Shown: positions 1 to 64,000 of the stretch, in pieces
Position numbering within the stretch: position 1 is the first letter of the stretch
Layout: each line of letters starts with the position of its first letter
DNA from: Aliihoeflea sp. 40Bstr573
GTDB taxonomy: Bacteria; Pseudomonadota; Alphaproteobacteria; Rhizobiales; Rhizobiaceae
Reading direction: 5' to 3'
DNA: 64,000 bases
Assembly: GCF_024105655.1 (NCBI RefSeq)
Contig: NZ_JAAAMH010000008.1
Span: forward strand, 1 to 64,000
Translations under genes and position numbers: made by a program
Notes under the pieces: model-generated
Database searches by the model: none
Told to the model about the DNA's origin: nothing
Seen by the model: only the letters and a program-made list of their open reading frames with translations

Positions 1-128
1 CGATCAGGCTGTGCAAACCCCGACCAGCTTCGCCTGATCGGGCGCTAACCGGCGCGCCCTTCACCAGCTCTAAACCGGGGTCCCTTTTGCGCGAAAATAC
101 AGGGTCCCGATTCCGTGGTCATTGACAC
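1..128. mobile_element. Possible end of an IS21-type insertion sequence (remnant)
   Basis: The first 128 bases carry a 9-bp inverted repeat (CGATCAGGC at 1-9, GCCTGATCG at 32-40) and two spaced copies of GGGTCCC (78-84 and 102-108), followed by ATTGACAC at 121-128. Repeated GGGTCCC blocks near a TTGACA-like end resemble, from memory, the non-coding ends of IS21-family elements in rhizobia. No transposase reading frame is present inside the window, so only an end or a remnant could be here. Identification is tentative. Confidence 0.3.
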
Positions 129-206
129 AAGGTCGCCGATCAGGCGCTGGCCGACTTTGACACGGGGCGCACCCGGCCTCTTTGAAGCATAGTATCTTGC
201 CGCTTC

Positions 207-372
207 GTCATCCTAGGGCGAAGCCGGAGCGAAGCGGAGGCGCAGACCCTAGGATCCATGCCTCGCCAGATCGACATGATGAGACCGTGGAAGAAGAGCG
301 ATAATTCTGCGTCCAATCGCAATTCACCACCACTGAGGCATGGATCCTCGGGTCAAGCCCGAGGATGACGAA
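207..372. repeat. Pair of dispersed palindromic repeats (ATCCTCGGG family)
   Basis: Two palindromes face each other. The first has arms ATCCTAGGG (210-218) and CCCTAGGAT (247-255) around a loop of 28 bases. The second has ATCCTCGGG (344-352), loop TCAAG, CCCGAGGAT (358-366). Both are bordered by the same words (GAGGCATGG on one side, GATGACG on the other). The same family recurs three times at 28742-28985. These are typical extragenic palindromic repeats of rhizobial genomes. Confidence 0.8.
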
Positions 373-439
373 GCGGCGAGCGCCCGCTCCTCTCGTCAGT
401 CCCGCCTCACCACACAAGAAACTTATCCCCCTCCCTCAA

Positions 440-715
440 ACCCTCCCGCATAATTCCCCCGCTGTCCTCATGGGAACCGGATGCGCACCGGGTGTCTGGG
501 AGGATGGCGGAGACGTCCCCCTGCCGCTTCGGACCCGGCAGGCACGTGACGGCGCCGAGGTGGATGGGGCCCGCTTCATGCGGGTGCGGGAAAAGCCGCG
601 GGTGCTTCGTGCATCTCTGACCGTCCGAACAGGCGACAGACTCCGGACGGGCGGTCGAAAGATCGCACGCTACACACTTCAGATGAGCGATCCTTCGACC
701 GCCCGTCTTCCCGCT
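440..715. other. Hairpin-rich noncoding region, possible structured RNA
   Basis: No coding frame here looks real. The stretch holds several stems: CCTGCCG/CGGCAGG near 515, CCCGC/GCGGG near 576, GTCCG/CGGAC near 622-646, and a striking 21-bp inverted repeat, 646-666 against 687-707, with one mismatch and a 20-base loop. A boxA-like word (GCTCTTTGACA) follows at 713-723. It lies downstream of the small gene on the minus strand and upstream of nothing on the plus strand. It matches no RNA family that I can recall (not RNase P, tmRNA, SRP RNA or a riboswitch I know). Confidence 0.4.
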
Positions 716-763
716 CTTTGACAATGCCCGGATCGCTGCGCGGGGCCGCTTCCGCGCGCCCGC

Positions 764-916
764 TCAGCTCGTCGTCGGCTTGTCGCGCTCGCAGCCGCCT
801 GGCCCTTCCGAGGTCGGTTTCGTCTGGGCGGTGGCATCACTGGTCAAGCCGGTCAGCGCCGTCGCAGCAAGGACGGCGAAACCCGAAATGGCAAGGGCAA
901 GAAGACGCATGCGCAT
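764..916 (-). CDS. Small secreted peptide, 50 residues, unknown function
   Basis: An ATG at 916 follows the strong ribosome binding site GGAGGT with 7-base spacing and opens a 50-codon frame ending in TGA at 764. The product starts MRMRLLALAISGFAVLAATA, a Sec signal peptide with a likely cleavage after ATA at residue 30. The mature part would be only about 20 residues, polar, with one cysteine. A second in-frame ATG at 910 is possible. I do not recognise a family. The structured region 440-715 lies directly downstream. It diverges from the EF-G-like gene that starts at 1062. Confidence 0.6.
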   Translation of the reverse strand: MRMRLLALAISGFAVLAATALTGLTSDATAQTKPTSEGPGGCERDKPTTS

Positions 917-1061
917 GACGACCTCCATGTGAACGGCGCAAGCCTACGCCGCGCTTGCCCTTGCGGCAACTCCATGTGAAGCTTCGTCGCTCGGGAGGAA
1001 ACCGCGACGGCCGCAGGCCGGCCGCCGCTTGCAGCAGATTGGCTCAACGGGAGGTCGGAAA

Positions 1062-3098
1062 ATGGGCAAGCGCGCCGGAGAACGACGCACGGGACCGAAA
1101 TGCATCGCCATTGTCGGTCCCTTCGCAAGCGGCAAGACCACGCTTCTGGAAGCGATCCTCGCCCGGACCGGCGCGATCCCCCGCCAGGGCGCCGCCGGCC
1201 AGACGGTCGGCGATTTCTCGCCCGAGGCCCGCGCCCACGCGATGAGCGTCGAGGCCACGGTCGCCACCACGCAGTTCATGGGCGAGAGCCTGACCTTCGT
1301 CGATTGCCCCGGCTCCGGCGAGTTCGCCTATGAGGCGGTGCCGGTGCTGAGCGCCTGCGACCTCGCCATCGTCGTCGCCGAGCCCGACGAGAAGAAGATT
1401 CCCGCCCTGCAGCTGATCTTGCGCCAGCTCGACGATCTCGGCGTGCCGCGCATGCTGTTCCTGAACAAGATCGACAAGGCGGCCGGCGGCGTGCGCGACA
1501 CGCTGAAGCTGCTGCAGCCGGCCAGCCGCACGCCGCTTGTCCTGCGCCAGATTCCGTTGCGCGAGAACGGCATCGTCGTCGGCTCGATCGACCTGGCGCT
1601 CGAGCGCGCCTACATCTATCGCGAGCATGCGCCGAGCACCGTCACCCAGATCCCCGACGACCAGCGCGCCTCCGAACTCGAAGCCCGCTTCCAGATGCTC
1701 GAAACGCTGGCCGACCACGACGACGCGCTGATGGAGCACCTCCTCGAGGAGATCGAGCCCGCCCGCGACGCGGTCTTCGACGACCTGGCGGCAGACCTGC
1801 GCGACGGTTCCGTCACACCCGTCCTCATCGGCGCGGCCGAGCGCGGCAACGGCATTCTGCGGCTATTGAAGGCGCTGCGCCACGATGCGCCCGACGTCGC
1901 TTCGACGCGCGAGCGCCTTGGCATGGAGGCGAACGAAAAGCCCGTCCTGGCGGTGATGAAGACGCTGCACACGCCCCATGGCGGCAAGCTCTCCATCGCT
2001 CGGATCCTGTCCGGCAACGTCACCGATGGCACCGAATTGACCGCGTCGTCCGGCCAGTCGGGCAAGGTCTCCGGCCTCTACACCATGCTCGGCAAGGACC
2101 AGGCCAAGATCGGTTCGGCGCGCGAGGGCGAAACGGTCGCGCTCGGCAAGCTGGATGCGATCGCGACCGGCGACACGCTGTCGACGGGCAATGCCGTCGT
2201 CAGCCTCGACCTCGCCCCCGCTCCGCAGCCCGTCCAGGCGATCGCGCTGCGCTCGAAGGACCGCAAGGACGACGTCAAGCTCTCCGCCGGCCTGCAAAAG
2301 CTCGTCCAGGAAGACCCCTCGCTCACCATGGAGCAGAACCAGGAAAGCGGCGAGACGATCCTGTCCGGTCATGGCGAGATGCACCTGCGCGTCGCGCTGG
2401 AGCGGCTGGAAAACCGCTACCAGATCGCAATCGCGTCAAGCGAACCCGCGATCCCCTACCGCGAGACGATCCGCAAACCGGTAACCAAGCGCGGCCGCCA
2501 CAAGAAGCAGTCCGGCGGCCACGGCCAGTTCGGCGACGTGGTGCTCGAAATCAAGCCGCTGCCGCGCGGTGCCGGTTTCGAGTTCACGGACACGATCACC
2601 GGCGGCGTGGTGCCGAAGCAGTACATCCCCTCCGTCGAGACAGGCACGCGCGACAGTTTGAAATCCGGCCCGCTCGGCTTTCCTGTGGTCGACATCGCGG
2701 TCAACCTCGCCGATGGCTCGTTCCACAACGTCGATTCTTCCGACATGGCGTTCCAGCAGGCCGCGCGCCTGGCCATGAAGGAAGCGCTGGCCGAAGCCTC
2801 GCCCGTGATGCTGGAGCCGATCTTCCGCGTCGAGATCGTCACGCCCTCCGACGCGACGGCGCGCATGACGGCCATCGTCTCGCAGCGGCGCGGCAAGATC
2901 CTCGGCTTCGACGCGCGCCCCGGCTGGGAGGGCTGGGATATGGTGGAAGCGCTGATGCCGCAGGGCGAAATGCGAAATCTCATCGTGGAGATGCGCTCGG
3001 CGACCACCGGCGTAGCCAGCTACACCGCCCGCTTCGACCACATGGCCGAGCTCACCGGACGGCAGGCGGACGAGCTCTCCCAGGGCAAGGCGGCATGA
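1062..3098 (+). CDS. EF-G-like translational GTPase (FusA paralogue)
   Basis: The 678-residue product has the five-domain layout of elongation factor G: a G domain with P-loop GPFASGKT (19-26), the DxPG motif DCPGSGEF (81-88) and NKID near 144, then domains II to V. Two hallmarks of translocating EF-G differ: the histidine after DxPG is serine, and the switch I RGIT motif is not recognisable. It is also alone, not in the rpsL-rpsG-fusA-tuf operon. It therefore belongs to the EF-G-like side branch found in many alphaproteobacteria and actinobacteria, whose job is not settled. The ATG at 1062 follows GGGAGGT; an upstream in-frame start at 1029 lacks such a site. Confidence 0.85.
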   Translation: MGKRAGERRTGPKCIAIVGPFASGKTTLLEAILARTGAIPRQGAAGQTVGDFSPEARAHAMSVEATVATTQFMGESLTFVDCPGSGEFAYEAVPVLSACDLAIVVAEPDEKKIPALQLILRQLDDLGVPRMLFLNKIDKAAGGVRDTLKLLQPASRTPLVLRQIPLRENGIVVGSIDLALERAYIYREHAPSTVTQIPDDQRASELEARFQMLETLADHDDALMEHLLEEIEPARDAVFDDLAADLRDGSVTPVLIGAAERGNGILRLLKALRHDAPDVASTRERLGMEANEKPVLAVMKTLHTPHGGKLSIARILSGNVTDGTELTASSGQSGKVSGLYTMLGKDQAKIGSAREGETVALGKLDAIATGDTLSTGNAVVSLDLAPAPQPVQAIALRSKDRKDDVKLSAGLQKLVQEDPSLTMEQNQESGETILSGHGEMHLRVALERLENRYQIAIASSEPAIPYRETIRKPVTKRGRHKKQSGGHGQFGDVVLEIKPLPRGAGFEFTDTITGGVVPKQYIPSVETGTRDSLKSGPLGFPVVDIAVNLADGSFHNVDSSDMAFQQAARLAMKEALAEASPVMLEPIFRVEIVTPSDATARMTAIVSQRRGKILGFDARPGWEGWDMVEALMPQGEMRNLIVEMRSATTGVASYTARFDHMAELTGRQADELSQGKAA

Positions 3099-3116
3099 GG
3101 TGCCGGAACTGCGGGC

Positions 3117-3146
3117 AAAAAAAAGCCGGATCAAAAGATCCGGCTT
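3117..3146 (-). terminator. Intrinsic terminator of the candidate small RNA
   Basis: A perfect 10-bp stem (3123-3132 with 3137-3146) closes an AAAA loop on the plus strand. On the minus strand it is followed by eight T. The plus direction has no T-run, so it mainly serves minus-strand transcription. Confidence 0.85.
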
Positions 3147-3231
3147 GAAGTATGGAAGTGCCTTTTCAGGCGAAACCTCCAGAGGGGAACACTCGCGGGC
3201 ACCAATGGGAGGAGGAACGTGCCCGGGAGAT
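3117..3231 (-). ncRNA. Candidate trans-acting small RNA with anti-Shine-Dalgarno loop (alpha-r14/NfeR1-like)
   Basis: Read on the minus strand, a promoter-like pair is followed by a 7-bp stem (CGGGCAC/GTGCCCG, 3196-3225) whose loop exposes CTCCTCCC (complement of 3207-3214). A second short C/U-rich hairpin follows, and then a 10-bp terminator stem with a run of eight T. The total is about 115 nt. Rhizobial alpha-r14 RNAs such as NfeR1 of Sinorhizobium have this size and the same CUCCUCCC motif in hairpin loops, which pairs with ribosome binding sites of target mRNAs. No protein gene uses this terminator. The 5' end is inferred from the promoter. Confidence 0.6.
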
Positions 3232-3237
3232 GATCGT

Positions 3238-3266
3238 GATATGTGCTTTGAATGCCCAAAGATCAA
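3238..3266 (-). promoter_or_regulatory. Putative sigma-70 promoter of the small RNA
   Basis: On the minus strand, TTGATC (3261-3266) and CATATC (3238-3243) are separated by exactly 17 bases, placing the start of transcription near 3231. Confidence 0.5.
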
Positions 3267-3413
3267 GCAGCGTGTTTTGCATTGCACCCATGCAGTTTTG
3301 CATGGACGCCGATTGATGATTTAAGCGACTGTTTTCGTTCATCGCTTCATCATCTGGCTCAATCGATAGGCAGTGCTTGTCCGGCCCATCGACCGTCCCC
3401 GCCTGCCAGGATG

Positions 3414-4247
3414 TCATCGCCGGCGGCCATTGAGCGCCGCTTCGACGCTGCGCACGAGGTCGCGAATCGCCGGCCCGACCTCCTCGTGCATGAAGCGTTC
3501 GGTGAACTGGTAGGGCGGCCCGCCGCAGTTGAAGGCGTAGACGCCGGAACCGTCCGCAGCGACGAGCGGAGCGGCCACTGCGTGGATGCCCGGCCGCCAG
3601 GCACCGGCCGAAATCGCATAGCCGCGCTGCATGCAGGCGTCGATTTCGGCCCGCATTTCCCGCTCGAGCGCCGGCCAGCTTTCGCCGTAGCGCGGCGCGA
3701 GCGCTGCGATCGCGCGTTCGCGCTCGTCGGGCGGCATCACCGAGAGCAGCGCCCGGCCCATCGCCGACTGCGCAAGCGGTATGCCCGAGCCGATGTCGAG
3801 CTGGAACGTGATCGCTGCCGAGCCGCGCGAGATGTCGACGTAGAGCGCGCGGTTGCGGTCCCGGATCCCCAGCGCTACCGGCGCGGCGAGCCGTTCGGCG
3901 AGTTCGTCCATGTGCGCGCGCGCGATCTGCCGGATCCCCAGATTGGCCAGCGCCGAATAGCCGAGCGTGATCGCGGACGGCGCAAGCTGGTACTTTCCCG
4001 TTCGCGGCATCTTTGTCAGATAGCCGAGCGCGCAAAGCGTATAGGTCAGCCGCGTCACGGTGGGCTTGGGCAGCCCGGTCCGCTCGGCAATTTCCTGATT
4101 GCCGAGAAAACCGTCTCGCGGGCGGAAGGCACGCAGCACTTCGAGCCCGCGTGCGAGCGCGGTTACGAACTTGCGGTCGCCGCCATCCTCGGCATGCACA
4201 GCCTCTACCGCTGAATGCACGCCGTTCCCGTCGGTTGTGGTTGACAT
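3414..4247 (-). CDS. IclR-family transcriptional regulator
   Basis: The 277-residue product has an N-terminal winged helix (ARGLEVLRAF, then a helix-turn-helix with PKPTVTRL) and a C-terminal IclR effector domain (MGRALLSVMP, AIAAPL-type core). The ATG at 4247 follows GGAGGA; longer frames upstream have no binding site. The gene diverges from a TRAP transporter operon and a perfect palindrome at 4278-4300 lies between them, so it most likely controls that operon in response to the transported acid or its breakdown product. The effector cannot be read from the sequence. Confidence 0.9.
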   Translation of the reverse strand: MSTTTDGNGVHSAVEAVHAEDGGDRKFVTALARGLEVLRAFRPRDGFLGNQEIAERTGLPKPTVTRLTYTLCALGYLTKMPRTGKYQLAPSAITLGYSALANLGIRQIARAHMDELAERLAAPVALGIRDRNRALYVDISRGSAAITFQLDIGSGIPLAQSAMGRALLSVMPPDERERAIAALAPRYGESWPALEREMRAEIDACMQRGYAISAGAWRPGIHAVAAPLVAADGSGVYAFNCGGPPYQFTERFMHEEVGPAIRDLVRSVEAALNGRRR

Positions 4248-4277
4248 GGCTCCTCCATTCCCCAAGGATACCGAATT

Positions 4278-4300
4278 ATTGCGAAAGTCAATTTCGCAAT
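4278..4300. promoter_or_regulatory. Putative IclR operator
   Basis: ATTGCGAAA (4278-4286), GTCAA, TTTCGCAAT (4292-4300): a perfect 9-bp palindrome with a 5-base spacer. It is 30 bases upstream of the regulator start and about 105 bases upstream of the TRAP binding-protein gene. Confidence 0.6.
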
Positions 4301-4404
4301 GCGGAATTTGGAGGTTGCCGGGTACGATCCGGCGCGTGGAGGTGCCGGACACGATCCGGCTCAGTGATGGAGCTTCGGCTCCTATCAAAACGGAGGAAAC
4401 ACGA

Positions 4405-5463
4405 ATGTCCTATTTCAGCCGTCTGGCGCTCGCGCCGGCCGTCGTGGTCGCGTTGTCGCTCACCGCCTTTACTGCCAGCGCGCAGGAAAGCGTCACCTGG
4501 CGTGTCCAGTCGCATTGGCCGCAATCCTCGAGCTCCTTTGCCGACAGCCTGGAGTATCTGCGCGATACGCTCGATGAGCGCACCGAAGGTCGGCTGAAGC
4601 TCGAGTTGCATGCCGCCGGCGGTCTTTTCGGGGCCGACGAGATCTTCAACGCGGTGCGCCGCGGCGTTATCCAGATGGGCACCATCTCGCCGGCCTATGC
4701 CATGGGAGAGATGGAGACGGCCGGCATCGCCTTCGGTCTGCCGGCCGCCTTCGAAAACGAGTGGGAAGCGCAGTACTTCTTCAAGACGCTCGGCTTCGAG
4801 GATATGGTGCGCGAGGACGCCGCCGAGCACGGCCTCTACTATTCCACGGACAAGATCTTCACCAACGAGATGGTGCTGACTGCAAAGCCTGAGACGGCGG
4901 ACGATTTTCGGGCGCTGACGATCCGCTCGTCAGGCACGCTGCAGAACTACCTGACCGATGCCGGCGCGGCCGTTTCGTCGATCCCCGGATCCGAGCTCTA
5001 TCAGGCATTGTCCTCGGGCGTGGTCGACGGCGCACACTGGGGCGCCGTTCAGGGCGCGTTGTCGATGAGCCTCTACGAAGTCGCCAGGTATCACGTACGC
5101 CCACCGCTTTCGATCGGCGGAATCGACGCGTTCATCATCAATCAGGAGGCGATCGACGCGCTACCCGAGGATGTCCAGCAAATCCTCTACAACACGCTCG
5201 AGGAACAGTTCTGGCGCCGCACGAACGAATATATCGTGGGCGAACAGCGCGCCCTTGCCCGTGCACAGGCCGAACACGACGTCGAAGTGATCGAACTGCC
5301 GCAGGATGTCCGCGATCAGATGCTGCAGGCAGCGCAGGCAAGCTGGCAGCGTGAACGCGAAAAGGGCGAGAAGGCGGCAGCCGCGATGGACCTGCTCGAC
5401 GATTACCTCGCCGAACTCGGCCGCGCGCCCGCAAGCGCCGAAGAAGCCGAAGCCGCAGAGTAA
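4405..5463 (+). CDS. dctP: TRAP transporter periplasmic substrate-binding protein
   Basis: This is a 352-residue DctP-family protein. A Sec signal peptide ends near ASAQ (residues 25-28). The mature domain carries the family's conserved stretches: LFGADEIFNAVRRGVIQMG, the arginine-containing LTIRSSG that usually salt-bridges an organic acid carboxylate, and VDGAHWG. It captures an organic acid in the periplasm and hands it to the DctQ/DctM membrane pair encoded next. The C-terminus is alanine/glutamate-rich. The ATG at 4405 follows CGGAGGAAA. The exact ligand is not readable from the sequence. Confidence 0.9.
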   Translation: MSYFSRLALAPAVVVALSLTAFTASAQESVTWRVQSHWPQSSSSFADSLEYLRDTLDERTEGRLKLELHAAGGLFGADEIFNAVRRGVIQMGTISPAYAMGEMETAGIAFGLPAAFENEWEAQYFFKTLGFEDMVREDAAEHGLYYSTDKIFTNEMVLTAKPETADDFRALTIRSSGTLQNYLTDAGAAVSSIPGSELYQALSSGVVDGAHWGAVQGALSMSLYEVARYHVRPPLSIGGIDAFIINQEAIDALPEDVQQILYNTLEEQFWRRTNEYIVGEQRALARAQAEHDVEVIELPQDVRDQMLQAAQASWQREREKGEKAAAAMDLLDDYLAELGRAPASAEEAEAAE

Positions 5464-5474
5464 AGACGTCTGCT

Positions 5475-5496
5475 GCGCCGGGCACGCGCCCGGCGC
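5475..5496 (+). terminator. Intercistronic hairpin between dctP and dctQ
   Basis: A perfect 9-bp GC stem (GCGCCGGGC, 5475-5483; GCCCGGCGC, 5488-5496) with an ACGC loop sits 11 bases after the dctP stop and is followed by CCTTTCCCC. It could stabilise the dctP transcript or stop part of transcription, keeping binding protein in excess. Confidence 0.55.
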
Positions 5497-5526
5497 CCTT
5501 TCCCCTCAGAAATCCCGGATCATGCC

Positions 5527-6078
5527 ATGAAGGTCCTTGGCGCGAGCGCAGGTGCGATCACCTGGCTGAACGAATGGGTCGGGCGCATCACCGCCCATCT
5601 CGTCCTGTTCATGTTCGTCTTCCTGTTCGTCGAAGTCCTGCTGCGCTACTTCTTCCGCGCGCCGAGCAACTGGACCGGCGAGTTGTCGCAGCTCATCTTC
5701 GGCGTCTACGCGCTGCTGGGCGGCGGCTATCTGCTGATCAACAATGGCCACGTGAATGTCGATCTGGTCTATGGCCGCTGGTCGCGCCGCACGCGCGCCA
5801 TGGTCGACATCGCGACCTCCGTCCTCTTCTTCATGTTCGTGATCGTCCTGCTCTGGCAGGGCTGGTCGCTCGCAGCCGATTCCGTCGCACGCTGGGAAAC
5901 GTCGCAGTCGGCCTGGAACCCGCCGGTCTGGCCGGTAAAGGTCATCATCCCGCTTTCCGCGGCGCATCTTCTGCTCCAGGGCCTGGTCAAGCTCGCCAAC
6001 GACATCCTGATCGTCGCCGGTCGCGAGCCGATCGTCCCCGACGCAAAACCTCATGACGGCGCGGGAGACACGCTGTGA
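5527..6078 (+). CDS. dctQ: TRAP transporter small permease (DctQ)
   Basis: The 183-residue protein has four predicted membrane segments (about 16-38, 50-70, 92-112, 135-158) and the DctQ signature region around RAPSNWTGELSQ. It forms the membrane complex with the large permease encoded next. Its TGA overlaps the GTG start of dctM by four bases (GTGA), so the two are translationally coupled. Confidence 0.9.
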   Translation: MKVLGASAGAITWLNEWVGRITAHLVLFMFVFLFVEVLLRYFFRAPSNWTGELSQLIFGVYALLGGGYLLINNGHVNVDLVYGRWSRRTRAMVDIATSVLFFMFVIVLLWQGWSLAADSVARWETSQSAWNPPVWPVKVIIPLSAAHLLLQGLVKLANDILIVAGREPIVPDAKPHDGAGDTL

Positions 6079-7391
6079 GCATCGAACTCCTGACCGTCCT
6101 CTTCTTTGGCTCGCTCATCGTCTTCCTGGTGCTCGGCCTGCCGCTCGCCTTCGTGCTGGGCGGCGTTTCGACCGCGTTCCTCTATTTCACCTGGGGGCCG
6201 GACGCCTTCTATATCGTCGCCTCACGCATGTGGACGACGATGAACAATTTCACGCTCATTGCCATCCCGCTCTTTATCCTGATGGCGATGCTGCTCGAAC
6301 GCTCCGGCGTCGCGCAGAACCTCTACCGCATGATGCATCTGTGGTGGGGCGGCGTGCGCGGCGGCCTTGCCATCGGCACGGTCGGCATTTGCGGCCTCTT
6401 CGCCGCCATGTGCGGCATTTCCGGCGCGGCCGTCGTGTCGATGGGCACGATCGCGCTGCCCAACATGCTCAAGCGCGGCTACGACAAGGAACTGGCACTC
6501 GGCGCTATCAATGCCGGCGGTGGGTTCGGCATCCTCATTCCGCCCTCCATCCTGATGGTGCTTTATTCACTGATCACCGGCGTCTCGGTCGGCCAGCTCT
6601 TTGCTGCCGGCATCGTCCCCGGCGTCCTGTTGATGGTCCTGGTTTCGCTCTACATCGCGATCCGCTGCTTCATCCAGCCGCATATGGGCCCTGCCCTGCC
6701 GCCCGAGGAGCGCGGCGACTGGGGCGAAAAAATGCGTGCGCTCGGCTCCGTGCTGCTCCCGATCTTCATCGTCGTCATCGTGCTCGGCTCGATCTTCGGC
6801 GGACTGGCGACACCGACCGAGGCTGCCGCCATCGGCGTCTTCGGGGCCATCGTCGCCGCCCTCGTCAACCGTCAGTTTTCCTTCGCCATGCTGAGCGATG
6901 CCTGCATGCGCACCTTCCGCCTGACCGCTATGGTCATGTGGATCCTGTTCGCCGCGCATGCTTTCTCGACCGCCTACAATGCGATGGGCGCGCAAGCCTT
7001 CATTCTGGAGATGATGGAATACGTGCCCGGCGGCGCCTGGGGCGCACTCGCCGCGATTCTCGTCATCCTGTTCCTGCTCGGCATGGTGCTCGACCCCGTC
7101 GGCATCATGCTGATCACCCTGCCGGTCTTCCTGCCGATCATCCAGGCGCATGGCTTCGACCCAATCTGGTTCGGCATCGTCTTCATCATCATGATGGAGA
7201 TCGGCTACATGACCCCGCCCTTCGGCTTCAACCTCTTCTACCTGAAGGGCGTCGCCCCGCCGGAAGTCACGATGGGCGACATCTACCGTTCCGTGATCCC
7301 CTACACGCTCGTCGAACTTGTCGGCCTCGCCATCATCATCGCCTTCCCGGCGCTGGTGCTCTGGTTGCCGGCGCTGGTCTATGCGCGATGA
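6075..7391 (+). CDS. dctM: TRAP transporter large permease (DctM)
   Basis: The 438-residue, highly hydrophobic protein of about 12 segments has DctM features such as GGGFGILIPPS, GLATPTEAAAIG and the late DPVGIMLITLPVFLP. It carries sodium-coupled substrate import together with DctQ. The start is GTG at 6075, overlapping the dctQ stop. Downstream, a CCGGCC-GAAA-GGCCGG hairpin (7401-7416) may end the operon. The next gene (lsrB) is convergent. Confidence 0.92.
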   Translation: MSIELLTVLFFGSLIVFLVLGLPLAFVLGGVSTAFLYFTWGPDAFYIVASRMWTTMNNFTLIAIPLFILMAMLLERSGVAQNLYRMMHLWWGGVRGGLAIGTVGICGLFAAMCGISGAAVVSMGTIALPNMLKRGYDKELALGAINAGGGFGILIPPSILMVLYSLITGVSVGQLFAAGIVPGVLLMVLVSLYIAIRCFIQPHMGPALPPEERGDWGEKMRALGSVLLPIFIVVIVLGSIFGGLATPTEAAAIGVFGAIVAALVNRQFSFAMLSDACMRTFRLTAMVMWILFAAHAFSTAYNAMGAQAFILEMMEYVPGGAWGALAAILVILFLLGMVLDPVGIMLITLPVFLPIIQAHGFDPIWFGIVFIIMMEIGYMTPPFGFNLFYLKGVAPPEVTMGDIYRSVIPYTLVELVGLAIIIAFPALVLWLPALVYAR

Positions 7392-7449
7392 AAGACGGCG
7401 CCGGCCGAAAGGCCGGAGCTTCCGATAGGGAGGAATACTTCGGTCGGAC

Positions 7450-8346
7450 TCAATACGCCCAGCTACGCGCCTTCGCGATCAGGAAGTCCCGGAAGACATG
7501 CAGCTTCACCTGGTTGCGCATGGCATCGGGGTAGCAGAAATAGGTGTCGAACGACGGCACCTCGGTTTCCGGCATGAGTTGGACGAGCGGCGAGCCCTGC
7601 TCGATCGTGTAGTCGGGCAGCATGCCGATGCCGGCGCCTTTTTCGATCGCCGCCTTGATCGACAGGATGTTGTTGATCTGCAAACTCGCGACCCGTTTCG
7701 AGCCTTCCGGCCGTCCTGCCGTCTCCAGCCAGTTCATGTCGGCCAGGTGCGAAGGGACCGGCTCGCCGAACGTGACGATGCGGTGCTTGTCGAGGTCGGC
7801 GATCGAGGTCGGCTTGCCGTGCTTGGCGATGTAGGACGGCGCGGCGAAGAGGTGGAAATGCACGGTGAACAGCCGGCGCTGGATCAGGTCCGGCTGTTGC
7901 GGCTGGCGAAGGCGGATCGCGCAGTCCGCCTGGCGCAGTGTCAGGTCGAGCTCCTCGTTGGCGAGCACGAGCTGGAGCTGGATGTCGGGATAAAGATCGA
8001 GAAATTCCTGCACGCGCTCGGTCAGCCAGCCCGAGCCGAGCCCGACCGTGGTCGTCACGCGCAGCGGTCCCGATGGCCGGTCGGTCGTCTCGGTGAGCTG
8101 CGCCTTCACCTGTTCGAGCTTCATCAGCACGTCGTGCGCCGTGCGGTAGAGCATCTCGCCCTGCTCGGTCAGCACCAGTCCGCGCGCATGGCGATGAAAG
8201 AGCGCGACGCCGACATCCTGTTCGAGCGCGCTGACCTGCCGCGAGATCGCCGACTGCGACAAGCGCAGCGTCTCGGCGGCATGGGTAAAGGACCCAGCCT
8301 CCGCCGCGGCGTGAAACACGCGCAATTTATCCCAGTCGAGCGCCAT
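7450..8346 (-). CDS. lsrB: LysR-family regulator LsrB/VtlR
   Basis: The 298-residue LysR protein has an N-terminal winged helix (residues 5-62, DKLRVFHAAAEAGSFTHAAE) and a substrate-binding-like effector domain. The N-terminus and its place next to trxB match LsrB of Sinorhizobium meliloti and VtlR of Brucella. In S. meliloti, LsrB activates lipopolysaccharide and glutathione genes and is redox-responsive through cysteines. Cysteines here are C142 and C271. The gene lies 35 bases downstream of trxB on the same strand, so co-transcription is likely. Orthology is from sequence memory plus synteny. Confidence 0.85.
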   Translation of the reverse strand: MALDWDKLRVFHAAAEAGSFTHAAETLRLSQSAISRQVSALEQDVGVALFHRHARGLVLTEQGEMLYRTAHDVLMKLEQVKAQLTETTDRPSGPLRVTTTVGLGSGWLTERVQEFLDLYPDIQLQLVLANEELDLTLRQADCAIRLRQPQQPDLIQRRLFTVHFHLFAAPSYIAKHGKPTSIADLDKHRIVTFGEPVPSHLADMNWLETAGRPEGSKRVASLQINNILSIKAAIEKGAGIGMLPDYTIEQGSPLVQLMPETEVPSFDTYFCYPDAMRNQVKLHVFRDFLIAKARSWAY

Positions 8347-8381
8347 ATTCCCCTCGTATGATTATGTGTTGCGGCGCGGCA

Positions 8382-9353
8382 TTATTCGGCGGCTTCGCGG
8401 TGAACCTCCAGCTCGGCAATGTAGCGTTCCGCCTCCAGCGCCGCCATGCAGCCCATGCCGGCCGCCGTGACGGCCTGGCGATAGATGTCGTCCGTGACGT
8501 CTCCCGCCGCGAAGACGCCCGGAATGTTGGTCGCCGTGGAATCCGGCGCGGTCCACAGATAGCCGTTCGGCTTCTGCTTCACCTTGCCGGCGAAAAGCTC
8601 GACGGCGGGCGAATGGCCGATTGCGACGAAGATGCCGTCGATCGGCATCTCGCTGATCGCGCCGGTTTTCACGTGCCGCAGCTTGAGCCCGGTGACGGAC
8701 GGCGGCAACGGCGCCTTCTTCTCGCCGGTGACCTCCTCGACCGCATGGTCCCAGATCACCTTGACGTTGTCCTTGGCCATCAGCCGGTCGCGCAGGATGC
8801 GCTCGGCGCGGAACTCGTCGCGCCGATGGATGACCGTGACCGATTTGGCCAGATGCGACAGGTAGAGCGCTTCCTCGACCGCCGTATTGCCGCCGCCGAC
8901 CACCACCACGTCCTTGCCGCGATAGAAGAAACCGTCGCAGGTCGCGCAGGCCGAAACGCCGAAACCCATATAGGTCTGCTCTGAGGGAATCCCGAGCCAC
9001 TTGGCCTGCGCGCCCGTCGCGATGATCAGCGCGTCCGCCGTCCATTCCTGGCCGGAGTCGGTGCGAAGGCGGAACGGACGCTGGTCGAGATCGACCGCGG
9101 TCACCAGGTCGCTGACGATCTCGGTGCCGACATGCTCGGCCTGCTTGAGCATCTGCTCCATCAGCCACGGCCCCTGGATAGGGTCGGCGAAGCCTGGATA
9201 GTTCTCGACATCCGTCGTGATCATCAACTGGCCGCCCTGCTGCATGCCGGCGATCAGCACCGGTTTCAGCATCGCCCGGGCGGCATAGATCGCAGCCGTG
9301 TATCCGGCCGGGCCGGAGCCGATGATGAGAACAGGTGCGTGTCGGCTGCCCAT
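8382..9353 (-). CDS. trxB: Thioredoxin-disulfide reductase
   Basis: The 323-residue flavoprotein has two nucleotide-binding motifs (GSGPAGYTAA near 12-21 for FAD, GGGNTAVEEA for NADPH) and the redox-active CATC (C136, C139) followed by DGFF. It uses NADPH to reduce thioredoxin in the cytoplasm. The ATG at 9353 follows GAGGGG at proper spacing; a longer frame upstream lacks a site. It precedes lsrB and diverges from an Lrp-family gene. Confidence 0.95.
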   Translation of the reverse strand: MGSRHAPVLIIGSGPAGYTAAIYAARAMLKPVLIAGMQQGGQLMITTDVENYPGFADPIQGPWLMEQMLKQAEHVGTEIVSDLVTAVDLDQRPFRLRTDSGQEWTADALIIATGAQAKWLGIPSEQTYMGFGVSACATCDGFFYRGKDVVVVGGGNTAVEEALYLSHLAKSVTVIHRRDEFRAERILRDRLMAKDNVKVIWDHAVEEVTGEKKAPLPPSVTGLKLRHVKTGAISEMPIDGIFVAIGHSPAVELFAGKVKQKPNGYLWTAPDSTATNIPGVFAAGDVTDDIYRQAVTAAGMGCMAALEAERYIAELEVHREAAE

Positions 9354-9560
9354 GGCAAGACCCCTCGAAATAACCGCGCATTGGCGCGCCATAAAATACC
9401 AAAGGTCGATCTAAGTATGACCATGGGTGCGGTGCAAGGCGGCAATGTCATTTCACACAGTTGCGTCGGCAAGGTGACACTTACCGCATGCCGGTTGTCC
9501 CCACCATTCCGGCATAGCGTCGCATGCGCCATTGCGAAAATTCGCTGTTTGGGTAATTTC

Positions 9561-9578
9561 CTTTCGTCTGTACGAAAG
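9561..9578. promoter_or_regulatory. Putative autoregulatory operator of the Lrp-family gene
   Basis: CTTTCGT (9561-9567), CTGT, ACGAAAG (9572-9578) is a perfect palindrome ending 23 bases before the ATG of the regulator, in the trxB/lrp divergent region. A further GCGAAAG half-like word lies at 9591-9597. Confidence 0.5.
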
Positions 9579-9601
9579 ATTCGTGCGCAAGCGAAAGACG
9601 T

Positions 9602-10075
9602 ATGATGAAAGCCGACCTCGACGCCATCGACTGGAAAATCCTGGCCGAGCTTCAGTCGGATGGGCGCATGACGAATGTCGAACTGTCGCGCCGCGTCGGC
9701 ATTTCCGCGCCGCCCTGCCTGCGCCGCGTCAAGCGGTTGGAGGATGCCGGCGTCATCCGGGGCTACCGCGCGCTCTTGAACACGCAGGACCTCGGCCTTC
9801 ACGTGGTCGCCTTTTGCCTCGTCGGTCTCAACCACCAGTCCGAGTCGGATTTGAAGGCCTTCGCCGAAAAGACGCGCGCCTGGCCGATCGTGCGCCGCGC
9901 CTGGATGGTGTCCGGCGAAAGCGACTTCATGCTCCATTGCGTGGCCAAGGACCTTGCCGCCTTCCAGACCTTCGTCATCGAGGAACTGACCTCCGCGCCC
10001 AATGTCGACACGGTCCGCACGGCGCTGACGATCCGCCAGATCAAGGACGAAGGCCTCGCGGCGATCGGCGAGTGA
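9602..10075 (+). CDS. Lrp/AsnC-family transcriptional regulator (lrp3-like)
   Basis: The 157-residue protein has an N-terminal helix-turn-helix (LDAIDWKILAELQSDGRMTN, then SRRVGISAPPCLRRVKRLE) and a C-terminal RAM ligand domain. In S. meliloti an Lrp gene sits at this place beside trxB and lsrB and is co-transcribed with lipopolysaccharide genes under LsrB; the same order is seen here, although the first sugar transferase gene here is on the other strand. Two adjacent ATG codons (9602, 9605) are possible starts. The binding site is weak. Confidence 0.9.
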   Translation: MMKADLDAIDWKILAELQSDGRMTNVELSRRVGISAPPCLRRVKRLEDAGVIRGYRALLNTQDLGLHVVAFCLVGLNHQSESDLKAFAEKTRAWPIVRRAWMVSGESDFMLHCVAKDLAAFQTFVIEELTSAPNVDTVRTALTIRQIKDEGLAAIGE

Positions 10076-10076
10076 T

Positions 10077-10880
10077 TCACTTGAAGGGGATGCGGCCCCA
10101 CCGCGTCGCGCCGAACAGCGACCGCGCACGTCCCGCGATTGCGATTGCGCCCTTGATGACACCCGAGGCGACTTCCCGTCGGACCTTCGCCAGCACCCCC
10201 AGCTTGCGGCGCGTTGACAGCCGCTCCTCGTAGAGCTGGCTTCGATACGTCCGCGCCTCGCCGTCGAGAGGCCGCAATTTTCTGAGCTTCAGCCCCTGGA
10301 TCGCCACCGCCGGCACGAGTTGATGCGCCCGCGCGCGGGCGAATGGCTCGCCTTCGGGGTCGAACAGGAAGTCGTCCACCTGCCGGTCGATCGTCGCGCT
10401 CAGTTCGACCAGCATGCGCGCCGTCGCGGCATCCAGCGCATAGGCCCCTGCGCCAAGATGCCTGCCGGTCAACAGATGCACGGCGCGCCCGTGGACCGTA
10501 GCGACCTGCGCCTTGCGGATGAATGTGGGCGCGAGATAGGTTTCCAGCTTGACGAGCCCGGCTTCCCTGGGAAACCAGTCTGCGTTGCGCAAGAACGGCG
10601 CGGCGCCCTCGCCGAGAAATATGTCGTCCTCGAGCACCAATCCATGGCTCTCTCCGCTCTCGACGAGCGCCTGCCAGCAGCGGCGGTGGCTCATGAAGCA
10701 GGCGATTTCGCCCCGGCTCAGATGACGTCCCTCCAGCGCGTCGACACCGGCAATGATGTCGCCCGCCTGCCCGTCCGTCGCGGCAACGCGCGTGAACGCC
10801 ACGCCGATGCGGCCGAACTCGCGCTCCATATGCGCAAGGCGTTCGGGCGCGCGGTCGAGATTGATGACAAGAACGAGCAT
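10077..10880 (-). CDS. Glycosyltransferase family 25 (lipopolysaccharide synthesis)
   Basis: The 267-residue protein starts MLVLVINLDRAPERLAHM, the standard opening of family 25 transferases, and has the acidic motif LVLEDDIFL and RCWQALVESG. Such enzymes add sugars to the lipopolysaccharide core. It ends one base from the end of the convergent Lrp gene and diverges from the next transferase. I chose the ATG at 10880 because the family alignment begins there. The binding site is poor. The exact sugar is unknown. Confidence 0.85.
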   Translation of the reverse strand: MLVLVINLDRAPERLAHMEREFGRIGVAFTRVAATDGQAGDIIAGVDALEGRHLSRGEIACFMSHRRCWQALVESGESHGLVLEDDIFLGEGAAPFLRNADWFPREAGLVKLETYLAPTFIRKAQVATVHGRAVHLLTGRHLGAGAYALDAATARMLVELSATIDRQVDDFLFDPEGEPFARARAHQLVPAVAIQGLKLRKLRPLDGEARTYRSQLYEERLSTRRKLGVLAKVRREVASGVIKGAIAIAGRARSLFGATRWGRIPFK

Positions 10881-10985
10881 AGCGCACCGGAAGCGTTGCA
10901 ATCGCCACTTCCTATGTGACCGGCGCACCGGATGACAAGTCTTGCGCGCCGCGCTAGACACCGCTGCAAACACAGCAGAGGCGAT

Positions 10986-11939
10986 GTGAGCGAAACCGTC
11001 AGCGGATACCAGTTCAAGCCGGCCGACCTCGGCGTCGGCCGTCGCACGCCCGGCATCAGCATCTTCATGCGCGTTCGCAACGGCGCCGATTTTCTCGAAG
11101 CCGCGATCCGCAGCCATGCCGGCGCGGTCGACGAGATCGTCGCGGTTCACAACCAGTGCACCGACGGCTCGGACGAAATCCTTCACCGTCTCGCCGTCGA
11201 GCTCGGCCCGAAGCTGCGCGTGATCCACTATCGTGACCGCGTCTTCCCGCCCGGCAGCGAAGGCCATGCGCGCGAGGCAGCGGATTCGCCGGCAAGCTTC
11301 GTGAACATGTCGAATTTCGCACTCGCGCAGACCCGCCACACGGTCGCGATGAAGCTCGACGACGATCATGTCGCGATCGCCGACCGCTTCGCCAGCTTGG
11401 CCGCCCGCGTCAGGTCAAGCGCGTTCCGGCTGAAGGAAACACTCTGCTTCTCCGGCATCAACCTTGCGCGCGGGGCCGATGGCTCGGTCGGCGTGCCGGC
11501 CCACGAGCCACTGGTCGGCACCGGCGATCATTTCCTGTTCGAGGTGCGTCCCGACACCTCGTTCCGCCACGACCCGCGTTTCGAGCATTTCCACAACGCC
11601 GATCCCCGCGTGTTCGGCGACATCACCTACTGGCACCTGAAATACCTGAAGGCCGGGCTCGGCTTTGCCAATTACGAGTTGGACGAAACGCCCAATCCGC
11701 GCTTCGAGCGCAAGAAGAAGCGGCTGATGGAAAACCGCAGGCTCTTGACCGTCGAGGCGCTTGCCGCGCAACAGCCCGCCTGGGCGGGGCTTGCGCGTCA
11801 TCTGCCGCTGCCCGAAAAGACCAGGCTCAAACTCGCGCGCGCCGCCTGCCTGCGAACCGATCCGCCGGCCCTCGACCTCGACCTCGCCGCACTGCGATCG
11901 GCCACTGGAGACAGAAATGACGACCACGATCCCCGATAA
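10986..11939 (+). CDS. Glycosyltransferase-like protein, GT-A fold
   Basis: The 317-residue protein contains ISIFMRVRNGADFLEAAIRS near the N-terminus and the metal/nucleotide motif KLDDDH, as in family 2 type transferases. GTG at 10986 follows AGAGG and matches the family start better than the ATG at 10932. It overlaps the next transferase gene by 23 bases and is transcribed with it. The location suggests lipopolysaccharide or other surface sugar synthesis. The donor and acceptor cannot be deduced. Confidence 0.75.
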   Translation: MSETVSGYQFKPADLGVGRRTPGISIFMRVRNGADFLEAAIRSHAGAVDEIVAVHNQCTDGSDEILHRLAVELGPKLRVIHYRDRVFPPGSEGHAREAADSPASFVNMSNFALAQTRHTVAMKLDDDHVAIADRFASLAARVRSSAFRLKETLCFSGINLARGADGSVGVPAHEPLVGTGDHFLFEVRPDTSFRHDPRFEHFHNADPRVFGDITYWHLKYLKAGLGFANYELDETPNPRFERKKKRLMENRRLLTVEALAAQQPAWAGLARHLPLPEKTRLKLARAACLRTDPPALDLDLAALRSATGDRNDDHDPR

Positions 11940-12651
11940 TGTGACGATCGTTCTGACGAGCTGCGGCCGGTGGGATTTCCTGGTCGTCTCGCTCGACACG
12001 TTCCTCGCGCATCACAAGCCCGGCCGGTTCATCCTCGTCGAGGACTCCGCCGACCACGACTTCGCCGCCCGCATCCAGGAACGCTACCCGCAGATCGAAG
12101 TCGTGCTCAACGACCCGCGTCTTGGCCAGCACAAGGCGATCGACCGCGTCTACGCGATGATCGACACGCCCTACATCCTCCATCTGGAAGACGACTGGCA
12201 TTTCCTTGGCGAAATGGACATCGCCGACGGCATCAAGGTGCTGGAAACGAACCGGGCCGGCATCACCGCCGTCTGCTTCGCCCGCTTCACCGGTCTGAAG
12301 AAGCGCCAGCGCATCTTCGGGCACAAGGTCGACCACGACGGCCGCCCCTACATGCACATGGGCCGCTCACACCGCGAATGGCACGGTTTTTCCTTCTATC
12401 CGAGCGTCCTGCGCAAGGATCTGTGGGTGGAGCACGGGCCGTATGCGAAGTTCCAGAACGAGCGTGCGATTTCGAAGCACATGAAGGCGGCCGGCAAGGA
12501 AATGGTTTACCAGCTCCCCGGCGTCGGCGTTCACGTCGGCTCCGGAAAAAGCGTCTACGACCCGGCGCGCGCCAATGAAAAGCGCCGCGTCACCGGCGCC
12601 TTCTGGTCCCGCCTCTTCGGCCGCAAACGGTATTTTTTCGACAAGGGATAA
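11917..12651 (+). CDS. Glycosyltransferase family 2-like protein
   Basis: The 244-residue product begins with a transferase core (NVTIVLTSCGRWDFLVVSLD), has ILVEDSAD, and carries LHLEDDWHFL, the likely DxD-type site. The ATG at 11917 has GGAG 6 bases upstream and lies inside the end of the preceding gene, so the two are coupled. Together with the family 25 gene next door it makes a three-gene sugar transferase group. A palindromic repeat follows within 40 bases. Confidence 0.8.
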   Translation: MTTTIPDNVTIVLTSCGRWDFLVVSLDTFLAHHKPGRFILVEDSADHDFAARIQERYPQIEVVLNDPRLGQHKAIDRVYAMIDTPYILHLEDDWHFLGEMDIADGIKVLETNRAGITAVCFARFTGLKKRQRIFGHKVDHDGRPYMHMGRSHREWHGFSFYPSVLRKDLWVEHGPYAKFQNERAISKHMKAAGKEMVYQLPGVGVHVGSGKSVYDPARANEKRRVTGAFWSRLFGRKRYFFDKG

Positions 12652-12681
12652 GGCAGGAGAAGGGTCGATTCTGTCGAAGAG

Positions 12682-12836
12682 GACCCCCACCCTGCATCCC
12701 TCCCCACAAGGGGGAGGGAGTCCGTGAGCGCTACGCCTCAACGGTCAATGCACCACCCCGTTTCAACGGCAAACTCAACGCTGACGCCTCCCTCCCCCTT
12801 GTGGGGAGGGATAAAGGGTGGGGGTCAATTCACAAA
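12682..12836. repeat. Long inverted repeat element (copy 1 of 2)
   Basis: Arms of about 37 bases, beginning GACCCCCACCCTGCATCCC and ending GGGATAAAGGGTGGGGGTC, face each other around about 80 bases of unrelated sequence. A second copy lies at 52474-52618. Both sit between genes, just after a coding end, as expected for rhizobial extragenic mosaic repeats. Confidence 0.85.
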
Positions 12837-12878
12837 GAATCGACCAAAACCGCCCACCGCCATTTCAAAGCGCGGCAC

Positions 12879-13352
12879 TCACGCCCAGCGCAACTGCACG
12901 ATCTCGTAGCCCCTGGCGCCGCCGGGCGCGTTGACTTCGATCTCGTCGCCGACGCCCTTGCCGATCAGCGCACGGGCGATGGGCGAGGAGATCGAGATGC
13001 GGCCGGCCTTCACGTCGGCTTCCTGATCGCCGACGATCTGGTAGGTCTTTTCCTCTTCGGTGTCCTCGTCGACGAGGACCACGGTGGCGCCGAACTTGAT
13101 CGTGTCGCCGGAAAGCTTCGACACGTCGATCACCTCGGCGCGTGCGACGAGGTCTTCGAGTTCGTTGATGCGACCCTCATTGAGGCTCTGCGCCTCTTTG
13201 GCCGAGTGGTACTCGGCGTTTTCCGAGAGGTCGCCATGGGCGCGTGCCTCGGAGATCGCTTCGATGATGCGCGGCCGCTCTTCCTGCTGGCGCCAGCGCA
13301 ACTCTTCCTTCAGCGATTCGAAACCGGGGCCGGTCATCGGGACCTTGTTCAT
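12879..13352 (-). CDS. greA: Transcription elongation factor GreA
   Basis: The 157-residue protein opens [18 protein letters not shown], the GreA N-terminal coiled coil with the acidic tip [14 protein letters not shown], followed by the FKBP-like C-terminal domain ([18 protein letters not shown]). It inserts into the RNA polymerase secondary channel and triggers cleavage of backtracked transcripts. The ATG at 13352 follows AAAGGT. It is convergent with the sugar transferase genes. Confidence 0.97.
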
Positions 13353-13528
13353 TTCTATCGACCTTTCGTCGTAATTCCTGTCGGTTGTCTTTTGTTCTTT
13401 CGACGGCGGGGATAACGCAAAAGGACGGCTCGGCAGCCTCGGCTAACGAACCGTCCAAATCCCTGATCCCGACAATATAGCAATCGATTGGCGATTTTCA
13501 CGCAAATTCTGATGTCGGGCGCGTCAGA

Positions 13529-13879
13529 TCACGATCGAAAGATCAGCGCCGCTCCCGCTGCAATGAGGATGAAGCCAGCGACATGGTTCAAGGTGATCGC
13601 CTCCTTCAGGTAGAACACCGAGAACAGGACGAAGACGCAAAGCGTGATCACCTCCTGCATCGTTTTCAGTTGCGCGGCCGAATAAGCTTCGTGACCGATG
13701 CGGTTGGCTGGTACGGCGAGCCAGTATTCGAAGAAGGCGATGAACCACGAGATCATCACCACTGCGTAAAGCGGCGCGGCCTTGAATTTCAGGTGCCCAT
13801 ACCAGGCGAAGGTCATGAAGACCTTCGAAGCGACAAGAAGGAGGATCGGCAGGACCTTGGCGGAAAGGAGGATCGACAT
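13529..13879 (-). CDS. DUF486 small membrane protein (DMT superfamily)
   Basis: The 116-residue protein has four membrane segments (about 5-25, 37-55, 74-92, 98-114) with KVFMTFAWYGHLKF and AWAVPANRIG-like motifs of DUF486, a four-helix relative of drug/metabolite exporters. The longer upstream frame on the same strand reads through an unrelated region and I reject it. ATG at 13879 follows AGGAGGATC. The transported substrate is unknown. Confidence 0.85.
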   Translation of the reverse strand: MSILLSAKVLPILLLVASKVFMTFAWYGHLKFKAAPLYAVVMISWFIAFFEYWLAVPANRIGHEAYSAAQLKTMQEVITLCVFVLFSVFYLKEAITLNHVAGFILIAAGAALIFRS

Positions 13880-13999
13880 GAATGAAAACCGGTTGCGGGA
13901 GCGCCTGCTTTCCGCCCGAACCGCAAATCTGTCAATCGGCGCCTTGTGGAACCGATCCGCGATGCTGCTATAGTGCGTTTCATGTCTGGGAGAGCGAAC

Positions 14000-14425
14000 G
14001 TGCAGCAGCGCTTGCAGCCTGAATTCGAACTGACGATCGATCCCGAAACTGTACGCCAATTCGTCCTGAAGGCGCGCGCCATCTCGGCTGGCCTCAGCGA
14101 CGACTACGATGCCGGCCACGAGCACGAGGTCGAACTCGACGACCAGTCGCGCGACCGCCACGCGCATGACGGACTGGCCGAAGAGGAGGAGGAAAACCTC
14201 ACGGCTTCCGAATTGCGCGCCCTGATCGAGGATCTGAACGTCGATGAGATCGCGGACCTCCTGGCGATCATGTTCATTGGCCGTGGCGATTTTGACGCGC
14301 GCGAATGGGATCAGGCGGTCGCGGAAGCGCGCCCGCGCATCAACAAGCGCATTTCCACCTATCTTCTGGGCATGCCCATGCTGGGCGAATGGCTGGAGGA
14401 AGGGCTTGAGAAGATTGGCGCCTGA
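14000..14425 (+). CDS. DUF3775 protein
   Basis: The 141-residue acidic protein matches DUF3775: N-terminal FELTIDPETVRQFVLKARA, a charged middle (about 60-80) and a conserved C-terminal part with ELRALIEDLNVDEIADLLA and ISTYLLGMPMLGEWLEEGL. It is small, soluble and of unknown function. GTG at 14000 follows GGGAG with 7-base spacing, which I prefer over ATG codons at 13946 and 13982. It diverges from the DUF486 gene. Confidence 0.75.
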   Translation: MQQRLQPEFELTIDPETVRQFVLKARAISAGLSDDYDAGHEHEVELDDQSRDRHAHDGLAEEEEENLTASELRALIEDLNVDEIADLLAIMFIGRGDFDAREWDQAVAEARPRINKRISTYLLGMPMLGEWLEEGLEKIGA

Positions 14426-14493
14426 ATACCGCGCGACACCAAAATTGAGCTTCGCCGTGGCATCGTCTGCGGCGCAGGCGCGTTCCCCTTCCG

Positions 14494-15396
14494 ATGCGCC
14501 CTTTTCTGATCCCCGCTCTGTCGGCCCTGCTGCTCGTTTCCACCGCTGCATTTGCGCAGGAGGGCGGCCAAATGGAGTTGCCCGAGGCAGCCCCCATTCC
14601 GCAGGAGCTTCCGCAAACAGAACGCGAACCGGCCGCACCGCCGCCCCATGAGGGAGACGATACGGCGGAGGATGAACGCAACCGCGCGCCCGGTGACCTG
14701 CCGGCGGACGACGTCCAGCGACTGCCCGAGGAAGAGGCGGCACCCCTGCCCTCGCCACGCCCCGAGGCGCCAGGCGAACCTGAGCCCGGTCGAACGATCG
14801 CCGACGAGCCCCTTCCCGAAACTCCCCGCTCCCCGCTGCGATCGATCGCAATGCCGTCCGAGGAAATCGCCTGCCGCGCGCGCCTGCGCGAACTGGGCGT
14901 CGCCTTCGAGGAGCACCCGCCCCAATCCGAGCCCGAAGGCTGCGAGATGGAGTATCCGATCGCCGTTGCCTCGCTCGGCGGCGGGGTCGAACTCGAACCG
15001 GACGCGGTGATGAACTGCGCGATCGCCGAGGCCAATGCGCGCTTCGTGCGCGATCATGCGCAGGAGACGGCTACGCGGCATCTTTCCTCGCGCATCGCCA
15101 CCGTCAACCAGGTCTCCGGCTATGTCTGCCGCCCCCGGAATGGAACGCGCAAGCTCTCCGAGCACGCCTTCGGCAATGCGCTCGACTGGGGGGCGGTCAT
15201 TCTCGAGGATGAACGCCGTCTCGACGTGCGCGCCTATCGCCGCGGCTCTGCGGAGGCGACTTTCTTCGCAGGACTTCGCAAGGCTGCGTGCGGACCATTC
15301 ACCACCGTGCTTGGCCCCGGCACCGACGCCGACCACGCCGACCACTTCCATTTCGATCTGGCGGAACGCTCCAACGGCTCGACTTACTGCCGTTAA
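14494..15396 (+). CDS. Extensin-like C-terminal domain protein (first of a tandem pair)
   Basis: The 300-residue protein has a signal peptide (cleavage near residue 22), a proline/glutamate-rich linker (about 25-115) and an extensin-like C domain (about 120-300). The domain carries SEHAFGNALD (222-231) and HADHFHFD (281-288), a pattern like the zinc sites of VanY/M15 peptidoglycan peptidases (SxHxxGxAxD and HxH). I infer a periplasmic cell-wall hydrolase or binding role. A paralogue follows 75 bases downstream. Confidence 0.85.
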   Translation: MRPFLIPALSALLLVSTAAFAQEGGQMELPEAAPIPQELPQTEREPAAPPPHEGDDTAEDERNRAPGDLPADDVQRLPEEEAAPLPSPRPEAPGEPEPGRTIADEPLPETPRSPLRSIAMPSEEIACRARLRELGVAFEEHPPQSEPEGCEMEYPIAVASLGGGVELEPDAVMNCAIAEANARFVRDHAQETATRHLSSRIATVNQVSGYVCRPRNGTRKLSEHAFGNALDWGAVILEDERRLDVRAYRRGSAEATFFAGLRKAACGPFTTVLGPGTDADHADHFHFDLAERSNGSTYCR

Positions 15397-15471
15397 CCTT
15401 ACGCGCAGACTTCATTTACCCTTTTTGCCTAACCTTCATTTTGACGGGACAGGAAGACGGGTTTCAGTATC

Positions 15472-16299
15472 ATGCGTAAAGCGTTCGGCGCGTATTTGCC
15501 GGGCAAGGTCCGCGCCGTCGCGAGCGTTCTCGCGGTTGCGGCAGGCGCCATTGCCTTCACTTCCTGTTCTGTCATCGACGTCATGTCGCCCGAGCCGCGC
15601 GCCGATGTCGGCTACACCTCCTCGATCGCAGCCGTCACGCCGCGTGCGCCCGTCGCGCAGCAGACCGGCCTGCAGCGTCTCGTGCCGTCCAATCCGATGA
15701 TGGTCGGCTATCCGCGCCTCAACCAACCTTCCGCGCCACAGGGCATGTCGATGCCCGCCGACGAGGCCCAGTGCCGCCAGCGCCTGCGCCGCATGGGCGT
15801 CACCTATCGCGATCTGGCCCCGATCAACGATGGCGGGTCGTGCCGCATCGATCATCCGATCCAGGTGTCGAGCCTTGCCGGCAACATAAGGATGCAGCCG
15901 GCCGCGACGCTCAACTGCCAGATGGCCCTCGCCTTCGCGACCTGGACCCGCGAGGAACTCGCCCCCTCCGCCCGCTGGAAATACCTCTCGGGCGTCAAGA
16001 CGATCCATCAGGGGTCGAGCTATTCGTGCCGCCGCATCGCCGGGACGAACACCGCGTCCGAACATTCCAAGGGCAATGCGCTGGATGTCATGCGCATCGA
16101 GCTCAACAGCGGCCGCGACATCGACGTGCGCAAGCCCGGCTGGTTCGCCTTCCGCGAAAAGAGCCTCTTGAAAAACGTGCGCCGCGGCGGCTGCTCCTAC
16201 TTCACCACGGTGCTCGGCCCTGGCTACAATGCCGCCCACGCCGACCATTTCCACTTCGACCTGAAGGGCCGGCGCAACGGCTACGTCGCCTGCAAGTGA
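15472..16299 (+). CDS. Extensin-like C-terminal domain protein (second of a tandem pair)
   Basis: The 275-residue paralogue has a hydrophobic N-terminus (12-30) ending in FTSC, possibly a weak lipobox at C32, a linker and the extensin-like C domain. SEHSKGNALD (196-205) and HADHFHFD (256-263) are preserved, together with paired cysteines shared with the upstream copy. The two genes probably arose by duplication but their linkers differ fully, one acidic and one not. The role is inferred as in the first copy. Confidence 0.85.
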   Translation: MRKAFGAYLPGKVRAVASVLAVAAGAIAFTSCSVIDVMSPEPRADVGYTSSIAAVTPRAPVAQQTGLQRLVPSNPMMVGYPRLNQPSAPQGMSMPADEAQCRQRLRRMGVTYRDLAPINDGGSCRIDHPIQVSSLAGNIRMQPAATLNCQMALAFATWTREELAPSARWKYLSGVKTIHQGSSYSCRRIAGTNTASEHSKGNALDVMRIELNSGRDIDVRKPGWFAFREKSLLKNVRRGGCSYFTTVLGPGYNAAHADHFHFDLKGRRNGYVACK

Positions 16300-16346
16300 T
16301 TTTCCCGCTCGCCTGACGAGAGCGCCTTTGCTACGAAGTGGGGATC

Positions 16347-17642
16347 ATGCTCACAATCGAAATCGCTGTCGTCGTCGTGCTCATCTGCGTGAACGGCGTC
16401 CTTGCCATGTCGGAACTCGCCGTGGTGTCGTCCCGCCCTGCCCGCCTCAAGGCGATGGCCGACGACCACGTCACCGGCGCTCGCAGCGCCATCGGCCTCG
16501 CTTCCGATCCCGGCCGCTTCCTCTCCACCGTGCAGATCGGCATCACGCTCGTCGGCGTCCTCTCGGGCGCCTTTTCCGGCGCGACGCTCGGCCAGCGCCT
16601 TTCCGTCTGGCTGCTCGAGGCCGGCATTCCCGCCTCGGTAGCCAACCCGCTCGGCGTCGGCATCGTCGTCGCGCTCATCACCTATGGCTCGCTCATCATC
16701 GGCGAGCTCGTGCCCAAGCAGATCGCGCTGAAGAACCCCGAGCGCGTGGCCGTCAAGGTCGCGCCGATGATGAAGCTCCTGTCGCGTATCGCGCTGCCGC
16801 TGGTCTGGCTCCTCGACATCTCCGGCAAGGCGGTGCTGAAACTGCTCGGGCAGGATTCCGAAGAGAGCCAGAAGGTCACTGACGAGGAGATCAACGCGCT
16901 GATGGCCGAAGCCGAAAGCTCCGGCGTCATCGAGACCGACGAGCGCCGCATGATCGCCGGCGTCATGCGTCTTGCCGACCGCTCGGTGCGCTCGATCATG
17001 ACGCAGCGGCTCGACGTTGACTGGATCGAAATCAACTCCGCCCCCGACGTTGTACGCCGCAAGCTGATCAGTTCCCAGCATTCGCACCTGCCGGTCGCCG
17101 AGAACGGCATCGACGGCATGCTCGGCATCGTCCGTTCGCGCGACGTTCTTGCGCATCTCCTGTCCGGCGAGGAGATCGACCTGCGCGCCCTCATCAAAGA
17201 GGTGCCGATCGTCCACGACTATACCGACGCGCTGGACGTGCTCGCCACCTTGCGCAATGCGGACATCCCGATGGTGCTGGTCCACGACGAATATGGAAAC
17301 TTCGAGGGTCTCGTCACGCCCACCGACATTCTCGAAGCGATCGCCGGCGTCTTCCGCTTCGATTCTCCCGATGAAGAGCCGATGTTGATCGCGCGCGATG
17401 ATGGCTCGTGGCTCATCTCCGGCTGGATGCCGGCGGACGACATGGCCGAGGCGCTGGGACTGAAACTGCCCAACCGCCGCTCCTATGAGACGGTGGCGGG
17501 TTTCGTCCTGTCGCATCTCAACCACCTTCCCGAGACCGGCGAGAAGGTCGAAGCGCTCGGATGGCGCTTCGACGTGGTCGACATGGACGGGCGGCGCATC
17601 GACAAGATTCTGGCCACCCGGCTCGTGTCCAATGAGCCTTAA
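16347..17642 (+). CDS. CNNM/CorC-type hemolysin-family membrane protein
   Basis: The 431-residue protein has an N-terminal DUF21 transmembrane domain (about 1-190), a pair of CBS domains (about 205-335, with MTQRLDVDWIE and VHDEYGNFEG) and a C-terminal CorC_HlyC domain (about 345-425). Relatives take part in magnesium and cobalt homeostasis; true hemolysin activity is doubtful. The ATG at 16347 is preferred to GTG at 16338. Its stop overlaps the end of the convergent oxidoreductase gene by four bases. Confidence 0.9.
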   Translation: MLTIEIAVVVVLICVNGVLAMSELAVVSSRPARLKAMADDHVTGARSAIGLASDPGRFLSTVQIGITLVGVLSGAFSGATLGQRLSVWLLEAGIPASVANPLGVGIVVALITYGSLIIGELVPKQIALKNPERVAVKVAPMMKLLSRIALPLVWLLDISGKAVLKLLGQDSEESQKVTDEEINALMAEAESSGVIETDERRMIAGVMRLADRSVRSIMTQRLDVDWIEINSAPDVVRRKLISSQHSHLPVAENGIDGMLGIVRSRDVLAHLLSGEEIDLRALIKEVPIVHDYTDALDVLATLRNADIPMVLVHDEYGNFEGLVTPTDILEAIAGVFRFDSPDEEPMLIARDDGSWLISGWMPADDMAEALGLKLPNRRSYETVAGFVLSHLNHLPETGEKVEALGWRFDVVDMDGRRIDKILATRLVSNEP

Positions 17643-18235
17643 GCGGCTTTCGCTTCCTTCTCCTCCGCGTCCCGCGCGGTCTTCAGCGCATTCGCCCACC
17701 AGGAAAGCTGGTCGAGCATCGCCTTGGCGCCGTCATTGAGGAAGCCGAACTCGGCGAGGCTCTTGCCTTCGCGCGCCTCGACCATCACCGGCCACATGAT
17801 GTGAACGGCGGTCTTGATCGGCGCAAGCTGCAGCTCGACGGCGATCAGGCGAAGCTGTTCGACCGCCCGCGCGCCACCTACGCCGCCATATCCGACGAAC
17901 GCCGCCGGCTTGTTGACCCAACCGGCCGCGGCGTAGTCGAGCGCGTTCTTGAGAACGCCCGTCGGCGCGTGGTTGTATTCGGCGGCCGTGAAGATGAAAC
18001 CGTCGAATTCGGCGACCTTGGCCTGCCACTTGCCCGCGACTTCGTTCTTCGACGGCGCCCAGGCCGGCGAGACTTCCTCGTCGAAGAGCGGCATCGGATA
18101 GTCGCGCAGATCGACGATCTCGAAGGAAAGGTCGCTGCGCCGGTCGCCCAGTTCCTTGATCCACGCGGCAGGCTTGTCGGCAAAACGGCCCGGCCGGGTC
18201 GATCCGATGACGATTGCAATCTTTGGCTTGGCCAT
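17639..18235 (-). CDS. NADPH-dependent FMN reductase family protein
   Basis: The 198-residue flavodoxin-fold protein has the FMN phosphate loop GSTRPGRFADKP near residues 11-22 and AAEYNHAPTGVLKNALDY, typical of NADPH-dependent FMN/quinone/azo reductases. It probably reduces quinones or electrophiles in the cytoplasm. It is divergent from an HxlR regulator with a palindrome between them, so it is a likely target. ATG at 18235 follows GGAGTTTCTC. Confidence 0.9.
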   Translation of the reverse strand: MAKPKIAIVIGSTRPGRFADKPAAWIKELGDRRSDLSFEIVDLRDYPMPLFDEEVSPAWAPSKNEVAGKWQAKVAEFDGFIFTAAEYNHAPTGVLKNALDYAAAGWVNKPAAFVGYGGVGGARAVEQLRLIAVELQLAPIKTAVHIMWPVMVEAREGKSLAEFGFLNDGAKAMLDQLSWWANALKTARDAEEKEAKAA

Positions 18236-18260
18236 GAGAAACTCCTGATGTCAGAAAATT

Positions 18261-18277
18261 GGTATCTTTTCGATACC
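18261..18277. promoter_or_regulatory. Putative HxlR operator
   Basis: GGTATC (18261-18266), TTTTC, GATACC (18272-18277) is a perfect 6-bp palindrome between the divergent reductase and HxlR genes, 26 bases from the reductase start. The length and the short T-rich centre are like known HxlR-type sites. Confidence 0.5.
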
Positions 18278-18324
18278 GACACTACATAAGTGACCACCCT
18301 ATCGCTTCACAAGGAGGCACTTCA

Positions 18325-18717
18325 TTGACACTCAGTCACCTGCACGAGACCGACACCTGCCGCGCAGTCAGCGGCATCCTGTCGCGCGTCGGCGACAAGT
18401 GGACGGTGCTCGTGATCGAAACGCTGGGCGATGGCCCCCACCGCTTTTCCGAGTTACGCCGCATGCTGGGCTCGATTTCGCAAAAGATGCTGACGACGAC
18501 GCTGCGCGGGCTGGAGCGAGACGGCTTCGTCACGCGTACCATCTACCCGACCATTCCCCCACGCGTGGACTACGAACTGACGCCGCTCGGCCGCGACCTG
18601 CTCGTGCCCGTTCGTGCACTGGCCGAATGGGCCCGCGACAACCGCCACAAGGTCGAGACGGCGCGCGCCGCGTTCGATCAGGCCAGTGCGGAAGCCGAAA
18701 TCATTTCCGCAGCTTGA
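18325..18717 (+). CDS. HxlR-family transcriptional regulator
   Basis: The 130-residue winged-helix protein has the family marks C in ETDTCRAVSGIL, GDKWTVLVIETL, RFSELRRMLGSISQKMLT and TIYPTIPPRVDYELT. The early cysteine is the residue that senses electrophiles or oxidants in relatives. The start is TTG at 18325, which follows a strong AAGGAGGC with 6-base spacing; a longer frame from 18259 would run through the operator region. It probably controls the divergent FMN reductase. Confidence 0.88.
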   Translation: MTLSHLHETDTCRAVSGILSRVGDKWTVLVIETLGDGPHRFSELRRMLGSISQKMLTTTLRGLERDGFVTRTIYPTIPPRVDYELTPLGRDLLVPVRALAEWARDNRHKVETARAAFDQASAEAEIISAA

Positions 18718-18748
18718 GGCCTTTGTCGGAATCAATCCGCGAACGGCT

Positions 18749-19138
18749 TTATTCGGCAGGGACGGCCTTCGGCTTGCCGTCCGTGTCCAGTGCGACCATG
18801 ACGAAATCCGCATGCGTCACACGCTCCATCAGGTCCGAAAGATAGCGCTGGGCCCAGGCCTCTACCCGCAAGGTCATCGACGAGCGTCCGACCTTGGTGA
18901 TGTCGATATAGATGCACAGCGTATCGCCCACCTTCATCGGCTTGGCGAAGGACATTTCCTTCACCGCCGCGGTGACGACGCGGCCCCTGGCGCGCTCGGC
19001 GGCGCGGATGCCGCAGGCCAGATCCATCTGCGCCATCACCCAGCCGCCGAAGATGTCGCCGGCGGCATTCGCATCGGCGGGCATGGCAAGCGTCCGCAGC
19101 GTGAGTTCGCCCACCGGATTGACGTCGCTGCGATTCAT
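18749..19138 (-). CDS. Acyl-CoA thioesterase (hotdog fold, YciA-like)
   Basis: The 129-residue protein has the hotdog thioesterase core with NAAGDIFGGWVMAQMDLACG, including the catalytic aspartate, and VTAAVKEMSF. It hydrolyses acyl-CoA in the cytoplasm. ATG at 19138 follows AAGGACAGG. A longer in-frame start at 19195 adds 19 residues that do not match the family. It ends 31 bases from the end of the convergent HxlR gene. Confidence 0.9.
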   Translation of the reverse strand: MNRSDVNPVGELTLRTLAMPADANAAGDIFGGWVMAQMDLACGIRAAERARGRVVTAAVKEMSFAKPMKVGDTLCIYIDITKVGRSSMTLRVEAWAQRYLSDLMERVTHADFVMVALDTDGKPKAVPAE

Positions 19139-19271
19139 GACCTGTCCTTTGCGATGTGATGTCGTAATCACGTAACCCCCGGTCGGAAAATCCACAAGCC
19201 ATGCCGGATGGCGTTGCGACCCGCTTGCGCTCTCCGGCTAACCTTGCGCCTCCACCCGGTGAGGCTTCGAC

Positions 19272-20900
19272 ATTTCTTCCTCCGCACAAATCTTCGACTT
19301 CGTCATCGTCGGCTCCGGATCGGCCGGCTCGGTCGTCGCCGAGCGACTGTCTGCCTCGGGCCGCCATTCGGTCCTCGTGCTTGAAGCCGGCGGCTCTGAC
19401 CGGCGCTTCTTCGTCCAGATGCCGCTCGGCTACGGCAAGACCTTCTTCGATCCGCGCGTCAACTGGAACTACCGCGCCGAACCCGATCCGGGCCTTGGCG
19501 GCAATGCCGACCACTGGCCACGCGGCAAGATCCTGGGCGGTTCCAGTTCGATCAACGCAATGGTCTGGATCAGGGGCCACAAGTCGGATTTCGACGATTG
19601 GCGCGACGCGGGCAACGCCGGCTGGGGCTACGACGACGTGCTTCCGGTCTTCCGCCAGATCGAGGACAACGAAGCCGGCGCGGATTCATATCGTGGGACC
19701 GGCGGCCCGGTCCATGTCACCGACCTGACCCGCCACGTCCATCCGCTGACGAAGCGCTACATCGCCGCCGGCGTGGAACTTGGCCTTGCCCGGAACGCGG
19801 ATTTCAACGGCGAGACCCAGGAGGGCATCGGCGTCTACCAGATCACCACACGCGATGGCCGTCGCATGTCCGCCGCCCGCGCTTTCCTGCGCCCCGCGAT
19901 GAAGCGGCCCAACTTGCACGTGGAAATGAATGCGCTGGCAACGCGCATCCTCTTTGAAGGCAATCGCGCTGTCGGCATCGAGTATCTGAAAAATGGCCGC
20001 CGGATCGAGGTCCGCGCCGGTCGTGAGGTCATTGTCGCCGGCGGGTCGGTCAACTCGCCGCAATTGCTCCAGCTCTCCGGCATCGGTCCGTCCAATCACC
20101 TGCGCGCACTCGGCATCGACGTGCGGCACGACAATCCACATGTCGGCTGCAACCTGCAGGACCATCAGGGCATCAACTACACCTTCAAGGCGCGGGAAAG
20201 GACTCTCAACCAGTTGCTGCGTCCATGGTGGGGCAAGTTGCTCGCGGGCTCACGATATCTGCTCGCCCGCGACGGGCCGCTCTCAATGTCGATGAACCAG
20301 GGCGGCGGCTTCTTCCGCACGCGCCCGGACCTCGACCGCCCGAACATGCAGCTCTATTTCCAGGCCTTCTCGACCGTCCTGCCGCGCCCCGGCGAGCGGC
20401 CGATCCTGTCGCCCGACCCGTGGCCCGGCTTTTCCATCGGTCTTTCCAATTGCCGCCCGACCAGCCGCGGCGAGATCATGATCCGCTCCGCCGACCCGAG
20501 CGAGCATCCGAAGATTGTCGCGAATGCATTCTCCACCAACCACGACGTCGAGGAGATGCTGGCCGCCGTGAAGTTTCTGCGCCGCTTCACCGAAACCGAC
20601 GCCTTGCGCAGCCTGATCGCGGAAGAAGTGCTCCCCGGCCCATCCGTCCGGGACGACGAGGCGCTCATCGACGATTTCCGTCGCCGCTCCGGCACGGTCT
20701 ACCATCCCGTCTCCACCTGTCGCATGGGCCCCGACCCTTCCAACTCCGTCGTTACCCCGCGACTCAGGGTCCACGGCATCGAAGCCCTGCGCATCATCGA
20801 CGCATCGGTCTTTCCGAGCGTCGTCGCCGGCAACACGAACGCGGCCGCGATCATGACAGGCTGGAAGGGTGCGCAGATGGTGCTGGAGGATATGGATTGA
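19272..20900 (+). CDS. GMC-family oxidoreductase with a probable ATT start
   Basis: The product is a 542-residue FAD-dependent alcohol/choline dehydrogenase-type enzyme: FAD loop FDFVIVGSGSAGSVVAERL at the N-terminus, GGSSSINAMVWIRG, and the C-terminal HPVSTCRMG and NTNAAAIMTGWK. The frame is open from 19263, right after a stop codon, and contains no ATG, GTG or TTG before the FAD loop. ATT at 19272 lies 7 bases after GGTGAGG and gives exactly the expected N-terminus. A GTG at 19377 would delete the FAD loop. Either ATT initiates, or a point change has damaged the gene. It probably feeds the dehydratase-like gene that follows. Confidence 0.8.
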   Translation: MSSSAQIFDFVIVGSGSAGSVVAERLSASGRHSVLVLEAGGSDRRFFVQMPLGYGKTFFDPRVNWNYRAEPDPGLGGNADHWPRGKILGGSSSINAMVWIRGHKSDFDDWRDAGNAGWGYDDVLPVFRQIEDNEAGADSYRGTGGPVHVTDLTRHVHPLTKRYIAAGVELGLARNADFNGETQEGIGVYQITTRDGRRMSAARAFLRPAMKRPNLHVEMNALATRILFEGNRAVGIEYLKNGRRIEVRAGREVIVAGGSVNSPQLLQLSGIGPSNHLRALGIDVRHDNPHVGCNLQDHQGINYTFKARERTLNQLLRPWWGKLLAGSRYLLARDGPLSMSMNQGGGFFRTRPDLDRPNMQLYFQAFSTVLPRPGERPILSPDPWPGFSIGLSNCRPTSRGEIMIRSADPSEHPKIVANAFSTNHDVEEMLAAVKFLRRFTETDALRSLIAEEVLPGPSVRDDEALIDDFRRRSGTVYHPVSTCRMGPDPSNSVVTPRLRVHGIEALRIIDASVFPSVVAGNTNAAAIMTGWKGAQMVLEDMD

Positions 20901-20948
20901 TGTCAGGGACCCCACCACTCCGTCGCCAACTAAGTTGAAGGAGCAAGC

Positions 20949-22166
20949 ATGAAAATCACCGACGTCAAGACATGGGTCGTTGGCAACCCGCCGCCGCAGG
21001 CCGGCGGGCGTTATTTCATCTTCGTGCGACTGACCACGGATGGCGGCGTCAAAGGCTACGGCGAAGCCTACAGCGCCACCTTCGGCCCTCACCTTACCGC
21101 GAAGATGATCGAGGATGTTGCCGAGCGCTATCTCGTCGGCACCGACCCGCACTACATCGAGAATTTTTTCCGCCGCGCCTATTCGTCGGGCTTCTCTCAG
21201 CGCCCCGACATCTCGATGATGGGCTGCGTCTCAGCGCTGGAGATGGCCTGCTGGGACATTGTCGGCAAGGAGGCGGACAAGCCGGTCTACAAGCTTCTTG
21301 GCGGCCAGGTTCACGAGCGCCTGCGCACCTACACCTATCTCTATCCGCAGACCGGCAGCGTCTATCCGAACGAAGCCGACAACGCCGATCGCAATGTCTA
21401 TAACGACCCCGACCTCGCCGCCGAGTGCGCGCTTGCCTATGTCGATCAGGGCTTCAATGCCGTAAAGCTTGACCCCGCCGGCCCTTATACCGCCTTTGAC
21501 GGCCACCAGCCGCGCCTTGTCGACATCGACCTGTCCGCGCGCATGGTCAAGGCGATCCGCGAGGCGGTTGGCACCCGTGCAGATATCCTGTTCGGCACGC
21601 ACGGCCAGTTTACCGCGTCGGGTGCGCGGCGCATGGCCAGGGCGATCGAGCCCTACGACCCGCTCTGGTTCGAGGAGCCCGTCCCGCCCGACATGCCCGA
21701 GGTCATGGCCGAAGTCGCCCGCGCAACATCGATCCCCATCGCGACCGGCGAGCGCCTGACGACCAAATGGGAATTCGCGCGCATCATCGAGCAGCGCGCC
21801 GCCTCGATCCTCCAGCCTGATCTGGGCCGCTCCGGCGGCATCCTGGAGACAAAGAAGATCGCGGCGATGGCCGAGGCGTATCATATCCAGGTCGCTCCGC
21901 ACTGTTATTGCGGTCCGATCGTCGGCGCCGCCAACATCCAGCTCGCGGCAACCCTGCCCAATTTCCTGATCCTGGAATCGATCAGGACCTGGGATGGATT
22001 TCATGGAGACCTTCTGACCAGAAAAATCGACTGGGAGGATGGCTGGGTCATTCCGTCAAAGGAACCAGGCCTCGGCGTGGAACTCAACGAGGCAGTTGCC
22101 GAAGCGCACCCATGGAATGGAGATGCCTTGCATCTGGCTATGGAGCCGCGACCACTCTTCCCATAA
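20949..22166 (+). CDS. Mandelate racemase/enolase superfamily enzyme, likely sugar-acid dehydratase
   Basis: The 405-residue protein has the N-terminal capping domain and the barrel with AVKLDPAGP (171-179), WFEEPVPP (240-247, metal ligand glutamate) and ATGERL (265-270, second glutamate), plus a histidine in APHCYCGP. The expected first metal aspartate is G216 in the sequence FGTHGQ, where galactonate dehydratases have a D-x-H pattern; His218 is kept. I infer a dehydratase or cycloisomerase on a sugar acid. It lies 48 bases after the GMC gene and is probably in its operon. Confidence 0.82.
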   Translation: MKITDVKTWVVGNPPPQAGGRYFIFVRLTTDGGVKGYGEAYSATFGPHLTAKMIEDVAERYLVGTDPHYIENFFRRAYSSGFSQRPDISMMGCVSALEMACWDIVGKEADKPVYKLLGGQVHERLRTYTYLYPQTGSVYPNEADNADRNVYNDPDLAAECALAYVDQGFNAVKLDPAGPYTAFDGHQPRLVDIDLSARMVKAIREAVGTRADILFGTHGQFTASGARRMARAIEPYDPLWFEEPVPPDMPEVMAEVARATSIPIATGERLTTKWEFARIIEQRAASILQPDLGRSGGILETKKIAAMAEAYHIQVAPHCYCGPIVGAANIQLAATLPNFLILESIRTWDGFHGDLLTRKIDWEDGWVIPSKEPGLGVELNEAVAEAHPWNGDALHLAMEPRPLFP

Positions 22167-22462
22167 AGGCAACGATTTCAGCGCCTTGGACGAATTTTCG
22201 GACCCAGGGCGATGCGCCGTTCCACGACCGGATCGCCGTTACAGAAAAACGTGATTCGCTAAAATACGACCGCCGTGCAAATTTCCCTTGGGTCAAGGGG
22301 TGCCGCCTTTCGCTCGCGCAATCATTTCATTGCGGCGGGAAGAGTGATGGCCGGCGCCTCTTTTCTTTCGAATGCTCGCAGTACCATCAATCATGGCCAG
22401 CGTCAGATCTGGCCGAGCCTGGAATGCGTGGCTGCATTCCGGCGAGAATACGGGAGGCCACG
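22167..22462. other. Intergenic stretch, no feature recognised
   Basis: About 300 bases between the dehydratase-like gene and a small gene. Short frames occur but have no binding site or codon pattern that supports them. I see no convincing hairpin or RNA. It probably contains the promoter of the following small gene. Confidence 0.5.
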
Positions 22463-22675
22463 ATGGCTCTAACTGCTTTGCGGGCCCGCTCTGGGCACTT
22501 GGAAATACAGGACGACAACCGGTTGCGTGATGCGATCGATGCGGTATTCGAAGAACTGGGGCTATCTGAAAAAGAGCCCCTGCGCCGTGCGGCGGTCGAA
22601 GCCAAGATGCGCGACGCCTACCGGCGCGGACCCCGCCACAACCTCAACTTGGTCGATGCCGGCCTGAGAGCCTAG
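22463..22675 (+). CDS. Small hypothetical protein, 70 residues
   Basis: An ATG at 22463 follows a strong GGGAGG with 5-base spacing. The 70-residue product is charged, mostly helical and soluble, with DNRLRDAIDAVFEELGLSE and a basic C-terminus. I do not recognise a family. Its stop overlaps the end of the convergent transglycosylase gene by three to four bases. The strong binding site supports a real gene. Confidence 0.6.
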   Translation: MALTALRARSGHLEIQDDNRLRDAIDAVFEELGLSEKEPLRRAAVEAKMRDAYRRGPRHNLNLVDAGLRA

Positions 22676-23247
22676 CAGCCCTGCAACTGGCCGGCATACT
22701 GGTTCGCCATCGAGGTCGCTCGCTGCGCCGCGCGCTGAACGCCGGAATTGCCGCGCCATGAGCCGCGGGCATAGCCCGCATGTCCCGAATAATAGGCGAG
22801 ATAGAGATTGTAGGCGTCGGTCTTGGCGATGCCGTTCGTCCGGTTGCTGGTGTTATGATACCAACCGACGAAGTGAATGGCGTCGCCGAAATTGGTTCGC
22901 CGCGCCGCAAACCGTCCCGTTTCGCGCTGATACCGCTCCCATGTCCCGTCCAGCGCCTGCGAATAGCCATACGCCGTCGATTGCCGCTTCCACGGAATGA
23001 CGCCGAAAAGCTTCGTGCGCGGTGGACGCGCGCGGGGCTCGAAGTTCGATTCCGTATAAATCGTCGCCATCAATATCGGGACGGGAACGCCGAACTCGCG
23101 CTCCACGCGCTGCGCGTCGCGCCGCCAGTTCTCGAAGAAGCCGCTTCGCTGCGCGAAGATCGAGCATGAATTGGTGGTGTTGCTGGGAGCCGAGGCGCAG
23201 GCCGACAGGCCCAGCGCCACGAGAACGGCGACAAACACGATACGCAT
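22672..23247 (-). CDS. Lytic transglycosylase-type lipoprotein
   Basis: The 191-residue protein has a lipoprotein signal (LGLSAC, acylated cysteine at residue 17) and a lysozyme-like SLT domain with the catalytic glutamate in ATIYTESNFEPRARP and AYGYSQALDGTW. It should cleave peptidoglycan glycan strands from the outer membrane inner face. A second short lytic transglycosylase is at 39355. It is conserved in Rhizobiales as far as I recall. Confidence 0.85.
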   Translation of the reverse strand: MRIVFVAVLVALGLSACASAPSNTTNSCSIFAQRSGFFENWRRDAQRVEREFGVPVPILMATIYTESNFEPRARPPRTKLFGVIPWKRQSTAYGYSQALDGTWERYQRETGRFAARRTNFGDAIHFVGWYHNTSNRTNGIAKTDAYNLYLAYYSGHAGYARGSWRGNSGVQRAAQRATSMANQYAGQLQGC

Positions 23248-23314
23248 CGCAAATCCTCTCGTCTTGAGAGAATTGCTAAAGAGTAAATCTTAACAGACGG
23301 TTTTGATTCAGCTT

Positions 23315-23935
23315 CTAGCCAATGCCCGGATACGTTTCGCCCTTCAAAAGACGCGCCAGATGCGCCGCATTCGACGCTGCCATGCCGAGCGTTTCCTTCA
23401 CCGACTTCGGGATCTGGTCGAGGTCCTTGTAATCGACAGAGCCCATCGCCTCGCCGACCCAATAGCATCCCGCATTGGCCGGCACGGTAAAGCCGACATC
23501 GTTCAGCGCCTGGAAGCAGGCGGCATGGCAGTGATGCGCACCATCCTCGTTGCCCACGACGGCGACCAGCGCCACCTTGCCGGCGGCCGGCATCCGGCCC
23601 TTGTCGTCCGCCTCGCCCAAAAACGCATCCAGCCGCTCCAGCACCCGCTTGGCGACCGAGGACGGCTGGCCCATCCAGATCGGTGTGCCCAGGATGAAGA
23701 TGTCGGCGGCAATGATCTGCTCGCGGATCGCCGGCCACCCGTCCCCCTCGCCCATGTCGCTTTCGACGCCCGGCTTGATGTCGTGGTCGAGCGCCCGGAC
23801 GATCTCGCCGGTCACGTCATGGGGTTCGAACGCGTCGAGCAGGTCCGCAAGCATCTTGTCGGTGGAGGATGTTTCGGCGGCGCTTGAAGGTTTGAGCGAA
23901 CAGTTCAGCGCGAAGGCGGTGAGTTTGGCGGCCAT
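23315..23935 (-). CDS. Flavodoxin-fold NAD(P)H-dependent oxidoreductase
   Basis: The 206-residue protein shows the fold of FMN-dependent reductases: ALNCSLKPSSAAETSSTDKM as phosphate loop, ILGTPIWMGQPSS as the second flavin contact, and VGNEDGAHHC. The reaction is probably reduction of quinones or similar acceptors. It is transcribed on the minus strand and ends 67 bases before the transglycosylase start. The substrate is not known. Confidence 0.85.
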   Translation of the reverse strand: MAAKLTAFALNCSLKPSSAAETSSTDKMLADLLDAFEPHDVTGEIVRALDHDIKPGVESDMGEGDGWPAIREQIIAADIFILGTPIWMGQPSSVAKRVLERLDAFLGEADDKGRMPAAGKVALVAVVGNEDGAHHCHAACFQALNDVGFTVPANAGCYWVGEAMGSVDYKDLDQIPKSVKETLGMAASNAAHLARLLKGETYPGIG

Positions 23936-23992
23936 GGGGTTCCCTTTCGCGAAATCCTTGGTGGCCGAACGCAGCTCTTTGCCGGAAGTTTC

Positions 23993-24208
23993 CTAGTTGC
24001 GGCCGATCATGTCCATGCACCGTCGCATCGAAAAGTGCTGCACGTGGTGCGAGGTCCCGAGCAGGATGGTTAGCTGCTCATATCCCGCGCACCGCGCAGC
24101 CGTCTCCGCTGCCCGCGCGATGTCGATCGGGCGCATGACGGATGTGGTCAGCACGAGAGCGGCGAGCATGGAAAGCACGAGCGCGGAGGGTATCGAAGGG
24201 GATTTCAT
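23993..24208 (-). CDS. Small exported protein, 71 residues, unknown
   Basis: The product begins MKSPSIPSALVLSMLAALVL, a signal peptide with likely cleavage near IARAAE (about residue 34), and has two cysteines that could pair in the remaining 37 residues. There is no good binding site before ATG 24208. I do not recognise a family. The signal peptide supports coding. Confidence 0.45.
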   Translation of the reverse strand: MKSPSIPSALVLSMLAALVLTTSVMRPIDIARAAETAARCAGYEQLTILLGTSHHVQHFSMRRCMDMIGRN

Positions 24209-24364
24209 GAATCAGCAGTCCGTCGTCTGGCGGGCAATCTAGGACGGCAGAACGGTCTGCTCCATGGGTGGTTCGATCACATCTCTGTCTTGGGCACTCG
24301 TGGTTAACGGCGGAACCGGATGGTTTGTCATGCATTGCCGGGGGACACGAAGAGGGGTCCAGGA

Positions 24365-25156
24365 ATGCATCAGGCAAAAGCATGGTTTCGGCCATTCGCA
24401 CGCATCGGGTATGCGGCGCGGGGGCTGATCTACACGGTGATCGGCTTCTTCGCCGCGACCGCCGCGATCGGGTCTGGCGAGACGATGGGCTCGCGCGACG
24501 CGCTCGACAGGCTGCTGCAAAGCGGCTTCGGCATCGCCCTCGCCTACGTCCTCGTCGTCGGTCTTGCCTGCTACGCACTGTGGCGAACGATCCAGGCCGT
24601 GTTCGACACCGACAACCATGGAACGGACGCCAAGGGCATAGCGGTCAGGGGTGGACTGATGGCTTCCGCCATCGCCTATTCCACGCTCGCATTATACACG
24701 GCCTCGCGCATCCGGGGGACAAGTTCGCAGGGCGAATCCGGAGGCAGCATTGCCGACACGATCGCCGGTTTCGTTGGAACGGGCGTCGTCTCCACCGTCA
24801 TCGCCGCATGCCTGGCGGGGGCCGCCATCGCCCATGTCGTCAAGGCGGTGCGGGAAAAATATGCCGATCACATCCAGGCGGATGCGGCGAAGATGAAGGT
24901 GATCCACCCGATCGCCAAGACGGGGCTGATCGCCCGCGGCACAGTGTTCGCGATCCTCGCCTTCCTCGTCGCGCTTCAGGCCTGGCGCGGCAACGGAACG
25001 GGCGAGGATGTGGGTTCGGAACAGGCGCTCGAATTCGTCCAGTCCCTGCCCGCCGGAAGCTGGCTGCTCGCGGCGATGGGCGTCGGCCTTCTCGCCTTCG
25101 CCGCCTATTCCTTCACGCAGGCGCTCTACCGCCGCATCAATGTGGAAGATGCCTGA
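24365..25156 (+). CDS. DUF1206 membrane protein
   Basis: The 263-residue protein has six membrane segments arranged as three repeated pairs. Each repeat opens with a motif such as ARIGYAARGLIYTVIGFFA, AVRGGLMASAIAYSTLALY or AKTGLIARGTVFAILAFLV, which is the pattern of DUF1206. The function of this family is unknown. ATG at 24365 follows AGGGGTCCAGGA; a frame opening at 24320 adds residues that do not fit. It is convergent with the exporter gene. Confidence 0.85.
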   Translation: MHQAKAWFRPFARIGYAARGLIYTVIGFFAATAAIGSGETMGSRDALDRLLQSGFGIALAYVLVVGLACYALWRTIQAVFDTDNHGTDAKGIAVRGGLMASAIAYSTLALYTASRIRGTSSQGESGGSIADTIAGFVGTGVVSTVIAACLAGAAIAHVVKAVREKYADHIQADAAKMKVIHPIAKTGLIARGTVFAILAFLVALQAWRGNGTGEDVGSEQALEFVQSLPAGSWLLAAMGVGLLAFAAYSFTQALYRRINVEDA

Positions 25157-25162
25157 CCTGCA

Positions 25163-26071
25163 TCATGCCTCCGACGGCCTCGGCTGCGCCAGGCTGCGCT
25201 CGCGAAACAGGATGTAGAGCCCGGCGGCCATGGTGATGGCGATGCCGATGGCGGCGAGGCCGTTGGGCAGGTCGACGAAGATCAGCCAGCCGATCAAGGT
25301 GGCGAAGGGGATTTCCAGATACTGCACCGGCGCGACGGTGGCCGACGGCGCAAAGCGCAGCGACCACGTCATCAAGAGGTGCCCGCAGGTGCCCAGAACG
25401 CCGATGCCGAGAAGCAGCCAGGTCTCGGTCGCGTTCGGCGTGACGATGCCGAAGAACGAATCCGTCCGCCCCCATGTCAGCGCGAGGATCAGCACCAGCA
25501 CCGGCGTGCCGATGAAGCCGGAAACGGTCTGCAGCGCCAGCGGGTCGCATGCCTTGGCGATCTGCCGCGAGACCAGCATGTAGAAGGCGAAGGTGAAGGC
25601 GACGACGATCGGCAGGAAGGCCGGCCAGCCGACCTCGGCGAAGCTCGGCTGCACCACGAGCAGCGTGCCGATGAACCCGACCGCGCAGGCGGCGATGCGG
25701 CGCGGGCCCACCTCCTCGCCGAGGATCGTCGCCCCCAGCACCAGCATGATGAACGGCATGACGAAGGCGATGGCGACGGCGTCGGCCAGCGGCAGATAGC
25801 GCAGCGAGGTGAACATCGCGCCGATGCCGATGATGTGGAGCGCGGTGCGCAGGAAGGTCATGCGCAGCACATAGGGGCTCATCTTGAGCGAGATGCCGGT
25901 GGCGAAGATGATCGGCAGCAAGATGACGGCCTGAACGGCGAAGCGGACGGCCAGAAGCTGCACAAGCGGGATCGCGTCGCCGAGAATTTTCGCCGTCGCA
26001 TCGCCGAGCGGCGCGATGGCGCAAAAGCCGATCATCAGGAGGATGCCGAGCATCGGCCGATCCTGGGTCAT
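25163..26071 (-). CDS. EamA-family (DMT superfamily) transporter
   Basis: The 302-residue protein has ten membrane segments in two EamA halves, with conserved LRYLPLADAVAIAFVMPF and VAPVQYLEIPFATLIGWLIF. It is an inner membrane exporter, perhaps of metabolites or amino acids; the substrate cannot be read. The start is ATG 26071 after CAAGGT. It follows a small hypothetical gene by 13 bases on the same strand, so the two may form an operon. Confidence 0.9.
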   Translation of the reverse strand: MTQDRPMLGILLMIGFCAIAPLGDATAKILGDAIPLVQLLAVRFAVQAVILLPIIFATGISLKMSPYVLRMTFLRTALHIIGIGAMFTSLRYLPLADAVAIAFVMPFIMLVLGATILGEEVGPRRIAACAVGFIGTLLVVQPSFAEVGWPAFLPIVVAFTFAFYMLVSRQIAKACDPLALQTVSGFIGTPVLVLILALTWGRTDSFFGIVTPNATETWLLLGIGVLGTCGHLLMTWSLRFAPSATVAPVQYLEIPFATLIGWLIFVDLPNGLAAIGIAITMAAGLYILFRERSLAQPRPSEA

Positions 26072-26084
26072 GAATTACCTTGGG

Positions 26085-26516
26085 TCATCCCTTCCGCTTA
26101 GCGGCACGCCTTCCCCGCGACAATGGCGCAGCAGCCGTTTCGGGACCGGACCACCGCGCGAGCGCCGCCGCATCGCGCCCGGCGCGGGCGCATTGCGCAC
26201 GCCAGGCGATCAGGATGCCGAGGGCCATGGCCTGAAAGTCGCGCTCCGTCGCCGCGTCGAACTGCCCGCCGCAGGCAGCGCCCGCTTCGATGTCGCCCGC
26301 GCGGCAGGAACCTGCCCGCCGGCAAGTCGCGCGCGGGCAAAAATGCGGCAGGCCGGCCATGCCGGATTTGAGCCGGAACGCGGTGAGGATTTCGGCCTCG
26401 GGATAGGGCGGCGCGGCGACGAGCGCGCCGATCCCCTCGCGCAGCACGCCGACATGGCGGGCGATGCGGACCTCGCGCGGCTCCCAGCTTTTCGGATCGT
26501 AAGGCTCGTCCTGCAT
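26085..26516 (-). CDS. Hypothetical protein with cysteine cluster
   Basis: A 143-residue soluble protein; ATG at 26516 follows GAGGAGACAGACC. The middle carries FCPRATCRRAGSC and a later CGGQ, a cluster of cysteines with arginines that could bind a metal. The C-terminus is basic (RRAAKRKG). I recall similar short proteins in rhizobia without known function. The gene precedes the EamA exporter on the same strand. Confidence 0.65.
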   Translation of the reverse strand: MQDEPYDPKSWEPREVRIARHVGVLREGIGALVAAPPYPEAEILTAFRLKSGMAGLPHFCPRATCRRAGSCRAGDIEAGAACGGQFDAATERDFQAMALGILIAWRAQCARAGRDAAALARWSGPETAAAPLSRGRRAAKRKG

Positions 26517-27019
26517 GGTCTGTCTCCTCGGCTGGATTTCGGGCGTGCGAAAGCGGCCGCGCCCGTTTGCCGGGAGCGGGATGGGTCGGGAAACGGGCGG
26601 CCGTCCGGTTCGCCAGTTTGTTTTTGGTATTGCGACCCGAACGGCCGTCCGTCGGTGGCTGTCACGCTCTCGGCCGGTCACAGACGATCCTTTTAGGGAC
26701 GCCCGCGGCTTTTCCCGCATGGCTTGGGGTTGCGCTGACGCGCGCGCCTCACCACGCCGGCCTGTTCCGTGCCTTCACGAGCCTTCGGCGAACCACGCCT
26801 CCGGGGGAAGTCACCGCCGCCCTCCCAAAACCCGGTTCCGGCTCCGGTTCCCGCAAGGGCGATGGAGGGATGATAAGGGAGGTGGCGGGGGTGGGGATAA
26901 GTTTTTGTCGTGGAGGCTTATGGCGAACCAGACAATCGTTAAGCTGAATGCTGCATTGCTCAATCGTTACGCTCAAATCTCTACCGGACCGATGACGATA
27001 TAGCCCACGCCAAGCGAAT
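26517..27019. other. Intergenic stretch at the left edge of an AT-rich segment
   Basis: About 500 bases. The left part is GC-rich without a supported gene and holds the promoter of the minus-strand gene at 26085. From about 26900 base composition turns AT-richer. A 27-codon frame (26920-27003, plus strand) follows GGAGG and reads MANQTIVKLNAALLNRYAQI onward; it converges on the hydrolase gene and may be a real micro-gene or chance. Confidence 0.4.
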
Positions 27020-28594
27020 TCAGTTTCTTATGCGCCAATACTCGATGCCCTGCAAAGATACCGGTTCGACTGCGTGTCGATCTTCGGGCGCAGCGTTGGA
27101 CTTAAGCAAACTGAAAATATCTCCCAACACCGATCGATTTGCCCCAATGTACCCGTGACCGAACTCACCCAATGACATATCGTTAACGAGGATCGTATCC
27201 ATCCCACTAATTACGAAAGTTGGCGGCATCACTCCTACTCGGTGATATCCATGTAACCAACCGGATAGCGAAAGCGCCTTGTCTTGGTCCGATATGTATG
27301 ACGTTGTTCGTCGCGAATACTTTAGGGCAGCAACGCTCAAATTCGGCATTATAGAAGAATCTACGTCTGCTGCCGCAAGTATGACTTGATCAACAGATTT
27401 CAGCACCTTTTTGTGGCCATTGGACAGCAATTCCAATGCACCAAGCGTTACACGGCAACCCATACTGTGCGATATAATATTGACACTTTTCTGCTCCGAC
27501 CTCTCTACAAATTGCTGTATAAATCTTGCTAAATCATACTTACTTGCCTCGGCGGAAGCCTCATCAGCACTGTACGCTGGAATGCTACCTTTAGAAGGCC
27601 AACTGAACAGGCCAATTCCCTGGCCCAACCCAAGATCGTAGCCAATCTGGGCGGCACGCAAGACCGCGTCTTTGAAACTGGTGTTAAAGCCATGGACAAA
27701 TATAGTTGGCTTTTCTCGAATTTTCATTCGCAGTGAGGTTTGCCTCATTAAATCCCAGAACAGATCGTTGTTCAACGAAATTAATCCAACGATCTTAATT
27801 CTATCATCTTGCTTATTGAAAAGCCTCCTCCACAACGGAGAACCCAGCGAACCGACCCTATGGCCTTCGGGAACGATTACTTCGCAAACACCATAATTTA
27901 AACTAGAATTCTTGCTTGAATCGAAGTCGACTAGCGAGCCTCTTTCAAAAACCGGGCATCTGTTAGTGCCGAAGAATACATCGTATCTGTTTTTGCGTTT
28001 CCGCCGATCTAATTCATCCCCTAGGCGGCCACTTCCCGCCTTCTCGCTTCGATCTGCCAAGAAATTGGTCCCACCGTCGCCAGCCTCTTGATACTGCTGA
28101 TATGCAGACTGCGTTGGAAAAATGCGCTCGGGCTTGGCAGATGCTTCGCGGATTTGCGCCAACGACACGTTGCTCGCGATAATTATAGAGCGGCCAATGT
28201 CGGCATCCTTGAGAGAAACATCACTAAAGTCCGCATTAGTGAAAACTGATACTGCAAATGATGATCTAGATGCGTTTGCGCCTAGCAAATTCGCATTCAA
28301 AAATATTGCGCCGTCAAAATTCGATTTCGACATATTTGCGTTAAGCAAAATCGCACCCGAGAAATCAGCCTTGGAGAAATTTAGAGTCGATAGATCAGAA
28401 CCCGTTAGATTCGCGTCAGATAGATTTATGCGCTCGAAGTATCGCGAAGTCTTTGGTGCATCCCGAAAGTCCGGCGGCAGGAAATCAAAAAATCGGATCC
28501 CAGATAAGTCGGGAGAAAATTCTACTTTTCTGCGCCGTTGATTCCACCTTTCGACACCCTCCTTTAGCCAGCTTACATGCCATTGATCTGCCAT
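27020..28594 (-). CDS. Pentapeptide-repeat protein fused to a DUF900 alpha/beta hydrolase
   Basis: The 524-residue protein joins two modules. Residues about 55-135 are pentapeptide repeats (INLSDANLTGSDLSTLNFS and further A(D/N)LxG-type units), forming a right-handed quadrilateral helix. Residues about 295-500 are a DUF900 esterase/lipase-like domain with HGFNTSF (301-307), LFSWPSKGS (329-337), nucleophile elbow SHSMG (S377) and FGHGYIG near the C-terminus as likely catalytic histidine. There is no signal peptide. The gene is clearly AT-richer than its neighbours and uses codons they avoid, so it was probably acquired by transfer. A role in defence, toxicity or lipid hydrolysis is possible but not shown. 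Confidence 0.85.
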   Translation of the reverse strand: MADQWHVSWLKEGVERWNQRRRKVEFSPDLSGIRFFDFLPPDFRDAPKTSRYFERINLSDANLTGSDLSTLNFSKADFSGAILLNANMSKSNFDGAIFLNANLLGANASRSSFAVSVFTNADFSDVSLKDADIGRSIIIASNVSLAQIREASAKPERIFPTQSAYQQYQEAGDGGTNFLADRSEKAGSGRLGDELDRRKRKNRYDVFFGTNRCPVFERGSLVDFDSSKNSSLNYGVCEVIVPEGHRVGSLGSPLWRRLFNKQDDRIKIVGLISLNNDLFWDLMRQTSLRMKIREKPTIFVHGFNTSFKDAVLRAAQIGYDLGLGQGIGLFSWPSKGSIPAYSADEASAEASKYDLARFIQQFVERSEQKSVNIISHSMGCRVTLGALELLSNGHKKVLKSVDQVILAAADVDSSIMPNLSVAALKYSRRTTSYISDQDKALSLSGWLHGYHRVGVMPPTFVISGMDTILVNDMSLGEFGHGYIGANRSVLGDIFSLLKSNAAPEDRHAVEPVSLQGIEYWRIRN

Positions 28595-28741
28595 CGGGTC
28601 CCTGCAACCTTTCAGTCTGGTGTCGTTAGTGGAGGTTCATGATTTTTGACCCGCAAGTCAACTGGACCCCAATCTGAAGCACAGGGTGCCACGGCGAGGA
28701 GGGGCGACCATCGGCTTTTGACGAACGCAAGCAGAAACGGC

Positions 28742-28985
28742 GAGGCATGGATCCTCGGGTCAAGCCCGAGGATGACGAGGTGGAGGGCGCGCAGACTTTG
28801 CCGGTTAGCGGCGGCCCTCCTCCCCTTCGTCATCCTCGGGCGGAGCAGGCGCGGAGCGGCTGCGCAGACCCGGGGATCCATGCCTCTGCGTTTGTGATGG
28901 GCGGGCGGGTGACGAATGGGCCTGCGCCGGAGTGCCGGCGGTGATGGCGAGGCATGGATCCTCGGGCCAAGCCCGAGGATGACGA
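28742..28985. repeat. Cluster of three palindromic repeats (ATCCTCGGG family)
   Basis: Three copies of the same family as at 207-372: ATCCTCGGG/CCCGAGGAT at 28751-28773 (loop TCAAG), ATCCTCGGG/CCCGGGGAT at 28832-28877 (28-base loop), and ATCCTCGGG/CCCGAGGAT at 28958-28980 (loop CCAAG). They fill the 500-base gap between the hydrolase gene and queF. No gene is supported here. Confidence 0.85.
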
Positions 28986-29102
28986 TGTGGAGGGGGACGG
29001 GCCCGTAGGTCCGGCAGCGTACCCACCTTTACCTCGCCGCCCTTCCCTGCTATCCGCGCGCCTTTCGCAATTCCGGTCGCAGCCTACCCGGTCAAAACAA
29101 GG

Positions 29103-29579
29103 ATGAAGCGCTTGGCGCATGACACGATCTATTCGAACCTGACGCAGCTCGGCGCGGACGCCGCCATACCAGTCCGGCCGGAGGATGCCGTATTGGAGCG
29201 CGTTGCGAACCCGCAGGCCGGCACGCGCTATACGGTGCGCTTTACCGCGCCCGAATTCACCTCGCTCTGCCCGATGACCGGCCAGCCGGATTTCGCGCAT
29301 CTGGTGATCGACTACATTCCCGGCGACTGGCTGGTGGAGAGCAAGTCGCTGAAGCTGTTCCTGTTTTCCTTCCGCAACCATGGCGCCTTCCACGAGGACT
29401 GCACGGTGACGATCGGCAAGCGGCTGGTCGAGCTTCTGGAGCCTCAATGGCTGCGGATCGGCGGCTACTGGTATCCGCGCGGGGGCATTCCGATCGACGT
29501 CTTCTACCAGACGGGCGCGGCGCCGGCGGATGTGTGGGTGCCCGAACAGGGCGTGCCGACCTATCGCGGGCGCGGATAG
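29103..29579 (+). CDS. queF: NADPH-dependent 7-cyano-7-deazaguanine reductase
   Basis: The 158-residue enzyme is a single-domain (type I) QueF. It has the nucleophile Cys56 and Asp63 in [12 protein letters not shown] and the NADPH motif [12 protein letters not shown] (79-90), followed by [10 protein letters not shown]. It reduces preQ0 to preQ1 in queuosine synthesis for tRNA wobble modification. ATG at 29103 has AAGG immediately upstream, closer than usual. Confidence 0.95.
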
Positions 29580-29683
29580 GTTTCCGGGCGAAGCACCGAG
29601 CGGGACCGAAAACCGGTTTCCAACTTTCGCTTCGGTGCGCGAAACCTCTGGCGGCGCGCGGCGCGGCTTGGCATAAGGCGGCC

Positions 29684-30649
29684 ATGACCGATATTTCCCG
29701 CATCCGCGCCGCAGCTTCGCGCCTGGAGGGCAAGGCCCGCCGGACGCCGCTTCTCAACTCGCAATTCCTCGACGAGATCGCCGGACGGCGCGTCTTCGTG
29801 AAGCCGGAATGCCTGCAGCATACGGGCTCGTTCAAGTTTCGCGGCGGCTGGTCGGCGGTTTCAGTGATCGAGCCGGCGGTGCGCGCGCGCGGCGTGATCG
29901 CGTTTTCTTCCGGCAACCACGCACAGGGCGTGGCGCTGGCGGCGAAGATGCACGGCGTGCCGGCCGTGATCATCATGCCGTCCGACGCGCCGAAGATGAA
30001 GATCGACAACACCCGCGCCTATGGCGCCGAAGTGGTGCTCTACGACCGCGCCAGGGAGGATCGCGACGCGATCGGCGAGCGGCTGGCCGGCGAGCGGGGG
30101 CTGACGCTGATCCGCCCCTTCGACGAGCCGGAGGTGATCGCCGGACAGGGCACGGTGGGGCTGGAGATCGCCGCGCAGGCGGCTGAACTGGGCGTTGCGC
30201 CCGGCGAGGTTCTGGTGCCGTGCGGCGGCGGCGGGCTGACCTCGGGCATCGCGCTGGCGCTCGCCGCCGAGGCGCCGGGGTTCACCGTGCGCACCTGCGA
30301 GCCCGAAGGCTTCGACGACGCGGCGCGCTCGCTGGAAGCGGGCGAGATCCGCTCGAACGCGGCGGACGGCACGTCGATCTGCGACGCCATCGTGACGCCG
30401 CAGCCGGGCCGGCTGACCTTTCCGGTGATGAAGGAACTGTGCGGCGCGGGCATCGCGGTGTCCGAAAGCGACGTGCGCCGCGCCATGGCGCTGGCCTTCA
30501 CGCGGCTGAAGATCGTGGTGGAGCCCGGCGGCGCGGTGGCGCTGGCGGCCGCGCTTTTCCACGGGCAGGCAATTTCGGGCGGCGACCTGGTGGTGGTCGC
30601 CTCGGGCGGAAACGTCGATCCGGAGCTGTTCGCCTCGGTCCTCGCCTGA
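29684..30649 (+). CDS. Threonine/serine dehydratase (PLP fold type II)
   Basis: The 321-residue protein has the pyridoxal lysine in HTGSFKFRGG, the SSGNHAQGVALAAK loop and the phosphate-binding PCGGGGLTSG. There is no ACT regulatory domain, so it is the short, catabolic type that deaminates threonine or serine to a 2-oxo acid; serine racemase or 3-hydroxyaspartate ammonia-lyase activity is also possible. ATG at 29684 follows AAGGCGG. It is convergent with the GGDEF gene, with their stops adjacent. Confidence 0.88.
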   Translation: MTDISRIRAAASRLEGKARRTPLLNSQFLDEIAGRRVFVKPECLQHTGSFKFRGGWSAVSVIEPAVRARGVIAFSSGNHAQGVALAAKMHGVPAVIIMPSDAPKMKIDNTRAYGAEVVLYDRAREDRDAIGERLAGERGLTLIRPFDEPEVIAGQGTVGLEIAAQAAELGVAPGEVLVPCGGGGLTSGIALALAAEAPGFTVRTCEPEGFDDAARSLEAGEIRSNAADGTSICDAIVTPQPGRLTFPVMKELCGAGIAVSESDVRRAMALAFTRLKIVVEPGGAVALAAALFHGQAISGGDLVVVASGGNVDPELFASVLA

Positions 30650-31645
30650 TCAGGCGGCGCGGCTGTCGCGCTGGGGCGCGGCTTCGCCCTTGAAGATGCG
30701 GAACGTGCCCCGCCCGGCGGACTTGGCCGCATAAAGCGCGGTGTCGGCGTTGACGAAGAGGTCGGACGGCGGGACGCCCGCGCCGAGCGCGATGCCGACC
30801 GACGCGCCGAGCGCGTGGCTGCGCCCGTCGAGCACGAACGGCTCGGCCATCGCGGCGGTGATCGCGCGGGCGAGCTCGGCGATCGTCTCCAGATTGGCGC
30901 CGGCACCGACAAGCACCGCGAATTCGTCGCCGCCGACGCGCGCGACCAGATCGGCGGACGCGCACGCTCCCGACAGCCGCGCGGCGGTCTCGCGCAGGCA
31001 CGCGTCGCCCGCCAGGTGGCCGTGATCGTCATTGACCTGCTTGAAGCCGTCGAGATCGACCAGCAGGAGCGCGCTGAGCGCGCCCGCCTCCGCCATTTCG
31101 GAAAGCTTCTCCTGGAACTGCGCGCGGTTCGGCAGGCCGGTCATCTCGTCGAAGGCAGCGAGATAGCGCAGCCGGTCGATGGCGCGCTTTTCGGCCGTGA
31201 TGTCCTGCTTCATGCCGAAGATGCGCACGGGAACGCCCGCCTCGCACTCGACCTGCGCGGTGATGCGCATGAACTTTTGCACGCCCTTCGCGGTGACGAT
31301 CTCGGCGTCGAAGGTGAAGGAGGAACGCTCCGCGATGGCGCGGCTGCGCCGGCGCTCCATCTCGGCGCGGGATTCGGGCGTATAGAGCGCGAGCGACGCC
31401 TCGCGCGTCGGCATCGAGCCGCGCGGCAGGTCGAAGATGTCGTAGACGACATCGGTCCAGCGCAGCGAATTGTCGGCCAGCTCGCATTCCCACACGCCGA
31501 TCTGCGCCGCCTCGGACGCGCGGGCGAAGATCTTGCGGAAATGGGCGAGTTCGCGGGCCTGTTCGGCGATCAGCGCCTCCTGCGCGGCCAGGCGCCGGCG
31601 CAGGACGTCCGCTTCGTCGATTTCGCCCGACAGGTATTCGTGCAC
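30650..31645 (-). CDS. PAS-GGDEF diguanylate cyclase
   Basis: The 331-residue cytoplasmic protein has an N-terminal coiled coil (about 10-40), a PAS/PAC sensor domain (about 42-155, with GMKQDITAEKRA) and a GGDEF domain (about 160-320). The active site GGDEF is intact at 238-242, as are DEMTGLPNR and DLDGFKQVND, so it should make cyclic di-GMP. The inhibitory RxxD site before GGDEF is absent (SAD in its place). No membrane segment is seen. Confidence 0.9.
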   Translation of the reverse strand: MHEYLSGEIDEADVLRRRLAAQEALIAEQARELAHFRKIFARASEAAQIGVWECELADNSLRWTDVVYDIFDLPRGSMPTREASLALYTPESRAEMERRRSRAIAERSSFTFDAEIVTAKGVQKFMRITAQVECEAGVPVRIFGMKQDITAEKRAIDRLRYLAAFDEMTGLPNRAQFQEKLSEMAEAGALSALLLVDLDGFKQVNDDHGHLAGDACLRETAARLSGACASADLVARVGGDEFAVLVGAGANLETIAELARAITAAMAEPFVLDGRSHALGASVGIALGAGVPPSDLFVNADTALYAAKSAGRGTFRIFKGEAAPQRDSRAA

Positions 31646-31705
31646 TGCTCGTCGCCCCCGATATCGCGGGAGAGCCTAACGGCGGAGGATTAAGGATTCC
31701 TGATA

Positions 31706-34570
31706 TTACCGTCCCGGACGGCCCGTCTTGCCCGGCCGCCGCTTCTGCTTGCGCTGGTCGGCCGGGTCCTCGTAGGAGCCGATGCCGGCGCGCTCGCGCT
31801 TGACCGGTTTCGCGTCGTCGACGGGCTTTGCCGGAATGCGGCCCTCGACCGGCTTTTCGGTGCGCCGCACGGTCATCTCGTCGAGCGAGTTCTTGCGAAA
31901 CAGCGACGCGCCGGCCGGCTGGGCATGATCGCCCGAGGTGCCCATTTCGTCGAGGTCGGGCTTGCGGAAGAGGCTCTGCCCGTCCTCGCCGACCGTGCGG
32001 TGGCGCGCCTTGCCCTTGTTGTGCTTGCCCTTCTCGCGGCCCGAGACCGGGCTTTCCATCTCGACGTCGCGCGCGAGCGGATCGTCGGAGATGGCGAGTT
32101 CCATCTCGCGCAGGCGCTTGATCTCGTCGCGAAGGCGCGCGGCGCGCTCGAAGTCGAGGTCGGCCGCGGCGTCGCGCATCTCCTTTTGCAGATGTTCCAG
32201 ATGCGCCTTCATGTTGGCGCCGACCATCTGGCCGTCCTTCGTGACGGACGAGATGTCGGGGCGGACATGGTCGCGCTCGTAGACCGAGGACAGGATGTCG
32301 CCGATGTTCTTCTTGATGCTTTCCGGCGTGATGCCGTGCTCTTCATTGTAGGCGAGCTGCTTCTCCCGGCGGCGGCTGGTCTCCGCCATCGCGCGTTCCA
32401 TCGAGCCGGTGATGTGGTCGGCGTAGAGAACCACCTTGCCGTCGACGTTACGCGCCGCGCGGCCGATCGTCTGGATCAGCGAGGTTTCCGAGCGCAGGAA
32501 GCCCTCCTTGTCGGCATCGAGAATGGCGACGAAGCCGCATTCGGGAATGTCGAGACCCTCGCGCAGGAGGTTGATGCCGACCAGCACGTCGAACGCGCCG
32601 AGGCGCAAATCGCGCAGAATTTCAATACGTTCGAGGGTATCGATGTCGGAGTGCATGTAGCGCACGCGGATGCCCTGCTCGTGCAGATATTCGGTCAGGT
32701 CCTCGGCCATGCGCTTGGTCAGGACCGTGCAGAGCGTGCGGTAGCCCTTCGCGGTCGTGTCGCGGATTTCGCCCAGAACGTCGTCGACCTGGCTCTTGGC
32801 CGGGCGCACCTCGACGGGTGGATCGATCAGCCCCGTCGGGCGGATGACCTGCTCGGCGAAGACGCCGCCGGACTGTTCCATCTCCCAGCCGCCGGGCGTG
32901 GCCGATACCGCAACGGTGAGCGGGCGCATCGCGTCCCACTCCTCGAAGCGCAGCGGACGGTTGTCCATGCAGGACGGCAGGCGGAAGCCGTATTCGGCCA
33001 GTGTCGCCTTGCGGCGAAAGTCGCCCCGGTACATGGCGCCGATCTGCGGCACGGTGACGTGGCTTTCGTCAATGAAGACGAGTGCATTGTCGGGAATGTA
33101 CTCGAACAGGGTCGGTGGCGGCTCGCCGGGCGCGCGGCCGGTGAGATAGCGCGAATAGTTCTCGATGCCCGCGCAGGAGCCGGTGGCTTCCAGCATTTCG
33201 AGATCGAAGCGGGTGCGCTGCTCCAGGCGCTGGGCTTCCAGAAGGCGCCCGGCCCTTTCAAGTTCGGCAAGGCGCAACTGAAGCTCGGCCTTGATCGACT
33301 TGGTGGCCTGGTTGAGCGTCGGGCGCGGGGTAACGTAGTGCGAATTGGCGTAGATCTTGACCGACTTGAGGTCCCCGGTCTTCTGGCCGGTGAGCGGGTC
33401 GAACTCGACGATGGTCTCGATCTCGTCGCCGAACATCGATATGCGCCAGGCCCGATCCTCAAGGTGCGCGGGGAAGATTTCGATCGTATCGCCGCGCACG
33501 CGGAACGACCCGCGCACGAAGTTGATGTCCTGCCGCTTGTATTGCTGCGCGACGAGATCGGCGAGAAGCTGGCGCTGGTCGAGCCGGTCGCCGACGCTCA
33601 TCTGGAACGTCATCGCCGTATAGGTCTCGACCGAGCCGATACCGTAGATACAGGACACGGAGGCGACGATGATGACGTCGTCGCGCTCCAGCAGCGAGCG
33701 CGTTGCCGAGTGGCGCATCCGGTCGATCTGCTCGTTGATCGAGGATTCCTTCTCGATGAAGGTGTCGGTGCGCGGAACGTAGGCCTCTGGCTGGTAGTAA
33801 TCGTAGTAGGAAACGAAATACTCGACGGCATTGTTCGGGAAGAACGACTTGAACTCGCCGTAGAGCTGCGCGGCGAGCGTCTTGTTCGGCGCGAGGATCA
33901 GCGCCGGGCGCTGCGTTTCCTCGATCACCTTGGCCATGGTGAACGTCTTGCCCGAACCGGTGACGCCGAGCAGCACCTGCGTCCGGTCCTCCTCGGCGAC
34001 ACCGGAAACGAGATCGCGGATGGCCGTCGGCTGGTCGCCCGACGGCTTGAACTCGGTTTCCATCTTGATGGAAATGCCGCCTTCGGACTTTTCCGGGCGC
34101 GCGGGACGGTGCGGAGTCCAGATCTGCCCGTTCTTGTGCAGCGGATTGCCACTCTCGATCAGCGCCGACAGCGCCGCGACCGTCGCGGTGACGCCCGACG
34201 ACGACAGCGAGGACGCGTCTTCCAGGCTGATGTCGAGCCCGGCGACGGGATTGAGGCCGGCGGCTGCGCGCTCCTTTGGCGAAGCCGCGCCGCCCATCGA
34301 CGTGCCGCGGCCAGACCGCGTCGGCTCGGACGAGCGCTCTGGAATCTTCCTGGGTGACTTCGCCGGTCTTGCCGCGTCGGACGGCTTGCGCGGCGGCGCA
34401 ACCTTCTGCGCCTCTTCCGAAATCTGTCGCGCCCAGTCGGCGACGCCGCCGGTCAGCGGCGCGCCTTCGAACTCAGCCTGCGGCGCTTCGCCGAACCCGT
34501 CCAGCGGTTCGGACGCGTCCATGAAGTCGGTCAGCGGGCTACGCCGCGCGGTCTTAGGGGATTTGGCCAT
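31706..34570 (-). CDS. uvrB: Excinuclease ABC subunit B, long form
   Basis: The 954-residue protein contains the whole UvrB helicase-like core from about residue 173 ([11 protein letters not shown], Walker A GVTGSGKT, beta-hairpin [26 protein letters not shown]) and the C-terminal UVR motif ([16 protein letters not shown]). It loads at DNA lesions with UvrA and recruits UvrC. A low-complexity N-terminal extension of about 170 residues and a basic tail of about 110 residues make it far longer than E. coli UvrB; long forms are usual in Rhizobiales. Minus-strand start ATG 34570. Confidence 0.96.
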
Positions 34571-34675
34571 GGCCGGAATATGGAGATAGTCCGGGCCGAA
34601 GAAAAGGGTGGCGCCGGCTTCGGCGCATCGTCCTGACAGGAGGCTGTCAGGATGATGCGATCTGCCGCGCTTGCG

Positions 34676-35473
34676 TCAGCCCATCCCGACGACGCTGCGA
34701 TAGAGATGCCAGGTCGCGTGGCCAAGGATTGGCAGGATGACGATCAGCCCGACGAGGAACGTCGCCATGCCGAGCGCAAGGCCGGCCGCGACGATCATGC
34801 CCCAGACGAGGATCGGCACCGGGTTCTTGACGAAGGCGCGCACCGAGGTCTCCATCGCCGAATAGGCGCCGACATCGCGGTCCAGCATCATCGGGAAGGC
34901 GATGAAACTGGTTGCCAGCACGACGAGCGCAAAGGCGAAACCGATGAGATTGCCGGCGACGATCAGCGTCCAGCCTGCCTCGGTGCCGACGATCTGTTGC
35001 CAGAAGGCGGCGAGCGAGGCCGGCGTCTCGGGGCCGATCAGCGTGACATAGAGTTCGCGCGCCACCAGCAGCCAGGCGAGAAACATCGCGAACAGGAAGA
35101 AACCGACCGCGGCAATGGATGGCAGGGTCGGCGAATGGCGCAGATCGAGGACATCGCGCCAGTGCGTGTCGAGCCCCTGCTCCTTGCGCCGGCTGATTTC
35201 GTAGATACCAAGTGCGGCGAAGGGACCGATGAGTGCGAAGCCGGAGATGATCGGGAAGACCAGCGGCAGCGCGTTCGCACCGGCCGCCCAGGTCAGGATA
35301 AGGAAGCCGATGATCGGGTAGATCATCAGCAGGAAGAAATAGTGCGACGGGCGGTCGCGGAAATCCGCGATCCCGGCGCCGAGACAGCTGAATACCTGCC
35401 CGACATCGATGCGCCTGATGCGCGGCCGCACGATGCCGCCCTGCGCGCCTGCAACGACATGAAAGTTTGCCAT
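34676..35473 (-). CDS. DUF2189 membrane protein
   Basis: The 265-residue protein has about six membrane segments and DUF2189 features such as RRIDVGQVFSCLGAGIADFR and the internal repeats LIGPFAALGIYEISRR and DVGAYSAMETSVRAF. Function is unknown; some relatives are called cytochrome c oxidase subunit I-like. ATG at 35473 follows GGAGGAAC. A perfect 9-bp hairpin (34631-34652) lies after its stop. Confidence 0.85.
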   Translation of the reverse strand: MANFHVVAGAQGGIVRPRIRRIDVGQVFSCLGAGIADFRDRPSHYFFLLMIYPIIGFLILTWAAGANALPLVFPIISGFALIGPFAALGIYEISRRKEQGLDTHWRDVLDLRHSPTLPSIAAVGFFLFAMFLAWLLVARELYVTLIGPETPASLAAFWQQIVGTEAGWTLIVAGNLIGFAFALVVLATSFIAFPMMLDRDVGAYSAMETSVRAFVKNPVPILVWGMIVAAGLALGMATFLVGLIVILPILGHATWHLYRSVVGMG

Positions 35474-35661
35474 GCTTCGTTCCTCCGCACTTGAGTGGAG
35501 AGAGGACGACGGCGGCCGGCCCAAGGGTCATTTCGCTCAAGCTGGACCGGCCGAACCGATGCCAGCTCTCGAATGGCACATCATACACGATCGGCGCCGC
35601 CTGCGCATTGGGAACCCCAGCGCCCGGATCGTCATTTCCCGCCGAGCGAAGGAGCGGCGAG

Positions 35662-35880
35662 ATGACGAAATATCGCAAGGGCGCGAAGGTCGAATGGAAG
35701 TGGGGCAGCGGAACGGCGATCGGCATCGTGGCCGAAAGCTTCACCGAAGATGTCGAACGCACGATCAAAGGCGAAAAGATCAAGCGCAAGGCGACGAAGG
35801 AGAAGCCGGCCTATCTGGTGGAGCAGCAAGATGGCGGCCGTGCGCTGAAGAGCCATTCGGAACTGAAGAAGGCGTCGTAG
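35662..35880 (+). CDS. DUF2945/HVA1-family small protein
   Basis: The 72-residue basic protein matches the hypervirulence-associated TUDOR-like family: TKYRKGAKVEWKWGSGTAIG, then the lysine-rich TIKGEKIKRKATKEKPAYLV and LKSHSELKK. It is small and soluble, probably a beta-barrel of the SH3/TUDOR type. Function is unknown. ATG at 35662 follows GAAGGAG. It is divergent from DUF2189 and convergent with the dienelactone hydrolase gene. Confidence 0.85.
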   Translation: MTKYRKGAKVEWKWGSGTAIGIVAESFTEDVERTIKGEKIKRKATKEKPAYLVEQQDGGRALKSHSELKKAS

Positions 35881-35892
35881 GCAGGCTTGGCC

Positions 35893-36849
35893 TCATCTGC
35901 CGAAAACCGCATCGAGCACGTCCAGCACGTCGCGTTCGGCTGCGGCCATCGCCTGGGGGTTCATCTGAACGGCCGGACCCATCTCCACGCAGCCGTCGGC
36001 CCAGGAGAACGGCGCGCCAGTCGCCGCATTGACGAGCACGCCCCCCTCCTCGCGCCGGAAGCACGCACGCGAGGTTTGCGCCTCGCCGACCACGTTGTAG
36101 GACGGACTGCCGGGATGGTCGAAGGAATGGTGCGCGCCCGGATAGACGGTGATCGACGCGTCCGCACCGGCTGACTTCAGACGCTCGACATAATCCGCGC
36201 AGACTGGCAGCGGGTTCCAGACATCCGCGTCGCCATGAAAGGCGCGGATCGGCTGGGGGCCGACTTCCAGTTCGCGTTCTAGCTCGAAATTGCACGGCGG
36301 ATAGAACGGCAGGTGCGCGGCGAATTGCAGGCCCTCTGGAGCGTAGAGCGCCTCGAACCGCGTCATCGCCGAATAGAGCGCCGGGATGCCGCCGCGCGAA
36401 AAGCCCATGACCGCTATGCGGTTGCGATCAATGCGGGGATCGGCGGCAAGCAGGCGCAACGCCTCGAACGCATCGACGACATTGTTGAATTCGCCGACGC
36501 CGCCCTGATTCGTGTAGATCTCGTCGAAGCCGCGGGCCGTGTAGCTGTCGATGCGAAACGACGCGTAGCCCGCCCGTGCGAAGACCCCCGCCCAATTCCA
36601 GGCGGCGGCGCTGCGGGCGCCGTCCGAGCCGTGCAGAAGCACGATCGCCGGGACTGGACCGCCCGTCGAACCCGGCAGTCGCAGCCGCCCGGTGAGCGTG
36701 ACCGGCTCAGCTTCCTCCACACGGCCGGAGAGAAACAGGGCGTCATCCATCGTCAACGAGGGAAAGGATAGCGCTTCCTCGCCGGTGACCTGCGCGGATG
36801 CCGGGGCCGCAGGACAGGCGGCCGCGAGCAGGATCGACATCAGCTTCAC
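35893..36849 (-). CDS. Dienelactone hydrolase-family protein, exported
   Basis: The 318-residue protein has a signal peptide (cleavage after ASAQ near residue 20) and an alpha/beta hydrolase domain with IVLLHGSDG, the nucleophile in MGFSRGG, an acid in AFHGDADVWNP and histidine in GAHHSFDHPG. It should be a periplasmic esterase or lactonase; the substrate is not known. I chose GTG at 36849 because GGAGGG precedes it; a GTG at 36861 would place the binding site inside the gene. Confidence 0.85.
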   Translation of the reverse strand: MKLMSILLAAACPAAPASAQVTGEEALSFPSLTMDDALFLSGRVEEAEPVTLTGRLRLPGSTGGPVPAIVLLHGSDGARSAAAWNWAGVFARAGYASFRIDSYTARGFDEIYTNQGGVGEFNNVVDAFEALRLLAADPRIDRNRIAVMGFSRGGIPALYSAMTRFEALYAPEGLQFAAHLPFYPPCNFELERELEVGPQPIRAFHGDADVWNPLPVCADYVERLKSAGADASITVYPGAHHSFDHPGSPSYNVVGEAQTSRACFRREEGGVLVNAATGAPFSWADGCVEMGPAVQMNPQAMAAAERDVLDVLDAVFGR

Positions 36850-36924
36850 GTTGCCCTCCACTTCGATTGAAGCGGCACAACTTACGGCAGAAGCGGATTT
36901 TGACGAATAGATCGAACGGTCAGG

Positions 36925-37968
36925 TCAGGCCGCGGCCATGCGCACGTCGCGGAACGATACCAGCCGCCGCTGCTGCTCGTCCCACAGGACGAGCTTTACG
37001 CAGCGCAGGCTTTCCAAAAACGTGATGCGACCCATGTCGCGCAGCTCGGGATGGTGCTCGAGGACTTCGGGCAGCCGGTAGAACGGCACCTTCGACGACA
37101 GATGGTGGACGTGGTGGATGCCGATGTTTCCGGTAAACCAGCGCAGTACCGCCGGCAGGTCGTAATGAGACGAGCCGTGCAGCGCGGCCTGCTGGAAGTT
37201 CCAGTCCTGCTGCTCGCTCCAGTGCGTCTCCTCGAACTGGTGCTGGACGTAGAACAACCAGACGCCCGCCGTCGCCGCCATCAGCGTGATCGGAAGCTGC
37301 ACCAGAAGAAACGGGCCAATCCCCATCAGCCAGATCAGGAGGCCGGCGGGAATGGCGATGCCCAGATTGGTCGCCAGCGTTGAGGTCCAGGGCGTCATGC
37401 CCGCGCGCATCAGCCCGATCGGCAGGCGGTACTGGCAGATGAACAGCCAGGCCGGGCCGATGCCGAACATGACGAGCGGGTGGCGGTAGAGCCAGTATTT
37501 GGTCCGGCCCCAGCGTGACAGCGCGCGATACTCGGCAACCGTCAGCGTGTCGATATCGCCGATGCCCCGCTGGTCGAGATTGCCGGTCGTGGCGTGGTGG
37601 ACGGCGTGCGTGCGCCGCCAGTAGTCATAGGGCGTGAAGGTGAGGACGCCGATCACCCGGCCGGTCCAGTCGTTGAGGCTGCGGCGCGCGAAAAGCGACC
37701 CGTGGCCGCAATCATGCTGCAGCATGAACAGGCGAACAAGGAAGCCGGCGGCGGGGATCGTCAGCACCAGGGCCCAGTAGTGGCCCGCGACCACGGCAAA
37801 CGCTGTCACGGTCCACAGCCCGATGAAGGGGACGATGGTCACGGCGAGCTCGAACACGCTGCGCGCGGTGCTCGGCTCGCGGTACCGGGCCAGAACCTTG
37901 GTCCAGGCGCGTGCCGCCTGCACGGCGTCATGGGTCACGGCATCAGGGGTCGTGGAGTGGGACGTCAT
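36925..37968 (-). CDS. Membrane fatty acid desaturase
   Basis: The 347-residue integral membrane protein has the three histidine boxes of acyl-lipid desaturases: HDCGH (85-89), HAVHH (121-125) and HHVHH near residue 289, with membrane segments between. It binds a diiron centre and introduces double bonds in fatty acyl chains, probably delta-12 type by resemblance. There is no fused cytochrome b5. It precedes the dienelactone hydrolase gene by 75 bases on the same strand. Confidence 0.9.
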   Translation of the reverse strand: MTSHSTTPDAVTHDAVQAARAWTKVLARYREPSTARSVFELAVTIVPFIGLWTVTAFAVVAGHYWALVLTIPAAGFLVRLFMLQHDCGHGSLFARRSLNDWTGRVIGVLTFTPYDYWRRTHAVHHATTGNLDQRGIGDIDTLTVAEYRALSRWGRTKYWLYRHPLVMFGIGPAWLFICQYRLPIGLMRAGMTPWTSTLATNLGIAIPAGLLIWLMGIGPFLLVQLPITLMAATAGVWLFYVQHQFEETHWSEQQDWNFQQAALHGSSHYDLPAVLRWFTGNIGIHHVHHLSSKVPFYRLPEVLEHHPELRDMGRITFLESLRCVKLVLWDEQQRRLVSFRDVRMAAA

Positions 37969-38163
37969 CAGATTCCAGGCTGCAAGAGGAAACGCCAACT
38001 GCCGGACATGTGACGCGCGAAAGATTCGATAGCGGGATGCACCCCGATCACGGCCGAAGAACGGCGGGCCGCGATCTCGACTTCCCCCGCCAGCCTGCCT
38101 AGTCGCTCGCGACAATGCGCGCAAGCGCGCCCTTCGTCGCGTCCCCGCAATTCGTTCGAGACA

Positions 38164-39174
38164 TCAGCTCTCGGCCTGGCGTGCAACTTCGATGAACTGG
38201 CCCAGCAGCGCGTGCAGATCGTTGCGATGGCCGCTGCGCGCCGAAGGGCTCGTCGCGTCCGAGGTCATGACGACGGTCAGGTCCAGTTCGGGCACGATGT
38301 AGAGCATCTGGCCGCCATAGCCCCAACCATAGACGACATCCGCGCCGGCGATCTCGCGCAGGAACCAGCCATAGCCATAGCCGTCGCCGCTAAAGCGCGA
38401 ATTGGTGCGCGCCTGCCAGGAGGTCTCGATCCAATCCGCCGAAACGAGGCGCTCACCATCGGGCGTTTCGCCGCCATTGCGGTAGAGCTCGCCGAAGGCG
38501 GCGAGCGAGCGCGGCGTCATCGCCATCTGGTTGCCGCCAAGATAGATACCTTGCGGATCGCGCTCCCATGAGCCGATGCGAAAACCCTCAAGCGCACCGA
38601 GCCAGTCGCGCGCAAGTTCCAGCGTCGAGCGGCCGGTCTCCCTGGTCAGGATGGCGGAGAGAAGATGCGTCGACCCGGTCGAATAGAGCATCCGCCCACC
38701 CGGCTCGTCGTCGAACGGCATGGAAAGCGCGGCGCGCACCCAGTTGCGGCTCGACACCCAGCGCCCGTAATTGCCGCCCGAGGTGCGGCCGAGGCCGGTC
38801 TGCATCGAGAGAAGATGGCCGATCGTGATGTCCTGAACGCGCGGGTCGGCGTCGTCGGGCAGATCGTCGGCCAGAAGCGGCGCGATCTTCTGGTCCGGGC
38901 CTTCCAGCACGCCCTTGTCGATGGCGATGCCGACAAGCGCCGAGACGATGGATTTCGACGCCGACTTGATGTTGGTGGACTGGGTGACGGAATTGCCGCG
39001 ATAGCCCCGCTCCGCGACGAGCTCGCCGTCCCGGGCGACAATCACGGTTTCGAGCGGCGCGAGGCTTTCGGCTTCGTCGAGGAGGGTTTCGAAGGTCCTG
39101 GGGTCGTCCTGCGCGATGGCAGGCATTGCAAGAGTGGAGACGAGGGCGAAGGCGAGAAGGGTGCGTCTGTTCAT
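38164..39174 (-). CDS. Class C beta-lactamase-like serine hydrolase, exported
   Basis: The 336-residue protein has a signal peptide (cleavage after AIAQ, residue 22) and the beta-lactamase/transpeptidase fold with SASK (71-74) as SxxK motif, Y-S-T in MLYSTGSTHLL as YxN-like motif, and YGWGYGGQ near the C-terminus. Relatives act as esterases, peptidases or beta-lactamases; the exact activity is unclear. It lies upstream of the desaturase gene in the same direction in the reading sense but with 195 bases between. Confidence 0.88.
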   Translation of the reverse strand: MNRRTLLAFALVSTLAMPAIAQDDPRTFETLLDEAESLAPLETVIVARDGELVAERGYRGNSVTQSTNIKSASKSIVSALVGIAIDKGVLEGPDQKIAPLLADDLPDDADPRVQDITIGHLLSMQTGLGRTSGGNYGRWVSSRNWVRAALSMPFDDEPGGRMLYSTGSTHLLSAILTRETGRSTLELARDWLGALEGFRIGSWERDPQGIYLGGNQMAMTPRSLAAFGELYRNGGETPDGERLVSADWIETSWQARTNSRFSGDGYGYGWFLREIAGADVVYGWGYGGQMLYIVPELDLTVVMTSDATSPSARSGHRNDLHALLGQFIEVARQAES

Positions 39175-39354
39175 GGCACCGGGTTAGGGAGCGCGCGCGG
39201 CGAAATCATGGGCGTCACGGCAATGTGAAAAGGCTGCGCTCGGCGCCCGAGCGCCATGCTCGAGGGCCGTGTCTTTCGAGAAAGTGACCGCTCCCATGTG
39301 GGGATGGGTCGATTGTTCAAAAAACGCCTGGTCCGCAGGACCCGCCCGCTCGCC

Positions 39355-40011
39355 CTAGGACCTGAGCCCCGTCTCGCGCAAGATGCCCTTGCGCTTGGCA
39401 TCGTAGTAGTAGCCGCGGGCGTAGAAGCGGACCGCGCGGTCATGGTTGCCATCGGCGGTCAAGTATGCGCCGCGCAGGTATTTCACGGCGTATTTGAGAT
39501 TGGTCTCGGCATCGAGCAGGCCCTCGGCCGCGCCGCGATAGCCCATGGTGCGGGCGGTGTCGTGCCGGATCTGCATGAGACCCCAGTAGATGCGATTGCG
39601 CGCGCCGGGGTTGAAATTGCTCTCGCGCTTGACGACGCGGCGAACGAGTTCGACCGGGATTTCGTAGTGAGCGGCATATTTGGCGATCAACTGGTCGAGC
39701 TCGGGGCTCTGCGGCGCGACCGACTTGATACCGGACGGCACGATCGCGGCCTGCAGCGCGGAAGATGGCGTCGCACCGGCGAATGCGGAGGCGACGACGG
39801 GCGGCTCGCCCGATTGAGAATCGAGGGCGACGTCCGCGTCGGTGAATTTCGCGGAGGGCCGAACCGCGACCGTCTCGGGAAGCGCAAGCTCCTCCTCGGC
39901 CGCGGCCTGAAGGTCTGTGGCCAGGTCCCCGGTCGAGGTGCAGCCGGCCAAAAGGCCGAGGAAGATCAGGGAGGCGGCCGTCCAACGGGCCGGAACTGTC
40001 TGCGCAGCCAA
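39355..40011 (-). CDS. Lytic transglycosylase lipoprotein (SLT domain)
   Basis: A lipoprotein signal (LGLLAGC) is followed by a variable region and a C-terminal SLT domain (about 110-218) with the catalytic glutamate in RVVKRESNFNPGARN, YWGLMQIRHDTARTMGY and AVKYLRGAY. It cleaves peptidoglycan strands. I chose TTG at 40011, which follows GCGAGAGACGAAT, giving 218 residues; a TTG at 40056 would add 15 residues. The start is uncertain, the rest is clear. Confidence 0.85.
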   Translation of the reverse strand: MAAQTVPARWTAASLIFLGLLAGCTSTGDLATDLQAAAEEELALPETVAVRPSAKFTDADVALDSQSGEPPVVASAFAGATPSSALQAAIVPSGIKSVAPQSPELDQLIAKYAAHYEIPVELVRRVVKRESNFNPGARNRIYWGLMQIRHDTARTMGYRGAAEGLLDAETNLKYAVKYLRGAYLTADGNHDRAVRFYARGYYYDAKRKGILRETGLRS

Positions 40012-40265
40012 ATTCGTCTCTCGCAAATCGTTTCGAATGTCGTCCCGCCCACGCAATCCTTACGCGAGCGCGCCGCCTTCGGCAATCACGAAACGGGACG
40101 GAGCGACGCAAGGGCGCGAAGGGCTGCGCCGGATCGCGCCAGGGTTGCAAGTCAATATGACAGCCTGTGCACAAGTTTCGAACTTATCCACGGCTTTGTT
40201 GCACGAGCGACGTGGCGCGCCATACTCGAGCCCTACGATTCGCGTCATGACGAACGCGCGTCAGC

Positions 40266-40610
40266 ATGACCGACGCAGGATGGTCCACCGAAGATCGGGC
40301 AAAACCGGGAGCCCGCAACAGCTTCCGGCCGATGTTCACGAAATGCGGGGTAAGGCGGATGGGCAGGAATGTCGACGATTGCGCAAAGCGTCGTCTCGTC
40401 GAGCATGACGAGATCGAATTCGCCATCCGCTTCATGATGAAGCGAGGCGTGCGCCCCGACGACGTACCCATCCAGCTCGCGCGTTATTACTATGTCGATA
40501 TCGACGAAGTGAACGCGATCCTGACCGATATCGAGGCCAGGTCCGCGCCGGCCGAGAAGCAGAAACAGACCATGGCCGCCCCTGCCACGAAACTGCGCAA
40601 CGTCGCCTGA
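40266..40610 (+). CDS. Hypothetical protein
   Basis: The product has a well-conserved-looking helical C-terminal half (EHDEIEFAIRFMMKRGVRPD, IQLARYYYVDIDEVNAILTD) and a weak N-terminal part. The ATG at 40266 has no binding site. An internal ATG at 40359 follows TAAGGCGG and gives an 83-residue protein that keeps the ordered region, so the true start may be there. I do not recognise a named family. Confidence 0.6.
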   Translation: MTDAGWSTEDRAKPGARNSFRPMFTKCGVRRMGRNVDDCAKRRLVEHDEIEFAIRFMMKRGVRPDDVPIQLARYYYVDIDEVNAILTDIEARSAPAEKQKQTMAAPATKLRNVA

Positions 40611-40654
40611 GCGACCGTCCGGCGGCGCGGCCATCGACCGCGCCTTTCCAACGA

Positions 40655-41743
40655 TCAGATGCGCTTGCCGGTTGCGGCGTCGAACAGATGCGCCATTCCG
40701 GGATTGATCGCGAGCGGCAACACGTCGCCGACCTCGACCTTCGTGCCGCCGGGCAGGCGCGCGATGATCTCGCCGCCATTTTGCGTGGCGTCGGCCGGCT
40801 GGCCGTGCGCCAGCGTGTCGGCGCCCAGGATCTCGACGGCAGTCACCTTCAGCGTCAGGTCGGCCGTGCTGCGGTTCGACGTGACGACCATGTGTTCCGG
40901 CCTGACGCCGAGCAGCACTTCGCGCCCCGCCTCGGGCAGCACCGTGTCGCGCGGCTTGACCGAACCGCCGCCGGCAAGCGCCAGCCCCTGCCCGCCATCC
41001 GCGACCTTGGCTGTCAGGAGATTCATCGCCGGCGAACCGATGAAGCCTGCGACGAAGGTGGAGGCGGGCTTTTCGTAGATCGCCATCGGCGTGTCGATCT
41101 GCTCGGCAAGGCCGGCATTCATGACGACGAGCGTGTCGGCGAGCGTCATCGCCTCGACCTGATCGTGCGTGACGTAGACCGAGGTGACGCCGAGACGGCG
41201 CTGCAGGCTCTTGATCTCGACGCGCATCTGGCCGCGCAGCTTGGCGTCCAGGTTCGACAGCGGTTCATCGAACAGGAAGGCCTTGGGGCTGCGCACGATG
41301 GCGCGGCCCATGGCGACGCGCTGGCGCTGGCCGCCGGAAAGCTCGCGCGGCCGGCGCTGCAGGAACTCGGCAAGGCCGAGCGTGGCCGCCGCATCGCGCA
41401 CGCGCCTGTCGATCTCGTCCTTGGCCATGCCGCGGTTGCGCAGCCCATAGGCCATGTTGTCGTAGACCGACATGTGCGGATAGAGCGCGTAGTTCTGGAA
41501 CACCATCGCGATGTCGCGCTCGACCGGGCCGAGATCGTTGACGACGGTCTCGCCGATCGAGACGGTGCCATCGGTGATCGTTTCCAGCCCCGCGATCATG
41601 CGCAGGAGCGTGGACTTGCCGCAGCCCGACGGCCCGACGAGAACGCACATGTCGCCGTCGGGGATCGAGATCGACACGCCCTTCACCGCCTCGACGCTGC
41701 CGCCATAGACCTTGCGGACGTTCTTCAGTTCGACATTTGCCAT
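40655..41743 (-). CDS. ugpC: sn-Glycerol-3-phosphate ABC importer ATP-binding protein
   Basis: The 362-residue ATPase has Walker A GPSGCGKS (37-44), signature LSGGQ (135-139), Walker B FLFDEP (156-161) and a C-terminal TOBE/MalK-type regulatory domain (about 240-362). It energises uptake by UgpA/UgpE. It is the last gene of the ugpB-ugpA-ugpE-ugpC order, 10 bases after ugpE. UgpC-type ATPases also serve other sugar systems, but the neighbours fix the assignment. Confidence 0.9.
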
Positions 41744-41753
41744 TTCGGGCTAC

Positions 41754-42674
41754 TCACTTCTCGGTTTCTACCAGGCCCTTGACGAACCAGCGCTGCATGA
41801 AGAGCACGACGAGTATCGGGGGCAGCATGGCGAGGACGGCGGTGACCATGACGAGATGCCACTGCGTGTCGGCATCGGCGAAGGAGATCATCTTGCGAAG
41901 CGCGATGACGATCGTGTTCATGGAATTGGAGTTTGTGACCAGAAGCGGCCACAGATACTGCGTCCAGCCATAGATGAACATGATGACGAAGAGCGCGGCG
42001 ATGTTGGTCTTCGACAGGGGCATCAGGATGTCCTTGAAGAAGCGCCAGGGCCCTGCCCCATCGACGCGAGCGGCTTCGATCAGCTCGCCCGGAATGGTCA
42101 GGAAGAACTGACGGAAGAGCAGCGTCGCCGTCGCCGACGCGATCAGCGGCAGGATGAGGCCCGCATAGGTGTCGATCAGGCCCAGATCCACCATCACCTT
42201 GTAGGTCGGCAGGATGCGCACCTCGACCGGCAGCATCAGCGTGATGAAGATGACCCAGAAGAACACCATGCGGCCGGGAAAGCGGAAGAAGACGATGGCG
42301 AACGCCGAAAGCAGCGAGATCGCGATCTTTCCGATCGAGATTCCGAGCGCCATGATGGTCGAGTTGAGGAGCAGCGTCCACGCATCGACGCCGCCGATGC
42401 GCCCCACGCCGCCGAACAGGGCCTGATAGTAGTTCTCGAAGAACTGGTCGCCCGGCAGGAGCGGCAGCGGCGGGCGCAGGATCGTCTGCAGCGAATGGGT
42501 CGACGCGATGAAGGTGTAGTAGATCGGGAAGGCGACGATGAGGACGCCGATGATCAGGATCGCGTGGGCGATATAGCGAGACGTCCTGGAGACGCCGAGC
42601 ATGTTTCGTTCTTCCCTGCGGCCGAGCTTGGCCGCAGTGGACGTTCCGGTGGCGGCGGCAGCGTTCTCAGCCAT
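41754..42674 (-). CDS. ugpE: sn-Glycerol-3-phosphate ABC importer permease
   Basis: The 306-residue permease has six membrane segments and the coupling motif [20 protein letters not shown] (EAA loop). An N-terminal stretch of about 30 polar residues precedes the first segment. It pairs with UgpA. Its start at 42674 overlaps the ugpA stop by 8 bases. Confidence 0.9.
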
Positions 42675-43551
42675 AGTGCACCTTCTTTTCCACGTAGCGG
42701 AACTGGATGGCGGTGAGCGCGATGACGATGACCATGAGGATCACCGACTGCGCGGCGCTGTCGCCCAGGATCAGGTTCACGAAACCGTCGTGATAGACCT
42801 TGTAGACGAGCGTCTCGGTCGCCTTGCCGGGACCGCCGCCGGTGACGGCATGGATGATGCCGAACGTGTCGAAGAAGGCGTAGGTCGTGTTGATGACGAG
42901 CAGGAAGAAGGTCGTCGGCGCGAGCAGCGGGAAGACGATCGTCCAGAAGCGCTTGGTCTCGCCGGCACCGTCGATGGCTGCGGCTTCGATCAGCGTCTTC
43001 GGGATCGCCTGAAGGCCTGCGACGAAAAACAGGAAATTGTAGGAAATCTGCTTCCACGCCGCCGCGGCCACGACCAGAACCATCGCCTGGTCACCCTGGA
43101 GAAGGGGGTCCCACGGATAGCCCGACGAGCGCATCATGAAGGCGAAGGTACCCATGGCAGGGTTGAACATGAACAGCCACACCATGCCCGCGATCGCCGG
43201 CGCGATGGCGTAGGGCCAGATCAGCATGGTGCGGTAAAAGCCCTTCCCCTTGATGATCTTGTCGGCCATCACCGCAAGCAGAAGCGCAATCGCCATGGCG
43301 AAGAAGGCGACGGCAACGGAGAAGATCGCCGTGTTCTCGACCGCATTCAGGTAGTTGGGATCGGAGAGGACGTTCCGGAAATTTCGCAGGCCCACGAACT
43401 GCGTCGACAGGCCGAACGGGTCTTCGCGCAGGAACGACTGGTATAGCGCCTGGCTGGCGGGCCAATAGAAGAAGATGCCGACGATGACGAGCTGCGGCAG
43501 AAGCAGCGCGTAAGGCAGGACCTTGTTGGGAAAGACGACGCGCGGAGACAA
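42667..43551 (-). CDS. ugpA: sn-Glycerol-3-phosphate ABC importer permease
   Basis: The 294-residue permease has six membrane segments, the UgpA-like N-terminus ([20 protein letters not shown]) and the EAA loop ([20 protein letters not shown]). It forms the channel with UgpE. It is separated from ugpB by 117 bases that contain a strong hairpin. Confidence 0.92.
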
Positions 43552-43618
43552 GGGCGTTCCTCTCGATGCCGGGCTCGAAGAGCGTTGACGGAGCGTCTGG
43601 CGCTTCCGTCTTAAAGAA

Positions 43619-43645
43619 CCGCCCGCGTGTTGACCACGCGGGCGG
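43619..43645 (-). terminator. Intercistronic hairpin between ugpB and ugpA
   Basis: A perfect 11-bp stem (CCGCCCGCGTG, 43619-43629; CACGCGGGCGG, 43635-43645) with a 5-base loop lies just after the ugpB stop on the minus strand and is followed by TTCTTTAAG. It should attenuate transcription or protect the ugpB message, so that binding protein exceeds the membrane parts. Confidence 0.65.
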
Positions 43646-43668
43646 CATCGATCGTCGAAGGTGCCGGC

Positions 43669-44979
43669 CTAGTTGCCGATCGCTTCCTGGATCGCGGCGT
43701 TGGCGCGCTCGACGGCGTTGTCGAGAGCGGTCTGCGCATCCTGCTCGCCGGCGAGCATCTTCTCGAACTCTTCGTTCTGGATGTCACGGACCTGCGGCAG
43801 GTTCACGAGGCGCACGCCGCGCGAATTCTCGGTCGGCTCCTTGCCCATCATCTGGGTGATCGGGATTTCGCGGCCCGGATTCTCCTCGTAGAAGCCCGAT
43901 TCCTTGGTCGCCTCATAGGCGGCCATGGTCACCGGCAGGTAGCCGGACACCTGGTGCAGGCGTGACTGAATTTCGGTCTGCGAGAGGAACTCGAAGAACG
44001 CCGCGACACCGGCATATTCCTCGTCCGACTTGCCCTCGAACACCCAAAGGCTCGCGCCGCCGGGGATCGTATTCTGCGGAGCGCCTTCGGCTTCCGGGTA
44101 GTAGGGAAGCTGGCCGAGACCGTAGTTGATGCCGGAGTTGAGAACGTCGCCGAGGCCGCCGGAGGATTCCGTCAGGATCGCGCACTCGCCCGACAGGAAG
44201 AGCTGCTTGGCTTCCGAAGTGCGGCCGCCATAACGGAACGTGTCGTCCTTGGCGAGGTCGGCGATGTTCTGGAAGTGCGTGACGAACTGGCCTTCGTTGA
44301 TCTTCAGCTCGACATCGGTGCCGGCAAGACCGTTCTCGTTGGTGCCATACTGGAGGTTGTTCCAGGCAGCGAAGTTCTCGAGGCCGATCCAGGTCAGCCA
44401 GGTCGAGGTCAGGCCGCAGGGCGCAGCGCCCGATTCCTTGATCTTGCGGGCCGCGTCGAACACTTCCGGCCAGGTCGCCGGCGGATTCTCGGGATCGAGC
44501 CCGGCTTCCTCGAAGATGTCCTTGTTGTAGTAGAGGATCGGCGAGGAAGAATTGTAGGGGAAGGACAGCATCGTGCCGTCCGGACGCGAGTAGTAGGCGG
44601 CGATGCCGGCCAGGTACTGCGACTTGTCGAACTCGGTACCGCCCATCGACAGGATTTCCGCGACCGGCTTCACGGCGCCCTCGGCGGCCATCATGACGCC
44701 CGTGCCGACGTCGAAGACCTGGATGATGTGCGGGGCCTGGCTGGCGCGGAAGGCGGCGATGCCGGCGTTCAGCGTCTCGGGATAGGTGCCCTTGAAGACC
44801 GGGACGACCTTGTAGTCGCTCTGGCTCTCGTTGAATTCCTTGGCAAGCGTGTCGACGACCTCGTTGTTGGCGCCGGTCATCGCGTGCCACCAGTCGATCT
44901 GCGTCTGCGCGAGCGCGGAAGAGGCGGACAGAAGGGTGAAGGTGGCGGCAAGACCCGCCGCGTAGGCTTTCATGGACAT
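43669..44979 (-). CDS. ugpB: sn-Glycerol-3-phosphate ABC importer binding protein
   Basis: The 436-residue periplasmic protein has a signal peptide ending at ALAQ (residue 25), then QIDWWHAMTGANNEVVDTLA, a classic UgpB opening, and SFPYNSSSPILYYNKD. It binds glycerol-3-phosphate or glycerophosphodiesters and delivers them to UgpA/E. ATG 44979 follows GGGAGCG. Regulation is suggested by a palindrome upstream at 45046-45070; no clear Pho box was seen. Confidence 0.92.
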   Translation of the reverse strand: MSMKAYAAGLAATFTLLSASSALAQTQIDWWHAMTGANNEVVDTLAKEFNESQSDYKVVPVFKGTYPETLNAGIAAFRASQAPHIIQVFDVGTGVMMAAEGAVKPVAEILSMGGTEFDKSQYLAGIAAYYSRPDGTMLSFPYNSSSPILYYNKDIFEEAGLDPENPPATWPEVFDAARKIKESGAAPCGLTSTWLTWIGLENFAAWNNLQYGTNENGLAGTDVELKINEGQFVTHFQNIADLAKDDTFRYGGRTSEAKQLFLSGECAILTESSGGLGDVLNSGINYGLGQLPYYPEAEGAPQNTIPGGASLWVFEGKSDEEYAGVAAFFEFLSQTEIQSRLHQVSGYLPVTMAAYEATKESGFYEENPGREIPITQMMGKEPTENSRGVRLVNLPQVRDIQNEEFEKMLAGEQDAQTALDNAVERANAAIQEAIGN

Positions 44980-45045
44980 GTTTCGCTCCCGTTTGTTGGC
45001 GAAAGGTTACTTCCGCGAACCGCACTATCGGCGGTTTGTGACAAC

Positions 45046-45070
45046 CGGACAACAGTTTTGCTGTTATCCG
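45046..45070. promoter_or_regulatory. Putative operator upstream of ugpB
   Basis: CGGACAACAG (45046-45055), TTTTG, CTGTTATCCG (45061-45070): an inverted repeat with nine of ten pairs, 67 bases upstream of the ugpB start. It is the best candidate binding site for a regulator of the operon. Confidence 0.4.
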
Positions 45071-45150
45071 CTGAAACTGGAAACGAAATTTCTCGAAATC
45101 GGCTAAGAGTCAACAGGCGTGCCCTAAAAAATCCGCACTGTGCATAGGGT

Positions 45151-45765
45151 TCAGGCAGGTTTCCAACCGATTTCGACATGGCCTGCATCGGCGGCAACGC
45201 GCGAAAGCCACGCCAAAACGAAAGGAAAGCGCGCCAATTCGAAACCAGCCGTGCCCGCGTCGTGCGTGTAGGCGTAGAGTGCGATGTCGGCCACCGACAC
45301 CGTTTCGCCGGCGAAGAAGGGGGCCTGGCCAAGCCGCTGTTCCATCACGCCAAGCGCCTTGTTCCCGCCGTCCATGAGCGCGGCCATGCGCTTCTCGGTC
45401 GCGAAGGCGGCAAGGTGCGGATACTTGACCAGCGAGCGGCGCACGGCGATCTGCGGCTCGTGGCTGTACTGCTCGAAGAACAGCCACTGATAGGCGAGCG
45501 CCCGCTCATAGGCGTCCGCCGGCAGGAAGCGTGTGCCCTCGGCAAGATGCAGCAGGATGGCGTTGCTCTCGGCAAGGAGCCGCCCGTCCTCGAGTTCGAG
45601 CAGCGGCACCTTGCCGTTGGGGTTCTTCGCCAGGTAATCGGCCGTCTTCGTGCCGCCATCGACGGTCGAAACCTCGACATGGCGGAAGGGCACGCCCAGC
45701 TTGGCGAGCAGCAGGCGCGGCTTGTAGCAGTTGCCGCTGTCCGTCATTCCGTAAAGGGTCAGCAT
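45151..45765 (-). CDS. Glutathione S-transferase family protein
   Basis: The 204-residue protein has the thioredoxin-like N-terminal domain (YGMTDSGNCYKPRLLLAKLG, GKVPLLELEDGRLLAESNAI) and the all-helical C-terminal domain (GETVSVADIALYAY). It is a cytosolic transferase or peroxidase that uses glutathione; the substrate is unknown. ATG 45765 follows GGAGATAG. It is unlinked to the operons on either side. Confidence 0.9.
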   Translation of the reverse strand: MLTLYGMTDSGNCYKPRLLLAKLGVPFRHVEVSTVDGGTKTADYLAKNPNGKVPLLELEDGRLLAESNAILLHLAEGTRFLPADAYERALAYQWLFFEQYSHEPQIAVRRSLVKYPHLAAFATEKRMAALMDGGNKALGVMEQRLGQAPFFAGETVSVADIALYAYTHDAGTAGFELARFPFVLAWLSRVAADAGHVEIGWKPA

Positions 45766-45861
45766 GTCTATCTCCGCTGGTTCGGCGCGAAATTGCCAAG
45801 CCTTGCGGCTGCAAGCGAGCCCGTGCCGGTGATGGATCGATGATTTCGCCTGATGGAGCGC

Positions 45862-46710
45862 TCAGGCCGGACGTCGCAGCGGAATGATCTTGGCGTGCGG
45901 GCGCAACAGTTCGGGCAGGCGCAGCGGGCGCTGCGTGAAGGCGGAACCGGCAAGGAAGGGCGGGGCGAACAAAAAGCCCTGGAACAGGTCGGCGCCGATT
46001 TCGAGCGCGGCCTCGAATTGCGGCGTCGTCTCGACGCCATCGACCATCACCTCGATGCCCTCGGCGTGGAGAAGGACGGTGAGCCGGCTCAAGAGCCCGA
46101 CCGCGTCGGGCGCGCGCGCCACGGTCCGGAACCAGTTTCCGTCGAAGCGCACATAGTCGGGCGAAGCGGCTATCGCGGCGGCGACGCCGGCCGGGTTCGG
46201 CCCGAAATCGCACAGGCCGACGCGAAAGCCTTGCGCGCGCACCGCCCGCGCCTGTTCCGCGGCCGTCGCGACGGCCGGGAACTCGCACCAGATGCGCGGC
46301 GGATCGTAGCCTTCTTCCTCGAGCTCGTCGGTTGCCTCGCGCAGCAGCGCCAGCGCCGCATCGAGCATCGGCTGCGGCATCGCGTCGAGCCGCAGCGCGA
46401 GCGTCGCGGTATCAAGGTCGAGATAGGGCAGGTTTCCGATATGCAGCGCATGGCAAAGGCATTCGAAGACCAGCCGCTCCCGGTCCGCGAGCCGCTCGAA
46501 GAACCGGGCGGGCAGCGCAGGACGCCCGTCGCGGCTCGGCCGCACCAGCGCCCGCGCGCCGACGACCACGAGCCCGCCCTTCTGCAGCCGGTAGACGGGC
46601 TGGTAGGCCGAGCGAAGGACGTGACCGTCGAAATGGCCGAAGGCGAGGCCGATCTCGTCATGGCGGATGAGAGCGCCCACTTCGGTGCGCAGTGCCTCGA
46701 ACGCGCTCAT
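45862..46710 (-). CDS. Degenerate EAL-domain protein
   Basis: The 282-residue protein is an EAL fold without accessory domain, but the catalytic residues are lost: the EAL position reads GARALVRP (51-58) and DDFG is CDFG in VGLCDFGPNP. The fold marks SAYQPVYRL and IEVMVDGVET remain. It is probably inactive as a cyclic di-GMP phosphodiesterase and may bind the nucleotide or a partner. ATG 46710 overlaps the stop of the upstream EAL gene by four bases (ATGA), so they are coupled. Confidence 0.8.
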   Translation of the reverse strand: MSAFEALRTEVGALIRHDEIGLAFGHFDGHVLRSAYQPVYRLQKGGLVVVGARALVRPSRDGRPALPARFFERLADRERLVFECLCHALHIGNLPYLDLDTATLALRLDAMPQPMLDAALALLREATDELEEEGYDPPRIWCEFPAVATAAEQARAVRAQGFRVGLCDFGPNPAGVAAAIAASPDYVRFDGNWFRTVARAPDAVGLLSRLTVLLHAEGIEVMVDGVETTPQFEAALEIGADLFQGFLFAPPFLAGSAFTQRPLRLPELLRPHAKIIPLRRPA

Positions 46711-47666
46711 GTGAGCCGCCGCCTGCCGAAGACCGGCGCGCGCGGGCGGCGAGGCGCAACCGGCAGCGCATCGTGATGGGCGGCGCGCGCATCGGCAGCA
46801 CCGCCGCCCTCCGGCGGAACCATCGGGGCGAGCGCGGGCGGGTCGGGGCGAAAGCGCGTCGGGGCGAGTTCGGGACGCGCGAGCACGAACCCCTGGACCA
46901 TCGACGCGCCGACCTCGGCGGCAACGTCGAGTTGCCAATTTTCTTCGATGCCCTCGAAGACGGTCACGATGCCCTTCTGCCGAAACTCCCCGACCATGAC
47001 CTTAAGCAGCGTCACGCCCGGCTGGGAATCCATCAGTCGAGCTACCCATTTGGCGTCGAACTTGACGATGTCGGGCCGCAACTGCTTGACCCGCTCCATG
47101 TCGGAGCTGTCGGCACCGTAATCGTCCACGGCGACCCGGTAGCCTTCCTGGCGCAGCGCGGCGACGAAATCCTGGAGGGCGGCGGCAGAGTCGGATGGCT
47201 GCTCGGTCACCTCGCAGACGACGTTGGAAAACGGGATGCCTGCCTCTCCAAGTACGATGCGCATTTCGCGCAGCGCCGTATCGACCACCGGCTTCTCGCA
47301 GAACAGCGACGGATCGAAATTGATGAAAAGCGTGATCTGCGGCCCGAACGCGGCTCCGGCGTTGAGGATGTGGAGGTCTCGCGCCAGCGCCTCGACGCGC
47401 AGCCGGTCGATGGCCGGGATTGCGGCGAAGAACTGGCCGGGCGAGGTCGCCTCGCCATCACGGAACGGCCGGATCAGGCCCTCGTAAGCGCGCTGCTTCA
47501 GCCCGTCCGGCTCGAAGGCGAAGATCGGCTGGAACGCGGTCTTGAGGACGTAAGGTCCCCATTGGCCGACGGCGGTGCCGTCGGCTTCGCGCATGATGTG
47601 CGGCAGGCCGAGACTGCGGGCCAAGACGAAGGCGCTCCCTGGGGCGATAAAATGAGGGCCCAGCAT
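46707..47666 (-). CDS. EAL-domain cyclic di-GMP phosphodiesterase
   Basis: The 319-residue protein keeps most EAL determinants: YEGLIR (61-66) as EAL motif, TLFINFDPSLF, CEVTEQ, AVDDYGADSS (DDYG for DDFG) and VFEGIEENWQ. It likely hydrolyses cyclic di-GMP in the cytoplasm. It has a short N-terminus and no membrane segment. The degenerate EAL gene follows with a four-base overlap, suggesting an active/inactive pair acting together. Confidence 0.82.
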   Translation of the reverse strand: MLGPHFIAPGSAFVLARSLGLPHIMREADGTAVGQWGPYVLKTAFQPIFAFEPDGLKQRAYEGLIRPFRDGEATSPGQFFAAIPAIDRLRVEALARDLHILNAGAAFGPQITLFINFDPSLFCEKPVVDTALREMRIVLGEAGIPFSNVVCEVTEQPSDSAAALQDFVAALRQEGYRVAVDDYGADSSDMERVKQLRPDIVKFDAKWVARLMDSQPGVTLLKVMVGEFRQKGIVTVFEGIEENWQLDVAAEVGASMVQGFVLARPELAPTRFRPDPPALAPMVPPEGGGAADARAAHHDALPVAPRRPRAPVFGRRRLT

Positions 47667-47668
47667 AG

Positions 47669-49003
<1,335 letters not shown>

Positions 49004-49171
49004 CACGAACTTCCGCCACGGCGGATAATTGTGATTGAAACATGGCGGGATCGCGTTAGCTTTGGGCTACGCGATCCCGCATTTCTTTCGACGCACCCGA
49101 TGCGTCCGGCGGGCGACAGCCCCTTGTCCGATCGATCGAACGGCAACGGGCAAAAAATCCGAGGGACGACG

Positions 49172-50800
49172 ATGAACGAAGATTCCAAGAGCACCGTCAC
49201 TGTCGACGACATCGACTACGAGGTCGGCCAGGACAACATCCAGGTCATGGGTCTCGACATCCACAATCCGGTCTTCGTGGTGTCCGGCGGCATCATCGTC
49301 GCCTTCGTCATCCTGTCATTGAGCTTTCCGGCCACCACGGAAGAGTTCTTCTCCTGGCTGCGGCCCTGGCTGACGGACAATTTCGACTGGCTCCTGATGA
49401 TTGCCGGCAACCTCTTCGTGCTCTTCAGCCTCGCGCTCATCGTCACCCCGCTCGGCTCCATCCGGCTCGGCGGCGCGGATGCGCGGCCCGACTACGGCTA
49501 TCTCGGCTGGTTCGCGATGCTGTTTGCCGCCGGCATGGGCATCGGCCTGATGTATTTCGGCGTCTCCGAACCGCTGACCCACTATGAATCCGCGCTCGGC
49601 GGCGTGACGAGCGAAGGCGGCGTGCGCACCGACTGGGCGCCGCTCGGCGGAACTGAGGGCGACCCGGGCGCCGCGCAGGCGCTGGCCATGGCCGCCACCA
49701 TCTACCACTGGGGCCTGCATCCCTGGGCGATCTATGCCGTGGTCGGCCTGTCGCTCGCCTTCTTCGCCTACAATCGCGGCCTTCCGCTGACGCTGCGCTC
49801 CGTCTTCTATCCGCTGCTCGGAGAACGCGTCTGGGGCTGGCCGGGCCATGTCATCGACACGCTGGCCGTCTTCGCCACGCTGTTCGGTCTTGCCACCTCG
49901 CTCGGCCTCGGCGCCGAGCAGGCCATGGCCGGGATCGAGTTCCTCTTCGGCATCGAGGCATCCGACGCCAACAAGGTCATCCTGATCGCGTTCATCACGG
50001 CGATCGCGCTCGGCTCTGTTGTTGCCGGACTTGAAGCGGGCGTGAAGCGGCTTTCGGAAATCAACATGGTGCTGGCGCTCATCCTGCTGCTCTTCATCCT
50101 GCTGGCAGGCCCGACCCTGCTGATCGTGACCGGGTTCTTCCAGAACGCAGCCGCCTACGCGACCTACTTCCTGCCGCTGGCCAATCCGTTCGGCCGCGAA
50201 GACGTCAACTTCCTGCATGGCTGGACGACCTTCTACTGGGCGTGGTGGATCTCCTGGTCGCCCTTCGTGGGCATGTTCATCGCCCGCGTCTCGCGCGGCC
50301 GCACGGTGCGCGAATTCGTGACCTGCGTGCTGATCGTGCCGACCCTCCTGTCCATCGTCTGGATGTCGACCTTCGGCGGCGCCGCCATCGACCAGGTCGC
50401 CAATGCAGCCAACGCCGCGCTGTCGGAGGCTTCCAACGACCTGAAGCTGTTCATCATGGCGAATGCCTTCCCGCTGACGCAGATCATCTCCTTCCTCGGC
50501 ATCGTGCTCGTTGTCGTCTTCTTCGTCACGTCGTCCGATTCCGGCTCGCTGGTGATCGACACGATCACCGCCGGCGGCAAGGTCGACGCGCCGGTTGCGC
50601 AGCGCGTGTTCTGGGCGAGTTTCGAGGGCCTGGTGGCGATCGCGCTGCTGCTCGGCGGCGGTCTCGTCTCGCTTCAGGCCGCGGCGGTGGCGACCGGCCT
50701 ACCCTTCGCGCTGCTGCTCGTCGTGATGATGGTTTCGACATGGCTCGGCCTTCGCGGTGAGCGCTATGTCACCACACCCGCCACCACCTCCGCCGGTTGA
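49172..50800 (+). CDS. BCCT-family betaine/choline/carnitine transporter
   Basis: The 542-residue protein has twelve membrane segments and the tryptophan-rich family signature (TTFYWAWWISWSPFVGMFIA) followed by RVSRGRTVREFV, plus ADARPDYGYLGWFAMLFAAGM. It imports a quaternary ammonium compound with sodium or protons, probably for osmoprotection. ATG 49172 follows GAGGGACGAC. The C-terminal tail is short, which argues against BetP-type osmosensing. Confidence 0.92.
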   Translation: MNEDSKSTVTVDDIDYEVGQDNIQVMGLDIHNPVFVVSGGIIVAFVILSLSFPATTEEFFSWLRPWLTDNFDWLLMIAGNLFVLFSLALIVTPLGSIRLGGADARPDYGYLGWFAMLFAAGMGIGLMYFGVSEPLTHYESALGGVTSEGGVRTDWAPLGGTEGDPGAAQALAMAATIYHWGLHPWAIYAVVGLSLAFFAYNRGLPLTLRSVFYPLLGERVWGWPGHVIDTLAVFATLFGLATSLGLGAEQAMAGIEFLFGIEASDANKVILIAFITAIALGSVVAGLEAGVKRLSEINMVLALILLLFILLAGPTLLIVTGFFQNAAAYATYFLPLANPFGREDVNFLHGWTTFYWAWWISWSPFVGMFIARVSRGRTVREFVTCVLIVPTLLSIVWMSTFGGAAIDQVANAANAALSEASNDLKLFIMANAFPLTQIISFLGIVLVVVFFVTSSDSGSLVIDTITAGGKVDAPVAQRVFWASFEGLVAIALLLGGGLVSLQAAAVATGLPFALLLVVMMVSTWLGLRGERYVTTPATTSAG

Positions 50801-50852
50801 ACCGGCGGAGGTGCCGCCTTGCCAGAAGCCGATTTCCATGCCATGCAATAGG

Positions 50853-50886
50853 CGTTCGGGTATTTGACGGCCCGGAGACTGGAACG
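50853..50886 (+). promoter_or_regulatory. Conserved element in cspA leader (copy 1)
   Basis: CGTTCGGG, 8 variable bases, then GGCCCGGAGACTGGAA and CG. The same element occurs at 51333-51366 before the second cold-shock gene. CGGG/CCCG and CGTTC/GAACG can pair into a hairpin. It lies 96 bases before the start codon, so within the leader or promoter. Confidence 0.6.
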
Positions 50887-50981
50887 TTTTGGACGACCTT
50901 TCCCCGATTTCGTGAACTCTCGACGACCGCGACCGCAACCGAACAGCGGCGCACTTCATAATCAGGGCATAGGAGTCCCAC

Positions 50982-51197
50982 ATGAGCAGCCAGAGCGGCA
51001 CCGTTAAGTTCTTCAACACCAGCAAGGGCTTCGGCTTCATCACCCCGGACGACGGCCAGAAGGACGTGTTCGTCCACATTTCGGCGGTTGAAAAGTCCGG
51101 CTTGCGCACCCTCGTCGACGGCCAGAAGGTCACGTTCGACGTCGAGCCGGACCGCATGGGCAAGGGCCCGAAGGCCGTCAACCTTCAGGAAGCCTGA
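50982..51197 (+). CDS. cspA: Cold-shock protein (first copy)
   Basis: The 71-residue single OB-fold protein has the RNA-binding motifs KGFGFI (RNP1) and VFVHIS (RNP2). It binds single-stranded RNA and DNA and melts RNA structure. The leader carries an element shared with the next cold-shock gene, and the strong terminator at 51231 ends the transcript. Confidence 0.95.
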
Positions 51198-51230
51198 TCG
51201 CCTCGCAGCAACGCTGCAGGTGAATGTCGA

Positions 51231-51257
51231 AGCGCCGCCACAAGCGGCGCTTTTTCT
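51231..51257 (+). terminator. Intrinsic terminator of the first cold-shock gene
   Basis: AGCGCCGC (51231-51238), loop CACAA, GCGGCGCT (51244-51251), then TTTTCTTT. Confidence 0.9.
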
Positions 51258-51332
51258 TTGTGCGCCGTCAATGCTTCACGCGTGCAGGAAACTTTTTCTT
51301 GCCGAGTGTTTCAAAATGCGGGACAGTCTTGA

Positions 51333-51366
51333 CGTTCGGGCAAATGCCGGCCCGGAGACTGGAATA
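51333..51366 (+). promoter_or_regulatory. Conserved element in cold-shock leader (copy 2)
   Basis: CGTTCGGG, 8 variable bases, GGCCCGGAGACTGGAA, exactly 480 bases after copy 1. A TTGACG word (51330-51335) overlaps its start. It lies about 220 bases before the second cold-shock gene, in a gap of nearly 390 bases that has no other recognisable gene. Confidence 0.6.
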
Positions 51367-51584
51367 GAATGACCGGACCGACAGACCAGACGACCATGAT
51401 CGCTTGCACAGTCCATCCGGCTCGACCGCGACACAAGAGAGCTTCCGACAGGCTCCACCACGCGCTGACCTGTTTCTTCTCCCCCACAAGAGCACAGCCC
51501 AAGCATGCACCCGCCATTGGTGCACCCTTAGGTCATGGGGCCGAACACCCCTGACGCAATCCCGGGAGATGAGGAACCTTTCCC

Positions 51585-51797
51585 ATGCCGCAGAGTGGAA
51601 CAGTCAAATTCTTCAATCACGCCAAGGGCTTCGGCTTCATCACGCCGGATGACGGGCAAAAGGACGTGTTCGTCCACATCTCGGCCGTGCAGGCATCGGG
51701 CCTGCCGGGCCTGGAGGACGGACAGAAGGTGAGCTTCGAGACCGAGCCGGACAAGCGCGGCAAGGGTCCCAAGGCCGTCAACCTCACCGTCGGCTGA
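51585..51797 (+). CDS. Cold-shock protein (second copy)
   Basis: The 70-residue paralogue keeps KGFGFI and VFVHIS and is nearly the same as the first copy, diverging mainly in the loop after VFVHISAV. The two have separate leaders and terminators, so they are expressed from separate transcripts. The leader is long, fitting temperature-dependent structure in the mRNA. Confidence 0.95.
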
Positions 51798-51821
51798 CGC
51801 TGACACTGATACGCATTGCTG

Positions 51822-51855
51822 AGCCCCGCGAAGTCCGCTTCGCGGGGCTTTTCCA
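51822..51855 (+). terminator. Intrinsic terminator of the second cold-shock gene
   Basis: AGCCCCGCGAAG (51822-51833), loop TCCG, CTTCGCGGGGCT (51838-51849), then TTTTCC: a perfect 12-bp stem. Confidence 0.92.
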
Positions 51856-51962
51856 TGCGTCTTCATCCGTGATTTGCCGTTCAGCGTCCGTTCATCGAAA
51901 GAGACTTAAATCTTCAAGCAACGCCGGCGATGGATGTGTTTGGGCCGGTCAGGAGTAGAACG

Positions 51963-52385
51963 ATGAACCGCATTGTGAAGACCGCAGCCGTCTCCGCACT
52001 CGTTGCAGTCACGGCGCTCACCGCCGCCCTCCCCGCCAATGCCGGCGAGCGCTGGCGCCATCGCGACCGTGGGAATGGCGGCGACGTCGTCGCAGCCGGC
52101 GTGCTCGGCCTTGCCGCCGGCGCGCTGATCGCCGGCTCGGCCAACAACCGCCCCGTCTACGGCGAGCGCTATTACGATGGCGGCTACGCGCCGCGCCCGG
52201 TCTACCAGCGTCCGGTGCGCGTCTACGAAGAGCGGCGCCCGGTCTATGTCGAGCGCTACGCAACGTTCGAGCCGTGGACCCGCGACTGGTACCGCTATTG
52301 CTCGGACCGCTACCGCTCGTTCGACCCGGACACGGGCACCTTCGTCGGCTATGACGGCGTTCGCCGCTTCTGCGAAGCGAACTGA
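51963..52385 (+). CDS. BA14K-family protein, exported
   Basis: The 140-residue protein has a signal peptide (cleavage after ANA, about residue 27), a glycine/alanine hydrophobic stretch (AAGVLGLAAGALIAGS), an arginine/tyrosine-rich middle (RPVYQRPVRVYEERRPVY) and the BA14K C-terminal core (YRSFDPDTGTFVGYDGVRRF) with paired cysteines. Members are lectin-like immunoreactive envelope proteins in Brucella. ATG 51963 follows AGGAG. A strong terminator follows. Confidence 0.88.
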   Translation: MNRIVKTAAVSALVAVTALTAALPANAGERWRHRDRGNGGDVVAAGVLGLAAGALIAGSANNRPVYGERYYDGGYAPRPVYQRPVRVYEERRPVYVERYATFEPWTRDWYRYCSDRYRSFDPDTGTFVGYDGVRRFCEAN

Positions 52386-52402
52386 AGTTTCACGAATGAG
52401 CG

Positions 52403-52434
52403 AAAAGCCCGCCGGTTGGCGGGCTTTTTTGTTG
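52403..52434 (+). terminator. Terminator after the BA14K gene
   Basis: AAAAGCCCGCC (52403-52413), loop GGTT, GGCGGGCTTTT (52418-52428) and further T. The A-run on the other side makes it able to act on both strands. Confidence 0.9.
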
Positions 52435-52473
52435 GGGGGTGGTGAGGTTTGAGGGCGCTATTTTCTCTGGATT

Positions 52474-52618
52474 GACCCCCACCCTGTATCCCTCCCCACA
52501 AGGGGGAGGGAGTCCGTCGGCATCGCGCACGCCCGTCAATGCACCACCAAGTTTGAGCGATAGGGCGCAACGTCGATGCCCTCCCTCCCCCTCGTGGGGA
52601 GGGATAAAGGGTGGGGTC
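52474..52618. repeat. Long inverted repeat element (copy 2 of 2)
   Basis: Arms of about 37 bases starting GACCCCCACCCTGTATCCC and ending GGGATAAAGGGTGGGGTC match those of the copy at 12682-12836; the central part also shares short stretches (TCAATGCACCACC). It lies between the BA14K gene and a convergent gene. Confidence 0.85.
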
Positions 52619-52641
52619 TCCTTCACGAAAACCCACCCGCC

Positions 52642-53280
52642 TCACACCAGAAACGGATTGTTACGTCGTTCCTCGCCGAACCGTCCGCCCGGCCCGTGGC
52701 CGCAGATGAAGCCGATATCGTCTCCGAGCGGCAGGAGCTTTTCCTTGATCGAGCGGATCAGCTTGTCGTGGTCGCCGCCCGGCAGATCGGTGCGGCCGAT
52801 GGAGCCGGAAAACAGAACGTCGCCGACATGGGCGAACTTGGCGGCACGGTTGTAGAAGACGACATGCCCGGGCGCATGGCCGGGACAATGCAGAACCTCG
52901 AAGACGTGGTCGCCGAAGGACACCTTCTCGCCTTCAGTCAGATACCGGTCGGGCGTGCAGTTGGCCAGGCCATCAATGCCATAGGTGCGCGCCTGATCGG
53001 CAATCCGCGAAAGAAGCGGCGCGTCGGCCTCGTGCGGGCCGATGATGTCGACGCCGAGCGCTTCCTTCAGTTCCATCGCGCCGCCGGCATGGTCGAGATG
53101 GCCGTGGGTCAGCCAGATGGCCTCGATCGTCAGCCCGTTTTCGGCGATGACCTTCGTCAGCGTCTCGACGTCGCCGCCCGGATCGACGACGACACCGCGC
53201 TTGGTCTCCTCGTCGAAAAGGATCGTGCAGTTCTGCTGGAACGGCGTGACGGGGACGATCCCCGCTCTCATCTCACCCAT
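52642..53280 (-). CDS. Metallo-beta-lactamase-fold hydrolase (glyoxalase II-like)
   Basis: The 212-residue protein has the metal motif THGHLDHAGG, the central HCPGHAPGH and the late CGHGPGG, as in short GloC/YcbL-type hydroxyacylglutathione hydrolases. It probably removes acyl groups from glutathione thioesters such as S-lactoylglutathione. The start is ATG 53280. It lies 58 bases after the end of ilvE on the same strand. Confidence 0.88.
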   Translation of the reverse strand: MGEMRAGIVPVTPFQQNCTILFDEETKRGVVVDPGGDVETLTKVIAENGLTIEAIWLTHGHLDHAGGAMELKEALGVDIIGPHEADAPLLSRIADQARTYGIDGLANCTPDRYLTEGEKVSFGDHVFEVLHCPGHAPGHVVFYNRAAKFAHVGDVLFSGSIGRTDLPGGDHDKLIRSIKEKLLPLGDDIGFICGHGPGGRFGEERRNNPFLV

Positions 53281-53338
53281 GTCATTCTCCTCTTGGTCGG
53301 GTCCTAACTGAGGAGAATGCGGGCGGATTGCAAGGTCT

Positions 53339-54232
53339 CTACTCCGCCGCGATGGCGTGCTTGGGCTGCACCTCGGCCGAATAGTCGTTCATCAGCGTGC
53401 GCGAGATCTCGCCGGGCGTGAAGCGGTAGGGGCCGACTTCGGAGACCGGGGTGACTTCGGCGGCGGTGCCGGTGAGGAAGCACTCCGTAAAGCCTTCCAT
53501 TTCCTCGGGCTGGATCGCGCGCTGGACGACCTCGATGCCCCGGCGCTTGGCAAGGTCGATGACCGTGCGGCGGGTAATGCCGTCGAGGAAGCAGTCCGCC
53601 TCGGGCGTGTGCAGCTTGCCGTCCTGGACGAAGAACACGTTGGCGCCGGTCGCCTCGGCGACGCGCCCGCGCCAGTCCAGCATCAGCGCGTCGGCATAGC
53701 CCTTGGCCTCGGCCGCATGCTTGGACAGCGTGCAGATCATGTAGAGGCCGGCGGCCTTCGACTTCGAGGGCGCGGTGCGCGGGTCGGGCCGGCGGTATTC
53801 GGCCAGGTCCAGGCGGATGCCCTTGAGCTTCTGCTCGGGATCGAAATAGCTCGGCCACTGCCAGATCGCGATGGCGCAGTTGATCCGGTTGTTCTGTGCC
53901 GAAACGCCCATCATCTCCGAACCGCGCCAGGCGATCGGCCGGACATAGGCGTCCTGAAAGCCCTGCTTCTTCAAGAGTTCGCGGCAGGCATCGTCGATCT
54001 CGGCGACCGAATAGGGGATCTTGAAGCCGAGCAGGCGCGCGGATTCGTGCAGGCGCTCGGTGTGCTCGGTCAGCTTGAAGATCTCGCCGCCATAGGCCCG
54101 CTCGCCCTCGAACACGGCGCTGGCATAGTGGAGACCGTGGGTCAGCACGTGAATCTTGGCGTCCGCCCATTTGACGAATTCGCCGTTCATCCAGATATGG
54201 CCGTCCAGTTGGTCGAAGGGAACGGATGCCAT
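53339..54232 (-). CDS. ilvE: Branched-chain amino acid aminotransferase
   Basis: The 297-residue fold-type IV PLP enzyme has YASAVFEGERAYGG, VRPIAWRGSEMMG, the region GLYMICTLSKHAAEAKGYAD with the catalytic lysine, and RVAEATGANVFFV. It makes the last step of leucine, isoleucine and valine synthesis. ATG 54232 follows GGGAGGT; a frame reaching 54322 adds 30 residues that do not fit. It diverges from petP with a long palindrome between. Confidence 0.93.
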   Translation of the reverse strand: MASVPFDQLDGHIWMNGEFVKWADAKIHVLTHGLHYASAVFEGERAYGGEIFKLTEHTERLHESARLLGFKIPYSVAEIDDACRELLKKQGFQDAYVRPIAWRGSEMMGVSAQNNRINCAIAIWQWPSYFDPEQKLKGIRLDLAEYRRPDPRTAPSKSKAAGLYMICTLSKHAAEAKGYADALMLDWRGRVAEATGANVFFVQDGKLHTPEADCFLDGITRRTVIDLAKRRGIEVVQRAIQPEEMEGFTECFLTGTAAEVTPVSEVGPYRFTPGEISRTLMNDYSAEVQPKHAIAAE

Positions 54233-54410
54233 GGTAACCTCCCGCGGGTCTTTGCCCTTGATCGTTGAGAGCTGCGTTTGTGTCTTGTCGCGTTCCGCCG
54301 CATTGGCGCGACGGCGTGGCAAATTGAAGGAAATTCCAGAAAAATCCGCTTCCGCTTGCCTTTTCGTTCGTCAATTGGCGAAAAGATTGGCAAAAATTAC
54401 AAGCCCGTGC

Positions 54411-54439
54411 AATTTATGTCAACAAGGCTGACATAAATT
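54411..54439. promoter_or_regulatory. Putative MarR/PetP operator
   Basis: AATTTATGTCA (54411-54421), ACAAGGC, TGACATAAATT (54429-54439): a perfect inverted repeat with 11-base arms. It ends 25 bases before the MarR gene and lies in AT-rich promoter DNA between divergent ilvE and petP. Length and centre fit a MarR-type dimer site. Confidence 0.65.
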
Positions 54440-54464
54440 TCGAATCTGCTAGGCTGACGACACG

Positions 54465-55022
54465 ATGATGGCGAAGAAACCGGCCGAACTGGCCAAAGCG
54501 ATCCGCACCCCGCTGACGGTCGATGACGGCATCGATTTTGCGATGATCGAGCTGTTCTTCTTCGCCTATCGCGATTTCACGTCCGATCCCGATCAGTTGC
54601 TGGCGACCTACGGGTTCGGCCGCGCGCACCACCGCGTGGTCCACTTCGTCAACCGCATTCCAGGCCTCACGGTCGCCGAGCTTCTGGACGTGCTCAAGAT
54701 CACCAAGCAAAGCCTTGCACGCGTCCTCAAGCAGTTGATCGATACCGGCTACATCATCCAGATTCAGGGCCTTCGCGACCGGCGCCAGCGCGAGCTCTAC
54801 CCGACGGCCAAGGGCCGCGACCTTGCCCTGGCGCTGGCCGCGCCACAGTCCCGCCGCATCGCCAATGCACTGACACGCCTTGACGCGCAGGATCGCGGCA
54901 CCATCGAGGCCTTCCTGAAGTCGATGGTCGATCCTGACCTGCGCACCCAGATCGAACAGCTTCCCGGCGGCGCTGGAAACGTGCAGGATAAGGCGATCGC
55001 CGAACCGGAAGCAACGCGATAG
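54465..55022 (+). CDS. petP: MarR-family transcriptional regulator, PetP-like
   Basis: The 185-residue protein is a MarR winged helix: ELLDVLKITKQSLARVLKQL as recognition region and RDRRQRELYPTAKG as wing. It sits directly before petR, as in Rhodobacter capsulatus petPR and in Brucella relatives. In R. capsulatus the pair is needed for expression of photosynthesis and cytochrome genes; the targets here are unknown. The palindrome just upstream suggests self-regulation and control of the divergent ilvE. Confidence 0.85.
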   Translation: MMAKKPAELAKAIRTPLTVDDGIDFAMIELFFFAYRDFTSDPDQLLATYGFGRAHHRVVHFVNRIPGLTVAELLDVLKITKQSLARVLKQLIDTGYIIQIQGLRDRRQRELYPTAKGRDLALALAAPQSRRIANALTRLDAQDRGTIEAFLKSMVDPDLRTQIEQLPGGAGNVQDKAIAEPEATR

Positions 55023-55059
55023 GAAACGACTTTCGGGCGGGGGATCGAAGGGAGCATTC

Positions 55060-55764
55060 ATGACCGAGACCACTTCCATCCTGGATGACGATGCCCCGCA
55101 TCTGCTCATCGTCGACGACGACACGCGCATCCGCAGCCTGCTGCAGCAATATCTGGGCGAAAATGGCTTTCGCGTCACCGCCGCGGGCGACGCGGCCGAG
55201 GCGCGGCGCAAGCTGGCCGGGCTCGATTTCGACCTCATCGTGCTCGACGTCATGATGCCCGGCGAGACGGGCGTCGAACTGACAAAGGCGCTGCGCGAGG
55301 AAAAGGACGTCCCGATCCTGATGCTGACCGCGCTGTCGGAAACCAACAAGCGCGTGGAGGGCCTGGAGGCGGGCGCCGACGACTATCTGCCCAAGCCCTT
55401 CGACCCGCGCGAACTGATCCTGCGCGTCAACGCGATCCTGCGCCGCGGCGGCCCGCAGACGACGCCGAAGGTCGAGCAGATCGTCTTCGGCCCCTACACC
55501 TTCCAGATCACCCGGCGCGAACTGAAGCGTGGCGGCGAACTCCTGCGCCTGACCGACCGCGAGCAGGAGATCCTGGCGATGTTCGCCGAGCGCGCCGGTG
55601 AGACGATCCCGCGCCACGAACTCGTCGGCGACGGCTCGGAGGTGGGAGAGCGCACGATCGACGTCCAGATCAACCGGCTGCGCCGCAAGATCGAGAAGGA
55701 CCCGTCCAACCCGATCTGGTTGCAGACCGTGCGCGGCATTGGCTACAGGCTGAGCGTCGAATAG
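55060..55764 (+). CDS. petR: OmpR-family response regulator PetR
   Basis: The 234-residue regulator has a receiver domain with acidic pocket D19-D21, phospho-acceptor D63 (VLDVMMPGE) and K112 (LPKPFDP), then a winged-helix DNA-binding domain ending VRGIGYRLSVE. It should be phosphorylated by the histidine kinase encoded 64 bases downstream. PetR-type proteins control cytochrome bc1 genes in R. capsulatus. The identification rests on gene order with PetP. Confidence 0.88.
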   Translation: MTETTSILDDDAPHLLIVDDDTRIRSLLQQYLGENGFRVTAAGDAAEARRKLAGLDFDLIVLDVMMPGETGVELTKALREEKDVPILMLTALSETNKRVEGLEAGADDYLPKPFDPRELILRVNAILRRGGPQTTPKVEQIVFGPYTFQITRRELKRGGELLRLTDREQEILAMFAERAGETIPRHELVGDGSEVGERTIDVQINRLRRKIEKDPSNPIWLQTVRGIGYRLSVE

Positions 55765-55828
55765 GGCGCACGGCTTTCCTTCAAGCATCGCTTCGCCCTA
55801 TCCTGGCCGGGGCAAGCGGCAGGTGACG

Positions 55829-57238
55829 ATGGCGAGTTCGGACATAACGGAAAGGCAGGGCGAGGCGCACAAGCCGGCGCCGAGCTTCGGCGAAAGCGTG
55901 CTGGCGCTTTGGCGGCGCAGCGCGCGTCGCGTGGCGCGCTATATGCCCAAGCGCCTTTACGCCCGCTCGCTCATCATCGTCATCGCGCCGATGATCCTCT
56001 TCCAGTCGATCGTCGCCTTCGTGTTCATGGAGCGGCACTGGCAAACGGTGACGATGCGCCTTTCGGCCGGCGTCACGCGCGATATCGCCGCCATCATCGA
56101 CATGATCGAGACCTATCCGCCCGGCGACAACTACGCCAACGCCATTCGCATTGCGCAGGAGCGGCTGGGCCTCAAGGTTGATCTCCTGCCGCCAGACCCC
56201 CTGCCCGCGCCCGGGCCGAAGCCGTTCTTCTCGATCCTGGATCATTTTCTGAGCCAGGAGATCAACCGACAGATCAACCGGCCCTTCTGGCTCGATACGG
56301 TCGGCAATTCCAACGTCGTCGAAATCCGCGTCCAATTGCAGGACAAGGTTCTGCGAGTCTTTGCCCGGCGTTCCCAGACATACGCGTCGAACACGCACAT
56401 CTTCCTGCTCTGGATGGGCGGCACGTCGCTGGTGCTGCTCGCCATCGCCATCGCCTTCCTGCGCAATCAGATCCGGCCGATCCTGCAGCTTGCCGAAGCC
56501 GCGGAAAGCTTCGGCAAGGGCCGGCCGATGCCCTCCGACTTCCGCCCGCGCGGGGCCGACGAGGTGCGCCGCGCCGGCAAGGCCTTTATCCTGATGCGCG
56601 AGCGCATCGAGCGCCAGATCGAGCAGCGCACGGCGATGCTGACCGGCGTCAGCCACGATCTGCGCACCATCCTGACCCGCTTCAAGCTCCAGCTCGCCCT
56701 CGCCGGCTCCAAGATGGACACGAGGCCCATGGAGCAGGACATCAACGACATGCAGTCGATGCTCGAAGGCTACCTCGCCTTCGCCAAGGGCGACGCCTCG
56801 GAGGACACGGGCTTCTTCGACCTGGAGGAATTCCTCGGCAAGCTCGAGGCCGAGGCCAAGCTGAGGAAGCGCAAGCTGACGACCAAGCTTTCCGGCCGGC
56901 CCGAGATCACCGTCCGGCCGATCGCCTTCTCGCGGCTCCTCTCCAACATCGTCGGCAACGCGTTTCGCTACGCGAAGAAGGTCGAGATCACCGCGATCCA
57001 TTCGGCCGGATCGCTGACCATTACCGTCGACGACAACGGGCCGGGCATCCCGCCCGAGCGCCGCGAGGACGTCTTCAAGCCCTTCGTGCGTCTCGACGAG
57101 GCACGCAACCAGGATGCGAGCGGCACCGGCCTTGGCCTGTCCATCGCTCGCGACATCGCCCGCGCGCATGGCGGCGACATCAAGTTGGACGACAGCCCGC
57201 TCGGCGGCCTGCGCGCGATCATCCGCATTCCCGCATGA
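55829..57238 (+). CDS. Sensor histidine kinase (EnvZ-type)
   Basis: The 469-residue protein has two membrane segments (45-67 and 191-211), a periplasmic domain of about 120 residues between them, a HAMP linker (212-265), the phosphorylated histidine H276 in VSHDLRT and an ATPase domain with the N box (NIVGNAFRY), DNGPGIP and GTGLGLSIA. It is the likely partner of PetR. ATG 55829 follows AGGTGACG; a GTG at 55823 is less likely. Its TGA overlaps the start of the GNAT gene. Confidence 0.9.
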   Translation: MASSDITERQGEAHKPAPSFGESVLALWRRSARRVARYMPKRLYARSLIIVIAPMILFQSIVAFVFMERHWQTVTMRLSAGVTRDIAAIIDMIETYPPGDNYANAIRIAQERLGLKVDLLPPDPLPAPGPKPFFSILDHFLSQEINRQINRPFWLDTVGNSNVVEIRVQLQDKVLRVFARRSQTYASNTHIFLLWMGGTSLVLLAIAIAFLRNQIRPILQLAEAAESFGKGRPMPSDFRPRGADEVRRAGKAFILMRERIERQIEQRTAMLTGVSHDLRTILTRFKLQLALAGSKMDTRPMEQDINDMQSMLEGYLAFAKGDASEDTGFFDLEEFLGKLEAEAKLRKRKLTTKLSGRPEITVRPIAFSRLLSNIVGNAFRYAKKVEITAIHSAGSLTITVDDNGPGIPPERREDVFKPFVRLDEARNQDASGTGLGLSIARDIARAHGGDIKLDDSPLGGLRAIIRIPA

Positions 57239-57685
57239 GCCGTATCGAGATCCGGCCCGCGCGCCCGCACGACCGGGACGCGATCGAGGCGCTGCTGCGC
57301 GCATCGTGGCTGGATCACTGGGCGCCCTACATATCGGAACGGTCCGTCGCGCGCTTCCACGACGAAAACCCCGTTGCCGCCTATCTAGACGCACATCTCG
57401 GTTCGCTCGATGTCTTGACCGTCGACGACCGCGTCGCCGGCATCGCCCATGTGGAGGGCGACATGCTGCACGCTCTGCACGTGGCAACGGAGCGCATCAG
57501 ATCGGGTCTGGGCGCAAGGCTCCTCGCCCACGCCGAGGCGAAGGGCGCGCGCCGGCTCGAGGTCCGCGCGTTCAACACCCGCGCGCACGGCTTTCTACCT
57601 TGCGCAAGGATGGAGCGAGTCACGGCGCTATCTGGCGAGCGAAATGGGTTCGCACGCCGTGACACTGGAGATGGTCCGCGCCTGA
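57235..57685 (+). pseudogene. GNAT acetyltransferase gene with a frameshift
   Basis: The first frame gives a GNAT N-terminal and core part (SRIEIRPARPHDRDAIEALL, then RIRSGLGARLLAHAEAKGAR and LEVRAFNTRA). The family C-terminus is in the +1 frame: TAFYLAQGWSESRRYLASEM, followed by GSHAVTLEMVRA and a stop at 57683-57685. The switch lies in the GCGCGC run near 57580-57588, where one base too many separates the halves. The unshifted frame runs to 57762 but its tail is unlike any GNAT. It overlaps the kinase gene by four bases. It may be a real mutation or a sequence error. Confidence 0.75.
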
Positions 57686-57773
57686 GGAAGGGTATAATAT
57701 CGCCGCAGGGTGACTTGCCGCATTGTTGTGGCGGGCGAAGTCTGCCACGGATCGGCTCGTGAGGTGCAAGACG

Positions 57774-58190
57774 ATGACCGACGTGAACTGGAATCCTACC
57801 GACAATCCGATGAAGACCGGCATTCTCGGCCGCTGCCCGCGCTGCCAGAAGGGCCATCTGTTCAACGGCTTCCTGTCGCTCGCCCCGCGCTGCGAGGTGT
57901 GCGGCCTTGACTATTCCTTTGCCGACCCGGCTGACGGTCCGGCTTTCTTCGCCATGTCACTGGGCTGCGTTCCCGCGCTTGCCTTTGCCGTGTGGGTCCA
58001 GATGAGCTTCGACCCGCCGCTCTGGGTGCACCTGGTCACGACCCTGCCGCTGATCGTCGCCTGCTGCGCGGCGCTGCTGCGGCCGTTGAAGGGCTGGCTG
58101 GTCTGCTCGCAATTTTTCCACAAGGCGGAGGAAGGACGCATCGACCGCGACTGGCATGCTGCCCGCTCTCGGCGCGACGACGACGCCTAG
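57774..58190 (+). CDS. DUF983 zinc-ribbon membrane protein
   Basis: The 138-residue protein has two CxxC pairs (GRCPRCQKG, RCEVCGLD) likely to bind zinc, followed by two membrane segments (about 55-75 and 80-105), which is the DUF983 layout. Function is unknown; relatives occur near cytochrome oxidase genes. ATG 57774 follows GTGAGGTG. Its end overlaps the convergent csaA-like gene by four bases. Confidence 0.88.
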   Translation: MTDVNWNPTDNPMKTGILGRCPRCQKGHLFNGFLSLAPRCEVCGLDYSFADPADGPAFFAMSLGCVPALAFAVWVQMSFDPPLWVHLVTTLPLIVACCAALLRPLKGWLVCSQFFHKAEEGRIDRDWHAARSRRDDDA

Positions 58191-58546
58191 AACAGCCGGC
58201 CGCCATTCGGAACGCGCTTGTCGATCGCCGCGAGGACGACTTCGCCGCCTTCGTCTGGAAATCCGAGCGTGAGCACTTCGGACATGAACTTGCCGATCTG
58301 GCGCGGCGGGAAATTCACCACCGCCATCACCTGCCGCCCGACGAGCTCGCCAGGTTCGTAGTGCGTCGTGATCTGCGCCGAGGACTTCTTGATGCCGAGC
58401 GGCGCGCCGAAATCGATCCTGAGCTTGATCGAGGGCTTGCGCGCCTCTGGATAGGGCTCGGCCTCGACGATGGTGCGTGCCCGGATATCCACCTTGTCGA
58501 AATCGGCAAAGCTGATCTTGGCCTTAAGATCGACGCTTCCAGACAT
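58187..58546 (-). CDS. csaA: CsaA-like tRNA-binding chaperone
   Basis: The 119-residue protein is a single tRNA-binding OB domain: FADFDKVDIRARTIVEAEPY, KPSIKLRIDFG, and VVNFPPRQIGKFMSEVLTLG. CsaA of Bacillus acts as a secretion-related chaperone that binds SecA and preproteins; the alphaproteobacterial role is less clear. It is followed on the other side by a palindromic element. The start ATG is at 58546. Confidence 0.9.
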   Translation of the reverse strand: MSGSVDLKAKISFADFDKVDIRARTIVEAEPYPEARKPSIKLRIDFGAPLGIKKSSAQITTHYEPGELVGRQVMAVVNFPPRQIGKFMSEVLTLGFPDEGGEVVLAAIDKRVPNGGRLF

Positions 58547-58571
58547 GGGTGACTACCGTTGGTGATTGGCC

Positions 58572-58691
58572 AATTCGGGTCAGGGTGAGCCGAAAACGGT
58601 CGATTTCGAGAACCGGAGCGGAGCGTACATTTGGTACGTGAGCACCGAAAGCGCAGAAAGCGGCCGTTTGCAGGCCACCCTCACCCGAATT
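58572..58691. repeat. Long imperfect hairpin element
   Basis: AATTCGGGTCAGGGTG (58572-58587) pairs with CACCCTCACCCGAATT (58676-58691) in 15 of 16 positions. Inside, GCCGAAAACGG is nearly complementary to CCGTTTGCAGGC, and CGTAC/GTACG forms a central hairpin. The whole 120 bases can fold into one long stem. It sits between the csaA-like gene and the end of the YbjN gene. It looks like a rhizobial palindromic repeat or a strong bidirectional terminator. Confidence 0.65.
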
Positions 58692-59192
58692 TCACGCGTT
58701 GCCGCGGGTTTCGAAGAGCACGTTCGCCAGCGCATCCTTGGCGCTCGACCCCGACCAGACGACGAACTGGAACGCGGGGAAGTAGCATTCGCACGCTTCG
58801 AGCGCGGAGTGCAGCAGCACCTCGACCTGCTGGCTTGTCGGCTCGGCGCCGCCCGACAGGAGCAGGGACTGGCGGAACATGATCGCGCCCTCCTGCTCCC
58901 AAAGGTCGAAATGGCCGAACAGCATCTGCTCGTTGATGAGCGAGAGGAGGCGCATGACTTCGAGCGTGCGGTTTTCGGGAACCTTGATGTCGAAGGCGCA
59001 GGCCAGATGCAGCGCCTCGAAATCCTCCATCCAGGAGAATGAGACGTGATAGTCGGTCCAGCTTCCGGCCACCGAAATCGCGATCTCGTCGCTGCCTGTC
59101 CGCTCGAACGACCATTCATTGGTGTTGGCGACATGCTCGATCACATCCACCGGGTGGAGATCGCGGGCGATATCGAGTTCAAGAAGGCTCAT
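58692..59192 (-). CDS. YbjN-domain protein
   Basis: The 166-residue acidic protein has the YbjN (type III chaperone-like) fold pattern: DLHPVDVIEHVANTNEWSFE, WTDYHVSFSWMEDFEALHLA, MRLLSLINEQMLFGHFDLWE. The C-terminal part has LHSALEACECYFPAFQF. Function is unknown, possibly chaperoning. ATG 59192 has a weak binding site; the longer frame upstream does not fit. The stop lies right at the arm of the hairpin element. Confidence 0.85.
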   Translation of the reverse strand: MSLLELDIARDLHPVDVIEHVANTNEWSFERTGSDEIAISVAGSWTDYHVSFSWMEDFEALHLACAFDIKVPENRTLEVMRLLSLINEQMLFGHFDLWEQEGAIMFRQSLLLSGGAEPTSQQVEVLLHSALEACECYFPAFQFVVWSGSSAKDALANVLFETRGNA

Positions 59193-59551
59193 CAAGATCT
59201 TTGCTTTCCCGTTCGTTCCCGGCGCAGGAATAGCGCCATTCAGGACCTGCCCCACACGGACTGAAACCCTTGGTCGGAGCGGTGCGAATACGCTCGCCCC
59301 GCTCTCTCCCGCATGGATCGAACACTTGGCAGTGCTTCGAATCATGCTGTAAATTCAGTCTATTGATGCCGAGTCCCGTGAACAGCCCCTTTTTGGAACC
59401 GGGCCGGAGCAATATGTGGATAGTCGACCGGCGGCAAAGATAAAGGAAGGCTTAAGCGATTCAGCGAAAAGGCGTTTTCGCGCCGGGCGCCTGTGGAGAA
59501 ACACAGGCGCGAAACTTGCGCAAAACTGGTCTTGCCAGTCGCGCTGACATC
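59193..59551. other. Intergenic stretch with one hairpin
   Basis: About 360 bases between the YbjN gene and a UbiK-type gene, both on the minus strand. One clean stem is present: GCGCCTGTG (59487-59495), loop GAGAAA, CACAGGCGC (59502-59510), about 40 bases after the ubiK-like stop; no T-run follows. The rest probably carries the YbjN promoter. No RNA gene is recognised. Confidence 0.5.
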
Positions 59552-59824
59552 TCAAACCGTTGGTTCGGCTGATTTTTCCACGAGTTTAGCCTCGAGGGCC
59601 TCGATCCGGGCGGCCAGCTTCTCGTTTTCCGCGCGCGCCTTGAGCGCCATTTCGCGCACTGCTTCGAATTCCTCGCGCTGGACGAGATCCATGGAATTCA
59701 AGATGCGCTCGGCCTGGCCGCGAAAGGCCGTCTCGAATTCACGGCGCACGCCCTGGGCGGCGCCCGCGGCATCGGTCATCAGCTTGGCGAACTCGTCCAG
59801 AATGCGGTTGGGGCCGGTCGACAT
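59552..59824 (-). CDS. UbiK/BMFP-family accessory factor
   Basis: The 90-residue protein belongs to the membrane-fusogenic BMFP/UbiK family: ILDEFAKLMTDAAGAAQGVR, then an amphipathic part and a C-terminal coiled coil (KARAENEKLAARIEALEAKL). UbiK helps ubiquinone synthesis in enterobacteria by assembling the Ubi complex; Brucella BMFP is a trimeric coiled coil. ATG 59824 is 7 bases from GAGG, better than ATG 59830. It diverges from lgt. Confidence 0.88.
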   Translation of the reverse strand: MSTGPNRILDEFAKLMTDAAGAAQGVRREFETAFRGQAERILNSMDLVQREEFEAVREMALKARAENEKLAARIEALEAKLVEKSAEPTV

Positions 59825-59962
59825 CTTCATACCTCGCGTCAGGAATACCGTTTAGCTTGAGGTAGTCGCCACCCCTTCCGATTGCAAGGAAAAGCAGCCG
59901 CTTGACCCGGCAAACCCGCCCGCGCCATATGAGGCCCGCGACATTCGCCTGCGGAGCCTCAT

Positions 59963-60799
59963 TTGCCCGACTACCTCGCCCTTCCCCTGACGGCGCTCGC
60001 CTTTCCGAACATCGATCCGGTCGCCCTGCAGCTCGGTCCGCTCGCGATCCACTGGTACGGGCTCGGCTATGTCGTGGGCATTCTCTTTGCCTGGTGGTAT
60101 GCGCGCAGGCTGATCGCCACGCCGCATCTTTGGCCGAACGACACCGCGCCGATCAAGCCGGTCGACATCGACGACTTCCTGATCTGGGCCGCGGCCGGCG
60201 TCGTGCTCGGCGGGCGCATCGGCTACATGCTCTTCTACGATTTCGCGCGCTACGCCGAAAACCCGCTCGACGCGCTGGCGATCTGGCGCGGCGGCATGTC
60301 GTTCCATGGCGGGCTCGCGGGCGTGACGGTCGCGATGATCCTCTTTGCGCGCCGGCGCGGCCTTTCCGCCTGGAGCCTCTTCGACACGATCGCGGTTGGC
60401 GCGCCGGTCGGCCTTGGCATCGTGCGCGTGACGAACTTCATCAACTCCGAACTTTGGGGCCGGCCGACGGACGTGCCCTGGGCGGTCGTCTTTCCCAATG
60501 GCGGGCCGTTCGCGCGCCATCCAAGCCAGCTCTACGAAGCGCTTCTTGAAGGCCTCGTGCTGTTCCTCGTCCTTTTCGTGCTGACCCATAAGGGACTGAA
60601 ACTGAAGCAACCGGGCTTCCTCGCGGGCGTCTTCATCGCCGGCTACGGGCTCTCGCGCATCATCGTCGAGTTCTTCCGCGAGCCCGACGCCCATATCGGC
60701 TATCTCGCCGGCAACTGGCTCACCATGGGCATGGTGCTCTCGGTGCCGCTCGTCCTGCTCGGCCTTTGGGCGATGGCGCGGGCGCGCAGGGCCGCGTGA
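59963..60799 (+). CDS. lgt: Phosphatidylglycerol-prolipoprotein diacylglyceryl transferase
   Basis: The 278-residue inner membrane enzyme has seven segments and Lgt signatures: [37 protein letters not shown] and [16 protein letters not shown]. It attaches diacylglycerol to the lipobox cysteine of lipoproteins. The start is TTG 59963 after GCGGAG. Its stop overlaps the GTG of the next gene by four bases. Confidence 0.95.
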
Positions 60800-61842
60800 C
60801 GCTCAAAGGGCGCATCGCCGAACTGATCGCCGAGGCGGGACCGATACCCGTCTCGCAATATATGGCGCTGTGCCTCTTCGACCCGAAAGAGGGCTACTAC
60901 ACGACGCGCGAGCCCTTCGGCGCGAAGGGCGATTTCACCACCGCGCCCGAAGTCAGCCAGATGTTCGGCGAACTCGTCGCCGTCTGGCTCGCCTCCGCCT
61001 GGCAGGCGGCAGGTGCCCCGAAGAACGCGATTCTCGCCGAGATCGGCCCGGGACGCGGGACATTGATGCGCGACATGCTGCGCACGCTGGCACGCATCGC
61101 GCCGGACCTGATGCGACGCGTGGCGATGATCGAGACCAGCCCGCGCCTGGTTGACGTCCAGAAGCAATTGCTCGGCAACGAAAGCATATCGTGGCATCGG
61201 GCGATCGCTGATCTGCCCGACGCTCCGCTTTTCATCGTCGGCAACGAACTCTTCGACGCGATCCCGATCCGGCAATTCGTGAAGACGCAGCAAGGCTGGC
61301 GTGAGCGGTGCGTCGGGCTCGACGCGGATGGCGAACTGGTTTTCATCGCCGGTCCCGGCACGACCGACGCGCCTTTGCCCGATGCCCCTGTCGGCGCAAT
61401 CTACGAAGCCGCCCCCGCCCGCAACGCGCTGATGCTGGAGATTGCCGAGCGGATTGCACGGCAAGGCGGCGCGGGGCTGTTCATCGACTACGGGCATCTG
61501 GAGAACGGCGTTGGCGACACGCTGCAGGCGATGCGCGCCCACGCCCATGCCGACGTTTTGGCCACGCCCGGGGAGGCGGACCTGACGAGCCATGTCGACT
61601 TCGCGGCGCTCGGCGCGGCAGCCGGTGCGGCCGGGCTCGACGCGCGGACGACGACGCAAGCCCGCTTCCTCATCGGCTTGGGGCTCCTGGAGCGGGCGGG
61701 GCAACTCGGCGCGGGCGCGAATGCGGATCTGCAGGAGCGCCTGCACGGCGAGGTCGAGCGGCTGGCGGCGCCGGAGCAGATGGGGGAACTGTTCAAGGTG
61801 CTGATGGTGGGAAGGACCATCACCGGCCTGCCTCCGGCCTGA
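60796..61842 (+). CDS. MidA/NDUFAF7-type protein arginine methyltransferase-like
   Basis: The 348-residue SAM-dependent methyltransferase family protein (DUF185) has [38 protein letters not shown] (SAM-binding), [16 protein letters not shown] and [10 protein letters not shown]. The eukaryotic homologue NDUFAF7 methylates an arginine of complex I subunit NDUFS2, so a role in complex I assembly is plausible. GTG 60796 forms a GTGA overlap with lgt. The gene order lgt-midA-pgeF is standard in Rhizobiales. Confidence 0.9.
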
Positions 61843-61942
61843 CATGCGCGCCCGCGATTGACACCACCCCTCCCCTCAACCACCATCGCGCCCGACCCGG
61901 CCCCAACTTGGCGACGCACGGCGGCAGACGAAAAGGCACGAC

Positions 61943-62737
61943 ATGCTCGATCTGGCTCGACCGGACCCGGCGCGGTCCGATCTTCTGGACGCCCTTGCGC
62001 CCAAGGGCATACGCCACGGCTTCTTCACCCGTGCCGGCGGCGCTTCGCAAGGCATCTATGCCGGGTTGAACGTCGGCTTCGGCTCGGACGATTCGCGCGA
62101 TGCGGTCGTCGAAAATCGCCGCCGTGCGGCCAGGTGGCTTGGTGTCCCGGAAACGCATCTGGCGACCGTTCACCAGATTCACTCGCCCGATGTCGAAATC
62201 GTCACGCGGCCGATCCCCCCGGATGGGCGACCGAAAGCGGACGCGCTGGTGACCGCGACGCCCGGCATCGCGCTCGGCGTGCTGACGGCCGATTGCGGGC
62301 CGATCCTCTTTGCCGACGCACGCGCGCGCGTCATCGGTGCGGCCCATGCCGGCTGGAAGGGCGCGCTCTACGGGGTCATCGAGAACACGCTCGCCGCGAT
62401 GGAAAAGCTCGGTGCAAGGCGCGCCGACATCCACGCCGTTCTCGGCCCGGCGATCAGCGCCGCGAACTACGAGGTGGGCCCGGAGCGCGTCGCCGATCTG
62501 ATCGCGGCGGACAGCGCGAACGACGCCTATTTCACGCCTTCGGCGACGGCCGGCCACGCGATGTTCGACCTGAACCGCTACACGATCGACCGGCTGAAGC
62601 GCGCGGGCGTGACGGTTGACCATGTCGCGCGCTGCACCTATGCGGAAGCCGACAACTTCTTTTCCTACAGGCGGACGACGCACAGGCAGGAGCCCGATTA
62701 CGGCCGCCAGCTCTCCGCCATCGTCCTGGAGACCTGA
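61943..62737 (+). CDS. pgeF: Peptidoglycan editing factor PgeF (YfiH/laccase domain)
   Basis: The 264-residue protein has the metal and active-site motifs of the multicopper polyphenol oxidase-like family: TVHQIHSPDVE, TADCGPILFAD, GAAHAGWKGALYG and a late CTYAEADNFFSYRR. E. coli PgeF removes misincorporated serine from muropeptides, and homologues also act on purine nucleosides. ATG 61943 is 100 bases after the methyltransferase gene. Confidence 0.92.
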   Translation: MLDLARPDPARSDLLDALAPKGIRHGFFTRAGGASQGIYAGLNVGFGSDDSRDAVVENRRRAARWLGVPETHLATVHQIHSPDVEIVTRPIPPDGRPKADALVTATPGIALGVLTADCGPILFADARARVIGAAHAGWKGALYGVIENTLAAMEKLGARRADIHAVLGPAISAANYEVGPERVADLIAADSANDAYFTPSATAGHAMFDLNRYTIDRLKRAGVTVDHVARCTYAEADNFFSYRRTTHRQEPDYGRQLSAIVLET

Positions 62738-62741
62738 TTTC

Positions 62742-63893
62742 ATGGCGCTGCATTTCGACAGAACCGAATTCGATTCCCGCCGCGACCGTCTTCTCATCGA
62801 GATGGCCGAGCGCAAGCTCGACGCAATCCTGCTCTTCGCGCAGGAGAGCATGTACTGGCTGACCGGCTACGATACGTTCGGCTTCTGCTTCTTCCAGTCG
62901 CTGGTCGTGAAATCCGACGGTTCGATGGTGCTTTTGACCCGCTCGGCCGACATGCGCCAGGCCAAGCACACCTCGACGATCGAGAACGTCGTTCTGTGGA
63001 CCGACCGCGACAGGGCGGACCCGACCGCCGATCTGCGCAACCTCTTGAACGACATCGACCTTCTGGGCTGCCGCATCGGCGTCGAGTACGACACGCACGG
63101 CCTGACAGGCCACAATGCGCGCCTGCTCGACGAACAGTTGAAGACCTTCGGCAAGATCGAGGATGCGTCCGATCTCGTCTCGCGCCTGCGCCTCTTCAAG
63201 AGCCCGGCCGAGATCAAGAAGGCCGATCGCGCGGCAGCGCTTTCCGACGACGCGCTCGACGCCGCGCTGCCCCTCATCCGGCAGGGCACCGACGAGGGCG
63301 CGATCCTGGCGGCCATGCAGGGCGCTATCTTCGAAGGCGGCGGCGACTATCCGGCCAACGAGTTCATCATCGGCTCGGGCGCCGACGCGCTTCTTTGCCG
63401 CTACAAGTCCGGCCGGCGCAAGCTGACCAAGACCGACCAGCTGACGCTCGAATGGTCGGGCGCCTTCGCGCGCTACCACGCGCCGATGATGCGCACGATC
63501 CTGGTCGGCAAGGCAAGCAAGCGCCATCAGGAACTCTACGAGGCCTGCCACGACGCGCTTCTGGCCGTCGAGAAGGCAATGGTGCCCGGCAATACGTTCG
63601 GCGACGTCTTCGACGCCCACGCCAAGGTGATGGAGGCGCGTGGTCTGACGCGCCACAGGCTCAACGCCTGCGGCTATTCGGTCGGCGCGCGCTTCACGCC
63701 GTCGTGGATGGACCGGCAGATGTTCTTCTCCGGCAGCCCGGAGCCGATCGCGCCCGACATGACGCTCTTTGCCCACATGATCATCATGGATTCGGATTCG
63801 GAGACCGCCATGACGCTCGGTCGCACCTACCTCACCACCGACGCCGCGCCCCGCGCGCTTTCGCGTCACGGCCTCGACTTGATCGTCCAGTAA
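62742..63893 (+). CDS. M24 family protein (creatinase/Xaa-Pro peptidase fold), metal ligands lost
   Basis: The 383-residue protein has the creatinase N-terminal domain (about 8-145) and the pita-bread fold C-terminal domain (about 155-380). In active Xaa-Pro peptidases the two aspartates are in DxGxxxxGYxSDxTRT; here LEWSGAFARYHAPMMRT (236-252) has Glu and Pro at those places, and the ligand histidine loop reads GYSVGARF. This is closer to creatinase, which needs no metal. Function is not known. It follows pgeF by four bases and is probably co-transcribed. Confidence 0.85.
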   Translation: MALHFDRTEFDSRRDRLLIEMAERKLDAILLFAQESMYWLTGYDTFGFCFFQSLVVKSDGSMVLLTRSADMRQAKHTSTIENVVLWTDRDRADPTADLRNLLNDIDLLGCRIGVEYDTHGLTGHNARLLDEQLKTFGKIEDASDLVSRLRLFKSPAEIKKADRAAALSDDALDAALPLIRQGTDEGAILAAMQGAIFEGGGDYPANEFIIGSGADALLCRYKSGRRKLTKTDQLTLEWSGAFARYHAPMMRTILVGKASKRHQELYEACHDALLAVEKAMVPGNTFGDVFDAHAKVMEARGLTRHRLNACGYSVGARFTPSWMDRQMFFSGSPEPIAPDMTLFAHMIIMDSDSETAMTLGRTYLTTDAAPRALSRHGLDLIVQ

Positions 63894-63909
63894 CGGCATA
63901 GTGCGCATC

Positions 63910-64000
63910 ATGGCCCTGACGACCCTCCCGCGGATCTCTGCATTCCTGCTGGCGCTGGCGCTGGCCGGCTGCACGAGTTCGAGCGGCGTTCAGCCCAATG
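63910..64000 (+). CDS. Lipoprotein, partial at the window edge
   Basis: The frame opens MALTTLPRISAFLLALALAG, followed by a cysteine: lipobox ALAG-C at about residue 21. The rest lies outside the window. GTG 63901 is an alternative in-frame start. The product type cannot be named. Confidence 0.6.
   Translation, partial: MALTTLPRISAFLLALALAGCTSSSGVQPN

What the first reader, a model, noticed from the sequence alone, without database searches (positions are those of the whole stretch)
26900..28620. AT-rich accessory gene: pentapeptide repeats fused to a DUF900 hydrolase
This segment differs in base composition from everything around it and codes for a fusion of a pentapeptide-repeat helix with an alpha/beta hydrolase with intact SHSMG elbow. 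The right side is a cluster of palindromic repeats, a usual landing place for foreign DNA. Fusions of a targeting or DNA-mimic module with a lipase/esterase could form an effector, toxin or phage defence protein. No partner or immunity gene was seen.
Basis: partly seen in the sequence, partly recalled or inferred. Interest (0 to 1): 0.6.

Follow-up and report, generated by a model that had tools for sequence, protein, structure and literature searches.

The report
Mobile pentapeptide-lipase fusion, probable phage defence
A foreign, AT-rich bacterial gene joins a pentapeptide-repeat helix to a lipase-like enzyme, and it sits at a genome site that related species fill with other genes, some of them known anti-virus genes, so it is probably an untested one-gene virus defence.

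Summary
Window 27020-28594 (minus) encodes 524 aa: a conserved N-terminal cap (1-55), pentapeptide beta-helix (56-144), variable linker, and DUF900 alpha/beta hydrolase (201-524) with S377/D438/H480 conserved. GC is 0.469 against 0.645 around it. The hydrolase model (pLDDT 89) matches lipases. Five more full-length relatives were found, rare and scattered; in 60 other genomes near the window's genome no listed match spans both domains. New result: the gene is cargo at a variable site (26907-29021). In the 3 congeners that keep the site it holds an RT-Toprim (retron-type), a methylase-Mrr fusion, and an HSDR_N protein (plus a second ORF). Relatives sit at two other variable sites: directly upstream of rplB in Ruegeria (TIR-TM in one congener, mostly uncharacterised genes in others) and an XRE-LdtR gap in Pseudosulfitobacter (AbiU in one congener, no insert in another). 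The cap also occurs with other C-terminal parts (FRG; channel-like). Most likely a one-gene anti-phage effector that attacks lipid or another ester when triggered. Location and predicted fold are shown; trigger, substrate and defence activity are inferred. It matches no PADLOC model, and the paper searches made found nothing on it.

The parts
26560..26906 (+). Left boundary block: dispersed repeat that ends in GGTGGCGGGGGTGGGGATAAGTTTTT; nearly identical in G001, G002, G004 up to base 26906, after which the genomes differ
26907..29021 (.). Variable segment (cargo), replaced by other genes in three congeners
27020..28594 (-). Pentapeptide-repeat/DUF900 hydrolase fusion, 524 aa
28430..28594 (-). 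N-terminal cap, residues 1-55 (WLKEGVExWNxRRKK...PPDFRDAPKTSRYFE); mean pairwise identity 72% over 5 members
28163..28429 (-). Pentapeptide-repeat beta-helix, residues 56-144
27023..27994 (-). DUF900 alpha/beta hydrolase domain, residues 201-524, lipase-like predicted fold (model covers 202-524)
27464..27466 (-). Codon of S377, nucleophile in SHSMG (role inferred)
   Evidence: invariant in 14 of 14
27281..27283 (-). Codon of D438, proposed acid (role inferred)
   Evidence: invariant in 14 of 14
27155..27157 (-). Codon of H480, proposed base (role inferred)
   Evidence: present in all 13 rows that reach it (1 of 14 stops short)
28739..28994 (.). REP-like palindromic repeats inside the variable segment; similar repeats in G002 and G004, not seen in the aligned part of G001
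29022..29102 (+). Conserved right flank begins (CCCRCCTTTACCTCGCCGCCC)

Best explanation
A horizontally moving, single-gene anti-phage effector. The N-terminal cap and pentapeptide helix form the sensing or holding module, and the C-terminal lipase-like serine hydrolase is the killing module. In an uninfected cell the hydrolase is held inactive or away from its substrate. A phage-induced change felt by the cap/helix releases it, and it cleaves an ester substrate, most likely membrane lipid, stopping the infected cell. Shown: domain make-up, conserved Ser/Asp/His columns, predicted lipase fold, foreign composition, replacement by defence-type genes at one site, presence of relatives at two more variable sites. 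Inferred: defence activity, autoinhibition, trigger, lipid substrate.
For: (1) Same site, different cargo: in all 3 congeners that keep both flanks (of 4 compared), the segment between the same edges holds another main gene. G001: RT-Toprim_I-C (PADLOC 2e-205). G004: N6/N4 methylase with Mrr_cat (PADLOC MTase 6.8e-64; Pfam 6.8e-7). G002: HSDR_N-type protein (Pfam 4.2e-9; PADLOC only weak, 3e-5), plus a second ORF of 143 aa. (2) Ruegeria rplB site: relative L025 there; 8 of 8 congeners have non-aligning sequence upstream of a conserved block before rplB, including TIR-TM (1.4e-61), an M78 peptidase (capP 4.6e-23), a GHKL ATPase and DUF2971. (3) Pseudosulfitobacter: relative L023; AbiU next to the same XRE gene in G887 (3.5e-187); no insert in G886. 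(4) GC of the gene is low in the own locus and in L022, L023, L025 (0.43-0.52 against 0.56-0.69 around). (5) S377, D438, H480 conserved; hydrolase model pLDDT 88.9, top VIA rows lipases and PHB depolymerases (best Z 15.1), hornet phospholipase A1 Z 14.1, Tle3 Z 13.1. (6) The cap profile also matches proteins with FRG (L031; PADLOC candidate PDC-S15 1e-61) and channel-like C-termini, as expected of a module with exchangeable effectors. (7) No signal peptide by eye, unlike DUF900 relatives L003, L004, L007, L008, also judged by eye.
Against: No PADLOC model matches P0001 or L029. No functional data. Among 9 proteins scanned from the 8 Ruegeria congeners, 1 match is strong and family-specific, 1 is to a common peptidase domain, 3 are weak and 4 have none. 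In Pseudosulfitobacter only 1 of 4 congeners with the marker gene has a known defence gene, and there LdtR was not reached in the stretch read. L024 sits in a broadly low-GC region. Foldseek TM-scores to lipases are modest (0.41-0.51 for the best rows), and a lipase fold does not prove lipid hydrolysis. The linker varies and the full-length model is poor (pLDDT 53.8), so no domain contact is shown. No empty form of the window's own site was seen in the congeners. No count of cargo at control gaps was made, so enrichment is not tested statistically.
Confidence: 0.62

Rival explanations
1. An accessory esterase or lipase for metabolism or surface lipids, carried as ordinary cargo; the pentapeptide helix only places it in the cell.
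For: DUF900 relatives read from the order (11 loci, L003-L013) look by eye mostly like exported or membrane-anchored hydrolases; hydrolase fold.
Against: No export signal seen by eye; cap the most conserved zone; defence-type genes at the same or like sites in congeners.
Confidence: 0.17
2. A toxin used against other bacteria (for example a T6SS-type lipase effector) or the toxin of an addiction pair.
For: Weak Tle3 sequence match (8.2e-5, 22.7 bits, below the 27-bit cut-off) and Tle3 among structural matches (Z 13.1).
Against: Below the Tle3 cut-off; in the variable segment the only other ORFs of 80 aa or more are antisense to the gene or in the repeats, so no immunity gene is apparent.
Confidence: 0.1
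3. A Qnr/MfpA-like DNA mimic that protects topoisomerases.
For: Pentapeptide helix.
Against: Far below curated cut-offs (Qnr 19.5 of 240 bits, MfpA 15.2 of 360); only mild negative charge; most of the protein is a hydrolase.
Confidence: 0.03
4. The pentapeptide part binds a nucleotide or DNA signal, as in HalA (effector of the Hailong system; system name recalled, not from a call), with a signal-making enzyme elsewhere in the genome.
For: A weak profile match to HalA with oligodeoxyadenylate (9nyi, E 0.069, residues 52-199); channel-like relatives of the cap.
Against: The match is at chance level and rests on the repeats; no HalA row for L030 or L034; no partner gene recognised at the sites read.
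Confidence: 0.08

Closest known systems
DUF900 family (PF05990)
   Same: Hydrolase domain is a clear member (1.7e-38), Ser/Asp/His kept
   Different: The 11 order members read (L003-L013) have, by eye, mostly signal or membrane N-termini; here a cytosolic-looking cap and pentapeptide helix
RT-Toprim_I-C, TIR-TM and AbiU single-gene defence systems (PADLOC names)
   Same: Found at the same or equivalent sites in congeners
   Different: Unrelated domains; these are in PADLOC, this one is not
Cap-pentapeptide-FRG protein (L031, PADLOC PDC-S15 candidate)
   Same: Same type of cap and helix
   Different: FRG domain in place of the hydrolase
T6SS lipase effector Tle3
   Same: Lipase-like fold (Z 13.1)
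   Different: Below family cut-off; no immunity gene apparent
Hotspots of antiviral systems in phages and satellites (PMC9122126; search listing with start of abstract only)
   Same: One locus, exchangeable antiviral genes
   Different: Here chromosomal; no phage or satellite genes recognised by eye in the flanking ORFs read

Membership tests
DUF900 (PF05990) | HMM score above gathering cut-off | tested here: met
   132.8 bits against 20.5
DUF900 (PF05990) | Ser-Asp-His triad in an alpha/beta hydrolase fold (triad assignment inferred from conservation) | tested here: met
   S377, D438, H480 conserved; model pLDDT 88.9 matching lipases
Pentapeptide repeat (PF00805) | Repeat HMM above cut-off and beta-helix | tested here: met
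   53.8 bits against 20.2; regular short strands with block pLDDT mostly 76-90, pentapeptide structures on top
Single-gene anti-phage defence | Lies at a site where related genomes carry other defence-type genes | tested here: met
   Window site: 3 of 3 usable congeners (of 4), 1 strong named PADLOC system and 2 restriction/modification-type genes; two further sites with 1 strong match each
Single-gene anti-phage defence | Protects cells against phage | not testable with these tools
   needs plaque assays
Single-gene anti-phage defence | Match to a known PADLOC model | tested here: not met
   0 families at E up to 1
Qnr/MfpA gyrase protectors | Equivalog score above cut-off | tested here: not met
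   19.5 of 240 and 15.2 of 360 bits
T6SS Tle3 effector (PF24322) | Score above cut-off | tested here: not met
   22.7 of 27 bits
Hailong HalA (system name recalled) | Sequence relation to HalA over the sensing part | tested here: inconclusive
   E 0.069 over residues 52-199, mainly repeats

The most novel reading that the evidence does not exclude
The cap plus pentapeptide helix is a shared switch of a modular, one-gene defence superfamily whose killing part is exchanged (lipase-like DUF900, FRG, channel-like membrane module), and these genes travel as solitary cargo into fixed chromosomal sites, including the S10 ribosomal-protein operon beside rplB, apparently without an integrase of their own.
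Probability: 0.4. Interest if true: 0.78.

Novelty: new variant of a known kind. Interest (0 to 1): 0.6.

Why it matters
If right, it adds a lipase-type effector joined to a pentapeptide sensor to the single-gene anti-phage repertoire, suggests a function for part of the uncharacterised DUF900 family, and gives a modular sensor (cap plus helix) whose trigger can be found by swapping domains. The sites themselves are a practical list: each congener's cargo is a candidate defence gene, several with no known domain, and the rplB site raises the question of how cargo is accepted inside an essential operon.

Tried and rejected
Rfam scan of 22000-33000 at E up to 1: no match, so the left block is no RNA family in that library at that threshold; its folding is no better than shuffles (z -0.39 and -0.45). 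No tRNA or tmRNA found in the window. Viral contigs: none of 40 pattern matches encodes a relative of the full protein. Phages: 12 records, matches confined to query residues 10-175. Plasmids: 467 records with a match, none covering 80% of the query (40 rows seen); the first 63 residues alone have no plasmid match. The first full-length structure was poor, so the hydrolase was predicted alone with 19 rows: 5 family members and 14 of the 16 viral-contig DUF900 relatives found. The HalA lead was not confirmed.

Papers: searches. DUF900 with pentapeptide gave 0 papers; DUF900 with hydrolase 3 (listing only); [quoted passage not shown]). That the fusion was not found in print rests on these searches of this open-access library alone. 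PMC9122126: listing only.

Considered: the dispersed repeat's end as a general landing point. Eight further copies were fetched, seven looked at. L073 (same genome): a kinase ORF starts 88 bp after the repeat end (Pkinase 1.8e-36; PADLOC mad6 7e-47, a generic kinase match). L075 and L076 (G004): lower-GC stretches on that side, with a 349-aa ORF without match about 1.3 kb off, and an M78 peptidase ORF about 0.8 kb off. L072 and L077: no low-GC stretch there. L078 and L079 (G863): ORFs read, no defence gene directly at the repeat end. L074 was not read. Left open. L028 (cap match 5.1e-5) showed no pentapeptide ORF of 150 aa or more and was dropped. L036, a second cap hit in G721, was not read. 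L014-L021 were not read; L110 and L111 were not used.

Full report
WHAT IS THERE. Window 27020-28594, minus strand, is one 524-aa ORF. Pfam finds DUF900 (1.7e-38) and pentapeptide repeats (1.3e-14). GC is 0.469 and GC3 0.476, against 0.645 (sd 0.026) in 120 half-overlapping 1-kb windows elsewhere: z -6.8. Names of neighbouring genes (EamA transporter, threonine dehydratase, uvrB, rplD/rplW/rplB, XRE, LdtR, aminotransferase, desaturase) are given by eye from the translations, not from a call.

THE FAMILY. Four full-length relatives came from named genomes: L022 (Rhizobiales AFS003181), L023 (Pseudosulfitobacter koreensis), L024 (Palleronia marisminoris), L025 (Ruegeria sediminis), 55-61% identical overall. 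The fusion is rare: in 61 genomes near the window's (own included), 46 have some match, but only the own genome's spans both domains. A 64-position cap profile matched 3 of 397 genomes of the order and 8 of 385 of the class, the own genome counted in both. Of the loci read (9 of 10 other than the own), only L029 carries the DUF900 fusion.

ANATOMY. Five members show four zones: cap 1-55 (mean pairwise identity 0.72), helix 56-144 (0.48), linker 145-200 (0.19), hydrolase 201-524 (0.63). The cap is more conserved than the enzyme, which suggests it touches something constant. In 14 aligned hydrolase domains S377 and D438 are invariant, and H480 is present in all 13 that reach it; the triad assignment is an inference from this. 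The hydrolase modelled alone with 19 rows has pLDDT 88.9 and pTM 0.91. Foldseek's best are lipases at E 2e-5 with modest TM scores (0.41-0.51). VIA, a second look at Foldseek's own list, gives Z 15.1 (168 residues, 2.5 A) to a rumen lipase, 14.1 to hornet phospholipase A1 and 13.1 to Tle3, with PHB depolymerases and other lipases between. The whole-protein model is poor (53.8) except for the helix.

THE SITE IN THE WINDOW. Four same-genus genomes were compared. In three (G001, G002, G004) the left neighbour (EamA transporter) and the right neighbour (threonine dehydratase) lie 3.5-3.9 kb apart, as in the window; in G003 they are on different contigs with other neighbours. The left flanks agree up to base 26906 and the right flanks from 29022; between them the four genomes differ, save for similar palindromic repeats in G000, G002 and G004. 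The main gene in each: G001, RT-Toprim_I-C reverse transcriptase (PADLOC 2e-205; retron-type by recall). G004, DNA methylase with an Mrr-type endonuclease domain (PADLOC 6.8e-64; Pfam 6.8e-7). G002, HSDR_N-type protein (Pfam 4.2e-9; PADLOC only 3e-5), with a second ORF of 143 aa nearer the right flank. No congener with an empty form of this site was seen.

THE SITE IN RUEGERIA. L025's gene lies between rplW and rplB of the S10 operon. Eight congeners, drawn evenly from a larger group, were compared: 8 of 8 share about 175 bp before rplB, and the sequence directly upstream of that does not align. Their cargo: G878 TIR-TM (1.4e-61); G881 M78 peptidase (capP 4.6e-23) with a 357-aa ORF without match; G883 GHKL ATPase (MzaB 9e-4, weak); G884 DUF2971 (PDC-S31 4e-3, weak); G879 coiled-coil protein (ZorA 1.6e-7, weak); G880, G882 and G877 proteins without PADLOC match. 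So of 9 proteins scanned, 1 PADLOC match is strong and specific, 1 is to a common peptidase domain, 3 are weak, 4 have none. In G877, G878 and G879 a fatty-acid desaturase gene lies further upstream, and in G883 a YceI-like ORF; rplW was not reached in all stretches, so the safe statement is 'directly upstream of rplB'.

THE SITE IN PSEUDOSULFITOBACTER. L023's gene lies between an XRE-type regulator and a MarR/LdtR-like regulator. Of 5 congeners, 4 have the marker aminotransferase at 96-97%. G887 has AbiU next to XRE (PADLOC 3.5e-187; Pfam AIPR 1.2e-42), LdtR not being reached in the 3.2 kb read. G886 has 355 bp between XRE and LdtR and no insert. G888 has an 870-bp gap with no ORF of 130 aa on the XRE strand (two on the other strand overlap it). 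G885 has a 166-aa ORF and its contig ends before LdtR.

COMPOSITION ELSEWHERE. GC over the gene against other 1.5-kb windows of the locus: L022 0.515 against 0.61-0.69; L023 0.435 against 0.58-0.67; L025 0.451 against 0.56-0.63; L024 0.511 in a generally low-GC region, about 2 kb from a tRNA-Ser and 1.4 kb from a resolvase-like ORF.

MODULARITY. The cap profile also matches proteins with other C-termini: L031 with FRG (Pfam 9.2e-12; PADLOC PDC-S15 1e-61); L030, L032, L034, L035 with a membrane end (Pfam run on L030 only: Ion_trans_2 4.2e-4, below cut-off); L027 and L033 with no other domain recognised (Pfam run on L027 only). This fits a switch with exchangeable killers, but cap matches apart from L027 and L029 are modest (1.7e-6 to 9.4e-5, E-values for one genome).

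HOW IT LIKELY WORKS. Single gene, no partner seen, conserved cap, serine hydrolase of lipase-like fold, at sites where congeners carry RT-Toprim, TIR-TM, AbiU and restriction-type genes: the economical reading is a one-gene defence in which the cap and helix sense infection and the hydrolase attacks membrane lipid or another ester. Location, predicted fold and conserved residues are shown; the rest is inference. Enrichment for defence genes was not tested against control gaps. How cargo moves is unknown; no integrase was seen among the ORFs of the window's segment.

KNOWN OR NEW. Both domains are known. The combination, as a candidate defence gene, matches no PADLOC model and was not met in the paper searches. 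It is filed as a new variant of a known kind.

Noticed in passing
L025 2247-4170 and L088-L095: The region just upstream of rplB in the S10 operon of Ruegeria is a variable site with different genes in the 9 genomes compared, including TIR-TM and several genes without known domains.
   Followed up: partly
window 26560-26906; L073 about 3635-3880: Dispersed repeat with a common right end (GGGGATAAGTTTTT). Another copy in the same genome is followed 88 bp on by a protein kinase ORF (Pkinase 1.8e-36; PADLOC mad6 7e-47, a generic kinase match), then an apparent IS end (by eye).
   Followed up: partly
window 414-553: A diverged copy of the same repeat near the start of the contig, next to palindromic repeats.
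   Followed up: no
L030, L032, L034, L035: Proteins with the same kind of cap, many pentapeptide repeats and a channel-like membrane end; no PADLOC match for the two scanned (L030, L034).
   Followed up: partly
L031 319-1815: Cap-pentapeptide-FRG protein that matches the PADLOC candidate family PDC-S15 (1e-61).
   Followed up: partly
L022 226-5714: The closest relative lies next to uvrB (by eye); the window's gene is about 3 kb from uvrB too, but in another orientation and with three ORFs between.
   Followed up: no
L024 6788-7603: ORF beside the Palleronia relative with a repeated IDPxRN motif and no Pfam match above cut-off.
   Followed up: partly
L002 (G000 contig C38): A second DUF900 hydrolase (30% identical) of the same genome on a 6-kb contig.
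   Followed up: no
L025 6881-7531: A 216-aa ORF on the opposite strand further along the ribosomal-protein operon of Ruegeria sediminis, no Pfam or PADLOC match.
   Followed up: partly
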